A stretch of 64,000 nt of DNA from an uncultured Pelagibacteraceae bacterium (GTDB lineage: Bacteria; Pseudomonadota; Alphaproteobacteria; Pelagibacterales; AG-422-B15), in assembly GCA_902622985.1 (NCBI GenBank), contig CACNSH010000002.1, positions 124,001 to 188,000 on the forward strand. The letters run 5' to 3'. Every line of letters starts with the position of its first letter. Position 1 is the stretch's first letter. The translations under genes and the position numbers were made by a program. A model generated the notes under the pieces. That model did not search any database and had not been told where the DNA came from. It saw only the letters and a program-made list of their open reading frames with translations. Positions 1 to 64,000 of the stretch are shown one piece after another.

Positions 1-310
1 AGCGGGATATATGAAAATATTGTCAAAAAAATTAATTGATCATTATCCCAATAAAATTATAAATATACATCCTTCATTGCTACCAAAATACAAAGGACTT
101 AATACTCACAGACGTGTTCTAGAAAACAATGAAACTAAGACGGGATGCACAGTGCACTATGTAAATCAAGAAATGGATGGAGGGGAAGTTATATTACAGA
201 GAGAAATAGATATAAACGCTGAGGATACTGAAAGTTCTATTGCTCGGAGGGTTCTAAAAGAAGAACATATAATTTACCCCGAAGCTATTAAATTAGTGCT
301 TACGAAATGA
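1..310 (+). CDS. purN: Phosphoribosylglycinamide formyltransferase, C-terminal part (cut by window edge)
   Basis: PurN moves a formyl group from 10-formyl-tetrahydrofolate to GAR in cytosolic purine synthesis. Only about the last 103 residues are here; the frame is open to the window edge, reading A-G-Y before the first Met at base 11, so that Met is internal rather than the start. The family signature [12 protein letters not shown] carries the catalytic His, and the segment MDGGEVI carries the conserved Asp of the active-site loop. The stop lies inside the opposite-strand ndk gene, giving an 11-base tail-to-tail overlap. The normal upstream partner purM would lie outside the window. Confidence 0.93.
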
Positions 311-722
311 TATCCGCTTCATCAAAAAAGTGATTTATTTCGATTTCAGCATTTTCAGGACTGTCTGATCCATGTACAGAATTTTTTTCTAAAGATAAAG
401 CGAATTTTTTTCTAATCGTTCCCTCATCAGCTTCCTCTGGATTAGTCGCTCCCATTACTTCTCTATTCCTTTGAATTGCATTTTCTCCCTCAAGGACCTG
501 TACCACGATTGGTCCTGAACACATAAAATCACACAGGCTTTGAAAAAATGGTTTATCAGAATGAACTCCATAAAAAGAAGCTGCTTTATTTTGGTCTAAT
601 TGAATCCTTTTTGACGCAACGATTCTTAGGCCAGCAGACTCAAGCATTGCAGTTATTTCGCCAATTTTATTACGTTCAACCGCATCAGGTTTAATTATCG
701 AAAAAGTTCTCTCAATTGCCAC
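300..722 (-). CDS. ndk: Nucleoside diphosphate kinase
   Basis: Ndk balances NTP and dNTP pools by phosphate transfer through a phospho-histidine. The 140-residue length is typical. The N-terminus [15 protein letters not shown] is the family hallmark, and the active-site motif NSVHGSDS places the phosphorylated His at residue 117. The start codon touches the stop of pepA by one base, so pepA and ndk are probably one transcript. At the other end the gene overlaps purN tail to tail. Nothing is missing or unusual. Confidence 0.97.
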
Positions 723-2242
723 TATTTGCCCTCATAATATTTAGATACAAATCTGTTTAATAACTTTACTCCAAAAGCTGTTGCGCCCTTTGGTGAAGTT
801 GGTAGCGGTTGTTTAGACCATGTAGTACCGGCAATATCCAGATGTGCCCATGGAACTTTATTTACAAATCTTTGTAAGAATTGTGCTGCAGTAATAGAAC
901 CAGGACCTCTTCCATTAGTAATATTCTGCATATCTGCAATAGGAGAATTCAACATTTTGTCATACCTTTCATTCAGTGGGAGTCTCCATAATTTTTCTCC
1001 CTCAATATCTCCTGCTTCTGCTAATTGCTTGCTTACTTTATCGCTGTTTGAAAAGAGTCCTGCATATTCATCTCCTAATGCAACAATTATAGCTCCAGTT
1101 AATGTTGCAAGGTCAACCATAAGCTCTGGTTTATACTGCTCTTGTGTGTACCATAGAGCATCAGCAAGAACTAATCTTCCTTCTGCATCTGTATTTAATA
1201 CCTCTATCGTTTGACCTGAATAAGACTTAACCACATCACTCGGTCTTTGAGCTTTGCTGCCAATATGATTTTCAACTAAACCGACAACACCAATTACATT
1301 GGCTTTTGCCTTTCTTAACGCAAGGGCCTTCATTAAACCAATCACAACTCCTGAGCCACCCATGTCATATTTCATTTCTTCCATACCATTTGAAGGTTTT
1401 AATGATACGCCTCCAGTGTCAAATGAAACACCCTTACCAATAAATGCGATTGGTTTTTTTTTCTTATTTCTTGCTCCATTCCATTTCATGATAACCAACT
1501 GTGACTCATGTATACTGCCCTGGCCTACACCCAATAAAGATCCCATGCCAAGCTTCTTCATTTCTTTTTCACCTAATACTTTTACATCAACCCCGTATTC
1601 ACTCAGTGATTTTGCATATTCTGCAATTTTTGGCGGAGTCATTACATTTGGCGGTTCAGTGACCAGGTTTCTTGTTAGAGTAACACCCTGATGTATTGCA
1701 CTTATACTTTCATAATTTTTTGCAAGCCGAGTGTGCTGAGATGAATAGATTTTTAATTTTTTCTTTTTAGTTTTATTTTTATTTTTTTTGTCATCTTTTT
1801 TAGAAAAGTACTTTGTAAAGCTATATGAGGCTAATGACATTCCAAGAGTCATTTCACTAATAGCATTTAAAGAGCCTACTTTCGATGAAGAAATTCCATC
1901 AGGATAAATAATTACATTAGTTTCCTTATAGAATTTGACGAGAGAGTTTAAATAACCTCCTAGGATCTGAAAATCTCTTATTTGATAGTCCTTAAAATCT
2001 TTTAATTTAAATACATATAATTTTACAAGCTTTAAATTTGCTGGCTGATGTATTATTGAGTAATCAAAATTTTTTGAATTCCTCTCCTGAAATGATGTAT
2101 CTGATCTAATAATATTTGATATATATTTCTTAGACAATTGATCTAGCTTTTTTCCATAGCCAATAAGTCGACACTTATTGTCACAAAATATCACGCCTAC
2201 TGCATCTTTTTCTTGTCTTAAATTATTAAATTGAATATCCAT
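722..2242 (-). CDS. pepA: Leucyl aminopeptidase, M17 family
   Basis: Cytosolic two-metal aminopeptidase that removes N-terminal residues from peptides; in E. coli PepA also binds DNA in Xer recombination. The 506-residue length is normal. The C-terminal catalytic domain shows the metal and active-site segments [15 protein letters not shown] and NTDAEGRL (residues 350-357). The N-terminal macro-like domain is poorly conserved and is joined by a very lysine-rich linker (about residues 148-164). It is divergent from lptF, with 40 bases between the two start codons, and is followed directly by ndk. Confidence 0.96.
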
Positions 2243-2269
2243 ACGTATATACCTTTAGCAAAATATTGA

Positions 2270-2275
2270 TATAAT
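2270..2275 (+). promoter_or_regulatory. Candidate -10 element (TATAAT) for the lpt operon
   Basis: A perfect TATAAT lies seven bases before the lptF ATG in the 40-base pepA/lptF divergent gap. If used, transcription would begin at or within a base or two of the ATG, giving a leaderless mRNA. No good -35 is seen 17 bases upstream (TATATA at 2247-2252). TATAAT is common by chance in AT-rich DNA, so this is only a candidate. Confidence 0.3.
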
Positions 2276-2282
2276 TGAAAAA

Positions 2283-3392
2283 ATGTCAAGATTTACAACA
2301 TATGCGATTAAAGAAATCTCTTCAAGTTTTTTATTATTAATCATACTTTTAAGTTCTATTTTATGGCTTGGTCAAGGCCTGAGGCATATAGAGCTTTTGA
2401 CTACTGAAAATGTATCCTTTGTTTCTTATCTTTCTTATGTAATCCTGCTTCTACCTAAAATTTTTTCATTAACAATACCGATCTGCCTTTTTTTATCAAT
2501 CTTGTTTAATATTAATAGGCTCAGAAATGACAGTGAGTTAATTATTTTGTGGGCTTCAGGCAAATCAGACCATGATATACTATTAAAACCAATATTATTT
2601 TTTGCGTTACTAGTTTATCTATTATCTACTTTAATAAGTATATATATTACACCGTATTCATTAAATGAGATAAGACATAAGATTATTGACATAAGATCTT
2701 CGGGGATACATGCCTCAATTTTAAAGGAGAAAAAATTTATATCTCCAGCAGATACTCTGACAATCTTTTTACAGGAACGAGTTGGTAATAAAATTAATGG
2801 ACTATTAATTCACGATCTTAAAGATGTTAGCAAGCCTCAAACTTATATTGCACAAAATGGTGAATTCATTGAACAAAATAACAAAAAAATACTTAGATTA
2901 TTTAACGGAAATATTCAAATATTTGAAAGTGGTGAAAATAAAATATCTGAAATAGAATTTGAAACCTATGATTTGAATCTTACCCCATATAATAAAAAAG
3001 AAAACAAGCATATATATTCCGATGAGCTTTTTACATATCAAATAATTAATAACTTAAATGGAAAACAAATTGAAGAATATAATAAATATGAAAAGGAACA
3101 GTTTGCTGAGTTGCATTCGAGATTTGCAAATCCACTTTACATATTTAGTTTTGCACTGATACCTCTCATTATACTCAAATTTTCAAAAAGACCCGGAGAT
3201 AATTATTTGTTACCTATAGCGGCTGTTTCAATCATAGCATTTTTTTTTCAAATTTCTCAAATTACTATTTCTAATTTTTTAATTGAAAAAAGCAGTTTAG
3301 TTTTTGCTGTTTACGGCATACCAATTATATTTTTGTTACTTATTTTAACGATAATTTATTTAGATAAATTAGATTTAAAAAGGAACATTTAA
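2283..3392 (+). CDS. lptF: LPS export ABC transporter permease LptF
   Basis: One of the two inner-membrane permeases of the LptB2FG complex that extracts lipopolysaccharide and passes it to the periplasmic bridge. The 369-residue protein has the YjgP/YjgQ layout: an N-terminal transmembrane block (about residues 1-120), a periplasmic jellyroll-like middle, and a C-terminal three-helix block. The segment LRNDSELIILWASG is the usual cytoplasmic coupling region after the second helix. It is followed without a gap by lptG, then lptD, so the LPS export genes form an operon. Confidence 0.93.
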   Translation: MSRFTTYAIKEISSSFLLLIILLSSILWLGQGLRHIELLTTENVSFVSYLSYVILLLPKIFSLTIPICLFLSILFNINRLRNDSELIILWASGKSDHDILLKPILFFALLVYLLSTLISIYITPYSLNEIRHKIIDIRSSGIHASILKEKKFISPADTLTIFLQERVGNKINGLLIHDLKDVSKPQTYIAQNGEFIEQNNKKILRLFNGNIQIFESGENKISEIEFETYDLNLTPYNKKENKHIYSDELFTYQIINNLNGKQIEEYNKYEKEQFAELHSRFANPLYIFSFALIPLIILKFSKRPGDNYLLPIAAVSIIAFFFQISQITISNFLIEKSSLVFAVYGIPIIFLLLILTIIYLDKLDLKRNI

Positions 3393-4502
3393 ATGTTAAA
3401 TAAACTTAATATCTATATTTTAAAAAAATTTCTTAATTCGTTCATAATTACCCTTATTATTTTTGCAGTCCTCTTATTTATTGGTGATTTCGTTGAGCAA
3501 ATTAGAAAATCTGCAGGTAAAAATATTCCTTTAAATATCATTTTTCAGCTTGCATGTCTTAACTTTCTAAGTCTTATTTATTTCACTCTTCCTTTAATCT
3601 CATTTTTTGCTTCTATTTTTGCTTTTTTAAATCTTATAAAAGGTTCAGAAAAAATAATTATTAATTCTGTAGGAATTTCAAATATAAAAATAACAGTTCC
3701 CGCTATCATCTTATATGTTTTTTTGGGTGTTTTCTTTATTACAGTTATAAATCCATTAACCGCATTGTTTGATGAAAGATATAGTGAATTAGAATACAAA
3801 TATATTGATCGAGTAGATAAATTTGCTTCAATAACAAAAAACGGACTTTGGCTTAAGCAAGAAAATGAAAAAAAGAATATTTCAAGTGTACTGTATGCAC
3901 AGAAGATAAAAGAACAAGGCACTCACATCATTGACTTTATGATTTTAGAGTATGATCAAAATGGTTCCTTTCAAGGTAGATTAGATGGAAAATCAGCTAT
4001 ACTGAAAGATGGCTACTGGGAGATGAAAAATACACAAATAACTCCTAGATTTGATACTGCAACATTCGAAAAGTATACTAGCTATCAAACTAACATAAAG
4101 CCGGAGGATATATCTGATAGTTTATCATCGCCTTCAAATATTTCTGTTTGGAGGCTTGTAACGTTTATTAATTTTTTGGAAGGATTAGGTTACTCTGCAG
4201 TTGATTTTAAAATGCACTTTTATGATTTAATTTTCTTACCTTTTTTCATGGCATCATTAGTTCTCTTCGCCTCATCAATTATTATAAAATTAAATCAAAA
4301 CGACAAATTTACTAAAACTATTGTTTTCTCTTTAATTGCAATTTTTTTTATTTACTTTTTATCAAATTTACTCGATGCTCTTGGGTCAACATCACAATTA
4401 AATCCCGTGATCTCAAAAGCTTTGCCTCCTTTAGTAATTACAATTTTGTCAATTTTGTTGTACCAATATGATAATATTAAAAGAAAGTATTTAAATGACT
4501 GA
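3393..4502 (+). CDS. lptG: LPS export ABC transporter permease LptG
   Basis: Partner permease of LptF in the LPS extraction complex. It has 369 residues, the same length as LptF, and the same topology: three helices, a large periplasmic domain (about residues 125-250) and three more helices. The assignment as LptG rests on its position after lptF and on the N-terminus NIYILKKFLNSFIITL, typical of this subunit. It starts on the base after the lptF stop and its end overlaps the start of lptD by 8 bases, suggesting translational coupling. Confidence 0.92.
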   Translation: MLNKLNIYILKKFLNSFIITLIIFAVLLFIGDFVEQIRKSAGKNIPLNIIFQLACLNFLSLIYFTLPLISFFASIFAFLNLIKGSEKIIINSVGISNIKITVPAIILYVFLGVFFITVINPLTALFDERYSELEYKYIDRVDKFASITKNGLWLKQENEKKNISSVLYAQKIKEQGTHIIDFMILEYDQNGSFQGRLDGKSAILKDGYWEMKNTQITPRFDTATFEKYTSYQTNIKPEDISDSLSSPSNISVWRLVTFINFLEGLGYSAVDFKMHFYDLIFLPFFMASLVLFASSIIIKLNQNDKFTKTIVFSLIAIFFIYFLSNLLDALGSTSQLNPVISKALPPLVITILSILLYQYDNIKRKYLND

Positions 4503-6588
4503 ATTATTAAAACTTAAGTATTTTTATATTATATTTTTCTTATTTATAACGTTATTAGTTCTGTCATCAAATAAAATATTTGCAGAGCAAAAAATTAAAA
4601 TTATAGCTGATGAGATACAAGTTGATAGGACTAACGGCATCATAAAGGCCGCTGGGAATGCAATAGCTATCGATGAGAATGGATCAAAAATTAAATCTGA
4701 ATTTATTCTATATAATGAAGCTGAAGGCTTAATAAATGCTGAAGGTAAAATAATCTTAAATGATGTTGAAGGAAATACCTACTTTTTTGAAAAGCTTGAG
4801 ACTGATGATAAAATTTTAAATTTTAATGGAACTAAAATTAAGGCTAGATTGGATGATGGATCAAGAATAGTTGGGTCCAGTATTGTAAAAAGAAATAATG
4901 TTAGCGGTCTTGATAACGCTGAATATACGCCCTGCCTTGAAAACGATTACTTAATTGAAAACTGCCCAGGATGGAAATTGAAGGCGAAAAAAATATTTCA
5001 AGACAGTAGCAGTAAAACTATTCACTATGATCATGCAAGAATACACCTATTCAATATACCAGTATTTTACCTTCCTTATTTCTCTCATCCCGATCCTTCA
5101 GTCAAGAAAAGGTCAGGATTTTTAATGCCCACTGTCGAGACTGATCAAAACCTTGGGGATTCTTTTTCAATTCCCATTTTTTATAATATAAAAAGTAATT
5201 TAGACTTAACTTTTACTCCAACTTTACAATCTAAGAGTAATAACTTTTACTCCATCAACTATCGTCACCTTAATAAGCATGGAAATTTTAACATTGATGC
5301 AAGTATTGACGACAATAATGACAATACTGGTACAAGCCAGCATGTTTTTTTTAAATCAGAATTAAATAATCCATACGGATCACTAAATGCTTTTGTTCAA
5401 ACAAGTAATAATGACACCTATATGAGGAAGAATAAAATAAATAAGCTTACAGTACTAAGAACTGGATTAACTTTTGAGAGGTCATATGACAATTATAATT
5501 TTGCAATGGATACTATTGGCTATAAACACCTTGCAATACAAGGAGGTGAGCAATGGGAATATGTATATCCAAGAATAACATATAGTATTGATGATATAGA
5601 CGATGGTTTACTCGATGGAAATATAAGTTTAAACAATCAGTTTTACTATAACAAAAGTTTAGCTAATAATTATACCACTTTAGCCTCTTCGCAATTTAAT
5701 TGGTTTAAAAACTCAGTAGATAATCAAACCGGATTGGTGTTTGAAAATAGAGCTAATTTAAGAATGGTATCAATATCGATTGATAATAAAAATAGTGATG
5801 ACTCTGATAACGTTAGGTTTTATCCACAAATACATAGCCTAATTAGTTACCCTCTCATAAAAACAGGCTTAAGCGTAAGTCAAACTTTATCTCCAAAGAT
5901 AATGCCAATTATTGCGCCTTACAATAATTATACTGAAGCTCAAAGTATTTCGAGTAGTAATCTGTTCTCCTCAAACAGGTCTACATCCATAACTAAGTGG
6001 GAAAGTGGCCCGAGAATAAATTACGGCATTGACTGGCTAATAGATAATAACGAAGATTTGAGCCTAAAGTTAACCCTAGGACAAAGTTTTAGGTTTAATA
6101 AAAATAATAGCGATACTGCTGAAGAATTGTCTGATTATTATCTTTCCTCAAACGCTTCATTCAAAAATAATTATTTAAGTAATTCAATTGTCTTAGATCG
6201 AAAAGATATTGATGTTAAATCTATTAGTATGAATACGTATTTAGAATTATACGATCTGAAATTTAAAATTGACTATGATTATACATCTGGAAAATATTCT
6301 AGTATTAATGAACAAGTTGCTATCGGAGGAGAGTATAATCTTCAAAACAATTTTTACTTTAAATTTACGGGTACAAAAGATATCGATACAAATAAAAATA
6401 TTGGATACCAATATGGTCTATTATATGAAGATAATTGCCTTGGTATTGATTTGAACTATTACCGAGATTTAACCATTGACAGAGATATTAAAGAAAGTGA
6501 TGGATACAGCTTCACAATCGTGCTTAAACCGTTTGGATCAACAAGAAGTTATGGAAAGAATAAAGTATTTGGTCCTTCAATAAATTAA
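4495..6588 (+). CDS. lptD: LPS-assembly protein LptD
   Basis: Outer-membrane beta-barrel that, with the LptE lipoprotein, inserts LPS into the outer leaflet. The 697-residue protein has a signal peptide (about residues 1-30, ending near FAEQ), an N-terminal OstA/LptA-like domain with IKIIADEIQVDRTNGII, and a long barrel rich in alternating aromatic residues. Cysteines at about 147, 157 and 648 bracket the barrel and could form the N-to-C disulfide known for this family. The CPGWKL motif around residue 157 is characteristic. The next gene is the periplasmic chaperone that helps fold such barrels. Confidence 0.93.
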   Translation: MTELLKLKYFYIIFFLFITLLVLSSNKIFAEQKIKIIADEIQVDRTNGIIKAAGNAIAIDENGSKIKSEFILYNEAEGLINAEGKIILNDVEGNTYFFEKLETDDKILNFNGTKIKARLDDGSRIVGSSIVKRNNVSGLDNAEYTPCLENDYLIENCPGWKLKAKKIFQDSSSKTIHYDHARIHLFNIPVFYLPYFSHPDPSVKKRSGFLMPTVETDQNLGDSFSIPIFYNIKSNLDLTFTPTLQSKSNNFYSINYRHLNKHGNFNIDASIDDNNDNTGTSQHVFFKSELNNPYGSLNAFVQTSNNDTYMRKNKINKLTVLRTGLTFERSYDNYNFAMDTIGYKHLAIQGGEQWEYVYPRITYSIDDIDDGLLDGNISLNNQFYYNKSLANNYTTLASSQFNWFKNSVDNQTGLVFENRANLRMVSISIDNKNSDDSDNVRFYPQIHSLISYPLIKTGLSVSQTLSPKIMPIIAPYNNYTEAQSISSSNLFSSNRSTSITKWESGPRINYGIDWLIDNNEDLSLKLTLGQSFRFNKNNSDTAEELSDYYLSSNASFKNNYLSNSIVLDRKDIDVKSISMNTYLELYDLKFKIDYDYTSGKYSSINEQVAIGGEYNLQNNFYFKFTGTKDIDTNKNIGYQYGLLYEDNCLGIDLNYYRDLTIDRDIKESDGYSFTIVLKPFGSTRSYGKNKVFGPSIN

Positions 6589-6589
6589 T

Positions 6590-7204
6590 ATGAAACAATA
6601 TCTATATAAATTTTTTTTAGTAACCATACTTTTTTTTATAGCTCCTTCATATATTAGTGCAAATAACAAAATCGAACACAAAATCGCAGTACTTGTAAAT
6701 GAAGAGATAATTACTTCATATGACATAATTCAAAGATTAAAGCTAACAGCTATAATTAAAAATATAAACCCCGCTGTTCAGAGTACCAATATTACAATTA
6801 ACAATATTGTTGACGAGCTTATTCAAGAAAAACTCAAACTTGAGAAAATAAATGAATATAATATTAAAGTTACAGAAAATGAATATTTAGAGTTTGAAAA
6901 TGGTTTTTTTGAGAGAAATAAAGTAGATAAAAAACAAATAATGCTGTCTTTGAAAGACAACGGAGTAAGTTATCAAGATTTGAAAGATCAACTTTTAAAT
7001 GAGTTTTTATGGAGTAAGTTAATAAGCAGACTTTATTATAGGCTTACTTCAGTAAGTGAAATTGAAGTTAATTCTATAATTAAAAACAATCCCCTTATAT
7101 CACTCGAATTGGCCGAAAATTTGGTTATTCAAAGGCAGTTAGACTTAAAAAGTAGTAAGCTCTTGCGAGATATGATGAATGAAGCAACAATTGAATATAG
7201 ATAA
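6590..7204 (+). CDS. surA: SurA-like periplasmic chaperone lacking PPIase domains
   Basis: SurA guides outer-membrane proteins through the periplasm. This 204-residue protein has a signal peptide (about residues 1-24) and an N-terminal domain that matches SurA well: KIAVLVNEEIITSYDI, then DELIQEKLKLEKI, then the GVSYQDLKDQLLNE stretch. The two parvulin domains of normal SurA (about 430 residues) are absent. The final helix, from about residue 178, resembles the SurA C-terminal strand-helix that packs on the N-domain. It sits between lptD and rsmA as surA usually does, but pdxA is missing there. Its end overlaps rsmA by 26 bases. Confidence 0.82.
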   Translation: MKQYLYKFFLVTILFFIAPSYISANNKIEHKIAVLVNEEIITSYDIIQRLKLTAIIKNINPAVQSTNITINNIVDELIQEKLKLEKINEYNIKVTENEYLEFENGFFERNKVDKKQIMLSLKDNGVSYQDLKDQLLNEFLWSKLISRLYYRLTSVSEIEVNSIIKNNPLISLELAENLVIQRQLDLKSSKLLRDMMNEATIEYR

Positions 7205-7976
7205 TCTAGCGCCAAAAAAGTCTCTTGGCCAAAATTTTATAATTGATAAAAATTTTTTATTAAAAATGAATAATCATATTGTTACAACTAGTAATGATGT
7301 AATAATTGAGATTGGTCCAGGAAAAGGAGCACTCACAGAATATTTATCAAAAAAAAATTTCAAAAAACTTTTTCTCATTGAAAAAGACATTAATTTAGCT
7401 AAACAACTTAAACTAAAGTATAAAAAATTAAAAAATATTTTTATCATTAATGATGATGCGTTAACATTTGATTATAGCCCTTTTAAAAATATTAAAGAAA
7501 CAGTTATCATTTATGGCAACTTACCATTTAATATTTCAACAAAGCTTCTTACTAAATGGATAAGCGATAATGAATGGCCTTCTTTTTTTAATAAGATGGT
7601 CTTAATGTTTCAAAAGGAAGTAGCTGATAGGATCATTGCGAGTCATAATAATAAAAAATATGGTCGACTTTCTGTGTTAGTGCAATCAAGGTGCAATGTT
7701 AAGAAAATACTTGATGCGCCTGCATCAATATTTTCACCTAAACCAAAAGTTGATGGAGTAGTTATTCAACTTAAGCCGATTGATAAATACCGTAAAATTA
7801 ATTTTAATAAACTTGAAAAGTTATTAGAGGAGTCTTTCAGCAGTAGAAGAAAAAAAATTAAAAATACTTTAAGAAAATACAAACAATCACTCACAAAACT
7901 TGATATTGATGAAAACTTACGCCCTGAAAACTTGTCTGTTTCCAATTACTGTGATCTAATTAAATTAATTAATTAG
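7179..7976 (+). CDS. rsmA: 16S rRNA (A1518/A1519-N6) dimethyltransferase RsmA/KsgA
   Basis: Dimethylates two adjacent adenines in helix 45 of 16S rRNA, a late check on 30S assembly. The 265-residue length is normal. SAM-binding motif EIGPGKGALTEYL and catalytic motif GNLPFNIS (the usual Tyr is Phe, which this superfamily tolerates) are present. The N-terminal KKSLGQNFIID is the family signature. The start at 7179 is required to include that signature and lies inside the end of the surA-like gene. The 3' end overlaps gmk on the other strand by 12 bases. Confidence 0.95.
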   Translation: MKQQLNIDNLAPKKSLGQNFIIDKNFLLKMNNHIVTTSNDVIIEIGPGKGALTEYLSKKNFKKLFLIEKDINLAKQLKLKYKKLKNIFIINDDALTFDYSPFKNIKETVIIYGNLPFNISTKLLTKWISDNEWPSFFNKMVLMFQKEVADRIIASHNNKKYGRLSVLVQSRCNVKKILDAPASIFSPKPKVDGVVIQLKPIDKYRKINFNKLEKLLEESFSSRRKKIKNTLRKYKQSLTKLDIDENLRPENLSVSNYCDLIKLIN

Positions 7977-8561
7977 ATTTCTTCTTTTATTATTTATAAT
8001 TCTCTCTAGCTCATCTACACAAGTTTCTAACTTGTCATTAATTACTATATGATCATAATCATTTCTGTGACTCATTTCTGTTTCGTACTTATTCATTCTA
8101 CTCTCAATTGCCTCTTCATTATCGCCAGATGTTATAGCCCGAGATTTAAGCCTTTGATAAATTGCATCCTTTGAAGGAGGGATAATAAATATAGATACGA
8201 TATTTTTGAATGATGAACTTTTTAATTGCTTGGCTCCTTGCCAATCAATATCAAATAAAACATCTCTCCCATTTTTAAAATGATTAATTATATTTTTATA
8301 TTGTGAGCCATAAAAATTTCCAAATACATTAGCATGTTCAACATAAGATTTATTTATAATTTTATTCTTGAATTCTTCCTCTTCGATAAAGTTATAATCT
8401 ACACCATCGATTTCATTATCTCTAGGTGATCTTGTTGTATCTGATATTGAAAGAGCTATACTTTTATCTCTTTCAATTAACTTGTGACAAACTGAGGTTT
8501 TTCCAGCTCCTGATGGAGACGAAATTACAATGATAATTCTTTTATTGTAACTTACTTTCAT
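7965..8561 (-). CDS. gmk: Guanylate kinase
   Basis: Phosphorylates GMP to GDP; the cytosolic step after GuaA and GuaB, both encoded elsewhere in this window. It has 198 residues, the usual size. The P-loop SSPSGAGKTS is at residues 14-23, and the GMP-binding region DTTRSPRDNEIDGVDYNF follows. It is the last gene of the fabD-fabG-acpP-fabF-gmk block and starts inside fabF with a 20-base overlap, so coupled translation is likely. Its tail overlaps rsmA. Confidence 0.96.
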   Translation of the reverse strand: MKVSYNKRIIIVISSPSGAGKTSVCHKLIERDKSIALSISDTTRSPRDNEIDGVDYNFIEEEEFKNKIINKSYVEHANVFGNFYGSQYKNIINHFKNGRDVLFDIDWQGAKQLKSSSFKNIVSIFIIPPSKDAIYQRLKSRAITSGDNEEAIESRMNKYETEMSHRNDYDHIVINDKLETCVDELERIINNKRRNLIN

Positions 8562-9813
8562 TAAACTTTTTTAAAATAAGAGAAACATTTGTTCCGCCAA
8601 AACCAAATGAGTTAGATAGAACGAAGTTAATATCAGAGTCCATTGCCTTTTCTCTAATAAAATTGATATTTTTTGCATCAATGACATTTTCCAAATTCAA
8701 TGTATAAGGTAATTTTTTATTATTTATGCATAAAATAGAATATGCTGCTTCAACGCCACCAGCAGCACCTAATAAATGACCAATTTGAGATTTGGTAGAA
8801 GAAACATTTATTTTTCTTTTACACTCTTCGAACATTCGCTCAATAGCCAAAACTTCAACTTTGTCTCCTGAAGGCGTCGAGGTCCCATGAGCATTAATAT
8901 AATCTACTTTTTCTGAGTTAATCTTTGCATCATTTAATGCGTTTTGCATTGCTCTATATGCCCCATCTCCTGAGGGTTCTGGTAGCGTATAATGATAAGC
9001 ATCAGAAGACATGCCGTATCCTACCATCTCAGCTAATATATTTGCATTACGACGAAGTGCATGCTCCATTTCTTCTAAAATAAGTATTGCAGACCCCTCA
9101 CCCATTACAAAACCATCGCGCTCAGCATCGAATGGTCGAGATGCTTTCTGCGGATTTTCATTATACTTAGTGCTTAGTGCCTTGCATGCCGTAAAACCTT
9201 CAATTCCGATTGGACTAATTGTTGCCTCGGTTCCACCAGTCATCATTATATCAGCTTGACCATGTTGAATTAATCTAAAGGACTCTCCTATAGCATGAGC
9301 AGATGAGGCGCATGCAGAAACAGTTGAGTAGTTTGGACCTTTTAGGTTATATTTAATAGATAAATAACCTGCCGACATGTTTATAATTCTACCAGTTATA
9401 AAAAAAGGACTTATTTTTTTTCCATCATTAAAAGACAAAGAAGTTTCTTCAATCCCAGGTAGTCCACCCATTCCTGAACCAATTATACAACCAGAGCGGA
9501 ATGAATCGGGATCTTCAATGTTCATTAATTTACTTTGCTGGAAAGCTTCTTCACCTGCAGCTAGAGAATATTTTATGAATTCGTCTAACTTTTTTAATTC
9601 TTTTTTATCTATCCAATCCTCAGCAACAAATGAACCTGCTGTTTTGCCGTCAGAAGGAACCTCACAAGCAACCTGACACTTATAATTACTGGCATCAAAT
9701 TTACTAATTTTTTTTGCACCTGATTCTCCTGAAATTAAGTTTTTCCAATTTACGTTAGCTCCACAGCCAAGAGGAGTCACTAACCCTATGCCAGTAACTA
9801 CAACTCTTTTCAT
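8542..9813 (-). CDS. fabF: 3-oxoacyl-[ACP] synthase II (KAS II)
   Basis: Condenses malonyl-ACP with acyl-ACP during fatty-acid elongation. The 423-residue protein has the full Cys-His-His triad: C168 in VSACASS, H309 in NAHGTSTPSGD and H346 in QIGHLLGAAGG. The glycine-rich end FGFGGTNVSLIL is also standard. It lies 9 bases downstream of acpP, the classic fabF-acpP pairing, and overlaps the start of gmk. Confidence 0.97.
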   Translation of the reverse strand: MKRVVVTGIGLVTPLGCGANVNWKNLISGESGAKKISKFDASNYKCQVACEVPSDGKTAGSFVAEDWIDKKELKKLDEFIKYSLAAGEEAFQQSKLMNIEDPDSFRSGCIIGSGMGGLPGIEETSLSFNDGKKISPFFITGRIINMSAGYLSIKYNLKGPNYSTVSACASSAHAIGESFRLIQHGQADIMMTGGTEATISPIGIEGFTACKALSTKYNENPQKASRPFDAERDGFVMGEGSAILILEEMEHALRRNANILAEMVGYGMSSDAYHYTLPEPSGDGAYRAMQNALNDAKINSEKVDYINAHGTSTPSGDKVEVLAIERMFEECKRKINVSSTKSQIGHLLGAAGGVEAAYSILCINNKKLPYTLNLENVIDAKNINFIREKAMDSDINFVLSNSFGFGGTNVSLILKKFNESKLQ

Positions 9814-9822
9814 CCTTGTAAA

Positions 9823-10056
9823 TTAATTTGACTCTAAGTGTGAAATTGCATCACCTACTGTAAGTATTGTCTCAGCCTTTTCATCAGGAATTTCTACGTC
9901 AAAAGCTTCCTCAAATGCCATAACCAGCTCTACAGTATCCAGGCTATCTGCACCAAGGTCATCAATAAATTTTGCATCCTCAGTAATCTTCTCCATATCA
10001 TCTATGCCAAGATGCTCAGCTATAATTTTTTTTACTTTTTCGGCAACGTCACTCAT
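9823..10056 (-). CDS. acpP: Acyl carrier protein
   Basis: Small acidic carrier of growing acyl chains. It has 77 residues, with the phosphopantetheine-attachment serine at position 38 in the motif [13 protein letters not shown]. The family-typical acidic helix II ([19 protein letters not shown]) follows. It lies between fabG and fabF in the usual order. The PanB encoded near 22 kb contributes pantothenate for its prosthetic group. Confidence 0.97.
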
Positions 10057-10099
10057 ATGTACTCCTAGGTAAATTTATTCATGTTTATTACGATATGCA

Positions 10100-10819
10100 T
10101 CACATTGTCAAGCCACCATTAACATGAAGCACTTGACCAGTAATATACGATGATTCTTCTGAGGAAAGATAATAAACTGCTGACGCTATTTCATCAACAT
10201 TGCCAATTCTTCCTAGTGGTATTTTTTCCTCCATCATGCTCAGTCTTTTTTGATCCACTGAATCGAGAATTTCAGTCTTAATAAACCCTGGTGCCACGCA
10301 ATTTACAGTTATTCCTCTTGAAGCTACTTCATTTGCTATTGTCCTTGTTAAGCCCTCAATTGCAGACTTTGAAGCTACGTAATTAGATTGTCCAGGATTT
10401 CCTATTTTGGCTGCATCAGATGAGATATTTACTATTCTGCCCCACTTTGCTTTGATCATATCTTTAATAACTATCTTGGTAAGTTTATAATTTGAATTTA
10501 AATTTATATTTATTACATCGTTCCATTCATCATCTTTCATCCTGAGAAAAAGGTTATCTTTAGTAATTCCTGCATTGTTAATTAAGATATTTGTGCTTCC
10601 GTAATATTTATTTGATTCCTCTACTAGTTTCTTAAGTTGATCATCATCTGAAAGATCACATTGTATACCTTTGAAGCGAGCTTCATATTTTTTTTCAAGA
10701 AAACTAAGTTTTTCAACATTCGTTCCGGTTGCACAAACATTATATCCATTAACATGGAAGACTTTTACGAGGGATTGTCCTATTCCTCCTGTTGCTCCAG
10801 TAATTAAGACATTTTTCAT
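10100..10819 (-). CDS. fabG: 3-oxoacyl-[ACP] reductase
   Basis: NADPH-dependent reduction of beta-ketoacyl-ACP. This is a classical 239-residue SDR with cofactor motif TGATGGIG (residues 7-14), NNAG (81-84), the catalytic Ser near 134, Tyr147 and Lys151 in YVASK, and PGFIKTE. The end, TGQVLHVNGGLTM, is diagnostic for FabG within the SDRs. It overlaps fabD by 4 bases and precedes acpP by about 40 bases. Confidence 0.96.
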   Translation of the reverse strand: MKNVLITGATGGIGQSLVKVFHVNGYNVCATGTNVEKLSFLEKKYEARFKGIQCDLSDDDQLKKLVEESNKYYGSTNILINNAGITKDNLFLRMKDDEWNDVININLNSNYKLTKIVIKDMIKAKWGRIVNISSDAAKIGNPGQSNYVASKSAIEGLTRTIANEVASRGITVNCVAPGFIKTEILDSVDQKRLSMMEEKIPLGRIGNVDEIASAVYYLSSEESSYITGQVLHVNGGLTM

Positions 10820-11754
10820 AGCTTTATATTATCAAGTTTTTCAAAATCTTCTATCTTGCTTATTGAAATAGCAACTAGATCTTTAGATGCTCTTTTGACT
10901 AAATTGGTAAGTACATTACCAGGTCCTATTTCAATAAAATTTTGAACACCATCTTTTATCATATTCTCAACTATTTCTCGCCATCTAACTTTTGATATTA
11001 TTTGTTCAACTAGTAAATTAGCAATCTCTTTCTCATTACATACTTTACTAGTAACATTAGAATATAATGGTACAGTAAAGGGATTGAATAAATAATTAGA
11101 CATTTCTTCCTTCATTGCTATTGAAGCCTTATTAATTAATTCGCAATGGAATGGGGCACTCACTGGCAACTTTATAGCTCTTTTTACTCCTAATTCTTTT
11201 GCATTTGATGATATGTAATCCACAGCTGAAATTTCACCACTTAAAACAATTTGACCTTTAGAATTATCATTTGCAATAAATATCTTTCCGTAATGTTCTG
11301 CGTTAAACATTACATTTTCAATATCTTCTTCGGCGCAGCCAATCAAAGCGATCATCCCCCCAGTTCCAAGAGGCATACTTTCTTGCATCGCTTTAGATCT
11401 GAATTTGAGAAGCTTTACAGAATCTTCAAATCTCAAACCTTGATTAACAACTAATGAACTATATTCACCAAGAGAATGTCCAGCAACGCAACCGAATGAT
11501 TTTATATCTAAAAGATTTTCATGTTTTAATGCCTCAAATATGCAAATGCTTGTGGCCATAATTGCGGGCTGAGAATTTTGGGTTTGAAGAAGTTCTTCTT
11601 CCTCACCTGAAAAAATTAATTTGGATAAGTTTCTGCCAATAGATTCATTAAGCCGTTCGTAAATATCACGTGATACATCATATTTTGAATAGAAATCATG
11701 ACCCATTTTAACATATTGTGAGCCTTGACCTGGAAAAATTAATGCAGTTTTCAT
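10816..11754 (-). CDS. fabD: Malonyl-CoA:ACP transacylase
   Basis: Loads malonate from CoA onto ACP. The 312-residue protein shows the N-terminal FPGQGSQ motif, the nucleophile elbow GHSLGEYSSL with Ser94, and the catalytic His region SAPFHCELI. It is the first gene of the fab block, reading away from rpsF. The 73-base gap to rpsF must hold both promoters. The 4-base overlap with fabG implies coupled translation. Confidence 0.96.
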   Translation of the reverse strand: MKTALIFPGQGSQYVKMGHDFYSKYDVSRDIYERLNESIGRNLSKLIFSGEEEELLQTQNSQPAIMATSICIFEALKHENLLDIKSFGCVAGHSLGEYSSLVVNQGLRFEDSVKLLKFRSKAMQESMPLGTGGMIALIGCAEEDIENVMFNAEHYGKIFIANDNSKGQIVLSGEISAVDYISSNAKELGVKRAIKLPVSAPFHCELINKASIAMKEEMSNYLFNPFTVPLYSNVTSKVCNEKEIANLLVEQIISKVRWREIVENMIKDGVQNFIEIGPGNVLTNLVKRASKDLVAISISKIEDFEKLDNIKL

Positions 11755-11767
11755 TAAAAAAGAATGC

Positions 11768-11796
11768 TTGCTTAAAAGATGATTATAGAATATTTA
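11768..11796 (+). promoter_or_regulatory. Possible promoter for rpsF-rpsR-rplI
   Basis: In the divergent fabD/rpsF gap, TTGCTT (11768-11773) and TATTTA (11791-11796) are 17 bases apart, an acceptable sigma70-type pair about 30 bases before the rpsF ATG. Both hexamers are imperfect and the region is AT-rich, so this is only a best guess. Confidence 0.28.
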
Positions 11797-11827
11797 TTCC
11801 ATTTTTAACACCAAATACAAACTATAA

Positions 11828-12154
11828 ATGGCTTTATTTGAACACATCATTATGCTTAGACAAGACCTAAGCTCTTCTGACCTTGAAGAAGCAATAAAAG
11901 TTCACGAACAAACTCTTGGTGAGCTTCAGGGAAATGTTGTTTATAAAGAAAGCTGGGGACTAAGAAGTCTTGCATATCCAATAAAGGAAAACAAAAAAGC
12001 ATTTTATGAGTTCATGAATATTGAATTACCACAAGATAAAATTGATACACTTAATTCTAAGCTAAACTTAAATGATAAGATTATTCGCTACTTATCAATT
12101 AAGGTAAAAGATTTTTGTGAAACACCAACCATAATGATAAAAAGTAAGGATTAA
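11828..12154 (+). CDS. rpsF: 30S ribosomal protein bS6
   Basis: bS6 binds the central domain of 16S rRNA as a heterodimer with bS18. It has 108 residues, with the family start ALFEHIIMLRQDLSS and the conserved WGLRSLAYPIKENKKAFY region. It is first in the standard rpsF-rpsR-rplI operon, with 9 bases before rpsR. Confidence 0.96.
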   Translation: MALFEHIIMLRQDLSSSDLEEAIKVHEQTLGELQGNVVYKESWGLRSLAYPIKENKKAFYEFMNIELPQDKIDTLNSKLNLNDKIIRYLSIKVKDFCETPTIMIKSKD

Positions 12155-12163
12155 TATTGAGTT

Positions 12164-12358
12164 ATGGATAAATTTTCAAAAAGTTCAGAAACGGTTTTTG
12201 ACTATAAAGATATATCAAGTCTTAAAAGGTTTATTTCAGAAAAGGGAAAAATTACACCAAGAAGAATAAGCTATATTTCCATTAAAAAACAAAAAGACCT
12301 CTCTAATGCGATAAAGAGAGCTAGATATCTTGCCCTTTTACCCTATACCGGAAAATAA
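12164..12358 (+). CDS. rpsR: 30S ribosomal protein bS18, short N-terminus
   Basis: bS18 pairs with bS6 on the 30S platform. The core is clear: [19 protein letters not shown], then PRRIS, then [16 protein letters not shown]. The protein is only 64 residues. The basic start FRRRKxCxF usual in bacterial bS18 is replaced by [15 protein letters not shown] codon (12158-12160) lies two codons before the ATG in the same frame, so the gene cannot be extended upstream. Position in the canonical operon argues that it is the genuine bS18. The stop is one base from the rplI ATG. Confidence 0.92.
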
Positions 12359-12359
12359 T

Positions 12360-12806
12360 ATGCAAATAATTTTGTTAGAAACACTCAATAAACTTGGTAA
12401 AGCAGGTGAAGTTGTAAGCGTTAAAGATGGATTTGCAAAAAATTTTTTAATTCCTCAAAAAAAAGCAATTATAGCTAATAAGAAAAATTTGAATGACCTC
12501 AATTCAAAAATGAGTCAAATCAATGAAAATAATATGAAAAAGATTTCTGAGGCAAATGAGCTAAAAGCTAAGTTAGACGGTAAAGAAATTAATATCCAGA
12601 TGGAAGCAAATGAAGACGGTAATCTTTATGGCAATCTTGGTCCAAGGCAAATCCGTGATAGGCTGATAAATGATTTTTCTATAGATATTGAGCCTGGAAA
12701 TATTGTATTAGATAATATAAGTGCAATAGGAAGTCACGAGGTCACCGTAAGAATTTATGATGATATAAGCGCTTCACTCAAACTAGAGATAACAAAAAAA
12801 ATCTAA
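12360..12806 (+). CDS. rplI: 50S ribosomal protein bL9
   Basis: bL9 binds 23S rRNA near the L1 stalk and spans toward neighbouring ribosomes. The N-terminal domain MQIILLETLNKLGKAGEVV with DGFAKNFLIPQKKA is diagnostic, followed by a long helix and the C-terminal domain. The start is placed at 12360, one base after the rpsR stop, because bL9 proteins begin with M-[QK]-[VI]-ILL; an in-frame ATG at 12330 would add ten foreign residues. The result is 148 residues, as expected. Confidence 0.95.
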   Translation: MQIILLETLNKLGKAGEVVSVKDGFAKNFLIPQKKAIIANKKNLNDLNSKMSQINENNMKKISEANELKAKLDGKEINIQMEANEDGNLYGNLGPRQIRDRLINDFSIDIEPGNIVLDNISAIGSHEVTVRIYDDISASLKLEITKKI

Positions 12807-12910
12807 GATTAATTGCGCAATATATCAATTATTTAAAAGACATATTTACAGATATACCTTATCCTCTTCTTATATTAACAATATTATATATCTGTTAATA
12901 TCTTTTTAAT

Positions 12911-12958
12911 TAATTCTGCTGACAGACTAACCAATTTAATATTATGTAAGCAGAATTA
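12911..12958 (+). promoter_or_regulatory. Inverted repeat ending on the dnaB start codon
   Basis: The arm TAATTCTGCT (12911-12920) is the exact reverse complement of AGCAGAATTA (12949-12958); the loop is 28 bases. The right arm covers the presumed ribosome-binding region and the A of the dnaB ATG. As RNA it would be a 10-bp stem, mostly A-U, that could hide the start site. There is no following U-tract, so it is not an intrinsic terminator. The 150-base rplI/dnaB gap also has a weaker TTAACA/TGTTAA repeat upstream. Confidence 0.4.
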
Positions 12959-14409
12959 TGTCTACATCATTTCAATTTCAGAATAATGCTCTAAAAGAGT
13001 TACCTCATAATATCGAAGCTGAGCAAGGTATACTTGGAGCAATATTATTAAATAACGAAATTTTCTTCGATATATCAGAAACTATCAATGTTGAGCATTT
13101 TTATGAGCCAGTTCATAAATTAATTTTTGATGTAATTGGCAAAATGATCTCCAAAGGACAAATTGCTACGCCAATTACTCTAAAAAGTTTTTTTGAGGTT
13201 GAAAAGAATTTAGAAGAAATTGGAGGTTCAAATTATTTAGTAAGACTTGCAAATTCAGCTGTATCTCTTGATTATGCTAAAAACTATGCTCATATTATTT
13301 ATAACCTTGCTGTTCGAAGAGGACTCTATGAATTGGGTGGAAAAGTTCAGCATGATGCAATCGAAAGTGAAATTGAAAAAAAACCAGAAGATCTCATAGA
13401 GGAAGCAGAGAAAAATTTATATCAAATCTCAGAAAAAGGAACCTCTCAAAACCAAATTCAAACATTTCAAACTTCAGTTGAAGAAGCGATTGAATTAGCG
13501 AAAAAAGCATTTGAAAAAGATAGTAGCGTTGTTGGAATTTCATCTGATTTCACTGACCTTGATGCCAAACTTGGAGGGTTTCATCCCTCAGATTTAATAA
13601 TAATTGCAGGAAGACCTTCAATGGGAAAAACCTCACTAGCTACGAACATAGCATTTAATATTGCAAGAAACGCTCACATCTCAAAAGATATGAATGCAAG
13701 TGTTCTTTTTTTCTCATTAGAAATGTCATCTGAACAATTAGCCAGAAGAATTTTATCAGAACAGGCAAGAATTAGTTCAAACGATATAAGAAGAGGAAAT
13801 TTATCAGAAAATGATCTTGATAATTTAGTTTCTGTATCAAAAGATATATTAGAGATTCCCCTTTTTATTGATGATACTCCGGCAGTAAACATCGGAACAC
13901 TTTCATCTAGGGCTAGAAGGTTAAAAAGAAAAAATGGTTTGGGTGCAATAGTTATAGACTATTTACAACTTTTAAGACCGAGCAAAACATCTAGAAATGA
14001 ATCTAGAGTTTTAGAAATTTCAGAAATAACTCAAGGATTAAAAGCGCTTGCAAAAGAATTAAACATACCAATCATTGCTTTATCTCAGTTATCAAGACAA
14101 GTGGAGCAAAGAGAAGATAAGAAACCACAGTTATCTGACTTAAGGGAGTCAGGGTCAATTGAACAAGACTCAGATGTTGTCATGTTCATATACAGAGAAG
14201 AATATTATCTTGAAAAAAATGCCCCATCGCCTGGAACTGCTGAATTCATAGAATGGCAACAAAAAATGGACGAGATACACGGTCAAGCTGATTTGCTTAT
14301 AATGAAACAAAGACATGGACCAACAGGTAATATAAAATTAAGCTTTGATGCAAAGTATACTAGATTTGGGAATTTTATTAGCAAAGATCACACCAACAAC
14401 TACGAATAA
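12958..14409 (+). CDS. dnaB: Replicative DNA helicase DnaB
   Basis: Hexameric 5'-3' helicase of the replisome. The 483-residue protein has the N-terminal DnaB domain (NIEAEQGILGAILLNNE), a linker, and a RecA-like C-terminal domain with Walker A GRPSMGKTS (residues 218-226), Walker B around IVIDYLQLL, and the DnaB box DLRESGSIEQDSDVVMF. No intein or truncation is present. It follows the rplI operon, a common alphaproteobacterial arrangement, and alr begins 9 bases after its stop. Confidence 0.97.
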   Translation: MSTSFQFQNNALKELPHNIEAEQGILGAILLNNEIFFDISETINVEHFYEPVHKLIFDVIGKMISKGQIATPITLKSFFEVEKNLEEIGGSNYLVRLANSAVSLDYAKNYAHIIYNLAVRRGLYELGGKVQHDAIESEIEKKPEDLIEEAEKNLYQISEKGTSQNQIQTFQTSVEEAIELAKKAFEKDSSVVGISSDFTDLDAKLGGFHPSDLIIIAGRPSMGKTSLATNIAFNIARNAHISKDMNASVLFFSLEMSSEQLARRILSEQARISSNDIRRGNLSENDLDNLVSVSKDILEIPLFIDDTPAVNIGTLSSRARRLKRKNGLGAIVIDYLQLLRPSKTSRNESRVLEISEITQGLKALAKELNIPIIALSQLSRQVEQREDKKPQLSDLRESGSIEQDSDVVMFIYREEYYLEKNAPSPGTAEFIEWQQKMDEIHGQADLLIMKQRHGPTGNIKLSFDAKYTRFGNFISKDHTNNYE

Positions 14410-14418
14410 TTTTCAAGA

Positions 14419-15519
14419 ATGATTAATGTTGATAAAAATACATTCCTAGACATTAACTTAAAAGCAATTAATAAAAACTATAAGATTATTAAGCAAATTG
14501 TTGATAAAAAGTGTATAATTGCAGCTACAGTGAAGGCTAATGCCTATGGATTAGGTGCCGATCAGGTCGTTAAAAGCCTAATAAAAAAAGGCTGCAAGTA
14601 TTTCTTTGTTGCCACTACAAACGAAGCAATTTATTTACGTAAATTAAATAAAAAAATATTTATTTTTATTTTAAATGGATTGGTAACAAAAGAATTAAAA
14701 AATATTCGTAAGTTTAATTTAATTCCCGTTATTAATAATCTTGCGCAATTAAAAAAAATAGAAAACTATCAAAAAGAAAATAATTGTTTTCTTAATATCG
14801 CGATCCACTTTGATACTGGAATGTCACGCCTTGGTCTTGATCAAAATGAAACAGAAAATCTGATAAAAAATAAAGCATTATTCATCAAAAAATCTAAACT
14901 TCGATTAATAATGAGTCATCTATCTTGTGCCGATGATAAAAAGTCAAAATTGAATAAAATACAATTAAATAAATTTAATTTTATTAAATCTCATTTTCCT
15001 AATTGTTTATGTAGTTTGTCTAATTCTGCGGGAATATTACTGGGTAAAAAATATCATTTTGATATGGTTAGGCCTGGAATCTCACTTTATGGAGGTCAAT
15101 GTCAAATAAACGAAAAAATTATTTATGAAAATGTTGTCTCTATAAAAGCAAAACTAATCCAAAAAAGAGAAATATATAAAGGGGATACAATAGGATATGG
15201 GGCAACTTTTAAGGCAAAATCAAAAATGAAAATCGGCACTCTTGGCTTTGGTTATGCAGATGGTTTTAATCGTCTTTTTTCAAACAACTATAAAATATTA
15301 CTGGGAGATAAAAAAATTAATTTGGTGGGCAGAGTATCAATGGATCTTATAACAATCGACTTAACAAACATAAAAACAAAAAAAAATATAATGAATGAAG
15401 AATTTGAAGTAATTGGAAGCAAGTTTTCAATAAATACCATTGCAAAGACAATAAATACTATTCCTTATGAAATACTAACTAATCTAGGCAAAAGATATGA
15501 AAGAAGATATATTTCATAA
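14419..15519 (+). CDS. alr: Alanine racemase
   Basis: PLP enzyme that makes D-alanine for peptidoglycan. The 366-residue protein has the PLP lysine K39 in ATVKANAYGLG and the second catalytic base Tyr260 in TIGYGATFKA, plus GYADGFNR and GRVSMDLITID. The dnaB-alr pairing is common in alphaproteobacteria. It is followed 3 bases later by the MMPL-like transporter, where radA often lies in relatives. Confidence 0.95.
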   Translation: MINVDKNTFLDINLKAINKNYKIIKQIVDKKCIIAATVKANAYGLGADQVVKSLIKKGCKYFFVATTNEAIYLRKLNKKIFIFILNGLVTKELKNIRKFNLIPVINNLAQLKKIENYQKENNCFLNIAIHFDTGMSRLGLDQNETENLIKNKALFIKKSKLRLIMSHLSCADDKKSKLNKIQLNKFNFIKSHFPNCLCSLSNSAGILLGKKYHFDMVRPGISLYGGQCQINEKIIYENVVSIKAKLIQKREIYKGDTIGYGATFKAKSKMKIGTLGFGYADGFNRLFSNNYKILLGDKKINLVGRVSMDLITIDLTNIKTKKNIMNEEFEVIGSKFSINTIAKTINTIPYEILTNLGKRYERRYIS

Positions 15520-15522
15520 CAA

Positions 15523-17952
15523 ATGGAAAAAATTTATTTATCCCTATTCAATAAATACACAAAAACCTCTCTAGTCGTTTTATTATTAATAATTTCATTT
15601 TTTGCCTATAGTGCAAAAGATTTTCAGCTTGATGCATCATCAGATACTTTAATCTTGGAACAAGACGAAGACCTTAAAAAATATAGATTAGTTATAGATG
15701 ATTATGGGTCAAATGATTTTTTAATAGTTACTTTTACAGATAAAAAAAGGATTCTAACAAATGATAATTTAAATCAAATAAAATTATTTATTGAAAGAGT
15801 TGGTAAATTTAATTGGGTTGAAAGTATTCAGTCTATTTTTGATGTTCCATTATTAGAAGTAAATGATCAAAGCCTAACAGACTTAATTAATGAGGTTCAA
15901 ACGATTGAATCACCAGGCGTTGATTTGGATGAAGCTGAAAAAGAAATATTAAATAGTCCTATTTTTAAAAACCTTATAATCAGTGAAGATGCATCAAGTA
16001 CGGCTGTGCTAATTAACTTCAAAAAAGATGAGAAACATGAGCTCTTAATTAAAGAAAGAGAAAGGCTTAGAAATTTATATGAACCCTCAAAAGAGGATAT
16101 AGATAATTTAAAAAGTATTAATTTAAATTATGAGATAAGTAAAAAAAATTTTGATGAAAAGCGTCATAGTAATATTAGCGAAATAAGGAAGGTAATAAAT
16201 ACTTTTGAAAATAATCTAGATATGCACCTTGGTGGAGTATCTATGATCGCAGACGATACAATAACATACGTTAAAAATGATATAGTCGTGTTTGGATTTG
16301 GTGCTCTTGTTTTTATTTTAGCAGTCCTCTTCATAGTCTTTAAAAATCCACTATGGATGCTTGCATGTATATCTAATTGCTTAGCTTCATTAATTGTGAT
16401 GATAGGCACTGTATCTTTGATGAATTGGAAAGTAACTGTTATTTCTTCAAACTTTATAATGTTGATCTTAATTTTGTCTCTATCAATGACTGTACATATC
16501 GTTGTTAGATATAGACAATTCATAATGCAAGATAATGAAAAACCTATTAAGCATGCTCTTTTACTGACGGTCAAAAACATGTATAAGCCATGTCTATTTG
16601 CTGCATTGACAACTACATTTGCATTTGCGACTCTATATACAAGCGGAATAAAGCCAGTTATGGATTTTGGCTTAATGATGTGTGTTGGCTTAATAATAAC
16701 TTACATTACAAGTTTTTCATTTTTACCAGTTATTATATTTCTTCTTAATCTTAAAACACCAAAACATTCTTACTTTAATCAAAAAGAAAGTATATTTGCA
16801 TCTGTAGCAATAAAAACTCCTAATATTTTATTGACTCTATTTATATTTATTTTTTGCTTAGGAATATACGGCGCCACTAAATTAAAGGTTGAAAACAGTT
16901 TTGTTGATTATTTTAAAAAAGAAACTGAAATCTATAAAGGCATGAAATTAATTGATGATAAACTGGGCGGAACAACTCCGTTGGATGTAGTAATAAACTT
17001 TAATTCAGTAGTGAACGATACAATTGAGGAAGATTTTGAGGAAGATTTCCTTGATTTTGGTATTGAATATGATCCTGCGGATTATTGGTTTACTGAAGAA
17101 AAAGTTAATGTTATTAAAAAAATTCATGATCACCTCGAGCAATATTCTTTTGCTGGCAAGGTTTTATCTCTTGCTTCAATAGTTAGGACGGCTGAAAAAC
17201 TTAATGCAAACAAAGAATTTGATACTCTTGAACTTTCCGTTCTCTATAAAAAATTGCCAAATGACCTTAAAGATCAGATTATTAAACCTTATGTATTACT
17301 AGATAAAAATCAAGCAAGAATTACTATGAGAATTATTGATACACATCCTCAACTAAATAGGTCGCTTTTTATCAAAGATCTTAATAACTATATAAACACT
17401 AATTACTCTAAAACAAATATCGATGTTTCAACTACGGGAATCTTGATTCTATATAATAATATGCTTCAAAGTCTGTTTGACTCCCAAATAAAAACATTAT
17501 CTATTGTTCTCTCGGGTATCTTTTTAATGCTATTTTTTTTATTTAAATCTCTAAAGACTGCTTTAGCGGCAATTGCGCCTAATCTTATTGCGTGCTTTGT
17601 AATACTTGGAACAATGGGACTACTATCTATTCCTCTCGATCTAATGACTATCACAATAGCTGCAATTACTATCGGTATTGCTGTAGATAATTGTATACAC
17701 TATATTTATAGGTATCGAGAGCATATATTGTTAAGCAACGGCAATCACGATGAAGCTTTAATCAAGTGCAATGAAACTGTTGGTGTGGCAATTAAAAACA
17801 CTTCATATACTATAATTGCTGGTTTTTCTATTTTGATATTTTCAAACTTCTACCCAACTATTTACTTTGGTATATTTACTGCGCTTGCAATGCTTGTTGC
17901 ACTTTTTGGAAGTCTTACACTATTGCCAGTTCTACTAAAAAAACTTAATTGA
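15523..17952 (+). CDS. MMPL/RND-superfamily exporter
   Basis: An 809-residue inner-membrane protein of the patched/MMPL type. It has one N-terminal helix (about 14-32), a periplasmic domain, a block of about five helices (roughly 245-400, including a sterol-sensing-like region), a second helix and periplasmic domain, and a final helix block (about 645-805). The conserved TM4-like ILILSLSMTVHIVVRYR and TM10-like AITIGIAVDNCIHYIYRYRE are the halves' proton-relay regions. Related proteins export lipids or hopanoids; the substrate here is unknown. It is placed between alr and cvpA and overlaps neither. Confidence 0.85.
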   Translation: MEKIYLSLFNKYTKTSLVVLLLIISFFAYSAKDFQLDASSDTLILEQDEDLKKYRLVIDDYGSNDFLIVTFTDKKRILTNDNLNQIKLFIERVGKFNWVESIQSIFDVPLLEVNDQSLTDLINEVQTIESPGVDLDEAEKEILNSPIFKNLIISEDASSTAVLINFKKDEKHELLIKERERLRNLYEPSKEDIDNLKSINLNYEISKKNFDEKRHSNISEIRKVINTFENNLDMHLGGVSMIADDTITYVKNDIVVFGFGALVFILAVLFIVFKNPLWMLACISNCLASLIVMIGTVSLMNWKVTVISSNFIMLILILSLSMTVHIVVRYRQFIMQDNEKPIKHALLLTVKNMYKPCLFAALTTTFAFATLYTSGIKPVMDFGLMMCVGLIITYITSFSFLPVIIFLLNLKTPKHSYFNQKESIFASVAIKTPNILLTLFIFIFCLGIYGATKLKVENSFVDYFKKETEIYKGMKLIDDKLGGTTPLDVVINFNSVVNDTIEEDFEEDFLDFGIEYDPADYWFTEEKVNVIKKIHDHLEQYSFAGKVLSLASIVRTAEKLNANKEFDTLELSVLYKKLPNDLKDQIIKPYVLLDKNQARITMRIIDTHPQLNRSLFIKDLNNYINTNYSKTNIDVSTTGILILYNNMLQSLFDSQIKTLSIVLSGIFLMLFFLFKSLKTALAAIAPNLIACFVILGTMGLLSIPLDLMTITIAAITIGIAVDNCIHYIYRYREHILLSNGNHDEALIKCNETVGVAIKNTSYTIIAGFSILIFSNFYPTIYFGIFTALAMLVALFGSLTLLPVLLKKLN

Positions 17953-17960
17953 ATTAAATA

Positions 17961-18467
17961 ATGAATTTAGATCTTGCTCAGTTATTGAATCCTTATGATC
18001 TTATTTTTTTATTAGTTATCTTAGTTTCTTTTATATTTGGAGTAAAAAATGGATTAATAAAAAGCTTATTAAATCTTATAAAATGGATAGTTATCTTTTA
18101 TTTAATAAAAAATTGTTTTGATATTTTAAGGCCGTTCTTTGACCAATATATACTTAATCAAACTCTTTCTGATATACTGATATTTTTCTTCACTTTAATT
18201 ACAGCCTATATCTTAATATCATTTATTAATCGTATGATTATTGGAATATTACAACCCAGGAAATCTTTGTTTATTGATATGTCCTTCGGTGGTGTTCTTG
18301 GAATTTTACGGGGATATATAATTTTTATTCTTATAATTTTTTTCATAAATAGTAATTTTTCCTCCAATTTAATACCAGAGATTATTAAATCAGGTACTTT
18401 TCAAGAGATAGTAAATTATGGGGTTGATCTACTTGATCAAATGCCAAGGAATATTAATGAAATTTAA
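17961..18467 (+). CDS. cvpA: CvpA family membrane protein
   Basis: A 168-residue protein with four predicted helices (about 15-30, 35-52, 65-85, 100-125) in the CvpA arrangement, including FGVKNGLIKSLLNLIKW near the N-terminus and GGVLGILRGYIIF before the last helix. CvpA proteins affect colicin V export, envelope stability and, in some species, bile or stress tolerance; the molecular role is unsettled. In many alphaproteobacteria purF follows cvpA, but here an SDR comes directly after it. Confidence 0.83.
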   Translation: MNLDLAQLLNPYDLIFLLVILVSFIFGVKNGLIKSLLNLIKWIVIFYLIKNCFDILRPFFDQYILNQTLSDILIFFFTLITAYILISFINRMIIGILQPRKSLFIDMSFGGVLGILRGYIIFILIIFFINSNFSSNLIPEIIKSGTFQEIVNYGVDLLDQMPRNINEI

Positions 18468-18483
18468 TTTAATACATTAAACC

Positions 18484-19176
18484 ATGAAAAAACTTAACTG
18501 CCTTGTAACAGGTGCGTCCTCAGGTATAGGAAAAGAGATCTCAATAGAGTTATCTACCTATGCTAAACATATATACATATGTTCTCAAAATATACAAAAA
18601 CTTGAAATTGTTCACGATAAAATAATTGAAAATAATTGTGAGTGTACAATTGTGCCTCTAAATTTATGTGATGAAAATGTAATTGAGAATTTGGCTAAAC
18701 AAATACAGGTCAAAGATACTTCCTTGGATATATTAGTTCTTTCAGCAGGAATTATTAACGAACTTTCTCCTGTTGAGTCAATTGATCTAGAAAATTTTAA
18801 AAATATTATAAACTTGAATTTCTTATCAAATTTTAGAATGGTTAAAAGTTTTCATTCATTACTCAAAAGTTCAAATAATGCCTATATAGCTGCAGTTTCT
18901 TCACTAAAAGACCCTTCAAAAGAATATTACTGGGGCATTTATCAGCCTATTATGACAGCGTTAAATGAGCTTTTATTAACCTATTCAAAAGAAAACAAAG
19001 GTACAAATATAAAAACAAATATTTTTTGTCCACTTGCTGTTAATACAAAACTTAGAGATGTCGTAATGCCTGGCGAAGATAAATCTAAGATAAGTGATCC
19101 AAAAGATATAGCTGTTAAAATTGTAAATTATATTTTAGAGGCAGACGGTACAGGAGAAATAATCGAAATCAATTGA
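18484..19176 (+). CDS. Short-chain dehydrogenase/reductase-like protein, catalytic Lys replaced
   Basis: A 230-residue Rossmann protein with a clear cofactor motif TGASSGIG (residues 9-16) and LSAGI where classical SDRs have NNAG. The catalytic Ser (139 or 140) and Tyr153 are present, but the YxxxK motif reads YQPIM, so the lysine is Met157. The PG motif after beta-6 is PLAVNTK. An SDR gene after cvpA (and purF) is common in alphaproteobacteria. Loss of the lysine suggests an altered or non-catalytic role, perhaps only nucleotide binding. The end overlaps der by 8 bases tail to tail. Confidence 0.8.
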   Translation: MKKLNCLVTGASSGIGKEISIELSTYAKHIYICSQNIQKLEIVHDKIIENNCECTIVPLNLCDENVIENLAKQIQVKDTSLDILVLSAGIINELSPVESIDLENFKNIINLNFLSNFRMVKSFHSLLKSSNNAYIAAVSSLKDPSKEYYWGIYQPIMTALNELLLTYSKENKGTNIKTNIFCPLAVNTKLRDVVMPGEDKSKISDPKDIAVKIVNYILEADGTGEIIEIN

Positions 19177-19984
19177 TATAAGGATTTTTTGAAGTTTTGA
19201 AGTCATACAAAATTGGTACACCATCAAGTTTGAAATAGCTTCTAAAAGAGTTATCAAAAAATTTTTGAAATAATTGTGGTGGTTTTTTCTGAATGTTTAT
19301 AAATATTTTAAACTTTGGAATTTTATTTTCTAATTGAACAATATACTTTGGTTTTATTTCTATTTTATTAAATCGTGGTAACGTTGATCTTTTGTTCAAA
19401 TAGTTAATAAATTTGTTTAGTTTTTGTTTATTAATTTTTATCGATATCAATTCTTTTTTTAGTATAATTTCTTTTAAAACATTTGATATTCTTGTATTAT
19501 TTTTTGCAGAAATAAAATCAATATTAATTAATTTGTGTTTACTATAATTATTACGTAGATGTTTTTTGATATTTAACTGGTATTTTCTTTTATCATCAAG
19601 AATATCGACTTTATTAAATAAAAAGAATAGAATTTTATGTTTGCTTAATGCTAAATCTGCAAGACGAAAATCTTGTCTTGTAATACTTTCTAGTGAATCG
19701 ATTAAAAGCACTGTGACATCAACATTATTTATTATTTTAATAACTTCTAAATTTCGAGCCAATTCATGCTCTTCTTTAACTTTACTTCTTCTACGCAGCC
19801 CAGGCGTATCAACGATAATAAATTCGAAATTTTTGTGAGTAAATTTTTGTTTAATGAGAGATTTTGTTAATCCATATTCATCACCAACAGGTGAAATATA
19901 CTCTCCGAGCAATGTATTAAATAATGTTGATTTTCCAGAATTTGGCTTTCCAATAATGCCTATATTAATTTTACTTAAATTCAT
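19169..19984 (-). CDS. der: Der/EngA GTPase with a single G domain plus KH domain
   Basis: Der is an essential 50S assembly GTPase, normally about 440-490 residues with two tandem G domains and a KH-like domain. This protein has 271 residues and one G domain: G1 GKPNSGKST (12-20), G2 Thr40, G3 DTPG (59-62), G4 NKVD (124-127), G5 ISA (158-160). The segment DTPGLRRRSKV matches the second G domain of Der, and the C-terminal part (about 180-271, ending in KNPY) matches its KH domain. So G domain 1 is absent. The gene keeps its usual place after bamB and starts inside it by 14 bases, so no missing half lies upstream. Confidence 0.85.
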   Translation of the reverse strand: MNLSKINIGIIGKPNSGKSTLFNTLLGEYISPVGDEYGLTKSLIKQKFTHKNFEFIIVDTPGLRRRSKVKEEHELARNLEVIKIINNVDVTVLLIDSLESITRQDFRLADLALSKHKILFFLFNKVDILDDKRKYQLNIKKHLRNNYSKHKLINIDFISAKNNTRISNVLKEIILKKELISIKINKQKLNKFINYLNKRSTLPRFNKIEIKPKYIVQLENKIPKFKIFINIQKKPPQLFQKFFDNSFRSYFKLDGVPILYDFKTSKNPYIN

Positions 19985-21269
19985 AAACGTTGGAGTTTTC
20001 GTCAGACAAATAAATTGAATCAGACAGGATTATAGGTGGGACCAATGCACCTTTAACACCGATTGACTCAGTTAAAAGTATTTCGCCTGAGATAGGTGAA
20101 ACTACTTTTAACTCACCAAAATACGAAATATTATAAATTAAATTATTTATTAAATAAGGACCAAGCCAAAGATTTAAATTTTCAGTCTTTTGACCTTTTT
20201 TATACTTTGACAGTTCAGTAATCCAGTAAACCTCTGAACTGTCTTTGTTCAAACAAATTAATTTTCCATCTTCGTTAATAACATATATTTGATTCCCTGT
20301 AATAATTGGCGTTCTATATCCTGACAAATCTTTCGCCCAATTTCTCTGTCCGTTAGTGGCATTAACAGAGACAAGCTTTCCATTTGAGCTCAATGAATAA
20401 ATCGTATTGTTTGATACCACAGGGCTTGCTGATATATCTTTGATATCAAAGTTGCTGACCATTGATATTTTTGAAACATTTTCTGACCAGATGGGCTGGC
20501 CAGTATCAAAAATAAAAGCTACGAGCTCTCCGTTGCTAAAAGGAGCAATAATTGTATTTTCGAATGCTACTGGAGATGAGGTAAATAAATTTTTCTTTGT
20601 TTCTGAAATTGTTTGAAATGACCAGTTAACTTCTCCATTTATCACATTAATTGAAAAAATTCTGTTATCAGCTGAAATAAAATATATGTATCCTCTATAT
20701 ATAAGCGGTGGCGATAAAATTGGATATTCTATTTTTGTTGACCAAATTTCTTTGCCATCTTCAGAATTTAATAATTTTATTTGACCGTACCCATCAACAA
20801 ACACTAATTGATTATCAAAATAAGCAATTCCACCTCTAACAATCTCATATTTTTTTATTCCCTCAATTCTGACATCTACTTTGAACAATGTTTTTTTTGT
20901 TCGGGTATCTACACATTCAATATAGCCATGGCTTAATACATGGCACAGATTATCGTTAAAAAATATGGGTTGTATAATATTTACTGGTCCTTTTTTACCC
21001 GAAATAATTTTTGATCTGTCGTTAAAAGAGGCATCTGAATAAATATTATCTAGATCATTTGATGGATTCAAAAAATGCTGAGACCAAAAATTTACTTCTT
21101 TTGGTTCATTTATCAGTATGTCACCAGGATCAAGATTTAGAGTTTCAGAGATTTCTGCACTGTAACTTAAAACAGGAAAGCCACTGGCAGTTTCATTGAT
21201 TTCTTCATTCCCGGAACATGAAATAAGAAAGAAAGATATAAATAAAAATATATATGATTTGTTGAACAT
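19971..21269 (-). CDS. bamB: Outer-membrane assembly lipoprotein BamB-like (PQQ beta-propeller)
   Basis: BamB is the propeller subunit of the BAM complex that folds outer-membrane barrels. The 432-residue protein has a lipoprotein signal ending in the lipobox LISC with Cys18, then repeated PQQ-like blades with W-x-x-x-L/V and GxV/I-YF-x-D patterns. It sits in the order panB-yfgM-bamB-der, the usual context. It starts one base after the preceding gene's stop and overlaps der. Together with SurA and LptD in this window it points to standard BAM-dependent outer-membrane assembly. Confidence 0.88.
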   Translation of the reverse strand: MFNKSYIFLFISFFLISCSGNEEINETASGFPVLSYSAEISETLNLDPGDILINEPKEVNFWSQHFLNPSNDLDNIYSDASFNDRSKIISGKKGPVNIIQPIFFNDNLCHVLSHGYIECVDTRTKKTLFKVDVRIEGIKKYEIVRGGIAYFDNQLVFVDGYGQIKLLNSEDGKEIWSTKIEYPILSPPLIYRGYIYFISADNRIFSINVINGEVNWSFQTISETKKNLFTSSPVAFENTIIAPFSNGELVAFIFDTGQPIWSENVSKISMVSNFDIKDISASPVVSNNTIYSLSSNGKLVSVNATNGQRNWAKDLSGYRTPIITGNQIYVINEDGKLICLNKDSSEVYWITELSKYKKGQKTENLNLWLGPYLINNLIYNISYFGELKVVSPISGEILLTESIGVKGALVPPIILSDSIYLSDENSNVYEFK

Positions 21270-21270
21270 A

Positions 21271-21903
21271 CTAATCTATGATTTCAATAAATTTGTTAGC
21301 TCTTATTTTAATTTCTACAGGGACATCTGGAGTATCAATTAAATTCTGGAAATTTTTTTTACTTTCTTCATTTTTTCCAAGAATAAGCTTTTTAAATGAA
21401 ATAAGTTCATTAAATAGATATTTGAAGTTACTATCACGCATTCTGTCATCAGTGAGATAGCTCATAAATTCTTCTTCGCTCGAATTATCAATTTTTAATA
21501 AAAGTAAAAAATATATTGCTAAATCTGCAATTATTGGAACATATTTTTCATCGTCAGTTAATTTTTCTAAATCAAGAATCCCATCTTTAATATTACCATT
21601 TTCTATCTTTAAATTTGCAATTTTTAATTCAGCTATACTTGATATATATTTGTTGTTAGAGTTAATAAGCTCATCTAATAAAGAGTATTGTTCTGAAATG
21701 TTTTTGCTGTTTGTTGCTTTAATATATGTTTCAATGAGTTTTTCATTATTTGATTTCTCAATTGAAACCATTACTTGATATCCGATAATTGACCCTATTA
21801 TGATCACTAGAGTTAAAATTACATATAAACCGTATCTTTTAAAAAGATTAGACAGTTTTTCTTTTCTTAAATCTTCATCGACCTGTCTTAAAATATCGCT
21901 CAT
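21271..21903 (-). CDS. YfgM-like tetratricopeptide membrane protein
   Basis: A 210-residue protein with a cytosolic N-terminus (SDILRQVDEDLRKEKL), one transmembrane helix (about 25-46) and a periplasmic helical repeat region. This is the layout of YfgM/TPR_21 proteins, which in E. coli associate with the SecYEG translocon and PpiD and act as periplasmic chaperone partners. The location directly before bamB supports the assignment. Its start shares one base with the end of panB. Confidence 0.8.
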   Translation of the reverse strand: MSDILRQVDEDLRKEKLSNLFKRYGLYVILTLVIIIGSIIGYQVMVSIEKSNNEKLIETYIKATNSKNISEQYSLLDELINSNNKYISSIAELKIANLKIENGNIKDGILDLEKLTDDEKYVPIIADLAIYFLLLLKIDNSSEEEFMSYLTDDRMRDSNFKYLFNELISFKKLILGKNEESKKNFQNLIDTPDVPVEIKIRANKFIEIID

Positions 21904-22730
21904 TAATCTTTACCGTTATTACTTACGATCTGTGGACGCATATGATAAATATGGTCTGATGAAGGAAAAGTTCTATCTTTAACTTCTTCAGCATACTTGC
22001 TTACAGCTTTCTTAATAGTGTTATCTAAATCGACATATTTTTTTACAAATTTTGAAGCAACATTTGTTAATCCCAACATATCTTCTGTTACTAATATCTG
22101 ACCATCACAATTTGGAGATGCTCCTATTCCAATAGTAGGAATGTTTAAAATTGAAGTTATTTCTGCGGCTAATGGCTCAGCCATGCCCTCTAAAACCACT
22201 GAAAATGCTCCCGCATTTTCAACAGCAACTGCATCATCGATATATTTTTGCCACTCAGATTTTACTTTTCCTCTTACTTTATAACCTCCATCTATCAATA
22301 CACTCTGCGGTTGAAGACCTATATGGCCCATTACGGGAATTGAGCTTTTTGTAAGATGTTCAATTGTTTTGTACATTTTTTGTCCGCCTTCTAGCTTAAC
22401 ACCGTTGCAATTAGTTTCTTTCATAACACGGGCTGCATTCATAAATGCTTTTTCAACAGATTCTTCATAGGTTCCAAATGGCATATCAACAATTACACAA
22501 GATTTATTTGAAGCTCCAACAACAGACTTCGCATGCTTAATCATTTGCTCAAGCGTAACTTGAAGTGTATTCTCATAATCATAAAGAACCATCCCGAGCG
22601 AGTCTCCAACCAACATTAAATCAACCTGTTCGTCAATAGCTCTAGCAATTGGTGCCGTATATGCAGTTAGACATACAATTGGACTCTTTCTTTTGAGTGA
22701 TTTTATATCATTAGCTGATTTTCTTAACAT
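21903..22730 (-). CDS. panB: 3-methyl-2-oxobutanoate hydroxymethyltransferase
   Basis: First committed enzyme of pantothenate synthesis: adds a hydroxymethyl group from methylene-THF to 2-oxoisovalerate. The 275-residue protein shows ITAYTAPIAR-like N-terminus (here LTAYTAPIAR), metal-binding VGDSLGMVLY, and GHIGLQPQS and IGIGASPNCDGQ. All expected residues are present. No panC is seen in this window. The pathway feeds CoA and the ACP prosthetic group. Confidence 0.96.
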   Translation of the reverse strand: MLRKSANDIKSLKRKSPIVCLTAYTAPIARAIDEQVDLMLVGDSLGMVLYDYENTLQVTLEQMIKHAKSVVGASNKSCVIVDMPFGTYEESVEKAFMNAARVMKETNCNGVKLEGGQKMYKTIEHLTKSSIPVMGHIGLQPQSVLIDGGYKVRGKVKSEWQKYIDDAVAVENAGAFSVVLEGMAEPLAAEITSILNIPTIGIGASPNCDGQILVTEDMLGLTNVASKFVKKYVDLDNTIKKAVSKYAEEVKDRTFPSSDHIYHMRPQIVSNNGKD

Positions 22731-22787
22731 GGGATCGGTTTATACTTGATAAATTGGAAAAATTCTAGGGAAAGCTTAGTTTTGGAA

Positions 22788-23312
22788 TTATTCTTCTAAT
22801 TCACTGTCTATTAATACAGCTATTAGAAGAGCCGGTTCAGAGCCATTATTTACCCATGCGTGATTTGTGCCTCTTTGTACAACAACATCAAATGGATTTA
22901 TTTTTACCTCTTCTTCATCCAAAATTAAAGTTACATCTCCTTTTAGCAGTATAATATAATCAATTGTCTTGGTTTTATGCATTGCTGGATGTTTTGTTAC
23001 ATCAACTCGGTGATGAGCTGCGCCTATACGACTGAAGGCTTGCTCAGCCATTTTATTTAGCGCCTCGAGCGGGACACCTTTTGGAGTAGGCATTATTTGA
23101 AAATATCGAAATTTAGAACCTCCTTTAGGAGGTGATAAAATTATATCGCTATCAGCTCTGTCTTTACTACTTGTTGTATCAATAGTATTTCCGTCTTCGT
23201 TCCATATCTCGAATAGACCTCCGATTTCTTCTCCTATAGAGCGTGCTGGTGGGCCGTCAATTTTAATTATAGATTTGCCATTGTCATTATGTCCTGTAAC
23301 AATTCTTCTCAC
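22788..23312 (-). CDS. Cupin-domain protein
   Basis: A 174-residue protein with a single C-terminal cupin barrel. Putative metal ligands lie in the HPAMHKTKTIDYIILLKG stretch, and the second cupin motif is around PFDVVVQRGTNHAW. The N-terminal 80 residues resemble those of small cupin proteins found near aromatic or acid metabolism genes, but I cannot name a substrate. It is 18 bases upstream of nothing enzymatic that would fix its role; the neighbour on the same strand is an unknown anchored protein. Catalytic versus regulatory function is open. Confidence 0.7.
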   Translation of the reverse strand: MRRIVTGHNDNGKSIIKIDGPPARSIGEEIGGLFEIWNEDGNTIDTTSSKDRADSDIILSPPKGGSKFRYFQIMPTPKGVPLEALNKMAEQAFSRIGAAHHRVDVTKHPAMHKTKTIDYIILLKGDVTLILDEEEVKINPFDVVVQRGTNHAWVNNGSEPALLIAVLIDSELEE

Positions 23313-23330
23313 TTAATAATCTCCTTTATT

Positions 23331-23849
23331 TTAATCTCTTCTAACGTTTGGAATTATATCCTCTTGATAACCTTCTTTAAAAGTTTTTCGATCACCATAA
23401 ATTTCAGTTTCAAACCATTCTACAAATTCTTTTGATTTGATTCCCCTCCAATATTTCCAAGTTGACTGTGCGATGGGTGCTTTCATGGTGCCCAATTTCA
23501 ACATATGCATTCTCATTTTTAAATGCGTTTCATCAACAAAACCTTTTTCAACTTTTTCATATGTATCAAAAATATCTACTAGTAATGCATTTACATATAC
23601 TGCCACTCTCCACTTATCTGCGTTATCCAGTTCGCCTGCTGCCCAATCTTTCGAGAGAAAATTACTAAATTCTCTATCTTTCGATGTATTAAAATACCTC
23701 TCATACATTCTATGTGTTAATGAATGTCCAAATTGTGCTTTTGTGATTTCATTTTGCTGATGTATTTGTACTCCTAAATAAATAACAGAAACAACTACAC
23801 CAAACGCTGCAACCATTTGCACAATAATTATTACTGTTTCTGTACTCAT
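23331..23849 (-). CDS. Unknown protein with N-terminal membrane anchor
   Basis: I do not recognise the function. The 172-residue product has one N-terminal helix (about residues 5-26) followed by a mostly helical soluble region rich in Trp, Tyr and charged residues (for example DKWRVAVYVNALLVDIFDTY). No catalytic motif is evident. Similar small anchored proteins are common in marine bacterial genomes. It reads in the same direction as the cupin gene, which starts 18 bases downstream of its stop, so the two may be co-transcribed. Confidence 0.62.
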   Translation of the reverse strand: MSTETVIIIVQMVAAFGVVVSVIYLGVQIHQQNEITKAQFGHSLTHRMYERYFNTSKDREFSNFLSKDWAAGELDNADKWRVAVYVNALLVDIFDTYEKVEKGFVDETHLKMRMHMLKLGTMKAPIAQSTWKYWRGIKSKEFVEWFETEIYGDRKTFKEGYQEDIIPNVRRD

Positions 23850-23925
23850 GAATACTGACTATACATTATTATACTTTTGTGGCAAAAAATTTGCTTAAAT
23901 CGATTTATAAAAATTAATTTAATAA

Positions 23926-25356
23926 TTAACTTTTAGTAGTAGCGAAAGCCTCTAATGCTTTTTGTCTGGACGTACCAATCTCGACAATTGGCATTGGATA
24001 ATCTTTACCAAGTTTTACATTTGCCGAGTCTAAGACATCTTTAGGTGCTTCCCAAGGATTAAATAAATACTTATTTGGCATATCCTTAAGTTCAGGAATG
24101 TATTTTTTTGTATATTTGCCATCCGGATCAAATTTCTGCCCCTGCATCACAGGATTAAATATTCTAAAATAAGGTGCAGCATCCGCTCCAGAACCTGCAA
24201 TCCATTGCCACCCTGCACTATTATTGGCAAGATCGGCATCAACTAAACAATCCCAAAACCATCTCTCACCATGGTGCCAGTGCAATAGTAGGTTTTTGAC
24301 TAAAAATGAACCCACGACCATTCTTAGACGATTGTGCATATACCCAGTCTGCCACAGTTCCCTCATGCCAGCGTCTACTATGGGATACCCTGTTAGTCCC
24401 TTTTGCCATTTTTTTAATACATTGTTATTTTTATCCCAAGGAAATTTATCAAACTTCTTTTGAAGATTTTCTTTTGGTAAAGTTGGGAAGTGATACAGAA
24501 GATTAAAAGAAAACTCCCTCCATCCGAGTTCACTTAAAAAATGATCCAAATCTCTTTTAATTTCTTTTTTTCCTTCTTGGGTTTTTGATCGATACCAAAC
24601 TTGGTTTGGTGATACCTCTCCAAAATGTAAATGAGGAGACAGTTGTGAAACATTGTTTCCAGATGGAAAGTTTCTACCATCTTTATAGTTAGAAAGGCCT
24701 TCTTTTATAAAGACATCAATTTTATTATGGGCACCTTTCTCCCCTGGAGTCCATAGCTTTTCCATCTCTCCATACCAGTTGTTTTCCGGCATTAGTTCTA
24801 GATCATCTATACTTATACTATTCATCTTATCCAAGAGTAGATTGTCTATCTTAGGTTTTTGAATCGGTGTTCTCGGCATTTCAGAGTTCAAACAACCTTT
24901 TCTGTAGTAAGGGGTAAATACCTTATAAGGAGTGCCATCATTTTTTACTACATTCCATGGTTCCCATAGAAGAGATCCATTAAATGTGTTTACACTTATT
25001 TTATTATCTTCAAAAAAACTTTTGATTTGTTTGTCTCTTTTTATTCGCCACGGTTCATAACATCTATTCCAGAATATCTCTTTAACATTATAAATTTCAG
25101 TAAGTTTAATAAGGATTTTCTTTGGATCACCTTTATACAGACTCAAATTATTATCTAGTGATTTTTTTAGAGCAATCAATGATTGGTGAAGCCACCATTT
25201 ACTCGCGGAGCCATTAATATGTTCTTTCGAGTTTTCATCATCAAATATAAAAATTGGCAATGTCGCACCATTTTTTATCGAGTTATATAATCCTGGATTG
25301 TCTAATAGACGCAAATCTTGTCTGAACCAGAAGATGTTAATATCCTTTTTAGGCAT
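23926..25356 (-). CDS. phrB: Deoxyribodipyrimidine photolyase
   Basis: Light-driven repair of UV-induced cyclobutane dimers. The 476-residue protein has the N-terminal antenna domain (NIFWFRQDLRLLDNPGL) and the FAD-binding helical domain with GREFSFN-like, TGYPIVDAGMRELWQTGYMHNR and DADLANNSAGWQWIAG motifs, which carry FAD contacts and the tryptophan electron path. Length and motif set fit a class I CPD photolyase. A cryptochrome-like role cannot be excluded by eye. Its presence suits a sunlit habitat. Confidence 0.93.
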   Translation of the reverse strand: MPKKDINIFWFRQDLRLLDNPGLYNSIKNGATLPIFIFDDENSKEHINGSASKWWLHQSLIALKKSLDNNLSLYKGDPKKILIKLTEIYNVKEIFWNRCYEPWRIKRDKQIKSFFEDNKISVNTFNGSLLWEPWNVVKNDGTPYKVFTPYYRKGCLNSEMPRTPIQKPKIDNLLLDKMNSISIDDLELMPENNWYGEMEKLWTPGEKGAHNKIDVFIKEGLSNYKDGRNFPSGNNVSQLSPHLHFGEVSPNQVWYRSKTQEGKKEIKRDLDHFLSELGWREFSFNLLYHFPTLPKENLQKKFDKFPWDKNNNVLKKWQKGLTGYPIVDAGMRELWQTGYMHNRLRMVVGSFLVKNLLLHWHHGERWFWDCLVDADLANNSAGWQWIAGSGADAAPYFRIFNPVMQGQKFDPDGKYTKKYIPELKDMPNKYLFNPWEAPKDVLDSANVKLGKDYPMPIVEIGTSRQKALEAFATTKS

Positions 25357-25406
25357 TGATTAGAATATAGTCTAAATAATTAAGCTTTCCATACTATGCA
25401 AATTTA

Positions 25407-25922
25407 TTAAATCTTATATTCAAAGTTTTGAGTTGTTGGGTTGTGCCCCAATAATTTAGCGCCATTTCTTATATGATAGTGTGTTGCCATGGGAGTTAGA
25501 GGTGAAAGTGTAACTATTCTTTTGTATCCCATTTCCTTACCAAATTTTAGAGCCTCTTCCATGATTTTGCGTCCCGCCCCTTTTTTACGAGACCATACTG
25601 TGTAAGCGATAATTGTATCCGCATTTTGCTCATAAACTGCCAGGCGGCTCATCAAATCTAATTCTCTTACTGAATGAGGAACGTCCTTAGTAAACGCCAA
25701 ACACATAATGCCCTCTATTTGATTATTGTATTCTAGACCATAAATTTTCCTATCGTGTGAGGTTCTCCATTTTACATCAAGTTCAGGTCTTACAGGATCT
25801 TCAGTCACGTCAATATGGTCTAATTCAATAAATTTAGATGTCTTTATCCAACTAAAATCAGTTAGATTTAGGTTAAATATTGATTTAAAAAAATTTAATA
25901 TTTTTTGAAAAAAATTATTCAT
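25407..25922 (-). CDS. GNAT-family acetyltransferase-like protein
   Basis: A 171-residue protein with a GNAT-like core. The acetyl-CoA pyrophosphate loop fits SRKKGAGRKIMEEALKFGKEMGYKRI (about residues 112-137, shown by the R-K-K-G-A-G-R-K core), followed by a strand VTLSPLTPMATHYHIRNGAKLLG, where the usual end-of-domain N-G-A motif occurs. The N-terminal 25 residues are hydrophobic and aromatic and may associate with membrane. The substrate is unknown. It lies between photolyase and a saccharopine-dehydrogenase-like gene without overlap. Confidence 0.68.
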   Translation of the reverse strand: MNNFFQKILNFFKSIFNLNLTDFSWIKTSKFIELDHIDVTEDPVRPELDVKWRTSHDRKIYGLEYNNQIEGIMCLAFTKDVPHSVRELDLMSRLAVYEQNADTIIAYTVWSRKKGAGRKIMEEALKFGKEMGYKRIVTLSPLTPMATHYHIRNGAKLLGHNPTTQNFEYKI

Positions 25923-26047
25923 TAATTAGTTAATTTTACAAAGCTATTACCTTGGCTCAATAACTCCTATCATTTTAGTGTCAGCCTTAAAAGGCAAATT
26001 ATTATCTTGATTCATAAAAGTAGACAGATCTCTAGCATACAAATTGA

Positions 26048-27202
26048 TTATGATCTTCTAGTAATTATAGTATTTAATACAAATTTATCACCCGCTCCTT
26101 TTTTGAAGTAATCAAAAAAAATTTTTGGATCGATAATCGGTGACTCTGGAGTATGAACTCCATTTTTATTAATTTTACCATCAATAAACATTTGAACACC
26201 CGCTGTCAGAGGTAACGAGGTTGCTTCACCCATAGAAAAATTATTAATATCACCATCAATTGTAACTCCAATTGATGTAAATTTATTTTCTTTTAGACCT
26301 TCTGCATAACCATAAATACTAGGAAGATTTTCTTTTTTATAATCTGACATATCTGAACTATTTAGACTATCAAGCCAAGTCAAAATTCTTGCGGCAAAAT
26401 TTTTGGTAATAAATTTTATATTTATTAAAAATCTAATAGTTTTTAAAATTGCTATAAAACTACTCTCAATGCCATGCATTAAATTATAAGACTCTTTAAT
26501 GTCCTGGTAGTTGTTAGGAAATGTTATAGCTTCAGGGTGTCCAAAAATATATGTGCTTCTTTTCCCAATATCAGGATAATCAACCTTGATTTCTTCAAGA
26601 GGTTTTGCCATTTTAAAATTTCCATTTTTAAAAATTTTAACCTCTCCAATCATTTGCTCTATACCATGCACCATTGCAGCGCTAACTCCAGATTGAGATG
26701 ACTCACTTTCTGGTTTTGCGGCAGACATATCCCAGCCTGTATAAACTTTTCTTACTTCATCGAGTTCAGATATTGCTATATGGGCTAGTATATTTGTTAG
26801 TCCTGGACTTGCTCCAAGACCTATAATAGCTGTGATATTTGCCTTTTTTGCATCTTCATTCATTTGAAGCATCTTTTCAGTTGGCTCCCAATCGTCGCAG
26901 ATATCAAAGTAGTGTGTTTTAGTTTGAATTGCAGCTTTGAGTATAAGTTCTGCAAATAAAAAAAATGGGCCGGTCGTATTGACTACAATATCAACTTTTG
27001 ACATTTCCGATTTTAGGGTTTCAAATTCTCTGATATCTAATTTTAAACCTTCAACTCTATTGTCAAAATGTGAAGCAAACTTTTTTGCCGATAAAGAGTT
27101 AACGTCCGCTACATAAATCTTTTCAATCTGTTTTATGTTGTGCAAGTATAGAACTGCATATCTTCCCATGCCGCCACTTCCACCTAATGCTAAGACCTTC
27201 AT
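26048..27202 (-). CDS. Saccharopine dehydrogenase family NAD(P)-dependent enzyme
   Basis: A 384-residue protein that begins with a Rossmann motif LGGSGGMGRYAVLYL, then VNTTGPFF and the GLGASPGLTNILA stretch typical of the saccharopine dehydrogenase/carboxynorspermidine synthase superfamily. These enzymes reduce imines between amino acids or polyamines and keto acids. Substrate-specific residues cannot be judged by eye, so lysine, polyamine or other imino-acid metabolism are all possible. A tiny ORF with a CxxC motif ends 3 bases before its start. Confidence 0.75.
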   Translation of the reverse strand: MKVLALGGSGGMGRYAVLYLHNIKQIEKIYVADVNSLSAKKFASHFDNRVEGLKLDIREFETLKSEMSKVDIVVNTTGPFFLFAELILKAAIQTKTHYFDICDDWEPTEKMLQMNEDAKKANITAIIGLGASPGLTNILAHIAISELDEVRKVYTGWDMSAAKPESESSQSGVSAAMVHGIEQMIGEVKIFKNGNFKMAKPLEEIKVDYPDIGKRSTYIFGHPEAITFPNNYQDIKESYNLMHGIESSFIAILKTIRFLINIKFITKNFAARILTWLDSLNSSDMSDYKKENLPSIYGYAEGLKENKFTSIGVTIDGDINNFSMGEATSLPLTAGVQMFIDGKINKNGVHTPESPIIDPKIFFDYFKKGAGDKFVLNTIITRRS

Positions 27203-27205
27203 AAA

Positions 27206-27301
27206 TTACTCCCACTCAATAGCACCTGCATTTAGAAGCCTTGTATTACAATGTTTACAGGGACTTTTTTTAAAGTGTGTAAGTTTTGCGTTAGTTTTCA
27301 T
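27206..27301 (-). CDS. Possible 31-residue CxxC microprotein
   Basis: A complete short frame from ATG (27301) to TAA (27206) encodes 31 residues: a basic N-terminus, then SPCKHCNTRLLN with a CxxC pair, and the end GAIEWE. It stops 3 bases before the saccharopine-dehydrogenase-like start, a spacing typical of coupled genes. No clear Shine-Dalgarno is seen. The last 24 bases match 20 of 24 with the end of guaA about 530 bases away, which could be chance or a relic. Expression and function are unknown. Confidence 0.35.
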   Translation of the reverse strand: MKTNAKLTHFKKSPCKHCNTRLLNAGAIEWE

Positions 27302-27375
27302 TTATTTAGCATGTATATTTTACAATTATTCAAATTTTATCTGAATACCTTTTGCATAAAAAAAATTTGAGATGT

Positions 27376-27681
27376 TTATGATATTATTTTGTTCTTTTCA
27401 TTGTCAACTATAACAGGGCTTTCATAGTATTCAATTTCCGGTTTAGAGTATCGTTCTGTTATCCATTTAATCCTATCTTCACTAAACCATTCTTTGGCAT
27501 TTTCTATTGTTGAAAAAGTATAAACACCTCCAGCAAAGCCCTTCTCAATATCCGCTATGTAATTTTTTCTTAAAAGACCATCTACATCCACATATAAAAC
27601 TGAAGTTTCAATAAATTTTTCTTTAAGAGTTTTTAAATTAAGTTCGTCAGATATTTTAAATTTAACTAGTACTGTAATCAT
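27376..27681 (-). CDS. YdhR-like small monooxygenase-family protein
   Basis: A 101-residue protein with the dimeric alpha-beta barrel pattern: strand MITVLVKFKI, then DVDGLLRKNYIADIEKG, GGVYTF and ENAKEWF. This matches the putative mono-oxygenase YdhR family (GLLRK, then G-x-Y-x-F and W-F). Members may bind aromatic or quinone-like ligands, but no reaction is established. It lies 55 bases from guaA in the same direction. Confidence 0.7.
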   Translation of the reverse strand: MITVLVKFKISDELNLKTLKEKFIETSVLYVDVDGLLRKNYIADIEKGFAGGVYTFSTIENAKEWFSEDRIKWITERYSKPEIEYYESPVIVDNEKNKIIS

Positions 27682-27735
27682 TGCTATATCCTAATATTAA
27701 AGAATTAAATTTTTTTATTTTAATATACATTTTTC

Positions 27736-29274
27736 TTATTCCCACTCAATAGTTCCTGGTGGTTTTGAAGTTGTATCGTATACAACTCTATTTATACCTT
27801 TAACCTCATTTATTATTCTTGTTGATACTTTACTCAAAAATTCACCTTTGAAAGGATAAAAATCTGCCGTCATTCCATCAACAGAAGTAACAGCTCTTAA
27901 TCCACAAACTTGCTCGTATGATCTAAGATCGCCCATAACACCAACAGTTTTAATGGGCATTAGAACTGCAAATGCCTGCCATATTTTGTCATATAGGCCC
28001 GCTTCTTTAATTTCTTCTATATATATATTGTCAGCCTCTTGTAAAATTTTTACTCTATCTGCAGTTACCTCACCAAGTATTCTTATTCCCAATCCAGGGC
28101 CTGGAAACGGATGTCTGTTTATGAATTTTTTTGGAAGTCTAATCTCCAGCCCTAATTTTCTAACTTCATCCTTAAAAAGTTCTCTTAAAGGCTCAACAAG
28201 TTTAAGTTTCATTCTTTTTGGTAACCCGCCAACATTATGATGTGATTTAATGACTGATGTCGGACCACCATGAAAGCTCTGACTTTCGATTACATCAGGA
28301 TAAATAGTTCCTTGAGCTAAATATTTGGCACGTTTTATTTTGTTTGCCTCTTGGTTAAATATTTTAATAAAAAGATTACCTATTATTTTTCTCTTTTTTT
28401 CTGGATCTGTGGCACCCTTTAGGGCTTTTATAAATGTCTTTCTTGAATCTTTTACTATTAATCGAGATTTAAAATGTTTTTTAAACATTTTTACTACTTC
28501 TTTTGTTTCATTTAGTCTCATTAAACCTGTATCAACATAAATGCATGTTAATTGCTTATTTATGGCTTTTGAAATTATAGCTGCAGTGACAGTACTATCC
28601 ACTCCACCCGACAATCCACAAATTACTTGATCCTTATGAACTGTATGCTTAATTTCAGCAATCTGATTTCTTAAATGATTTTTCATGCTCCAGTTTCTTT
28701 TTATCTTACAAATTTTAAATATAAAATTTTCGATTATCTTATGGCCATTGGGTGTATGCACAACTTCAGGATGAAATTGTAAACCATAATAAGATTTTTT
28801 TTTATTCTCAACTGCTGCAAACTTAGTATTAGAGCTTGATGCAATGCTTTTAAAATCTCTTGGTAGACTAATAACCTTATCACCATGACTCATCCAGACA
28901 TAATTCGAGCTCATTCCTTTTCTAAATCCTGAAAATAAAACACTTTTTTTTGATGGTTTTATAAGTGTTTTGCCAAATTCTCTTTTTTTTGAAATTTTAA
29001 CCTTCCCACCAAGTTGGTAACATAATAATTGCATACCATAACAAATTCCCAATATTGGAATATTAAAATTAAATATTCTTTTATCAATTTTTGGAGTATT
29101 TGACTTATGAACACTTGCTGGACCCCCAGAGAAAACTATTCCTGAACAACCTCTATTAAGTATTTGCCTATAAAGTGATTTGCTTGATACAATTTCACAA
29201 TACACTCCAGCTTCTCTTACTCTTCTTGCTATTAACTGTGTTACTTGAGATCCAAAATCAACAATAAATATCAT
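27736..29274 (-). CDS. guaA: GMP synthase (glutamine-hydrolysing)
   Basis: Converts XMP to GMP using glutamine and ATP. The 512-residue protein has an N-terminal class I glutamine amidotransferase domain with nucleophile Cys78 in GICYGMQ and HPEV, an ATP pyrophosphatase domain with PP-loop GLSGGVDST, and the C-terminal dimerisation domain ending in PPGTIEWE. It starts 3 bases after the TPR gene's stop and works directly after GuaB, whose gene is just upstream on the same strand. Confidence 0.97.
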   Translation of the reverse strand: MIFIVDFGSQVTQLIARRVREAGVYCEIVSSKSLYRQILNRGCSGIVFSGGPASVHKSNTPKIDKRIFNFNIPILGICYGMQLLCYQLGGKVKISKKREFGKTLIKPSKKSVLFSGFRKGMSSNYVWMSHGDKVISLPRDFKSIASSSNTKFAAVENKKKSYYGLQFHPEVVHTPNGHKIIENFIFKICKIKRNWSMKNHLRNQIAEIKHTVHKDQVICGLSGGVDSTVTAAIISKAINKQLTCIYVDTGLMRLNETKEVVKMFKKHFKSRLIVKDSRKTFIKALKGATDPEKKRKIIGNLFIKIFNQEANKIKRAKYLAQGTIYPDVIESQSFHGGPTSVIKSHHNVGGLPKRMKLKLVEPLRELFKDEVRKLGLEIRLPKKFINRHPFPGPGLGIRILGEVTADRVKILQEADNIYIEEIKEAGLYDKIWQAFAVLMPIKTVGVMGDLRSYEQVCGLRAVTSVDGMTADFYPFKGEFLSKVSTRIINEVKGINRVVYDTTSKPPGTIEWE

Positions 29275-29277
29275 TAT

Positions 29278-29676
29278 TTATTCCGCCAAATCTTTTAATT
29301 TGACAATCTCTTCGCATGAAGTTTCACATAAAATTTCAAGATTGGATATTTGCTCAGCATATTGTTCAATTAGTCCCAACTCATATGATACTTTCCCTAT
29401 TAAATAATTAAGCTCAAGATTATGTGGGATAAGCGTAAAGGCAATTTCATAATATTTAAGAGCATTATCCTGATCTTCTAAGCCTTCATATGATTTGCCT
29501 AATAAAATATAAGACTCAGATGATTTGGGGTTAAAAACAATATCTTTTTCTAAATATTTGATTGCTTTTTCAAAATTTTCTTCATTAAAAACATTAAGTG
29601 CTGATGAGTAAAAACTATTTGAAGCAAATATAATTGTTGGCAAAATACAAATGGCGATAACTAAAAGTATTTTCAT
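29278..29676 (-). CDS. Secreted tetratricopeptide-repeat protein
   Basis: A 132-residue protein with a signal peptide (MKILLVIAICILPTIIFAS) and about three TPR units (about residues 25-115: YSSALNVFNEENFEKAIKYL, YILLGKSYEGLEDQDNALKY, LNYLIGKVSYELG). The start is placed at 29676, 7 bases after the guaB stop, because that Met begins the signal peptide; an upstream in-frame ATG at 29739 would add 21 residues and overlap guaB. It is inserted between guaB and guaA, where rsmB is often found. Likely a periplasmic adaptor; partner unknown. Confidence 0.75.
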   Translation of the reverse strand: MKILLVIAICILPTIIFASNSFYSSALNVFNEENFEKAIKYLEKDIVFNPKSSESYILLGKSYEGLEDQDNALKYYEIAFTLIPHNLELNYLIGKVSYELGLIEQYAEQISNLEILCETSCEEIVKLKDLAE

Positions 29677-29683
29677 TAAACGT

Positions 29684-31150
29684 TTATATGTTTGTCGGAT
29701 AATTTGGTGACTCTCTTGTGATATCGACATCATGTACATGGCTTTCTTTAAGACCTGCTCCTGTAATTTCTACAAACTTAACATTCTTTTTAAATTCTAC
29801 TATATCTTTTGAACCAGTGTATCCCATAGAAGCCTTTAAACCTCCAACAAGCTGGTATATGATTGGTGATATAGGTCCTTTGTAAGGAACTCTTCCCTCG
29901 ATTCCCTCAGGAACATGTTTATTGCTCTCAGTTATTTCTTCTTGAAAATACCTATCTGCAGATCCCCTGGCCATAGCGCCAAGCGATCCCATTCCTCTAT
30001 ATGATTTATAGCTTCTTCCCTTGAATAAATATACCTCCCCTGGAGACTCGTCGGTTCCAGCAAAGAGTGAACCAATCATAACCCCGCTTGCTCCTGCGCC
30101 TAAGGCTTTTGCTATATCACCAGAGTATTTAATTCCACCATCCGCAATTATCGGCACTCCTTTTTTTGCCGCAGTTTCAGCACAGTCTAAAATTGCTGAA
30201 AATTGGGGTACACCAATTCCAGCTACCACTCTAGTGGTACATATTGATCCCGGACCTATTCCAACTTTCACACAATCAGCTCCTTGATCAATAAGTTCTT
30301 CGGTGGCTTCGTTTGTAGCTACATTTCCAACAATTACATCTGTTGAGAATTTTGATTTTATTTCTTTTAAGGTGCTGATAACTTTTTCTGAATGACCGTG
30401 TGCAGTGTCAATGACAAGAACATCTACGCCAGCATCAACAAGCTGTTCCGCTCTATGAATTGCTTCTTCACCAACTCCGATTGCTGCTCCAACTATCAGC
30501 CTTCCTTTTTGATCTTTCGAAGCATTTGGATGAAGCTGACTTTTTTCTATATCTTTTACAGTAATTAAACCAATACATTTGCCCTTATCATCGACAACTA
30601 ATAATTTTTCAATTCTATGCTTGTGCAGTAATTTTTGGGCATCATTTGTTGAAATTCCATCTTTGACAGTGACCAAATTTTCACTAGTCATTAATTCACT
30701 TATTTTTTGAGATATATTGGTTGCGAATCGTACGTCTCTATTTGTTAAAATGCCTAATAATTTGTCACCTTCATCAACAACAGGTATGCCTGAAATCTCA
30801 TTGACTTTCATTAATTCTAAAGCGTCAGCTAACGTTGCCGATGGCAGTATCGTTAGTGGATCAATTACCATTCCGGTTTCAAATTTTTTTACTTTTGAAA
30901 CATTCTGTGACTGTTCGTCTATGGACATATTTTTATGTAATATTCCCATTCCACCAGACTGCGCGATTGCAATAGCTAACTTGTATTCAGTTACTGTATC
31001 CATTGCGGAAGATATAAGAGGAACACCCAATGAAATATTAGAAGTAATTTTTGTAAAAGTACTTACATCTGATGGAAGTACAGAAGATCGTGCAGGTTTA
31101 ATAAGAACGTCGTCAAATGAGAGAGATTTTTTAATACTGGAGTGCTCCAT
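29684..31150 (-). CDS. guaB: IMP dehydrogenase
   Basis: NAD-dependent conversion of IMP to XMP, the first committed step to guanine nucleotides. The 488-residue protein has the TIM barrel with catalytic Cys304 in [11 protein letters not shown], and a pair of CBS domains inserted at about residues 90-205 that bind purine nucleotides in the family. RGMGSLGAM, a flap motif, is also present. It lies upstream of the TPR gene and guaA on the same strand and 35 bases downstream of rlmE. Confidence 0.97.
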
Positions 31151-31185
31151 CTCTGAGAAATAAATTATTTATTAATTTATGTCAA

Positions 31186-31836
31186 TCAATAGGTGACTTT
31201 TTTTTCAAGACAAACCAAGTATATCTCGCTCGATTCTTTGCGACTTGACTTAGGCTTGAAGGAAGTGACTTTTTTAAAATGTTTTTTACAAGTTAGTATA
31301 ACTTCTGAAATATCACCTGATCTAAAATATTTTGAAACCATGTTTCCACCTGGTTTCAATTCTTTTAGGGCAAAATCAACTACATTCTCTAATAATTCAA
31401 GCGAAAGTAAAAAATCTGATGATTTATTGCCAGATAAATTTGGTGAAATATCAGACACTATAAGATCAAATTTGTCATATTTTGATAATATTTCTGAGCA
31501 TTTATCAGACAAGAAATCGACTTTATATACATCCACATTCCTGATGGGGTCCATATCCAATAGATCTATCGCCACTATTTTTTTAAGATTTTTTCCACGA
31601 AATTTTAGTACCTCACTCCAACTGCCAGGAGCAGATCCAATGTCTAAAGCTTTTTCTAAGCCATCAAGAAGTTTATATTTTTCAATAATTTCAATTAATT
31701 TATATGCCGCTCGAGATCTAAAATTATCTTTAGAGGACTTGATTACATACTCATCTTCTAAATGCCTTTTGAGCCATTTTTTACTCTTATCTGAAAAGGA
31801 CTTATTCTTGATTTTCATAAAATTGTTATTTTTCAA
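31186..31836 (-). CDS. rlmE: 23S rRNA (U2552-2'-O)-methyltransferase RlmE
   Basis: Methylates the ribose of U2552 in the A-loop of 23S rRNA at a late stage of 50S assembly. The 216-residue protein shows the SAM motif DIGSAPGSWSEVL, the catalytic DISPNLSG segment, and the KYFRSGD lysine; with an N-terminal lysine this gives the K-D-K-E tetrad of the FtsJ family. The N-terminus is lysine-rich. The next gene on this strand is guaB. A long antisense frame over it is a shadow. Confidence 0.92.
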   Translation of the reverse strand: MKNNNFMKIKNKSFSDKSKKWLKRHLEDEYVIKSSKDNFRSRAAYKLIEIIEKYKLLDGLEKALDIGSAPGSWSEVLKFRGKNLKKIVAIDLLDMDPIRNVDVYKVDFLSDKCSEILSKYDKFDLIVSDISPNLSGNKSSDFLLSLELLENVVDFALKELKPGGNMVSKYFRSGDISEVILTCKKHFKKVTSFKPKSSRKESSEIYLVCLEKKVTY

Positions 31837-31883
31837 TCATTTATAGCTGAAAAAAACCTATTTGATAACTTAAAGATTTAAAC

Positions 31884-31900
31884 TATATCAATTTGATATA
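31884..31900 (+). promoter_or_regulatory. Operator 1: 17-bp inverted repeat upstream of tolC
   Basis: The sequence TATATCA-ATT-TGATATA is a perfect inverted repeat with a 3-base spacer. Its right half contains TTGATA (31893-31898), which fits a -35 element 17 bases before TATCAT (31916-31921) in the second copy. The same half-sites recur 30 bases downstream. It is a strong candidate for the binding site of the PadR regulator encoded in this operon. Confidence 0.65.
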
Positions 31901-31913
31901 GGTATTGATTATA

Positions 31914-31930
31914 TATATCATTCTGATATA
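31914..31930 (+). promoter_or_regulatory. Operator 2: second copy of the 17-bp inverted repeat
   Basis: TATATCA-TTC-TGATATA repeats both half-sites of operator 1 exactly, with a different 3-base spacer. Centre-to-centre distance is 30 bases, close to three helical turns, so dimers could sit on the same face. It covers a possible -10 (TATCAT, 31916-31921) and ends 24 bases before the tolC ATG. A well-formed Shine-Dalgarno AAGGA lies at 31945-31949. Confidence 0.65.
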
Positions 31931-31954
31931 CGTACGTTTTTTTTAAGGATATAG

Positions 31955-33241
31955 ATGAAATACATAATACACATTGTACTGGTTTTCCTATTGTTAAATG
32001 TTTCCGTTAAGGCCTTGAGTCTTAAGGAAGCGGTCAATGACTCGCTATCCAATAATTTATCACTCAAGATTGAAGCTATAAATGTTGATATGGCTGAAGA
32101 AGATTATCTTCAATCAACAACAGACTACTTTCCAACGATAACTCTAAGTGGCAGTATGTCTGAAAATGATTACTCCGACATTAAGAATCAGTCTGGAAGT
32201 GCTACAAATGGATACGAGTTATCCCCTAGCAGTAAATCTATTGTTCTTTCACAAAATGTATTTAGTGGTTTTAGTCGATTTTATAGTTCACTCTCCACAA
32301 AAGAACAATTGTATATTCAAAATCTTACCCAATCTAAAGTCACGCAAGACATAATTTTAGAAACAATAGACGCCTACTACAATGTATTGCTTGCGCAAAA
32401 GATAGTTCAATCAAATAAGGATAACTTTAATTCAGTGAGCGAGAGGTTTAATGCAACAAGCAAGGAGTTTGAGGTTGGATTAGCTTCTAAGACTGATGTT
32501 GCACAATCAGATGCTTTTCTTAATAATTCAAAAATTAATCTTCTCGATGCGAAAATAAATTTAAAAAATACAATGAATTCCTTTTATAATTTAATTGGAA
32601 CTAAACCAAACAATTTAACGTTTTCTGAAATAAATACAGAGGTTCCTAATACATATGAAAAGTATAGAGAATTAGTAATTTCAAATAATTATACATTAAG
32701 AATAGTCAATTCAACGCTTAATGTTTACAACGCAAATATTGGGGTAGCTAGATCAGCCCTATACCCACAAATTAATGTTACGGCCTCAAAAACAGAACTT
32801 GACGAATACTCTACAACTATAGATGAACTTACAAATGAAGAATTGCAGGCAACAATCACATGGCCAATTTTTAAATCTGGAAAATCTCTGTCTAAGATAA
32901 GAAAAGCAGAAAAACTAAAAAACAGTCAAATAATTCTAATACAAAAAACTACAAACGAAACACTTTCACTAGCAGAGAACATTTGGGAAAACTATCTTAT
33001 TACTGACGAAACAGTAGAAGCGGCCAAATTAAACTTTTTAGCTAATAAAACTGCATATGATGGCACTGTCATAGAGGAAGAGGTAGGAGAACGAAGCGTC
33101 CTCGATGTACTAACGGCAAGACAAAGTCTTCTAAATTCAGAAATTAAATACTTCCAAGAGCAAAAAGACCGTGAAATCACAAAAGCCCAAGTAATGTATA
33201 TGTCAGGTATTCTAAATTTGTCATCACTAGGAATAAATTAA
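31955..33241 (+). CDS. TolC-family outer-membrane channel
   Basis: A 428-residue outer-membrane efflux protein: signal peptide (about 1-20), then two repeats of the OEP domain with long coiled helices (for example LTQSKVTQDIILETIDAYYNVLLAQKIV and LNSEIKYFQEQKDREITKAQVMYM). It is the exit duct for the RND pump encoded downstream in the same operon. The AAGGA five bases from the ATG is one of the clearest ribosome-binding sites in the window. Expression is probably repressed through the two upstream operators. Confidence 0.9.
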   Translation: MKYIIHIVLVFLLLNVSVKALSLKEAVNDSLSNNLSLKIEAINVDMAEEDYLQSTTDYFPTITLSGSMSENDYSDIKNQSGSATNGYELSPSSKSIVLSQNVFSGFSRFYSSLSTKEQLYIQNLTQSKVTQDIILETIDAYYNVLLAQKIVQSNKDNFNSVSERFNATSKEFEVGLASKTDVAQSDAFLNNSKINLLDAKINLKNTMNSFYNLIGTKPNNLTFSEINTEVPNTYEKYRELVISNNYTLRIVNSTLNVYNANIGVARSALYPQINVTASKTELDEYSTTIDELTNEELQATITWPIFKSGKSLSKIRKAEKLKNSQIILIQKTTNETLSLAENIWENYLITDETVEAAKLNFLANKTAYDGTVIEEEVGERSVLDVLTARQSLLNSEIKYFQEQKDREITKAQVMYMSGILNLSSLGIN

Positions 33242-33242
33242 T

Positions 33243-33791
33243 ATGCAAAAAGAAACACTGTGCTTAGGACTTCTATCACTTGGACCAAGATCTGGTTATG
33301 AGATTAAGCAAATGTTTGAAGGTCCATTATCAGATTTTTATAGTTTAAGCTTTGGAACGATCTATCCAACTTTAAACAGCTTACAAGCTGATAAATATGT
33401 ATCTTGTAAACAACATTCCCAAAGTAAAAAACCTGATAAAAAAGTTTACACAATAACTAAAAAAGGCATGGAGTTAATGAAAGATAATTTACTTGGTGAT
33501 GCATCTTCTTACATTCGATCAGGAAATTTTGGAGACCAAATCAAATCAGAGTTTTTTTTACTTTTATTATTTTCGAAATATTTACCAAAAGAAACCATGA
33601 ATACAGTTTTAAATGAGCGAGTTTTGTATTTGAGGCAAAAACTTGAACAATTTAATTACGATGGTCCTGTTCCAGGAAATTTAGATGCAATAAGAAACGA
33701 GAAGTCAGTATCGTTTATTAGAGGTCTGGCCTCTGCATTAATTGAAACAGGATTGAATTATATGGAAAAAAATAGAGGAAAGTTAAGTTAA
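33243..33791 (+). CDS. PadR-family transcriptional regulator
   Basis: A 182-residue regulator with the PadR winged helix at residues about 5-80 (LCLGLLSLGPRSGYEIKQMFE, then GTIYPTLNSLQADKYV, then KKVYTITKKGMELM) and a C-terminal helical dimerisation domain. PadR proteins usually repress efflux or detoxification operons and release DNA on binding a small phenolic or drug-like ligand. It begins one base after the tolC-like stop and lies in the operon it most likely controls; the paired inverted repeats upstream of tolC are its probable sites. Confidence 0.9.
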   Translation: MQKETLCLGLLSLGPRSGYEIKQMFEGPLSDFYSLSFGTIYPTLNSLQADKYVSCKQHSQSKKPDKKVYTITKKGMELMKDNLLGDASSYIRSGNFGDQIKSEFFLLLLFSKYLPKETMNTVLNERVLYLRQKLEQFNYDGPVPGNLDAIRNEKSVSFIRGLASALIETGLNYMEKNRGKLS

Positions 33792-33792
33792 A

Positions 33793-34857
33793 ATGTTAAA
33801 AAAAATACCAATAAATTATATTTCCGCTTTTGTTATTTTTATCGTCGTCATTCTTTGGATTTTCTCCGGTCTAATTGGAGGTGATGAAGCTGAAAGTAAT
33901 GTTTCTGAAGTAGTTACAAGTGAGGAAATAATATCTGTAAGGGCACAAGAATTTTCTTCACAGAAAAAAACATATTTTTTAACCATTCGAGGAAGAACTG
34001 AAGCAGATAAAATTGTAATGTTAAAGCCTAAGACTACTTCTACGATTATTGAAACAATTAATAAAGGATCGTTCGTTAAAAAAGATGAAGTCATCTGCAA
34101 ACTTGATGATGAAAATAGAACAGCTGCATTGAATGAGGCCGAGGCTTCTAAAAACAAAGCTCAGCTTCAATATGATGCAATTAAAACACTCGCTGATGAA
34201 GGTTACAGATCAGAAAATGCTGTAGCCACAGCAGATGCCGCACTAAAGGCTTCTATTGCTAGAGTAGAAATGGCAATGAATGAACTTGATAATATTTTAA
34301 TTAAAGCTCCATTCGATGGTTTTATTGAAGATGTCTATCTAGAAATTGGAGATTTAATTACTCCAGCCTCCCCGTGTGCAAAAATAATGAGACTAAACCC
34401 AATGTTAATTACTGGTGAAGTAACAGAGAAAAATGTTGATCAAATAAAACTTGGTCAGAAAGTCAATATCAATCTTATTGACTCAACATCTCTTCAAGGG
34501 TCAATAAGCTATATAAGTAAAAGTGCCAATCCAAGTACACGAACTTATAAAATTGAGGCAACAGTTAGTAATAAGGAAGGAAGTATTCGAGAGGGACTTT
34601 CAGCTGATATGTTGGTTCCACTAAGAGAGGTTTTGGCTCACCTAATTCCATCTTATCTGATATCACTTAATGATGAAGGCGAATTGGGAGTAAAAGTATT
34701 AATTGATACAAAGGTAAAATTCTCAAACATTCAAATTGTAGAGGATACAGTGGATGGTCTTTGGGTAACGGGATTGCCTGAAAAAGCTACTGTGATAACC
34801 GTTGGTCAAGAGTATGTGATTAATGGTCAGATAGTAAATGCTGAAATTGTTAATTAG
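33793..34857 (+). CDS. RND efflux periplasmic adaptor
   Basis: A 354-residue membrane-fusion protein linking the inner-membrane pump to the TolC-like channel. It has one N-terminal helix (about 8-25), a lipoyl half (EAETIN-like region around GRTEADKIVMLKP), a short coiled hairpin (about 110-160) and beta-barrel and membrane-proximal domains (from about 170, starting IKAPFDGFIEDVYLEIG). No lipobox Cys is visible, so it is anchored by the helix. It is the only adaptor for the two permease genes that follow. Confidence 0.9.
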   Translation: MLKKIPINYISAFVIFIVVILWIFSGLIGGDEAESNVSEVVTSEEIISVRAQEFSSQKKTYFLTIRGRTEADKIVMLKPKTTSTIIETINKGSFVKKDEVICKLDDENRTAALNEAEASKNKAQLQYDAIKTLADEGYRSENAVATADAALKASIARVEMAMNELDNILIKAPFDGFIEDVYLEIGDLITPASPCAKIMRLNPMLITGEVTEKNVDQIKLGQKVNINLIDSTSLQGSISYISKSANPSTRTYKIEATVSNKEGSIREGLSADMLVPLREVLAHLIPSYLISLNDEGELGVKVLIDTKVKFSNIQIVEDTVDGLWVTGLPEKATVITVGQEYVINGQIVNAEIVN

Positions 34858-34862
34858 TTTTA

Positions 34863-37800
34863 ATGATAGAATTTTTAGTAGATAGGAAACGAACAGCTAT
34901 AGCCCTACTTATAGTGCTTATATTCGCTGGAATATTTGGCAGAGTTAACATTCCAATTGAAAACGAACCTGAGATTGTTGTGCCAGTGGTTTATGTTGGA
35001 GTTGGGCTAACTGGAATATCGCCTCAAGACTCAGAGAGGCTTCTTTTGAAACCAATAGAGGAAGAAATAAGAGCTATTGAAGGAATTGATAAGCTTCAAG
35101 GTTTTGCATTTGAAAACTACGCAGCAGCTGTAATTCAATTTGAGGCAGCTGAAACAATGAAAAAATCACTGGATAAAGTAAGAGATGCTATTAATGATGC
35201 TAAGGTAAAATTTCCTGATGATGCCAAAGAGCCTGTTGTAAGTGAAGTATCATTTGAAGATCAACCTACTGTAATAGTGTCAATTGACTCGCCAACTGCA
35301 TCTGAAAGATATTTACTTAACCTTGCTCAAGAAATAAAAAAAGAAATTGAACTTATTCCCTCTATTTTTGAGGCCGAGCTATTAGGTGCAAGGAAAGAGC
35401 AATTAGAAGCTACACTTAATAGATCACAGATGGAGAACTATAATATTTCTTTTGCTGAAATCATTACCTCAGTATCTAATAACAACCAAGTTGTAACTGC
35501 TGGTGAAATACAAACTGGACAAGGTCAATTTGCTGTTAATGTACCTGGATTATTTGAAACAGCAAGAGATGTATATGAGTTACCCATTCGATCAACTAAT
35601 AACAGTACTGTAAATTTGGCTGACATCTCAACTATCAAAAGAAATTTTAAAGACCGAGAAAGTTACACTAAAGTGAATGGAGAACCAGGAATTTCTCTTT
35701 TAATAAAAAAAGGTAGAGGGCGAAATGTCATTGATACTATTAATGAAGTTGATGAAGTTGTTCAAAGCTTTAAATCTAAAGTACCTAGCGATATAAACTT
35801 TACTTACGTAATGGATTCCAGAGAAATTATGGAAGATAACGTAAATTCATTACAAGGTAATATTCTACTCGCTACAATATTTGTAATTATTGTAACTATG
35901 CTTGCCTTAGGAATTAGATCTTCTTTAATTGTTGGTTCTGGAATTCCGGTATCAATACTAATTGCTTTATTTGTTTTGTATGTTCTTGGTTACGATTATA
36001 ATTTCATGGTTATTTTCGGAATCCTAGTTGCTCTTGGGATGTTAATTGACGGCTCACTTGTAGTCGTTGAACTCGCAGATAGAAAGATGCTTGAGGGTTT
36101 TGATCGACAAAAAGCCTATATTTACTCTGCAAAAAGAATGTTCTGGCCGATTGTAGCGTCAGCGGCAACAACCCTTGCTGTTTTCATACCACTTTTTTTC
36201 TGGCCGGGCATTAGTGGACAGTTTATGCGAATGCTACCAGTAACGATTTTTGTCGTTTTATTTATTGCGCTTATTTTCAGTCTAATGTTCGTACCCGTGA
36301 TTGGAAGTGTATTAGGGAAGCCCTCAAATGCATCTGCAAATTCCTTTAAAAAACTTGGGTCAGATCAAAATTTTAATCTTAAAGATATCAGTGGCTATAT
36401 AGGAATTTATGTATCTATACTTGATAAACTATTAAAAAGACCAATCCTCACGCTTTTATCGGTTTTTGTTATTCTATTTACAATTATTTCAAGTTTCTTT
36501 TCCTTTGGAAAAGGAATGATATATTTCTCTACTGGTGATCCGTATTTTGGTCAAATAAAAATCTACGCTCGAGGAAATCTTTCAATCGATGAAATAAATA
36601 AGCTCACAAGCGACGTTGAAATTATTGTTAATGAACATACTGGCATTAAAAATTATTTTCTTCAAACCGGTCAATTCAGCAATGTGGTTGCTGGTGGTGG
36701 CGGAAGCTCTGAAGATTTAATTGCAACTGCGTATTTCGAATTTGTTGATCGCAATCAAAGAAAAAATGGTCATGAAATTATTACTGAATTAAGAGATCAA
36801 TTTGATAATATTAAGGGAATTAAAATAGAAGTTTCTGAACAATCAGGAGGCCCACCTATTGGAAAAGATGTTGAAATAAGAATAACAGGCCCTTCCAGTT
36901 CAAGCATACTGAAAGTGACTAAGGATGTAAGAAATTATATAGATGAAAATGTAATTGGACTCGTAAGTGTAGAAGATACATTACCAGTGCCTTTAGTTGA
37001 TTGGGAACTTATAATTGATAAACCAAAAGCTGCCCAATTTGGCGCTGATATATTTACAATTGGAAAAGCTGTCAGCTTAGTAACTAATGGTATAATGATC
37101 GGAAAATACAGGCCTGATGACGTTGATGACGAACTTGAAATTTTTGTCAGGTATGCTGATAAAGAACGATCTATTGATCAACTTGACAACATAATGATTG
37201 AAACGAGATCAGGACAAATTCCAATTAGTAATTTTGTTGAAAAGAAACCGAAAAAAAATGTCAGCTACATTAGAAGATATGACACACGTAATGCAATGTA
37301 CGTTAAAGCAAACGTTGCGGAGGGTATAATTGCGGCTGATAAGGTTAGTGAGATTCAAAAGTGGGCAGATGAGCAAGATTACCCTTCATATATTGATATT
37401 GCATTTGGAGGTGAAAATGAAGAGCAAACAGAGTCAATGAAGTTTGTGACGCAGGCATTCATTATTTCAATTCTTATAATGGCTGCATTATTGGTCACTC
37501 AGTTCAATAGCTTTTTCCAAAGCTTCATAATCTTAACTGCTGTTATAATGAGCACGGCAGGTGTTTTCTTCGGGCTGTTGGTATTTAATCAGCCTTTCTC
37601 AGCAATAATGCATGGTGTAGGAGTAGTATCCTTGGCGGGCATAGTAGTGAACAACAACATTATTTTGATTGATGCATTTAATTTCGTAAGAGAAAAAGAT
37701 AATGACAATTTATTTAATAGTATATTAAAAGCTTGTGCTCAAAGATTAAGGCCTATCTTCCTCACAACGATTACAACTATGCTTGGCCTAATTCCCCTTG

Positions 37801-38009
37801 CAATGAACTATAGTATTGACCCTATATTAAGAACAATTGAATACGATTCAAATGTGAGTGGTTTTTGGACACCACTTGCCCAATGCATTGTTTATGGGTT
37901 ATCTTTCTCGGCGTTCCTAACATTAATAGTAACACCCTGTCTACTCATTCTTCCCTCACACATAAGATCTTATTTTAAGAAAGCGCAGCCTGAAACTGTT
38001 AATGCATAA
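34863..38009 (+). CDS. RND efflux permease 1
   Basis: A 1048-residue inner-membrane proton-driven pump of the AcrB/HAE type with 12 helices and two large periplasmic loops. TM4 carries GMLIDGSLVVVE with Asp396; the neighbouring position that is a second Asp in AcrB is Gly. The C-terminal half has GVVSLAGIVVNNNIILIDAFN. It lies 5 bases after the adaptor and 3 bases before a second permease of nearly equal length, a layout like MdtBC, where two permeases form one mixed trimer. Substrates are unknown. Confidence 0.92.
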   Translation: MIEFLVDRKRTAIALLIVLIFAGIFGRVNIPIENEPEIVVPVVYVGVGLTGISPQDSERLLLKPIEEEIRAIEGIDKLQGFAFENYAAAVIQFEAAETMKKSLDKVRDAINDAKVKFPDDAKEPVVSEVSFEDQPTVIVSIDSPTASERYLLNLAQEIKKEIELIPSIFEAELLGARKEQLEATLNRSQMENYNISFAEIITSVSNNNQVVTAGEIQTGQGQFAVNVPGLFETARDVYELPIRSTNNSTVNLADISTIKRNFKDRESYTKVNGEPGISLLIKKGRGRNVIDTINEVDEVVQSFKSKVPSDINFTYVMDSREIMEDNVNSLQGNILLATIFVIIVTMLALGIRSSLIVGSGIPVSILIALFVLYVLGYDYNFMVIFGILVALGMLIDGSLVVVELADRKMLEGFDRQKAYIYSAKRMFWPIVASAATTLAVFIPLFFWPGISGQFMRMLPVTIFVVLFIALIFSLMFVPVIGSVLGKPSNASANSFKKLGSDQNFNLKDISGYIGIYVSILDKLLKRPILTLLSVFVILFTIISSFFSFGKGMIYFSTGDPYFGQIKIYARGNLSIDEINKLTSDVEIIVNEHTGIKNYFLQTGQFSNVVAGGGGSSEDLIATAYFEFVDRNQRKNGHEIITELRDQFDNIKGIKIEVSEQSGGPPIGKDVEIRITGPSSSSILKVTKDVRNYIDENVIGLVSVEDTLPVPLVDWELIIDKPKAAQFGADIFTIGKAVSLVTNGIMIGKYRPDDVDDELEIFVRYADKERSIDQLDNIMIETRSGQIPISNFVEKKPKKNVSYIRRYDTRNAMYVKANVAEGIIAADKVSEIQKWADEQDYPSYIDIAFGGENEEQTESMKFVTQAFIISILIMAALLVTQFNSFFQSFIILTAVIMSTAGVFFGLLVFNQPFSAIMHGVGVVSLAGIVVNNNIILIDAFNFVREKDNDNLFNSILKACAQRLRPIFLTTITTMLGLIPLAMNYSIDPILRTIEYDSNVSGFWTPLAQCIVYGLSFSAFLTLIVTPCLLILPSHIRSYFKKAQPETVNA

Positions 38010-38012
38010 CTT

Positions 38013-41000
38013 ATGTTAAGAAATATATTATCAACCATACTACTCAGAAAAAAGACAATCTCTACCCTTCTTTTAATGATTATTCTTTTAGGAACAATCT
38101 CATACGCAACCTTTCCTAAAGAAGAAATGCCTGAAATAGATTTAAAAACTGTTGCAGTGATAATTAAATATGACGGCATGTCTTCTAATGAAATTGAAAA
38201 ATTAATAACAGAGCCTTTAGAACGTAAGTTAATGACTTTAAAAGATATCAAAGAAATAATTTCTATTTCTAAAGATAATATAGCTTCATTCATGGTTGCT
38301 TTTAATTTAGATACTGAAAACGAAAACCTTGCAAAGCTGGTTAGAAATACTATTACAGATGCTAGTGATATACTTCCACGTGAAATGGAGATTATAGAAG
38401 TAAAAGAATATGACTCATCTATGTTCTCGAGAATCTATATTGGGTTATCTGGTAATGTGCCTTATGAGGTCTTACAAAATGCAGCAAACTCATATAAAGA
38501 TGCGTTGGAATTGATTGACAATGTAACAGAGGTTGAAATCAAGGGCGAGCGGGAGGAAATAATAAAAATAACTCTCAATCCTTCATTATTGCAAAAGTAT
38601 GGCATAAATATATCTGATGTTTATTATGCTCTTAAAGCATATAATAATATAATTCCAGCAGGTGTATTATCTGATCAAAACGCAGATTTTTCAGTTAAAA
38701 TTCCTGGTCTTTATGAAAATTACAGGGAAATTAGCAATCTTCCACTAAATGCTAAAAATAATTTTGCATTAACTTTATCCGATGTTGCAGACATCAAGAG
38801 AGCTTACGATAAGAAAAAGAATACAGTCATAGTAAATGGAAATGCCGCTTTAAGTTTAGAGGTATCTAGGAAGTCAGGTACTAATATTTTAGACACATAC
38901 ATTGATGTAAAAAAAGTATTAGCTGAAAACGAAGGAAAGTTTCATCCTCTTATTAAGGCTGTTATTGTAGATGATGAGTCTACTGAAATAGAGAAAAGAA
39001 TTGAGTCATCTGAAAATACAGTAATCACGGCAGTAATACTTGTAATGATCATTGTGATTGCTGCCTTAGGAATAAGAAGTGGCTTAATTGTAGGTTTGTC
39101 AATTCCAACCACTTATCTTTTTTCAATATTGATACTAGACTCGATGGGAATGACATATAACTTAATGACTGTTTTTGGACTGATATTGGCAGTAGGATTA
39201 CTTGTTGATGGCCCCATCGTTATAACTGAATACGCTAGAGCAGAACAAGAACGAGGCATTCGAAGAAGGGACTCATACATAAACTCTTCATATAATATGT
39301 TCTGGCCAATTATTGCTTCGGCGTTAACTACGATTGCGGCATTTTTTCCTCTCCTATTTTGGCCGGATACACTTGGACAATGGTTAAGAGTAATCCCACT
39401 TACAGTAATAGTTGTTTTATCCACCTCGCTAGTTGTCACATTGATATTCCTACCCGCGGTAGGATCCATGATTGAGCGTAAAACAGCTCAAATGAAAGAG
39501 GAAAATAAAAGAAGAGATAATAAATTTATTGAAATATATGAAAACACTCTAGCTCAAGCAATTCAGAGACCAATATTGGTTTTATTTCTAACTTTACTTA
39601 CTTTTACAAGTGTAATTTTGCTTTACAGCAAATTTAATAGTGGTGTCATTTTTTTTCCTAACGATAAAGCTACAACAGCCAGAGTGGAAGTAATGGCCAG
39701 GGGCAATCTTTCTCCTAATGAAACCGGAGATTATATTAAAGAAGTGAGTGAAGTGATAGATGCAAATCCATACGTTAAAAACTATGTAGCAAATACAATG
39801 AATAGAAATAGGATTTGGTTATTTGATGACTCACCCACAGATATTATTGGAAGAATTTGGTTAGAACTGCTTCCTCCTGACCAAAGACCGGATAGTGATA
39901 TTGTTTTACCAAATATTCAAAAAGAACTGAATAAACTTAATGGCTACGAAGCGAGAATAAAAGGAAATACGTATAGTTCTTCCATCGTAGGACCAAAAGA
40001 CATAGAAATCGAGGTAACTGCGGAAGATAAAAGATTAATTAATCAAGCTGCAATTATTGTAAGGGACAAACTTCAGAATATTCCTGGAATTGAAGATGCC
40101 GAAATAAAATACCCAGTTACAGGTATTGAGTGGTTATATGAAATAGATAGAAGCAAAACAGGGAAATATGATGTGTCTATCCAATCCATAGGCTCAATAA
40201 TAAATTTAGCAACAACAGGAACTAAGATAGGAACAATAAGACCAACAGACAGCGATAAAGAATTAGATATTAAGCTTTTTTTACCGGATGACTTGAGAAC
40301 TCTTGATCAAGTTGAAAATATTTATATCAATACCAGTAGAGGTCAGTTGCCAGTATCTGAATTTGTAAGTCAAAAGCCTAAAAATAAAATCTTTTCAATT
40401 GGTAAGAAAAATGCTGAAAGAATTTTAATGGTTGATGCGAATACTAGCTCAGGTTTTAATACTGCCGAACACATTGAAACTATAAAAAACTGGCTCAAAA
40501 TAGCTAACCTTCCAATTGAAGTAAATGTTAAACTTGTGGGAGAAGCAGAAGACTCTAGAGGGTCACTTATCTTTGTGATTTCAGCTTTTAGTATTGCATT
40601 ATTACTAATGTTTATAATACTTATTTCGTTATTTAATAATTTTTATCACACGTCTTTAATTTTATTTTCAATTGCTTTATCAACAACTGGCATATTTGTA
40701 GGACTTATCGTCTTACAAATGCCATTTAGTGGCGTTATGACGGGCCTTGGTATAGTTGCTTGCACAGGTATTGTTGTAAATAACAATATTATTCTAATCG
40801 ATAGTTATAGAAAAATCAGAAAGAATGAAGATAACAAAATGAAGGCAATCATTCAGTCAGCTAAAAGTAGAATAAGGCCAATATTTCTTACAACAATTAC
40901 CACAGTATTTGGATTGCTCCCATCAGCATTGCAAATAAGTGTAGATGTTTTTGAACGAGAAATATCATATAAAAGTCCTGAAACTTATTTTGTGCAACCT

Positions 41001-41156
41001 TTAGCATGGGCTATTGTTTTTGGCCTTTCTTTTGCAACTATAGCTACATTATTCGTAACCCCTTCTCTACTTGCATTGCCTGAAAAATTAAAGTCAATGA
41101 TTTCAAGAAAAAATAGAATGAATTCTTCGTCAGTTCTAAGAGAAGAAGCTATTTAA
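38013..41156 (+). CDS. RND efflux permease 2
   Basis: A 1047-residue RND pump, similar in architecture to the permease just upstream but clearly diverged in sequence. TM4 reads GLLVDGPIVITE with Asp399, again one Asp and a Gly where AcrB has DD. The TM10-region motif GIVACTGIVVNNNIILIDSYR is intact. Both permeases probably share the one adaptor and one channel of the operon. The stop is one base from the following LOG-family gene, which may be read through from the same transcript. Confidence 0.92.
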   Translation: MLRNILSTILLRKKTISTLLLMIILLGTISYATFPKEEMPEIDLKTVAVIIKYDGMSSNEIEKLITEPLERKLMTLKDIKEIISISKDNIASFMVAFNLDTENENLAKLVRNTITDASDILPREMEIIEVKEYDSSMFSRIYIGLSGNVPYEVLQNAANSYKDALELIDNVTEVEIKGEREEIIKITLNPSLLQKYGINISDVYYALKAYNNIIPAGVLSDQNADFSVKIPGLYENYREISNLPLNAKNNFALTLSDVADIKRAYDKKKNTVIVNGNAALSLEVSRKSGTNILDTYIDVKKVLAENEGKFHPLIKAVIVDDESTEIEKRIESSENTVITAVILVMIIVIAALGIRSGLIVGLSIPTTYLFSILILDSMGMTYNLMTVFGLILAVGLLVDGPIVITEYARAEQERGIRRRDSYINSSYNMFWPIIASALTTIAAFFPLLFWPDTLGQWLRVIPLTVIVVLSTSLVVTLIFLPAVGSMIERKTAQMKEENKRRDNKFIEIYENTLAQAIQRPILVLFLTLLTFTSVILLYSKFNSGVIFFPNDKATTARVEVMARGNLSPNETGDYIKEVSEVIDANPYVKNYVANTMNRNRIWLFDDSPTDIIGRIWLELLPPDQRPDSDIVLPNIQKELNKLNGYEARIKGNTYSSSIVGPKDIEIEVTAEDKRLINQAAIIVRDKLQNIPGIEDAEIKYPVTGIEWLYEIDRSKTGKYDVSIQSIGSIINLATTGTKIGTIRPTDSDKELDIKLFLPDDLRTLDQVENIYINTSRGQLPVSEFVSQKPKNKIFSIGKKNAERILMVDANTSSGFNTAEHIETIKNWLKIANLPIEVNVKLVGEAEDSRGSLIFVISAFSIALLLMFIILISLFNNFYHTSLILFSIALSTTGIFVGLIVLQMPFSGVMTGLGIVACTGIVVNNNIILIDSYRKIRKNEDNKMKAIIQSAKSRIRPIFLTTITTVFGLLPSALQISVDVFEREISYKSPETYFVQPLAWAIVFGLSFATIATLFVTPSLLALPEKLKSMISRKNRMNSSSVLREEAI

Positions 41157-41157
41157 T

Positions 41158-41706
41158 ATGAAGTCAATTGCAGTGTATTGCAGTTCATCTAATAAAGTCG
41201 ATGACATTTATAAAGAAGAGGCCAAAAAAGTTGGAAATCTATTAGCTAAAAAAGGAATAAGGCTGGTTTATGGTGGAGGTAATATGGGGCTAATGGGAGT
41301 ACTATCGAATAGTGCCATTAATTCCGGTGGTGAAGTATATGGAGTAATTACAAATCATTTAATTGAAATTGAAAAAAGAAATGACAGCCTTAATAATATA
41401 AAAATTGTTGAAACTATGCATGAAAGAAAAATAGAAATGTATAACAACGCAGATGCATTTCTAATATTTCCTGGTGGCATTGGGACTTTGGAAGAGTTTT
41501 TTGAAATCTATTCATGGAAACAGCTCAGACTTCATAAAAAACCCATCTTTATTTATAACTTTAACGATTTTTGGAGAGATCTTTTTACTCTTTTAGAAAA
41601 TATAATAAAGAAGGATTTTGCTGGAGAAAATATGAAAGAAGCATATAAGGTAATCAATAATTATAGTGACCTCACAAAAGAACTAGAAATTAATGTCAAA
41701 AATTAA
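41158..41706 (+). CDS. LOG-family nucleoside-5'-monophosphate phosphoribohydrolase
   Basis: A 182-residue Rossmann protein of the lysine-decarboxylase-like (LOG, TIGR00730) family. The signature [12 protein letters not shown] lies at residues 105-116, with the earlier [11 protein letters not shown] loop. Plant and bacterial members release adenine-type bases from nucleotide monophosphates; the old lysine decarboxylase label is not supported. It starts one base after permease 2 and its end overlaps icd by 14 bases, so it may bridge the two transcription units. Confidence 0.85.
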
Positions 41707-42922
41707 AGTAAAAACCCCACTTGTCGAAATTGATGGCGATGAAATGACAAGAATTATATGGCAGTTTATAAAAGATAAACTAATCCTACCGTACCTTGAT
41801 ATTGATTTAGAATATTATGACCTGGGTGTTGAAAATAGAGATAAAACAAACGACCAGGTTACAGTGGACTCCGCAAATGCTATAAAAAAATATGGTGTAG
41901 GAGTTAAATGTGCAACTATCACACCAGATGAAGATAGGGTAAAGGAATTTAAGTTAAAAGAAATGTGGCGTTCCCCAAACGGAACAATAAGAAATATCCT
42001 TGGCGGTACAGTTTTTAGAGAACCAATAGTATGCGAGAATGTTCCAAGACTTGTACCCGGTTGGACTGATCCAATTGTAGTTGGGCGACACGCATTTGGC
42101 GATCAATATAGAGCGACGGATTTTAAGGTTCCTGGTAAAGGAAAATTAAGTATTAAGTGGACACCTGATGACCCCAACCAAGAACCGATTGAAAAAGAGG
42201 TTTATGAATTTCAATCAAGTGGCGTTGCCATGGCAATGTATAATACCGATGAGTCAATACGTGATTTTGCTAGATCATGTATGAATTACGCTCTCATGAG
42301 AGGGTGGCCAGTCTATTTATCGACAAAAAATACTATTCTAAAAAAATATGATGGAAGATTTAAAGATTTATTTCAGGAAATTTATGATAAAGAATTTGCT
42401 GATCAATTCAAATCTCTGGAACTTGATTATGAACATAGATTAATTGATGACATGGTCGCATCTGCGTTAAAATGGAATGGTAAATTTGTTTGGGCATGTA
42501 AAAATTATGACGGCGATGTTCAATCGGATACTGTCGCTCAAGGTTTTGGTTCTCTTGGATTAATGACGAGTGTATTGATGACACCTGATGGAAAAACCAT
42601 TGAGGCTGAAGCTGCTCACGGAACTGTAACGAGGCACTATAGGCTTCATCAAGAAGGAAAACAAACGTCGACAAACCCTATAGCGTCAATTTTTGCATGG
42701 TCAAGAGGTCTTAAATATAGAGGGAAACTTGATGATAATGATGAACTAATTCAGTTTGCTGATACTCTTGAGAAAGTCTGTGTAAAAACAGTTGAACGTG
42801 GCTCGATGACAAAGGATTTGGCACTCCTTATGCCTCATGAGCAAGATTGGCACAGTACTGAAGACTTTCTTGAAATAATTGAACGAAATTTAAATAAAGC
42901 CCTTAATCCAACTTATCAGTAA
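41693..42922 (+). CDS. icd: NADP-dependent isocitrate dehydrogenase, eukaryote-like type
   Basis: TCA-cycle enzyme that makes 2-oxoglutarate and NADPH. The 409-residue protein starts [19 protein letters not shown] and contains [21 protein letters not shown] and [10 protein letters not shown], which mark the eukaryote-like homodimeric subfamily usual in alphaproteobacteria rather than the E. coli type. All substrate-binding Arg and Asp motifs appear intact. It overlaps the LOG-family gene at its start and alaS tail to tail by 20 bases. Confidence 0.96.
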
Positions 42923-45479
42923 TAAATTTCAGTATTTTATTTTTTTGGTCTGTTTCATCAATTAAATCGCCACCAGACTGAGCAAAATCTTTTCTGCCAC
43001 CTCCTCCTTTTCCGTTAGAAACTGAAGAAGCGTACAAAGCAATATCATCTGCACCAATGACCTTTGTGAGGTTGTCTGTTACACCAACTAGGTAGCTGAT
43101 TTTATTGTCTTTTTTTGAACCTAGAACAATAATACCACCATTTTTGAATTTTCTTTTGGCATTATCAATTACAGGTCTTAACGCAGAGCTTTTAGAATTT
43201 TCACAAAAGATAATGATGGTGTTTTTATTATTTGAAATTTCATCATTAACTTCTTTCATTAAATTATTAACTTCCTCTTTTGATTTTGATTTATCTTTTT
43301 CGGAAATTAATTTCTTTTCTTCTATTTTCTTATTCTCTGCAGCTTTATTCATTTGATAAACTTTCAGGTCTTCACCGCGCAGAGCTTCTATCCTTCTAAC
43401 TCCTGAAGCAACCGAAGATTCATTAACTATTTTTAATTTCCCAATTTGACTTGTATTCTCAACATGTGTGCCGCCACATAATTCAATGCTGAAAGTTTTA
43501 TTTCTCATTTTTCCTATTTTTAACACTCTTACCTCATCAGAATATTTCTCTCCGAATAGAGCAAGTGCTCCAGCATTTACAGCGTCATCTGGTGTCATAA
43601 TTTGAGTTTCAACATCTGATCCTTCCTCAATAACTGTATTTGAAATCTGCTCTATTTTAGATATCTCACTTTCTGAAAGAGATTTATGGTGACTAAAATC
43701 AAATCTTAATTTATCAAACGAAACTAAAGAGCCTTTCTGGGTCACATGATCTCCCAAAACTTCTCTTAATGCTTGATGTAAAATATGTGTCGCAGAATGA
43801 TAAGTCTTACATGAGCTTCTTCTAGCAGAATTAATTGACAAATGAGCGCCTGTACCTTTCTTGATATCTCCTCTAATTACTTTTCCGTGATGCACATATA
43901 GGTTTCCTTTTTTTTGTGTGTCTGAAACTTCAAATTCAAAATTATCGGCTTCTATTGTTCCTGTATCACCAATTTGACCGCCAGACTCAGCATAAAATAC
44001 CGTTTGATTGAGTATTAGGGATCCGTTATCACCGCTATGTAAACTATCAACTAATACACCTTCTTTTATTATAGAAATAATACTTCCTTCTGTTTTTTCA
44101 GATGTGTAGCCTAAAAACTCTGTAGGGGATAAACTTTTATTTAACTCAAACCAAATTTTATCTGTAGCTGTGCCACCAGATCCAGTCCAATTGCTTCTTG
44201 CTTTTTCTTTTTGATCCTCCAAACATTTCTTAAAATCATCAATATCCACCTCAATTTTCTTATTTCTCAAAATATCTTGTGTTAAATCAATTGGGAAGCC
44301 ATATGTGTCATACAGCTTAAAAGCTGACTGCCCATTTAGAATAGTTTTTCCATTCAAATTATCGATCATTGTATCAAGTTGCTTAATTCCTCTGGACAAT
44401 AAATCTCTGAACCTTTGTTCTTCATATTTCAATGTTTCATTTATTAGAGACTCTGCTCTTTCAAGCTCAGGATAGGACATTTTCATATTTGAAATCAGAG
44501 TTGGTGCCAGTTTGTGCATCAGTAAATCATTGTAATTTAGAATGTGTACGTGCCTCATTGCTCTTCTCATAATTCTCCTTAAGACATAACCTCTGCCTTC
44601 ATTGGATGGAAGGACGCCGTCAGCAATTAAAAAACATGAAGATCTGAGATGATCAGCTATAACTCTATGGCTTGATATTAAATTTTCGTTATCATTTTTA
44701 GTTAATTCTTTAGAATGATTAATAATTTCTAATATACTATCAACTTGATAATTATCATTAGTGCCTTGCATAACTGCGGCTATTCTCTCAATGCCCATAC
44801 CTGTATCTATTGAGGGTCGTGGTAAATCAATACGATTTTCTGAGTCGACTTGCTCATACTGCATAAAAACGAGATTCCATATTTCCACAAATCGATCGCC
44901 TGTTTCATCAGCTTCACTAGGAGGTTTGCCAATATAATTTTCACCATGATCATAAAATATTTCTGAGCAAGGTCCGCATGGCCCTGTTTCTCCCATTGAC
45001 CAGAAATTATCTTTTGTAGAAATTCTTATTATTTTATCATCACTGAAACCGGTAATTTTCTTCCAAGCATTGTAAGCCTGCTCATCATCGTGATAAATAG
45101 TTACACAAAGCTTATCTTTATTTATTCCTAGTTCAGAGGTTATAAATCTCCATGCGTAATCTATCGCATCATCTTTAAAATAATCTCCAAATGAGAAATT
45201 ACCCAACATTTCAAAAAAAGTGTGATGCCTTAAAGTATAGCCTACATTTTCTAAATCATTGTGTTTTCCCCCTGCCCTAATGCATTTCTGAGCCGTTACG
45301 GCACGGTTGAAATCTATTTTCTCTAATCCTGTGAATACATTTTTAAATTGAACCATTCCTGAATTAGCGAACATTAGAGTAGGATCATTTTGAGGCACAA
45401 GGGGACTTGAATGAACATGTTTATGTCCATTTTTAACAAAGTAAGATATGAATGAGTCCCTTAAACTATTAATCTTCAT
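42903..45479 (-). CDS. alaS: Alanyl-tRNA synthetase
   Basis: Charges tRNA-Ala. The 858-residue protein has a class II core ([20 protein letters not shown]-like start with motif 1, [13 protein letters not shown]), the editing domain with HSATHILH and CGGTHV (zinc and editing residues), and a C-terminal oligomerisation domain ending with [13 protein letters not shown]. All parts are present. It is downstream of recA on the minus strand, separated by a terminator hairpin, and overlaps icd at its 3' end. Confidence 0.97.
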
Positions 45480-45510
45480 AGTTAAGGTATAACATCGAGA
45501 TGACTAAAAC

Positions 45511-45539
45511 GCAAAAAGACGCTTCAAGCGCCTTTTTGC
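45511..45539 (-). terminator. Intrinsic terminator between recA and alaS (symmetrical)
   Basis: The element GCAAAAAG-A-CGCTT-C-AAGCG-C-CTTTTTGC forms a nearly perfect hairpin with A-tract and T-tract arms, with a single A/C mismatch. On the minus strand it ends recA transcripts before alaS. The sequence is symmetrical, so it could also stop reads on the plus strand. It is the only clear intrinsic terminator that I see in the window. Confidence 0.75.
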
Positions 45540-45562
45540 TATGATCAATTTATATGAATTTC

Positions 45563-46642
45563 TTATTCTTCTGGAGTATCTTCGACTTCTTCATTTTCTC
45601 CAATTTGCTCAGGTATTTCCTCAGATTGTCCTCTAATTATTGATTCAATTTCATTAGCTACTGCAGGATTATCCTTTAAAAAGATCTTGGAGTTTTCTCG
45701 TCCTTGGCCAATCTTATTTCCTTTATAAGAAAACCATGCACCAGACTTTTCAATGGTGCCGACTTTAACACCCAAATCAATGAGCTCACCCAATTTTGAG
45801 ATTCCTTCACCGTACATAATGTCAAACTCCACTACGCGGAACGGTGGGGCAACTTTATTTTTTACAACCTTTACTCTTGTTTGGTTTCCAATAATTTCGT
45901 CTTTGTCTTTTATTGCTCCTATTCTTCTTATATCTAATCTACACGATGAGTAAAACTTCAAAGCATTACCACCAGCTGTTGTTTCAGGACTACCAAACAT
46001 CACACCAATTTTCATTCGAATTTGGTTGATGAATATTACCATACAATTAGATTTAGAAACGGAGCCTGTAAGTTTTCTTAATGCTTGACTCATTAATCTT
46101 GCTTGAAGACCCATGTGCGCATCTCCCATTTCACCCTCAATTTCTGCTTTAGGGGTTAATGCTGCAACTGAGTCGACAACTAGAACTGATATTGCTTTCG
46201 ATCTAACAAGTGAGTCAGTTATTTCAAGAGCTTGCTCACCTGTATCTGGCTGCGAAATGATAAGTTCATCAATGTTTACGCCGAGTTTTTTTGCATAAGC
46301 AGGATCCAATGCATGCTCAGCATCAATAAATGCACAATTCTCACCTTTTTTCTGCGCTTCGGCAATAACATGTAATGCAAGAGTTGTTTTACCCGATGAC
46401 TCTGGTCCATAAATTTCTACTATTCTACCTTTTGGCAGTCCACCAATGCCTAAAGCTACATCTAAAGATAACGACCCAGTTGAAATAGCCTCAACATCCA
46501 TAACGGTCCTTTGGCCGAGTTTCATAATTGAGCCTTTTCCGTAAGTTTGCTCAATTTGTGACATTGCTACGTCTAAAGCTTTTGCTTTTTCTGAATTATC
46601 CATCTTTTTATCGTCTACCACTTTTAAATTTGCTTTTGTCAT
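45563..46642 (-). CDS. recA: RecA recombinase
   Basis: DNA strand-exchange protein and LexA co-protease. The 359-residue protein has Walker [10 protein letters not shown] (residues 79-87), Walker B, the MAW and loop 2 regions ([25 protein letters not shown]) and an acidic C-terminus (about the last 20 residues). The N-terminal extension before the core ([13 protein letters not shown]) is short and normal. A candidate SOS box lies 40 bases upstream. A terminator separates it from alaS. Confidence 0.98.
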
Positions 46643-46874
46643 GTGCTTTCTCCAAACTTAGTTTTAATATATGTTCCATTTGTACACATTTTGTTCTCAT
46701 TTTACAATACCTTATAAACTATTGTTAAATAACGATAAAATATAATTTGTTCAATTAATGTTCTTAAATTTTATAGTTTTTATCAACAGGTGATTCTATA
46801 TCTAATGATATAACTCAATTAGATTAACTTAAATATATATCTAAAATTGGCTGATTTTCACTGTTAATAACTAT
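46643..46874. other. recA/dksA intergenic region, 232 bases, no gene seen
   Basis: This is the longest gap in the window. It holds the recA promoter region (see SOS box) on the minus strand and the tail of the dksA transcript. One weak inverted repeat, ATCTAAT...ATTAGAT (46800-46824), lies about 50 bases after the dksA stop but has no T-tract, so a terminator is not convincing. A 29-codon frame overlaps the recA start and is treated as spurious. Confidence 0.6.
46682..46696 (-). promoter_or_regulatory. Candidate SOS (LexA) box of recA
   Basis: GTAC-ACATTTT-GTTC matches the alphaproteobacterial LexA direct repeat GTTC-N7-GTTC at 7 of 8 positions. It begins 40 bases upstream of the recA start and overlaps the region where a -35 would lie if TATATT (46666-46671) is the -10. 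A second GTTC (46673-46676) is nearby but with other spacing. Confidence 0.42.
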
Positions 46875-47285
46875 TTAATCGTCAGAATGAAGCTTTTCGT
46901 CTCTCTCGTGCATTTCTTGAGCTTCAATACTAAGAGTAGTTACTGGCCTAGCGTCCAATCTTTCAATATTTATGGGTTCTCCAGTAACTTCGCAATAGCC
47001 ATAGCTTCCATTTTCTATCCTAGCAAGCGCAGCATCTATCTTGGCGATTAATTTGCGTTGCCTATCTCGAGACTTTAACTCAAGGGATTTCTCTGACTCT
47101 TGGGTAGCTCTATCAGACATGTCAGCTGGAGCAATTGAGTCTTGTAGATTTTCGACTGTTTCTCTACTTTCTCTGTAAATCTCATCCTTCCAATTTTTAA
47201 GCTTGGTTCTAAAATATTCTTTTTGCTTTGCATTCATGAATTTTTCAGATTTTGTTGGCTTGTAGGTTTTTGGAAGTTTGACCAT
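46875..47285 (-). CDS. dksA: DksA-type RNA polymerase regulator
   Basis: DksA binds the RNA polymerase secondary channel and, with ppGpp, adjusts rRNA and amino-acid promoters. The 136-residue protein has the coiled-coil with tip motif DMSDRA (residues 55-60) and the C-terminal globular part YGYCEVTGEPI...DARP. Only one Cys (98) remains of the four zinc ligands of E. coli DksA, a pattern known for alphaproteobacterial DksA proteins. It is divergent from moxR, with 141 bases between. Confidence 0.92.
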   Translation of the reverse strand: MVKLPKTYKPTKSEKFMNAKQKEYFRTKLKNWKDEIYRESRETVENLQDSIAPADMSDRATQESEKSLELKSRDRQRKLIAKIDAALARIENGSYGYCEVTGEPINIERLDARPVTTLSIEAQEMHERDEKLHSDD

Positions 47286-47392
47286 ATTTACTCCTTGAGA
47301 ATTAAGATTAAAAACAGTTGGGTGCTTTTAGTGGTTTTTATTATTTAAGTCAACGGATCATTACAATTTTTATGATTGATAAATCACTGAAA

Positions 47393-47398
47393 TATAAT
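47393..47398 (+). promoter_or_regulatory. Candidate -10 element for the moxR-VWA operon
   Basis: A perfect TATAAT in the divergent dksA/moxR gap, 28 bases before the moxR ATG. A weak TTATGA (47370-47375) is at 17-base spacing. In AT-rich DNA this may be fortuitous. Confidence 0.28.
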
Positions 47399-47426
47399 AT
47401 GTTTCTCTAAAATTAATCTTAATTAT

Positions 47427-48281
47427 ATGAAGTTTGAAGGAACCAGCTCCTATATTGCAACAGAGGATCTTAAAGTAGCAGTTAATGCCGCTATTACTCT
47501 TGAAAGACCAATAATAGTTAAAGGTGAGCCAGGCACTGGTAAAACAATGCTAGCTCATGAGGTAGCAAAATCTCTAGATGCTGAAATAATCACTTGGCAT
47601 ATTAAGTCCACAACTAAAGCTCAACAGGGTCTCTACGAATATGATGCTGTTACAAGATTGCGAGATTCGCAGCTTGGAGATGAAAAAGTTAAGGATATCA
47701 AAAATTATATTAGCAAAGGCAAATTATGGAATGCTTTTGAGAGCGATAAAAGGCCGGTTCTACTAATTGATGAAATTGACAAGGCTGATATCGAATTTCC
47801 CAACGATCTGCTACTAGAACTAGATAAAATGGAATTTTTTGTTTACGAAACTGGTGAGACAATTAAGGCGCAAAATAGGCCAATAGTAATTATAACATCA
47901 AACAATGAAAAGGAATTACCAGACGCGTTTCTTAGAAGGTGCTTTTTTCATTATATTAAGTTTCCTGATCCAAATACGATGGAAGAGATCGTTGAAGTAC
48001 ATTATCCAGATATAAAAAAAGATCTAATTCAAGAAGCATTTAAAATATTTTACGATATTAGAGAAGTTCCAGGAATTAAAAAGAAGCCATCTACATCTGA
48101 ACTAATTGATTGGCTAAAGTTGCTCATGACGGATGACGTAGATGCTAAAATCCTTAGAGAAAAGGATCCAAAAAAGCTAATACCACCTCTTCATGGGGCT
48201 TTGCTAAAGAATGAACAAGATGTTCATTTATTTGAGCGTTTAGCTTTCATATCTCGTAGAGAAAATGAGAATGTTGAGTAG
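47427..48281 (+). CDS. MoxR-family AAA+ ATPase
   Basis: A 284-residue AAA+ ATPase with Walker A GEPGTGKT (residues 33-40), Walker B VLLIDEIDKA (111-120), a sensor region IVIITSNNEKELPDAFLRRC with arginine finger, and a helical lid. MoxR ATPases act as chaperones that help mature or activate partner complexes, usually with a VWA protein encoded next to them. That partner follows here after 28 bases. The client is not evident from the context. Confidence 0.9.
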   Translation: MKFEGTSSYIATEDLKVAVNAAITLERPIIVKGEPGTGKTMLAHEVAKSLDAEIITWHIKSTTKAQQGLYEYDAVTRLRDSQLGDEKVKDIKNYISKGKLWNAFESDKRPVLLIDEIDKADIEFPNDLLLELDKMEFFVYETGETIKAQNRPIVIITSNNEKELPDAFLRRCFFHYIKFPDPNTMEEIVEVHYPDIKKDLIQEAFKIFYDIREVPGIKKKPSTSELIDWLKLLMTDDVDAKILREKDPKKLIPPLHGALLKNEQDVHLFERLAFISRRENENVE

Positions 48282-48309
48282 AGTAAGAATCTCTATAAAA
48301 TAATATTAT

Positions 48310-49488
48310 ATGTTTATTAATTTCTTTTTTGACCTCAAACAAGCGAGCTTACCCGTATCATTAAAAGAATACTTGATGTTGATGGAAGCGATGAATAAGC
48401 GTGTTGTTGACTCATTCAATGTTAACGACTTTTATTATTTAAGCCGCTCGGCATTAGTCAAAGATGAGAGATATTTAGATAAATTTGATCGAGTTTTTGG
48501 CCATTCATTTAAGGGGTTAGAGAACCCTGAAGGTGAAACAACAAAAGAAATACCAGAAGAATGGTTAAAATTGATGGGGCAAAAGTATTTAACTGATGAA
48601 GAAAAAAAGATGATTGAGTCCTTGGGTGGCTGGGACAAATTAATGGAAACGCTCAAACAGAGGTTGGAAGAGCAAAAAAAGAGGCACCAAGGTGGAAGCA
48701 AATGGATTGGAACAGGTGGAACATCTCCATTTGGAGCATACGGCTATAACCCTGAAGGAATAAGAATTGGTCAGAAAGAAGGAAAAAATAAAAAGGCAGT
48801 AAAAGTTTGGGATAAAAGAGAATTTAGCAACTTAGATGGCGACGTAGAACTTGGTACTAGAAATATAAAGATTGCTCTTAGAAGGTTGAGAAAGTTTGCA
48901 CGTGAAGGAGCTGAAACTGAGTTAGATTTAGATAATACAATTAAATCTACTGCTCATAAAGGTTACATTGACGTTAAAATGATGCCTGAACGAAGAAATA
49001 AAATCAAAGTATTACTTTTTTTTGATGTTGGTGGATCAATGGATGCGCATGTTAAAATCTGTGAGGAGCTATTTTCTGCAGCAAGAACAGAATTTAAACA
49101 CATGGAATATTTCTACTACCACAATTGCTTGTATGATGCGGTTTGGAAAGATAATAATCGCAGATACAATGACAATATCAAAACATGGGACGTTCTGCAC
49201 ACATACCCATCTGATTATAAAGTAATATTTGTTGGAGACGCTGAAATGAGCCCGTATGAAATAACCTACCCTGGCGGAAGTGTAGAGTTCTGGAACGAAG
49301 AGTCTGGTGAAACTTGGCTAACTAGAATGTTAAACGTATACGAAAATGCGATTTGGCTTAATCCGATACCTGAACGATATTGGGATAGAATTGCATCAAC
49401 TTCCATTATAAAGCAGATCTTTTCTGATCGGATGTTTCCTCTCACAATTGAGGGAATTGATCAGGCCATGCGTGAACTAAATAAATAA
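48310..49488 (+). CDS. VWA-domain protein, CoxE-like partner of MoxR
   Basis: A 392-residue protein whose C-terminal half is a von Willebrand A domain with the MIDAS-like motif DVGGSMD starting at Asp239, in the context LFFDVGGSMDAHVKICEELF. The Gly in place of the first Ser of DxSxS is usual for this subfamily. The N-terminal half is helical with a charged stretch and a glycine-rich linker (about 120-160). It pairs with the MoxR ATPase just upstream; together they probably load or activate a target complex. Confidence 0.85.
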   Translation: MFINFFFDLKQASLPVSLKEYLMLMEAMNKRVVDSFNVNDFYYLSRSALVKDERYLDKFDRVFGHSFKGLENPEGETTKEIPEEWLKLMGQKYLTDEEKKMIESLGGWDKLMETLKQRLEEQKKRHQGGSKWIGTGGTSPFGAYGYNPEGIRIGQKEGKNKKAVKVWDKREFSNLDGDVELGTRNIKIALRRLRKFAREGAETELDLDNTIKSTAHKGYIDVKMMPERRNKIKVLLFFDVGGSMDAHVKICEELFSAARTEFKHMEYFYYHNCLYDAVWKDNNRRYNDNIKTWDVLHTYPSDYKVIFVGDAEMSPYEITYPGGSVEFWNEESGETWLTRMLNVYENAIWLNPIPERYWDRIASTSIIKQIFSDRMFPLTIEGIDQAMRELNK

Positions 49489-49491
49489 ACC

Positions 49492-50361
49492 ATGCTTAAA
49501 GAGCAGAACGTTATTTTAGGCATATCTTTGTTATGCCTTGGATTATTAATAGCTCCTTTATATGATGCGCTTGCTAAGTACTTAAGCGAGGACATTGGTA
49601 TACTTGAAATAATTTGGGGACGTTTTTTCAGCCATTTTATTTTCTTAGTGCCACTTGTTTATTTTTTAAAAGGAAAAAAAGAATTTGTTAATCAATCAAC
49701 GAAGCATCAATTAATCAGAGGTACTTTTATATTTCTTGCGACGGCATTCTTTTATGCTTCAATTTCACAAATCCCTCTTGCTAATGCATTAAGCATAATG
49801 CTCATTGCTCCCATTGTGGTGGTATTCATGTCTTCATTTATTTTGGGAGAAAAATTAAATTCACTGAAGATCTTTTGTACATTTTTTGGTTTTTTTGGAA
49901 CTCTTTTAGTAATACAGCCAGGGTTTAGTGAGTTTAATTATTTTTCTTTATTTGCCTTATTTTCAGGATTCTTTTATGCAATGTATCTTGTTTACACGCG
50001 CCGCGTAAACTTTACTTCTGATCCATGGGTAAGCCTGTGTTATACCTCTATTCCTGGGGCACTAATAATGACTATCTTTCTACCTTTTTATTGGGACAGT
50101 GATCCTAATTTTAGTCAGATTATTTTGATGGGCTCAATTGGTTTAGTTGTGATTCTGGTGCATTTTATATTTATAAAAGCTTATCAAAATGCTGAAGCAA
50201 GCATTTTGGCTCCATTTCACTATTTTGAAATCGTCAGTAATATGCTAATAAGCGTCTTATTTTTTAGAGATATTCCAAACATAATAGTGTGCTTTGGAAT
50301 TCTTTGTATTGTGAGTAGCGGAGTACTTATAACTGTTAGGCAAAAACTAAATTATGAATAA
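49492..50361 (+). CDS. EamA-family (DMT) transporter
   Basis: A 289-residue inner-membrane protein with ten predicted helices forming two EamA repeats (about 8-140 and 150-285). The repeat signature shows in ATAFFYASISQIPLANALSIMLIAPIVVVF and in the later AYQNAEASILAPFHYFEIV. Members move metabolites such as amino acids, riboflavin or nucleotides; the substrate is not recognisable. It starts 3 bases after the VWA gene and overlaps dusA by 8 bases. Confidence 0.85.
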   Translation: MLKEQNVILGISLLCLGLLIAPLYDALAKYLSEDIGILEIIWGRFFSHFIFLVPLVYFLKGKKEFVNQSTKHQLIRGTFIFLATAFFYASISQIPLANALSIMLIAPIVVVFMSSFILGEKLNSLKIFCTFFGFFGTLLVIQPGFSEFNYFSLFALFSGFFYAMYLVYTRRVNFTSDPWVSLCYTSIPGALIMTIFLPFYWDSDPNFSQIILMGSIGLVVILVHFIFIKAYQNAEASILAPFHYFEIVSNMLISVLFFRDIPNIIVCFGILCIVSSGVLITVRQKLNYE

Positions 50362-51325
50362 TTTGAACGTTGACTATCGCTTTTCTGTAGCACCAATGAT
50401 GGGAGTAACAACTCCAAGCGCTAGGTACATGTACCGTCTTATCTCAAAAGAAGCTGTTTTATTTACTGAAATGATAGCCAGTCAAGCTTTACACAGAGGC
50501 GATTACAAAAAACTTCTTAGAAAAGAAAATATCGAAAAACCTGTCATTCTACAGGTTGGTGGTTCTGATATAGGCTTATTAAAATATTCAGCAAGTTTAG
50601 CAAATAAGTTTGATTATCAGGGTATCAATTTAAATGTTGGCTGCCCCTCTAAAAAAGTTTCTCAAGGGAAAATGGGGGCGTGTTTGATGAAAGAAGCTGA
50701 ACTGGTTAGAGATTGCTTAAGTGGAATGAGAGAAGAGACTTCAATGGATGTTTCATTAAAATGTAGAATTGGTGTTGATGAATTTGATTCTTATGATTTT
50801 TTTAAAAATTTCATTTCTACAGTTCTTGAGAGTGATGTGAAAGTTATTTTTATTCATGCCCGTAAAGCTTTTCTAAAAGGTCTTGATCCAAAAAAAAATC
50901 GTACATTGCCTGAACTTAAATATGAATTTGTTTACAATATCAAAAAAGAATTTCCTGATATTAAATTTATCATGAACGGAGGTTTGACAAATATTGATGA
51001 CTGTATTGAACAATTGAAATATTTAGATGGAGTGATGGTAGGTCGAGCAGTACAGGCAAACCCTTTTTTTATTAAAGACGTGGATCATATTTTTTATGGT
51101 CAAAGCAATATTCAAGTTAACAAGTCCGATGTCGTGAAAAAGTATTTTGATTATATTAAAATGAATATTGAAACTGTATCTACCTACGAATTGCTCAGTC
51201 CATTACTTTCACTTTGTTTTGGAGTTCCGGGATCTAAAAAATTTAAACAAGAAGTGAATGAACTAATAAGAGCGAGAGATATCAATAAGTTAGAAGATAC
51301 TTATCTAAATTTGATTGCCGCTTAA
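50354..51325 (+). CDS. dusA: tRNA-dihydrouridine synthase, DusA type
   Basis: FMN enzyme that reduces uridines in the tRNA D-loop. The 323-residue protein has the start FSVAPMMGVTTPSARYMYRL, followed by GCPSKKVSQGKMGACLM with the catalytic Cys at about 110, IHARKAFLKGL and NGGLTN, which define DusA rather than DusB or DusC. The C-terminal helical RNA-binding domain is present. It overlaps the transporter at its start and the nitroreductase by 4 bases tail to tail. Confidence 0.93.
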   Translation: MNNLNVDYRFSVAPMMGVTTPSARYMYRLISKEAVLFTEMIASQALHRGDYKKLLRKENIEKPVILQVGGSDIGLLKYSASLANKFDYQGINLNVGCPSKKVSQGKMGACLMKEAELVRDCLSGMREETSMDVSLKCRIGVDEFDSYDFFKNFISTVLESDVKVIFIHARKAFLKGLDPKKNRTLPELKYEFVYNIKKEFPDIKFIMNGGLTNIDDCIEQLKYLDGVMVGRAVQANPFFIKDVDHIFYGQSNIQVNKSDVVKKYFDYIKMNIETVSTYELLSPLLSLCFGVPGSKKFKQEVNELIRARDINKLEDTYLNLIAA

Positions 51326-51897
51326 ATTATTTCAGCAATATCAGAAAAGTCATACCTCGGGGCTCTCTCATAAAAACCACCTTCAGCAGCGTATCCCAAA
51401 TTACATAGAAAATTGCTTTTAATTGTTGTGCCATTAAAAAATTCTTTATCAACCAGATCATTTGAGAAGCCAGACATTGGTCCTACTGATAAACCAAGGG
51501 AATTTGCTGCTTTTATAAAGTAACCTCCCTGAATTGATGAATTTCTAAAAGCTGTAACCTCAGACTTGGTTGTATCATTTTCAAAATATTGCTTAGCATC
51601 CTCACGTAAATAGTTTCTGGGAAGATCACGCCAAAATTCTATGTCCATTCCAATAATTGTACATACAGGGGCGTTGATAACTTTGCTAATATTATCATCA
51701 CTCACTAATCTTGATAGCTTTTCCTTTGAGGTACTACTTTTAAGAAACTTTAATCTCATTGGACTAGAGTTAAACGAGGTTGGGCCCCACTTAACAAGAT
51801 TATAAAGTTCATTGAGCGTGTCGTTTGCAACTTCCTTTTCAGTAAATCTATAGCAAGTTTGTGGTTCAACAAAAATTTCTTTTAATCTGTCTGACAT
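51322..51897 (-). CDS. Nitroreductase family protein, RutE/HadB-like
   Basis: A 191-residue FMN-dependent enzyme. The segment KWGPTSFNSSPMRLKFL and the later GLSVGPMSGF match the RutE/malonic semialdehyde reductase subgroup (RutE reduces malonic semialdehyde in pyrimidine breakdown), while related enzymes reduce quinones or nitro compounds. The rest of the rut operon is absent, so the specific reaction is uncertain. It lies next to glutathione peroxidase, pirin and quinone oxidoreductase genes, a redox-flavoured group. Confidence 0.83.
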   Translation of the reverse strand: MSDRLKEIFVEPQTCYRFTEKEVANDTLNELYNLVKWGPTSFNSSPMRLKFLKSSTSKEKLSRLVSDDNISKVINAPVCTIIGMDIEFWRDLPRNYLREDAKQYFENDTTKSEVTAFRNSSIQGGYFIKAANSLGLSVGPMSGFSNDLVDKEFFNGTTIKSNFLCNLGYAAEGGFYERAPRYDFSDIAEII

Positions 51898-51898
51898 C

Positions 51899-52360
51899 TT
51901 AAATAATAGCTTTTATGTGCTCTTCAATCTCTTCAGGTTTTTTTTGTGTACCAAAACCTCTAACAAATTCACCTTCTTTATTGATTAAAAACTTTGTAAA
52001 ATTCCACTGTATCTCTCTGCCAGCTTCTTCAGTAAGCTTAACAAAAAGAGGTGATGCATTCTCTCCATTAACATCAATCTTATTAAACAGGCGAAAGGAT
52101 ACATTATACTTTGTGTCACAAAAATCCTTTATTTCCTCATTCGTCCCTTTTTCTTGGGCACCAAATTGATTACAAGGAAATGCTAAAATTTCTAACCCTT
52201 TGTCTTTATATCTATCATAGAGATTTTGTAAGCCAGTATATTGCGGTGTAAATCCACAAGCACTTGCTACGTTTACAATTAATAAAGTTTTTCCCTTAAA
52301 TTCTTCCATTTTGATAGAGTTCATATCAATGTCTTTTACTTCAATGTCATAAATGCTCAT
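51899..52360 (-). CDS. Glutathione/thioredoxin peroxidase, Cys type
   Basis: Reduces hydroperoxides using thiol donors. The 153-residue protein has the catalytic Cys35 in NVASACGFTPQY (Cys, not selenocysteine), the Gln in FPCNQFGAQE, and the Trp-Asn of EIQWNFTKFL, completing the tetrad. No signal peptide is present, so it is cytosolic. It is one base downstream of the nitroreductase gene's upstream edge and 9 bases after pirin, likely one operon. Confidence 0.94.
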   Translation of the reverse strand: MSIYDIEVKDIDMNSIKMEEFKGKTLLIVNVASACGFTPQYTGLQNLYDRYKDKGLEILAFPCNQFGAQEKGTNEEIKDFCDTKYNVSFRLFNKIDVNGENASPLFVKLTEEAGREIQWNFTKFLINKEGEFVRGFGTQKKPEEIEEHIKAII

Positions 52361-52368
52361 ATTTTTCC

Positions 52369-53205
52369 TTATCTTACAAATGTTCCGTTATTATAGTCAT
52401 TAATCGCTTGAATGATCTCACTTTTGGTATTCATTACAAATGGTCCGCCACGAGCAATGCTTTCACCAATTGGTTCACCTGCGATTAATAAAAACTTAGC
52501 ATTGGTTTCAGCGGATACTTTCAAATTATTGCCATTTGTCAACAATACTAATTTAGATCCCTCAATATTATTATGAGATAGGTTACCGATTTTTATTCTG
52601 CCATCAACCAAGTAAACAAAACTGTTATGCGATTTAGGTATTGAAAAACTAAACTGTTTATTTTGTTTAAGTTCAACATCAAAGAATATTGGCTCAACAT
52701 TATGCTTTTTAATCGGCCCTTCAGCATTCTCAAATTTTCCAGCAATTACTTTGACTTTTTTATCTTCATCATGATGTACACTCATCTCATTGGCATCAAT
52801 ATAATGATATTCAGGCTTACTCATTTTTAAGCTAGCAGGCATATTAATCCATAACTGAAAACCATGAAGCTTGCCCTCCTTCATAGCAGGCATTTCGGAG
52901 TGAATAATTCCACTGCCAGTTTTCATCCACTGTACATCGCCTGCTGTCATTCTTCCTTCTCCACCAGTACTATCTTTATGCTCAAATTCTCCAGCCAGCA
53001 TATATGTCACCGTCTCTATTCCTCTATGAGGATGTGATGGAAAACCAGCTATATAGTCCCTACTGTCTTCAGAACCAAATTCATCCAACATTAAAAAAGG
53101 ATCAAAATAGTTTGGCTCAACACCTATACTTCTTTTTAATTTTACTCCAGCACCGTCTGTTGCGGGAATAGGATTAATGATATTTTTTACCTCAATGTCA
53201 GACAT
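52369..53205 (-). CDS. Pirin family protein
   Basis: A 278-residue bicupin. The N-terminal barrel has the full metal set: His58, His60 (FPSHPHRGIETVTYML), His102 and Glu104 (GIIHSEMP). Bacterial pirins can act as quercetin dioxygenases or modulate metabolic enzymes. The adjacent genes encode a quinone oxidoreductase and a peroxidase, suggesting a part in redox or xenobiotic responses, though that is inference. Confidence 0.92.
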   Translation of the reverse strand: MSDIEVKNIINPIPATDGAGVKLKRSIGVEPNYFDPFLMLDEFGSEDSRDYIAGFPSHPHRGIETVTYMLAGEFEHKDSTGGEGRMTAGDVQWMKTGSGIIHSEMPAMKEGKLHGFQLWINMPASLKMSKPEYHYIDANEMSVHHDEDKKVKVIAGKFENAEGPIKKHNVEPIFFDVELKQNKQFSFSIPKSHNSFVYLVDGRIKIGNLSHNNIEGSKLVLLTNGNNLKVSAETNAKFLLIAGEPIGESIARGGPFVMNTKSEIIQAINDYNNGTFVR

Positions 53206-53208
53206 ATT

Positions 53209-54159
53209 TTAATTAAAGGTTAAAAGTATTTTGCCTTTTGCGCGACCACTTTTGAGATGATTGTAAGCATCAAGGTATTGATCAAAAGAAAATATTTTTT
53301 CGATGATGGGCTTAATCTTTCCATCTTCAATCCACATTCTAAATAAATCTAAATTTGCAGTTGATGTTCTACCAGATAATACGACTCTTGATTTTTTTCT
53401 TTGAAACAACTGTTTTGCTACATCTATATTATTGTAAATATTATTTTTTGTAGTCACATATATTCCGTTAGCCGATAAGATTTTTGATGCCTTAGGAAAA
53501 GATAGATTTCCATTTGCATCAAAAACGATATCATATTTTTTTGATGAAGATAAAATATCTTCTTTTGTATAATCAACAACGTCATCTATATTAAAATCAT
53601 TTTTGATCCATTCGTAATTTCTATCACTTGTTACCGCAGTTATTTCTGTTTCATATATTTTAGCCATTTGAATTGCAAAAGAACCCACTCCTCCGGATGC
53701 ACCATTAATTAAGATCTTGTGTCCCTTTCGAATTGAAGCAATATTTCTCAATGCTAGCAACGATGTATTTGCTACTTGAGGAATAGCGGCCGCTTCGTGT
53801 AACTTGATATTTTTTGGTACAAGTGAAATTAACTTTTGAGAAATTTTAATTTTTTCTGCGGCACTTCCATTGAATAATATATCTGTCATGCCAAATACTT
53901 TATCACCAACTTTAAAAGCTCCTACATCTCTTCCAATTTCAGTAATTTCACCACTGAAATCACAGGCAGTGAATATAGGAAATTTATTCAGATTGGTTAT
54001 AGGCTTAAACCCACCTTGCATTTTTTTGATATCAACTGGATTAAGCGATACGGCCTCGATCTTTACAATTACTTCTGATCTTTTAGGTCTTGGCTCAGCG
54101 ACCTCTAAAATTTCAAGATTATCTATATCTCCGTATGAGTTGTATCCTATTGCTTTCAT
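53209..54159 (-). CDS. Zinc-independent MDR oxidoreductase (quinone reductase-like)
   Basis: A 316-residue medium-chain reductase. It has the GroES-like N-domain (EVIVKIEAVSLNPVDIKKMQGG), a Rossmann domain with GASGGVGSFAIQMAK, and the end IKPIIEKIFSFDQYLDAYNHLKSGRAKGKILL, typical of NADPH:quinone reductases. The zinc-binding cysteines of alcohol dehydrogenases are absent. It is the first gene of a four-gene minus-strand run with pirin, peroxidase and nitroreductase. It is divergent from the PAP2 gene. Confidence 0.88.
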   Translation of the reverse strand: MKAIGYNSYGDIDNLEILEVAEPRPKRSEVIVKIEAVSLNPVDIKKMQGGFKPITNLNKFPIFTACDFSGEITEIGRDVGAFKVGDKVFGMTDILFNGSAAEKIKISQKLISLVPKNIKLHEAAAIPQVANTSLLALRNIASIRKGHKILINGASGGVGSFAIQMAKIYETEITAVTSDRNYEWIKNDFNIDDVVDYTKEDILSSSKKYDIVFDANGNLSFPKASKILSANGIYVTTKNNIYNNIDVAKQLFQRKKSRVVLSGRTSTANLDLFRMWIEDGKIKPIIEKIFSFDQYLDAYNHLKSGRAKGKILLTFN

Positions 54160-54223
54160 TTAAATATCTTATTAATGATTTTTTGATATATAATTAATAA
54201 AACCACAAATACAATAGATATTC

Positions 54224-55114
54224 ATGATTTATAGTTTACTTAATGACATTAGTTGGGTAGTCAATATTCGAACACCCTATTTAACTCCTATATTTGAATT
54301 TTTTACATGGTTGGGATATCGAGATTTTTTATTCATGTTTATCCCATTTATTTATTGGTGTTATGACCGAAAAGTTTTTGGCAAACTTCTTGTAATAGTT
54401 TTCTTTTCCGCAATTATAAATTCATTTCTGAAAGATGTTTTCCAAGATCCTAGGCCGGATTTTGCTCTTAATATTGATCCATGGCTTCAAACTGAAACTT
54501 CATTCGGGTTTCCAAGCGGTCACACTCAAATTGCGGTCGTGATTTGGCTTTATATAGCCTTAAATGTGAAGAATTTATTTGTAAAATCACTTTCAATAAT
54601 TTTTCTTTTTGGAGTGCCTCTAAGCCGAGTTTACTTGGGAGTTCATGACATTGGAGATATTTTAGGAGGCTTGGTTGTTGGATTAGTTACTCTTTACATT
54701 GCAGACCTTATCTACAAAAACATTGAAAGAGGAAATATTAAATTCAATACCTTTACAAAATATTTATCATTAGTTGTAATCTTTCTTTTATTTTATCTTG
54801 CATGGCCGACTGCACATGGAAATGAAGCAGCAATAGCAATCGGAGGTCTAATGATTGGTTTCTTCATCGGCAAAGATATTGACTATAAACAATTTAATTT
54901 TGTTCGTACTTCAAATGCATTTACTCATTACATATCATGCTTTTTGGCGTTAGTTTTATTTCTTTTGTTTAATGAATTTCTAAATTTAGCTTTTGAAAAT
55001 GTGAACTTGCCTATAGAACTTGAAACGGCTTTAAGTTCATTAATATTAGGCTTTTTTATTTCTTTTTTGTCTCTTTACTTACTTTCAAAAATTAAACTTC
55101 AATTATCTAAGTAA
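54224..55114 (+). CDS. PAP2-family membrane phosphatase
   Basis: A 296-residue inner-membrane protein. The three PAP2 motifs are clear: KDVFQDPRPDF, FGFPSGHTQ and LSRVYLGVHDIGDILGG, with catalytic His in the second and third. About seven helices follow the family pattern, with extra helices after the active site (about 185-290). Likely substrates are lipid phosphates such as undecaprenyl-PP, PA or PGP; I cannot choose. The 3' end overlaps the MBL gene by 16 bases tail to tail. Confidence 0.9.
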   Translation: MIYSLLNDISWVVNIRTPYLTPIFEFFTWLGYRDFLFMFIPFIYWCYDRKVFGKLLVIVFFSAIINSFLKDVFQDPRPDFALNIDPWLQTETSFGFPSGHTQIAVVIWLYIALNVKNLFVKSLSIIFLFGVPLSRVYLGVHDIGDILGGLVVGLVTLYIADLIYKNIERGNIKFNTFTKYLSLVVIFLLFYLAWPTAHGNEAAIAIGGLMIGFFIGKDIDYKQFNFVRTSNAFTHYISCFLALVLFLLFNEFLNLAFENVNLPIELETALSSLILGFFISFLSLYLLSKIKLQLSK

Positions 55115-56121
55115 GTTTCTCCATGCTTTAATGTGAAAAATCTATCTTGAGAAATATTATATTTTGAGACGACTTCAATTAACTTTTGAGGCGGCTCTCT
55201 TACAGGCTCATCGGTCAAAATAAATGTTCCCCAAGACATGCCAATGGCTTTAGAAGCTTCTAAATCCAAGAAAGACATTACTGCCTCTTCAGGATTCATG
55301 TGTGATACTTCCATGATCCATCTTGGCTCGTAAGCACCGATTGGAATAGCAGCTAAATCAACTGACCCTAATCTTTTTCTGATTTCTTTAAAATCATCAG
55401 AATAGCCTGTATCACCTAAATGAATAAAGCTATGATAATAGTTTTTAAAATGCCAAGCTCCCCATAAAGTTTCATTTCTATCAAATAAGCCCCTTGCCGA
55501 CCAATGTTGCACAGGAGCAAAAGTAATTTCTGTATCACTTACTTTAATTGAGTCCCACCAATCTAGTTCTCTCACATTCTTTATCCCTTTATTTATGAAC
55601 CATTCTTCGAGACCCAGTGGGACTAAAAAAAGTACATCTTCGTATTTTTCCGAGATTAATTTCACGCTTCTATAATCAAGGTGGTCATAATGACTATGAG
55701 AAATTGTTACGACATCAATGTTTGGTAAATCTTCAATTTCCATACCGGGTGGCATATATCTCTTTGGTCCGGCAAAACTCAATGGTGAGGCTCGATCAGT
55801 AAAATGTGGATCTGTAAGCACATTTATATCCTTGTTTTGATATAAAAAAGTTTCATGCCCAATCCATGTAGTAACAATGTTATCATTGTTATATATTTCT
55901 TTGTAATTTGGTTTCTCCATTTCAAATTTAAATGTCGATAAATCCTTACTTCTTCTCTCCCAACTCCATTGCATTAGTTTTTTAAAACTACTTTCATATG
56001 GTACTCCATTAGTATTTGCATAAGTTCCATCCGATAAATGATGTGCGGGGTTTTGTGGTAGGTTTTCAGTACTTGCTGACGCAGCATAAAATAAAAATAA
56101 GAACAATAAAACCAATCTCAT
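55099..56121 (-). CDS. Secreted metallo-beta-lactamase-fold hydrolase (NAPE-PLD-like)
   Basis: A 340-residue protein with a signal peptide (about residues 1-18). The metal site SHSHYDHLD has His142, His144, Asp146 and His147. Later ligands are in LGDTGYSD and in PIGAYEPR near the end, as in the NAPE-PLD/RomA-like branch whose members act on phospholipid-like or phosphodiester substrates. The protein is probably exported to the periplasm or membrane. It is next to the DUF983 and sox genes but no direct link is visible. Confidence 0.85.
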   Translation of the reverse strand: MRLVLLFLFLFYAASASTENLPQNPAHHLSDGTYANTNGVPYESSFKKLMQWSWERRSKDLSTFKFEMEKPNYKEIYNNDNIVTTWIGHETFLYQNKDINVLTDPHFTDRASPLSFAGPKRYMPPGMEIEDLPNIDVVTISHSHYDHLDYRSVKLISEKYEDVLFLVPLGLEEWFINKGIKNVRELDWWDSIKVSDTEITFAPVQHWSARGLFDRNETLWGAWHFKNYYHSFIHLGDTGYSDDFKEIRKRLGSVDLAAIPIGAYEPRWIMEVSHMNPEEAVMSFLDLEASKAIGMSWGTFILTDEPVREPPQKLIEVVSKYNISQDRFFTLKHGETYLDN

Positions 56122-56123
56122 AA

Positions 56124-56471
56124 TTATTTATCCCTTAAGCTCCACAATATAGCCAGACATATACTTTTTGATATCGGAAGCACATAAAGTACTGTCAGTA
56201 TTGTAATTGGTATCCATGTAATTGCTTGCAACCATAACTGAGGTGAATAGTTTTGTTCTATATATAGAACTAAAGGAATAATGATGTGTCCAACAATAAT
56301 AATTGTAAGCCAGGGACCAAAATCATCCGTTCTATAAATTGAGAGCTTTTCATTACAATTATTGCAATTAGGCTTCATTTTCAAATATTGCTTATAAATT
56401 TTTTCTTCTCCGCATTGCGGGCATTTTTTAAAAACTGATCGAGATAAGGCAAGTAATAATGATACTTTCAC
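56124..56471 (-). CDS. DUF983 zinc-ribbon membrane protein
   Basis: A 115-residue protein with two CxxC pairs (Cys17/20 and Cys36/39) near the N-terminus, in KCPQCGEEKIY and PNCNNCNEKL, forming a likely zinc ribbon, and two transmembrane helices (about 55-72 and 83-101). This matches DUF983 proteins, common in alphaproteobacteria and sometimes placed near cytochrome oxidase genes. Its function is unknown. It starts 5 bases after the soxG stop, so it probably shares the sox transcript. Confidence 0.85.
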   Translation of the reverse strand: MKVSLLLALSRSVFKKCPQCGEEKIYKQYLKMKPNCNNCNEKLSIYRTDDFGPWLTIIIVGHIIIPLVLYIEQNYSPQLWLQAITWIPITILTVLYVLPISKSICLAILWSLRDK

Positions 56472-56476
56472 AATAA

Positions 56477-57061
56477 TTACTTTTTGCTTAAAATAAATTC
56501 ATTGCTTGAATCCGCTAACCAATCCCATAAATAATCAGCAAAACTCCATCTAACTGATATATCAAAAACTAGGTCATCTGATAATCTGTCAATGAGGACT
56601 GTTGCCTTACTAATATATGATTGAGCGCATGAATTTCCTTTTGTGAGATATTGATCAAAATTAAGAGGGCAAGCTTTTGTTAAGACTTCAATACTTTTTG
56701 GGCCACTAAGCCTCATCGTCAAGTAATAATCAGATACATCGGTAATTGCGCAAAATAAATCTGAAAGTATTTCTCTTAATCCATTGATAACATTGTCTTT
56801 TTTTTCATCTTCACTTAATAACAAATATTCATTTGGTCCTAACCACAAAACTCTAGTCTCATTATTTCCAGTGACTTCGCCGGCACTTTTTGGAAGACTA
56901 TATGTAAGGTATTTTTCTACTGCATCTCTTGCTTGCACATCATCTTCCTTTAATCTCAAATTAATTTTTCCTAAAAAATCAATTAGCTCCAATGAAATAT
57001 TATCCGAAGCGATTTTTTCTTTTTGTGTAAGAGGGGAAAAAGTTTGCGGTTGATTACTCAT
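56477..57061 (-). CDS. soxG: Sarcosine oxidase gamma subunit
   Basis: Small structural subunit of heterotetrameric sarcosine oxidase. It has 194 residues with the chosen start at 57061 (MSNQPQTFSP). This ATG overlaps the soxA stop in ATGAGTAA, an 8-base coupled junction; the alternative ATG at 57085 would add eight residues. Conserved features include LWLGPNEYLLLSEDE and a C-terminal RWSFADYLWDWLADS. The subunit order alpha-gamma matches other soxBDAG clusters. Confidence 0.85.
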   Translation of the reverse strand: MSNQPQTFSPLTQKEKIASDNISLELIDFLGKINLRLKEDDVQARDAVEKYLTYSLPKSAGEVTGNNETRVLWLGPNEYLLLSEDEKKDNVINGLREILSDLFCAITDVSDYYLTMRLSGPKSIEVLTKACPLNFDQYLTKGNSCAQSYISKATVLIDRLSDDLVFDISVRWSFADYLWDWLADSSNEFILSKK

Positions 57062-60059
57062 TGTTTCTCTTACCTTCTTTGTCATAAAATATTGTATCTG
57101 TCACAGTAGCCTCAATAATCTTACCATTCATAAGTGGTACAACTACTTGTTCACCCATTTTACTAAAACCGTCTTTTAACATCGCTAGAGCAATTGGATA
57201 ACCTAGAGTCGGACTGTAATAACTAGATGTAACATGTCCTAACATTTTCATTGGCGGCTGCTTTAATGCCTTTTCAACAATATGAGATCCTTCTGGAAGA
57301 ACTGTTTTTTTGTCATTAACTAAGAGTCCAACAAATTTTTTTCTATCATGTCTAACGGTATCAGATCTCGTAAAGGATCTCTTTCCAAGAAAATCTTCTT
57401 TCTTCTTTGAAACGATCCAATCCAAATTCATATCATTTGGTGTGACACTTCCATCTGTATCTTGTCCAACGATTATAAATCCTTTCTCAGCACGCAATAC
57501 ATGCATTGTCTCTGTACCATACGGAGTAATATTGTATTTTTTCCCATGTTCCATAAATTTTTCCCAAACATAACGTCCATAACGTGCAGGTACATTAACC
57601 TCATAGCTTAACTCTCCAGTAAAGCTGATTCTGAAGACTCTTGCCTTCACTCCACAAACTTCCCCTTCTCTAAATTTCATGAATGGAAAACTTTCTTTTG
57701 ATAAATCAATATTTGTTAAATCTTTTAAAAATTCTCTTGAATTTGGTCCCGATATAGACAGCACAGCCCACTGTTCAGTGACTGAGGTACAAAACACTTT
57801 CATATCAAGCCATTCTGTCTGTAGAAATTCTTCTAACCAGGACATTACTCTTGCAGCGCCACCTGTTGTTGTTGTCATGTGATAATGATTTTCTCCCAAC
57901 TTACTAGTAACCCCATCATCAAATATCATACCATGCTCATTGCACATTAACCCATATCTGCAGGAGCCAATTTCAAGTTTTGACCAAGCGTTTGTATAAA
58001 TCATATTGAGAAATTTAGCGGCATCAGGTCCTTGTAGATCAATCTTTCCAAGAGTTGATGCATCTAATATACCCAGACTGTTCCTTACTGCTAAACATTC
58101 TCTTTTAACCGCTTGGTGAATATCCTCTTTGTTTTGAGGAAAATAATATGGTCTTTTCCATTGCCCAACATCCTCAAATACAGCTTTATTTTCAACATGC
58201 CATTCATGCATTGATGTTTTTCGTTCAGGGTCAAAAAGCTTGTCAACGCTTCTTCCGGCTATAGCTCCAATCGTCTGAGGAGCATAAGGCGGTCTAAAAG
58301 TTGTGTGACCTATTTCGTCGACAGGTTTATTATGAATATGAGACATTAAAGCCAATGCATTAACATTGGATGTTTTTCCTTGGTCAGTACCCATTCCAGT
58401 TGTTGTATATCTTTTTGTATGTTCTACACTTATATAACCCTCTCTTTGCGCTAGAAAAATATCTGCAGCAGTTACATCGTTTTGAAAATCAATGAAATGT
58501 TTAGATCCTTTTGTAACTTTTTTCTTACCTAACATATATGGCTCAACATCAGAATGTGTGAACTCTATCTCTTCTTTTCCAGTCCAATTAACTTTTTCAA
58601 CGCTATTGAAATTAAGTTCATTAGCTGCTGCTATTCCTGCATCAAATGATTCATTTAGATTTTCTTGTAGATTAAACTGACCATTATTCGAACCAATTAT
58701 TTTTTGGTTTTCGATGATTTTATCAGGAACAAAAGTATTTATCTTTAGATCATATTTTAGTTTACCTCTTGATTGGCTAAAGAGTTGGACTGCTGGATTC
58801 CAACCACCAGACATTAATACGCAATCAGTATGAATATTTTCGACTTCTCCTTTTAGTTGATTTTGATTTTTATCAACTTGCTGTATTTCAATTCTGTTTA
58901 CTTTCTTATAGCCATAGGTCTTAATAACTGAATATGACTTATAAACCGTTATATTTAATGATTTACATTTTTCACTAATTCTTGCATTTAAAAGATCTCT
59001 TGTATCTACGACTGTTACTTTAGCTCCCTTTTCAACAAACTCAAAAGCGGTTAAATAAGCATGGTCATTGTTAGTAAAAAGTACAACTGACTTACCTGGT
59101 AATACTCCGTACCTAGAGAGATACTTTTGACCTGCAGACGCCATCATGATCCCGGGTCTATCATTATCAGCAAAAACAAGTGGTCTTTCAAAAGCTCCTT
59201 GTGCTAAAATAACTTTTTTTGAACGTATACGCCAATATCTCTCTCTCGGTAAAGTATTTGAAAATTCCACATGGTGATTAGTAACTTTTTCTAAAGCCGT
59301 TAAATAGTTGTAATCATAATACCCCATCGCGGTAGTTCTTTTGAGAATTATAACATTGGCTAAACCATCTAATTCATCAATGATCTTCTTCAGCCACTTC
59401 TTTCCATCTTTCTCATTGATGCTAAAATTATAATCTAGGAGATATCCTCCTAATTCTGGATTTTCATCTATAAGTAAGACTTTACAGCCCGAACGTCCTG
59501 CGCCCAAAGCTGCGAGTAAACCTGAGATACCACCACCTACAATAGTGATATCAGTGTAATAAAATTTCTGTTCATATCTATCTGGGTTTTTTGCTGTAGG
59601 TGACTGACCTAACCCAGCGGCTTTTCTTATGAAATGCTCATAAAATAACCACATGCTTGGAGGCCATTTAAATGTTTTGTAATAAAAACCTGCAGGGAAT
59701 ATTCTTGATAGAAAGTTGTTCATTGCTCCAATGTCAAAATTAACTGATGGCCAACAATTTTGGCTAGAAGCTTCTAGACCTTCATAAAGCTCTACTTCTG
59801 TTGCACGAATATTTGGTTCTGTTCGTGCTCCAAGTCCTAATTGGACAATTGCATTTGGCTCCTCTGAACCTGCAGTTAATATTCCTCTTGCGCGATGATA
59901 CTTAAAACTTCTACCTATTAAATGAACATCGTTAGCTAATAACGCAGAAGCTAACGTATCACCCTGATACCCAATATAAGACTTGCCGTTAAAAACAAAG
60001 TTAATTGGTTTTTCCCTATTTACTTTACCGCCGTAAATTGTCCTATTTTGATTACTCAT
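57054..60059 (-). CDS. soxA: Sarcosine oxidase alpha subunit
   Basis: Large subunit of the four-subunit enzyme that oxidises sarcosine to glycine and passes the methyl as methylene-THF. With the start at 60059, about 1001 residues. It has an N-terminal ferredoxin-like 2Fe-2S-lacking region, an NAD-binding Rossmann domain with DITIVGGGISGLLAALGAGRSG-like motif (about residue 170; GGGISGLLAALGAG), and a C-terminal GcvT-like THF-binding domain (about 620-1000; for example GTETMHVLRAEKGFIIVGQD). The start is chosen at the ATGAGTAA overlap with soxD; an ATG at 60083 adds eight residues. Confidence 0.92.
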   Translation of the reverse strand: MSNQNRTIYGGKVNREKPINFVFNGKSYIGYQGDTLASALLANDVHLIGRSFKYHRARGILTAGSEEPNAIVQLGLGARTEPNIRATEVELYEGLEASSQNCWPSVNFDIGAMNNFLSRIFPAGFYYKTFKWPPSMWLFYEHFIRKAAGLGQSPTAKNPDRYEQKFYYTDITIVGGGISGLLAALGAGRSGCKVLLIDENPELGGYLLDYNFSINEKDGKKWLKKIIDELDGLANVIILKRTTAMGYYDYNYLTALEKVTNHHVEFSNTLPRERYWRIRSKKVILAQGAFERPLVFADNDRPGIMMASAGQKYLSRYGVLPGKSVVLFTNNDHAYLTAFEFVEKGAKVTVVDTRDLLNARISEKCKSLNITVYKSYSVIKTYGYKKVNRIEIQQVDKNQNQLKGEVENIHTDCVLMSGGWNPAVQLFSQSRGKLKYDLKINTFVPDKIIENQKIIGSNNGQFNLQENLNESFDAGIAAANELNFNSVEKVNWTGKEEIEFTHSDVEPYMLGKKKVTKGSKHFIDFQNDVTAADIFLAQREGYISVEHTKRYTTTGMGTDQGKTSNVNALALMSHIHNKPVDEIGHTTFRPPYAPQTIGAIAGRSVDKLFDPERKTSMHEWHVENKAVFEDVGQWKRPYYFPQNKEDIHQAVKRECLAVRNSLGILDASTLGKIDLQGPDAAKFLNMIYTNAWSKLEIGSCRYGLMCNEHGMIFDDGVTSKLGENHYHMTTTTGGAARVMSWLEEFLQTEWLDMKVFCTSVTEQWAVLSISGPNSREFLKDLTNIDLSKESFPFMKFREGEVCGVKARVFRISFTGELSYEVNVPARYGRYVWEKFMEHGKKYNITPYGTETMHVLRAEKGFIIVGQDTDGSVTPNDMNLDWIVSKKKEDFLGKRSFTRSDTVRHDRKKFVGLLVNDKKTVLPEGSHIVEKALKQPPMKMLGHVTSSYYSPTLGYPIALAMLKDGFSKMGEQVVVPLMNGKIIEATVTDTIFYDKEGKRNNE

Positions 60060-60336
60060 TTGATATCTCTGGCTTCGCTTCACCCATTTTATATGTTTTT
60101 ATTATTTGATCTGTGACAGTGTCTCTCATTACATTAAACCATCGTCTGCATCCATGATCGTGAGTCCATCTTTCAAAATGGGTTCCTTTTGGATTTTCTC
60201 TGAAAAAAAGATACCTGCCCCATTCTTCATCACTTATTTCAGATGGGTTATCTGGCCTTGCAATGTGAGCTTCGCCGTGACATGTGAATTCTGTCTGATC
60301 TCTTTCCCCACAATATGGACAATTAATTATAAACAT
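60052..60336 (-). CDS. soxD: Sarcosine oxidase delta subunit
   Basis: Small zinc-containing subunit of sarcosine oxidase. It has 94 residues, with Cys6 and Cys9 (NCPYCGERD) and the later His59 and Cys63 (THDHGCRRWF) as likely zinc ligands. The stop overlaps the soxA start by 8 bases, and soxB ends 11 bases upstream of its start. The product fits between beta and alpha subunits in the complex. Confidence 0.92.
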   Translation of the reverse strand: MFIINCPYCGERDQTEFTCHGEAHIARPDNPSEISDEEWGRYLFFRENPKGTHFERWTHDHGCRRWFNVMRDTVTDQIIKTYKMGEAKPEISNE

Positions 60337-60347
60337 AAAAAAAATTA

Positions 60348-61589
60348 TTAATGAGCAACTGCTGCCGCTGCAGCTTCATCAACTAAGGCTCCTGAGAAAT
60401 GTCTTTCTAATGAAAAAGGAGCTGCAATATCGTTTGGCTCTCCTCTAAAAACCGTCTCAGCAAATACATGAGCTGACCCTGGAGTTGCTTTGAATCCCCC
60501 AGTTCCCCAACCGCAGTTAATAAATAAGTCTTTTACAGGCGTCTTGCCTATAATTGGACTTCTATCAGGAGTTACATCTACGATTCCTCCCCAACTGCGA
60601 AGCATTTTAAGTCTTGAGAATATTGGAAATAATTCAACTAGAGGAGCCATCATATGTTCGATCATGTCAAAAGATCCTCTCTGAGAATATGAGTTGTAGG
60701 CATCAGAGCCTGCTCCAACCACTAGTTCACCTTTATCTGATTGACTTACATAAACATGAACGGAGTTTGACATGATGACACAATCTAGAATTGGTTTAAC
60801 AGGCTCGCTTACTAAAGCCTGTAAGGGTACAGAGTTTATTGGGAGAGAAAAACCTGCCATATTAGCTAATACTGAGGAGTGTCCAGCAGGTACGAGACCA
60901 ACTTTATCAACTTTAACAGAACCTTTTGTTGTTTGTAATCCAACAACCTTGCCATTTGAAATATCTATTCCTTTAACCTCACAGTTTTGAATTATATCGA
61001 CACCAAGATTTTCTGCCGCTCTTGCATACCCCCATGCTACGGCATCATGACGCGCCGTTCCCGCTCGCCTCTGAAGTAAAGCCCCTAAAACAGGATACCT
61101 GCCATTAACATTAATATGAGGTATTTTTTTTGCAACTTGATCCTGATTTAGAATTTCAGCGTCAATACCATTTAAATAATTAGAATAACCTCTCCTTGTG
61201 ATTTCTTGCATGTCATGAACCGAGTGCGCTAAGTGAAATAAACCTCTTTGTGAAAACATTACATTAAAATTAAGCTCACTAGAAAGGCCTTCCCATAAAT
61301 TAACAGCATGATTATAAAGAGCTGCACTTTCATCCCATAAGTAATTTGATCTTATTATGGTTGTGTTACGTCCAGTATTACCCCCACCAATCCATCCCTT
61401 CTCAAGAACAGCAATATTTTTAACACCAAATTCTTTTGCTAGGTAATAGGCAGTTCCTAATCCATGACCGCCACCTCCAACTATTACTACATCATATTCA
61501 GGTTTAAGATCAGGACTGCTCCATGCTTTTTCCCAATTCTCATGATAAGAAAATGAATTCTTAACTAAATTGTATAGTGAGTATTTCAT
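60348..61589 (-). CDS. soxB: Sarcosine oxidase beta subunit
   Basis: Catalytic subunit holding FAD and covalently bound FMN. The 413-residue protein has the Rossmann motif VVIVGGGGHGLGTAYYLA (about 34-51) and His181 in GTARHDAVAWG, the residue that binds FMN in characterised enzymes. Further motifs PDRSPIIGK and NCGWGTGGFKATPGSA are typical. It heads the soxB-D-A-G series and its start overlaps the DadA-like gene by 4 bases. Confidence 0.93.
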   Translation of the reverse strand: MKYSLYNLVKNSFSYHENWEKAWSSPDLKPEYDVVIVGGGGHGLGTAYYLAKEFGVKNIAVLEKGWIGGGNTGRNTTIIRSNYLWDESAALYNHAVNLWEGLSSELNFNVMFSQRGLFHLAHSVHDMQEITRRGYSNYLNGIDAEILNQDQVAKKIPHINVNGRYPVLGALLQRRAGTARHDAVAWGYARAAENLGVDIIQNCEVKGIDISNGKVVGLQTTKGSVKVDKVGLVPAGHSSVLANMAGFSLPINSVPLQALVSEPVKPILDCVIMSNSVHVYVSQSDKGELVVGAGSDAYNSYSQRGSFDMIEHMMAPLVELFPIFSRLKMLRSWGGIVDVTPDRSPIIGKTPVKDLFINCGWGTGGFKATPGSAHVFAETVFRGEPNDIAAPFSLERHFSGALVDEAAAAAVAH

Positions 61590-62821
61590 AACTTAAACCT
61601 CTTTACAGAATACGGTGACAAATCTAAATCTGTATTGTTTGCGCAAATTTGTTGTGCAACCAGTTTTCCTGATATGCCGCCTAATGACCACCCAATATGT
61701 TGATGGCCAAAATTATAATAAATATAAGGGTTTTTTAGAGATTGTCCAATCACTGGAAGAGAGTCAGGCACCGACGGCCTGAACCCTACCCATGTTTTTT
61801 GAGGAAGGTCTGCTGAGGGAAAAACTTCCTTTAATGCCCGGTTTAAAAAGTTAAGGACTCTTTCATTTTTTGTTTCATTTAACGCTCCAAATTCAACAAT
61901 TCCACCCGTTCTTAGGCCGTCAGACATAGGTGTAAAATATGTTCCTCGTTCTTGCCAAGATATTGGTCTTTTTACAATGTTCTTCAATTCTGGATTGACT
62001 AAATGGTAACCCCTTTCAGCTTCCAGTGGCACTTTGTCGCCTATATGTTTAAGCAGATCATTAGACCATACTCCAGATGTAATCACGACTCTATCGTGCA
62101 GGGTCTCTTCTGAGTTTGTTTTAATATTTATTTGATTAGTTTCAGTTTTTTTTATGGATATAACTTTCTCTTTTTTGAATTTTCCTCCTTTTTTAATAAA
62201 CAGTTTCATTAATGCTTCGCTAACCTTGATCGGACTTTTTGCAAAATAACTACCTTCAAATAAGGCTCCTTTATAAAAGATATTATTAATATTAGGTTCA
62301 AGATCAGAAATATCATCTCGACTTAGAGTTGTTATTTTAACACCTGTTTCTTCTCTTTTAGGAAAATCTTGTTTTGCAGCATTAAAAAATAATTTTGTAG
62401 ACCATCCATACATGATAGACTCTCTTGATATATAATCTTCTGCATTTGCTTCGTTGAATAGATCTTCATAACCATCATCCATATGTGACAGTAAAGTTGT
62501 TAAATGTTGAACAGTGTGGTTAACTTTTTCATTTCTGCAATTGCTCAAGTATTTAATAATCCATGGAAATGTCTCGCTTAATCGTTTTAGGCTAATGAAT
62601 AAGGGGCTGTTTTTGTTTAGCAATAAATATGGAAATAAATAAAAATAGGATGATGAATTAGTTGGTATATTTGCATATTTTGCATAAGTTCCAGCATTGC
62701 CGTAACTTGCTTGTGATCCAGGATCATTCATGTCATACAAGGTCACATCTTGACCGTACTTCTTAAGCCAATTGGCTGAAGAAATGCCGACAATTCCCGC
62801 TCCTATTACTGCTATTTTCAT
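61586..62821 (-). CDS. DadA-like D-amino-acid dehydrogenase/FAD oxidoreductase
   Basis: A 411-residue flavoprotein of the DAO family. It begins with the FAD motif IGAGIVGISSANWL (GxGxxG at residues 7-12) and has the DadA-like end VGFRPSVPDSLPVIGQS and GHQHIGWSLGGISGKL. It probably oxidises D-amino acids or N-methylated glycine derivatives. It is coupled with soxB by a 4-base overlap, so a role in the same methylated-glycine pathway is plausible. The exact substrate is unknown. Confidence 0.82.
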   Translation of the reverse strand: MKIAVIGAGIVGISSANWLKKYGQDVTLYDMNDPGSQASYGNAGTYAKYANIPTNSSSYFYLFPYLLLNKNSPLFISLKRLSETFPWIIKYLSNCRNEKVNHTVQHLTTLLSHMDDGYEDLFNEANAEDYISRESIMYGWSTKLFFNAAKQDFPKREETGVKITTLSRDDISDLEPNINNIFYKGALFEGSYFAKSPIKVSEALMKLFIKKGGKFKKEKVISIKKTETNQINIKTNSEETLHDRVVITSGVWSNDLLKHIGDKVPLEAERGYHLVNPELKNIVKRPISWQERGTYFTPMSDGLRTGGIVEFGALNETKNERVLNFLNRALKEVFPSADLPQKTWVGFRPSVPDSLPVIGQSLKNPYIYYNFGHQHIGWSLGGISGKLVAQQICANNTDLDLSPYSVKRFKL

Positions 62822-62827
62822 TTGTAA

Positions 62828-63883
62828 CTATTGTGATTTCATTTCTAGAAGTCTGCTTATGGTTCTGTTAAATTTATCTTTCAAATGATATGCACTGCCA
62901 AGATCGCTTATTTCTTTTTCTGTGCTTAAATATAATTTAATTTTATTATCATAGAGAACATCAATTAAATTAATAAATCTTTCTTGAAGATTAGAATTTG
63001 TATTTCCAAAATTTGGAACATTTTCAACGATTAATCTATCAATTAATTTAATTAACTCGAGGTAGTCTTCAGTGCCTCTATTATCGCCACAAATTTCATT
63101 GAATTGAAAACGAGCTATTCTATTAGACAAATTCTTAACAACAAAATTTCTCTTCTTCACACTTATTACTTTATCCTCGACTGAAGTTTTATTTGAATGG
63201 ATAGAAAAAATATCATTTATTTTAAGCTTGCTAACCGGTGAATTTGATAAAAAAAAGTTCTTTTCTTCTTTTAATGATCTTGTTCTATAGTCAATGTCTA
63301 TTGATAGATGATGAATTAGAGAGTTATTTTTAATTAAATTAATAAATGGAATAAAAAGTTCTCTTTGCAGCCCTTCTTTGTATAAGTCTTCTGGGCTGGA
63401 ATTAGAAGTTAATACAATTAAAATATTATTTTTAAAGAACTCCTCAAATAAATGCCCGAGAATCATTGCGTCAGCTATATTTGTGACCTGGAATTCATCA
63501 AAAAATATGAGACTTGATTTCGATTTAATGCCTTTTACAAGTTTTGAAATTATAAAATCTCTTGAATTTTTTTCATTTCTGAGTTGGTGTAATTGATCAT
63601 GTATATTAATCATAAACTCATGAAAATGGACTCTTTGTTTTTCTTTTAAATTTACGTCATCATAGAATAAATCCATAATGAGTGTTTTTCCAATGCCCAC
63701 TCCCCCGTATAAATAAAAGCATTTCTTTTGATTTAAATTGTATCGAAATAGTTTTTTTATAAAATTTCTGCTCGAACCTAACAAAAATTTATCTAATTCA
63801 ATAACTAAATCTTTTTGCTTAATATTATGTTCAATATGCTTATCTTTACAGAGCTGTTCGTAAACTTTTAAAGCTTCTGACAC
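62828..63883 (-). CDS. zapE: Cell-division ATPase ZapE/AFG1-like
   Basis: A 351-residue P-loop ATPase with YGGVGIGKTLIMDLFYD (Walker A at about residues 60-67), Walker B in LIFFDEFQV (about 120-128) and VLTSNSSPEDLYK, as in the AFG1/ZapE family. E. coli ZapE destabilises FtsZ polymers during late division and stress. It sits between the DadA-like gene and the dimethylglycine-dehydrogenase-like tail, though it has no obvious metabolic link with either. Confidence 0.87.
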   Translation of the reverse strand: MSEALKVYEQLCKDKHIEHNIKQKDLVIELDKFLLGSSRNFIKKLFRYNLNQKKCFYLYGGVGIGKTLIMDLFYDDVNLKEKQRVHFHEFMINIHDQLHQLRNEKNSRDFIISKLVKGIKSKSSLIFFDEFQVTNIADAMILGHLFEEFFKNNILIVLTSNSSPEDLYKEGLQRELFIPFINLIKNNSLIHHLSIDIDYRTRSLKEEKNFFLSNSPVSKLKINDIFSIHSNKTSVEDKVISVKKRNFVVKNLSNRIARFQFNEICGDNRGTEDYLELIKLIDRLIVENVPNFGNTNSNLQERFINLIDVLYDNKIKLYLSTEKEISDLGSAYHLKDKFNRTISRLLEMKSQ

Positions 63884-63895
63884 TTTTTCAAGTAG

Positions 63896-64000
63896 CTAAG
63901 ATCTAAGTTTCTGATTATCAGGATCGTATGGACTTTCGGGTATTACCGTTACATCAAACATATCTCCCAAAATATCGATCTTTAACTTTGTGCCGACTTC
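63896..64000 (-). CDS. C-terminal end of a dimethylglycine/sarcosine dehydrogenase-like GcvT-domain protein (partial)
   Basis: Only the last 34 residues are visible; the frame is open to the window edge and ends in TAG at 63896. The residues VGTKLKIDILGDMFDVTVIP and ESPYDPDNQKLRS match the C-terminal GcvT beta-barrel end of FAD-dependent dimethylglycine or sarcosine dehydrogenases. The protein would demethylate N-methyl glycines and feed methylene-THF. It is 12 bases upstream of zapE. Its identity rests on a short segment, so it could also be another GcvT-domain protein. Confidence 0.6.
   Translation of the reverse strand, partial: EVGTKLKIDILGDMFDVTVIPESPYDPDNQKLRS

Follow-up and report, generated by a model that had tools for sequence, protein, structure and literature searches.

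The window analysed here is a stretch of 64,000 nucleotides from an uncultured Pelagibacteraceae bacterium. An original prediction, made from the letters of the window, placed a 271-residue reading frame at 19169–19984 and read it as a Der (EngA) GTPase that has lost its first G domain. The frame is confirmed, and its strand, which the prediction left unstated, is minus. It lies in the row panB-TPR-bamB-der(271)-SDR-cvpA, with these parts and neighbours:

19169..19984, minus strand: one-G-domain Der (GD2-KH) of 271 aa, from its ATG through the stop; aligned to TIGR03594 at 175-432, with Pfam MMR_HSR1 and PF14714 both over cut-off
19463..19963, minus strand: G domain of the GD2 type, residues 8-174, assigned by profile, domain HMM scores and tree
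19928..19951, minus strand: G1/P-loop GKPNSGKS with Asn N15, from the alignment of single-domain Ders
19196..19438, minus strand: EngA-type KH-like domain, residues 183-263; PF14714 at 49.5 bits (cut-off 27.3), all 81 positions
19971..21269, minus strand: bamB (PQQ beta-propeller); its 3' end shares 14 bp with the der start
21271..21903, minus strand: TPR-like protein, next gene upstream of bamB, presumably YfgM-like; TPR_21 and DUF2659 each barely over cut-off
21903..22730, minus strand: panB, ketopantoate hydroxymethyltransferase (PF02548)
18484..19176, plus strand: short-chain dehydrogenase (SDR), convergent with der, 8 bp overlap; from ORF position and profile scan
17961..18467, plus strand: cvpA (PF02674)
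12330..12806, plus strand: rplI (bL9), context only (PF01281 and PF03948)

Der consists of two tandem G domains (GD1 and GD2), is among the highly conserved bacterial GTPases and is considered essential in bacteria. The window protein has one G domain. As predicted, it carries a single full set of G1–G5 motifs (GKPNSGKS, T40, DTPG, NKVD and SAK), and G12, K13, P14, N15, G17, K18 and S19 are invariant in 15 of 15 aligned single-domain Ders; we take N15 to be a K+ ligand. The KH-like C-terminus described at the outset also stands, but not its supposed end in NPY: the last residues are NPYIN, so that NPY is near the end and not last. The 14 bp common to both genes bear out that der starts inside bamB. 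The open frame around der is 286 aa long and therefore leaves only 15 codons upstream of the ATG, all within bamB; a missed start is rejected, in agreement with the earlier view that the missing domain is not simply mis-annotated upstream. Between the end of bamB and the start of GD2, GD1 and the linker are missing, while recognisable G1–G5 motifs and an EngA-type KH domain remain.

Aligned to the Der model TIGR03594, the protein scores 209.7 bits. The curated equivalog cut-off is 306.7 bits, and a score beneath it is expected, since the protein covers 258 of the 432 model positions. MMR_HSR1 scores 78.5 bits. Membership of another GTPase family, with Era and YihA named beforehand as candidates for a better match, was ruled out: the Era profiles fall below their cut-offs (TIGR00436, 63.1 versus 116.25; NF000908, 83.0 versus 237), MnmE reaches 58.7 bits and YsxC/YihA 51.5, and Era is a separate gene.

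To distinguish the two G domains, one HMM each was made for GD1 and GD2. The 30 loci tried had yielded 28 two-domain Ders, of which two from family f23 were excluded and 26 entered the HMMs. All 17 single domains score higher on the GD2 model, by 28.7 to 73.5 bits, and the window protein by 73.5; Era and MnmE of the window's own genome score slightly higher on the GD1 model. A tree of 69 domains, with f23, Era and MnmE omitted, sets GD2 and all 17 single domains against GD1 with support of 95/95. An AU test leaves the single domains on the GD1 side unrejected (p = 0.365), and in a preliminary tree with 75 rows the long branches grouped together and MnmE fell with GD2. The assignment of the retained domain to GD2, and with it the proposed loss of the first G domain, is supported by the profile, the HMM scores and the KH domain, which carry the argument, and less firmly by the tree. 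The predicted fold is the GD2-KH of solved Ders. In the AlphaFold model (33 rows, mean pLDDT 83.7, pTM 0.81), some stretches of both switches, I and II, fall under 50; the first 18 PDB structure matches of the model are Der/EngA chains, including mt-EngA, with TM by query of 0.73–0.83 (top match YphC on the 45S particle, 0.81), and the first 10 PDB sequence matches are likewise Der/EngA.

Within the window's genus, 29 of 36 genomes, its own included, hold a match under 1e-40. The gene lies in an open frame of 277–289 aa in 28 of the 36, and G026 has a 158-aa piece; the remaining seven genomes, 55–91% complete, hold no match under 1e-40. Three single-contig genomes of other genera (G036, G040 and G069) have the same one-domain gene. 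An assembly error, against which the prediction had to be checked, is very unlikely, since many assemblies carry the same gene. In the window's own genome, which is 87% complete at 1.30 Mb, PF14714 matches once, in the gene itself, and a second full-length der was not found there. Its ten MMR_HSR1 matches are ObgE, YchF, MnmE, HflX, Era, IF-2, EF-Tu, an ABC ATPase, a protein that we take from its sequence to be EF-G, and the window gene. A search for a separate Der G1 elsewhere, suggested with the prediction, found no detached GD1 among these ten matches of the 87%-complete genome. The other matches of G036, G040 and G069 lie in frames sized like MnmE, Era and YchF, identified only by that size.

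The survey of the order covered 155 genomes, all at least 90% complete except G000. None of the 155 reaches the TIGR03594 cut-off, which again yields no full-length der. PF14714 is present in 22; in 133, single-contig ones included, no Der KH domain was found. GD2-KH matches running from profile position 169–174 to 423–432, in open frames of 269–287 aa, occur in 19 genomes, and in three the gene is cut or broken (G026, 158 aa; G071, 139 aa; G059, two frames). Among the rows printed by genus, PF14714 is present in g1 (10/11), g7 (1/1), g8 (1/1), g2 (2/2), g4 (3/3) and g5 (5/5), and absent from g9 (0/1), g10 (0/2) and g11 (0/1). By subtraction, none of the other 128 genomes has it; where their genus is printed, it is g3 or g6. 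A second profile, made from the nearest one-domain Ders (family f2, alignment A3) and 272 model positions long, was run on 24 genomes of g3 (17), g6 (3), g9 (1), g10 (2) and g11 (1), seven of them single-contig, and gave no match past position 207. The controls all matched over 266 positions or more: G060, G000 and G019 are not part of A3, whereas G036, G040 and G069 contributed rows to it and so had to match. The one-domain Der is thus found across the order and is not an isolated deletion, and in other genera no der was found.

Hidden two-domain Ders in frames of 443–476 aa, in g3 and others, were considered and rejected, as the four scanned (G104, G057, G064 and G071) are all MnmE. In G059 (g7), at L061 positions 1140-1986 on the minus strand, the G domain and the KH domain of der occupy separate frames, which marks either a pseudogene or an assembly error. 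The 24 genomes of g3, g6, g9, g10 and g11 also lacked any match in a frame of Era size (275-290 aa), and Era may be missing or very divergent in them, as judged only by frame size; such a frame was seen, or Era is known, in G000, G019, G060, G023, G036, G040 and G069.

The locus was compared in relatives by finding bamB by search and naming the other genes by eye. Three genomes with the one-domain gene, G040, G036 and G069 (L106, L111 and L114), read panB-TPR-bamB-der with purF convergent. In G064 (g10, L110), panB-TPR-bamB is followed by a convergent purF, almost touching, with no der between; in G063 (g9, L105) bamB faces cvpA; and in g3, where five of eight fetched loci were read (L107, L108, L113, L115 and L117, with L109, L112 and L116 left out), bamB is followed by cupin-like and ZapE-like genes, without der. 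The place behind bamB is kept by the one-domain gene in two families. A single-cell (SAG) record of the OCS116 cluster (L120) reads TPR-bamB-der-SDR-purF around a two-domain Der with a 445-aa frame and 506.8 bits. TPR-bamB-der-SDR is thus common to the window and this one two-domain record, in line with the claim that the usual neighbours are kept, and loss, not a primitive one-domain state, is the natural reading. A further record, L119 (PBVH01000004.1), holds a one-domain gene 55% identical to the window's in a row that reads by eye panB-TPR-bamB-der-SDR-cvpA-RND-alr-dnaB, as in the window. It is titled a Flavobacteriales MAG; gene order and sequence are like those of the window's family, and the title looks wrong.

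The relatives were placed with the 16S probe SAR11-441R, given in the available part of PMC5604061, allowing up to 2 mismatches. Of 42 genomes tested it matches 16, all of them among the 24 of f2 (8 exactly), and none of 12 in the window's family f1 or of 6 outgroups. By that mark f2 is SAR11. The site is absent from the f1 16S (G000 and G019), which is 83.7–85.1% identical to four f2 16S; f1 belongs to the same order as f2 and is not itself claimed here as SAR11. In the class control, 183 of 193 genomes are over the Der cut-off, those under it being G000, G036 and G037 of the order, G202, and six without a match at 1e-40 (G244, G276, G309, G313, G320 and G341). In the phylum control, 393 of 396 are over it, the exceptions by table reading being G000, G036 and G313. 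A contig profile scan, in which 28 of 80 kept loci were read, gave 27 two-domain Ders and the one-domain L119. G313 (f109), a genome of the class with 1.2 Mb and a listed completeness of 100%, shows only a partial G-domain match, in a frame of 304 aa.

A different state is found in a neighbouring order, that of G202, where 16 of 60 genomes are above the Der cut-off, all of f108. Two aligned f108 Ders have NKxD in both domains. In f23, the family of G202, the Der scores are far lower, over the whole length: GD1 keeps its P-loop and D[TS]PG but lacks NKxD and, by alignment, SA at G5 in 15 of 15 proteins read, whereas GD2 has all five motifs in the same number, with a tail without NPY.

For all 12 pairs compared within g1, g4 and g5, NG86 dN/dS lies at 0.035–0.132, the values being rough for the four pairs with dS above 1. 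These ratios indicate that relatives of the window gene are under purifying selection. Conservation was followed at the 36 positions where 26 two-domain GD2-KHs agree to 85% or more. In each of the two one-domain families, four of them (30, 61, 186 and 241) are kept by under half of the rows; four others fail in f1 only and five in f2 only. Retained are the P-loop, NKxD, the Thr of switch I and, in DxxG, the D and the G. Of the four positions lost in both families, one falls in G3 (residue 61, the Ala of DTAG) and none in G1 or G4 or at the switch I Thr. A GD2-KH tree does not join one-domain f1 and f2 in one clade, and an AU test does not reject holding them together (p = 0.479). Since the same 98/97 group also takes in the two-domain families f108 and f23, which are AT-rich and in part long-branched, this tree is no guide to the number of losses. 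The similar cut point in f1 and f2 suggests one GD1 loss.

The ribosomal RNA of the L1 stalk was also compared, with helices H76–H78 at what we take to be their positions. Measured between a landmark ahead of H76 and GTTTGACTGGGGC, the 23S stretch has 158 nt in 9 genomes and 159 in G299, and G188, missed by that landmark, has the same look by eye. A loss of H78 as in bacteria of the Candidate Phyla Radiation (CPR) was rejected, since none of the 11 genomes has a shortened H76–H78 stretch. Where the L1 stalk begins, at its base, five f2 loci (L214, L215, L217, L218 and L219) read GCATAGGAGG...ACCTCT, and the window's genome and three outgroups (L212, L220, L221 and L222) read GGATAGGTGG...ACCAC; the difference looks like a paired change.

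GD1 has been proposed to reposition relative to GD2 and the KH domain. On the ribosome, according to the available text of PMC13278734, GD2 occupies the P site, KH points toward the peptidyl-transferase centre (PTC) and GD1 lies by the L1 stalk. The accessible portions of PMC3466195 attribute the activity of the whole B. subtilis enzyme to GD1; GD2-KH is 150-fold less active, both are stimulated by K+, and GD2-KH binds nucleotide with micromolar KD. The T. maritima GD2-KH keeps about a third of the activity. The same portions report preferential 50S binding of GD2-KH with GMPPNP and 30S binding of KH alone, and also say that both domains are needed for ribosome interaction and in vivo function; with E. 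coli G4 mutations, either domain is dispensable at 42 degrees and both are needed at 30. Der mutations dependent on L9 are spoken of in the available part of PMC4399890.

The window gene is very probably the lineage's der, cut down in the course of evolution to GD2-KH. The protein would bind GTP with K+ on GD2 and would dock like full-length Der, with GD2 in the P site and KH toward the PTC of a late 50S precursor, to be released after GTP hydrolysis on the same GD2. Ribosome binding by this GD2-KH is what we infer. From the reported placement of the three domains and the GD2-KH biochemistry, the one-domain Der may be read as a placeholder for the P site and PTC that works with one switch, GD1 being dispensed with and presumably unnecessary as a switch. 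Against this explanation, the GD2-KH of E. coli or B. subtilis may not suffice alone, the window's genome is 87% complete, and the two frames of G059 and the genera without der may mean that the gene is losing importance. In other genera of the order, the gene would later have been lost altogether. The degenerate GD1 beside an intact GD2 in f23, together with a one-domain der or none in the order, suggests that Der was dismantled from GD1 onwards. A stepwise course in SAR11 and its neighbours is likely, from decay of GD1 (f23) through its drop (the window's family; g2, g4 and g5) to removal of the gene (g3, g6, g9, g10 and g11).

If the GD2-KH were instead a decaying remnant of little function, on its way to deletion, the lack of a Der KH domain in the examined genomes of g3, g6, g9, g10 and g11 and the gene broken in one g7 genome would fit. 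Such decay is nevertheless improbable in view of the low dN/dS in all 12 pairs, the loss of just 4 of 36 conserved positions in both one-domain families and the open frames in 28 genomes of one genus. About equally improbable is a changed job, for instance away from the ribosome or, in the manner of Era, on the 30S subunit. The 30S binding of KH alone, reported in the accessible part of PMC3466195, speaks for it, as do the changes in the window protein of DTAG to DTPG and of GTTRD to GLTKS. Against it, a separate Era exists, the KH domain scores as EngA-type and the place behind bamB has been kept in two families. That GD1 is encoded elsewhere and works in trans is less probable still, with hardly any chance of being right: the own genome is just 87% complete, which leaves some room for such a split, but all ten of its MMR_HSR1 proteins are accounted for, none being GD1, and the other matches of G036, G040 and G069 fit the sizes of MnmE, Era and YchF.

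If this stepwise dismantling of Der is true, some of the most abundant free-living bacteria finish their 50S subunit with one Der switch or with no Der, GD1 is the dispensable half, and Der itself is conditionally dispensable outside CPR. A natural one-domain Der under selection, beside related genera in which der was not found, offers a direct test of why Der needs two switches. The loss of der suggested here extends beyond CPR to free-living, ecologically important bacteria with L1-stalk RNA of normal length in the genomes compared. The literature on Der, EngA and ribosome assembly with SAR11, Pelagibacter or Pelagibacterales, as searched with most subscription journals and supplements outside, described neither a Der with one domain nor any loss of der from SAR11. 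In their available parts, PMC4198247 names engA only as a marker gene and PMC3478194 has 'der' within author names, neither being relevant, and the accessible main text of PMC12641178 is without 'Pelagi', 'SAR11' or 'HIMB'.

Compared with known systems, the window protein is closest to Der/EngA (TIGR03594), with which it shares the GD2 and KH domains, motifs, locus and predicted fold; Der differs in having GD1 and the linker, as in the 445-aa frame of L120 against 271 aa here. Era consists of one G domain and a KH domain and is of similar length, but its two models score just 83.0 and 63.1 bits where the Der model reaches 209.7, and the genome has its own Era gene besides. The f23 Der resembles the window Der in its intact GD2 motifs and abandoned GD1, and differs in that a degenerate GD1, without NKxD and SA, is still there and the C-terminal NPY is absent. 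CPR classes without der, some of which have also lost or shortened uL1 or H78 (available part of PMC12641178), are like this order in being der-less bacteria with small genomes; unlike them, the order has a GD2-KH gene in some genera and keeps the length of H76–H78 in 11 genomes. The two-domain Der is the known form, and GD2-KH is known as a construct, a natural counterpart being the form for which no report was found. The B. subtilis EngA GD2-KH (accessible portions of PMC3466195) has the same domain content as the window protein, obtained there by cloning; it is artificial, with a GTPase 150-fold below that of GD1, whereas the window's is a natural gene under selection.
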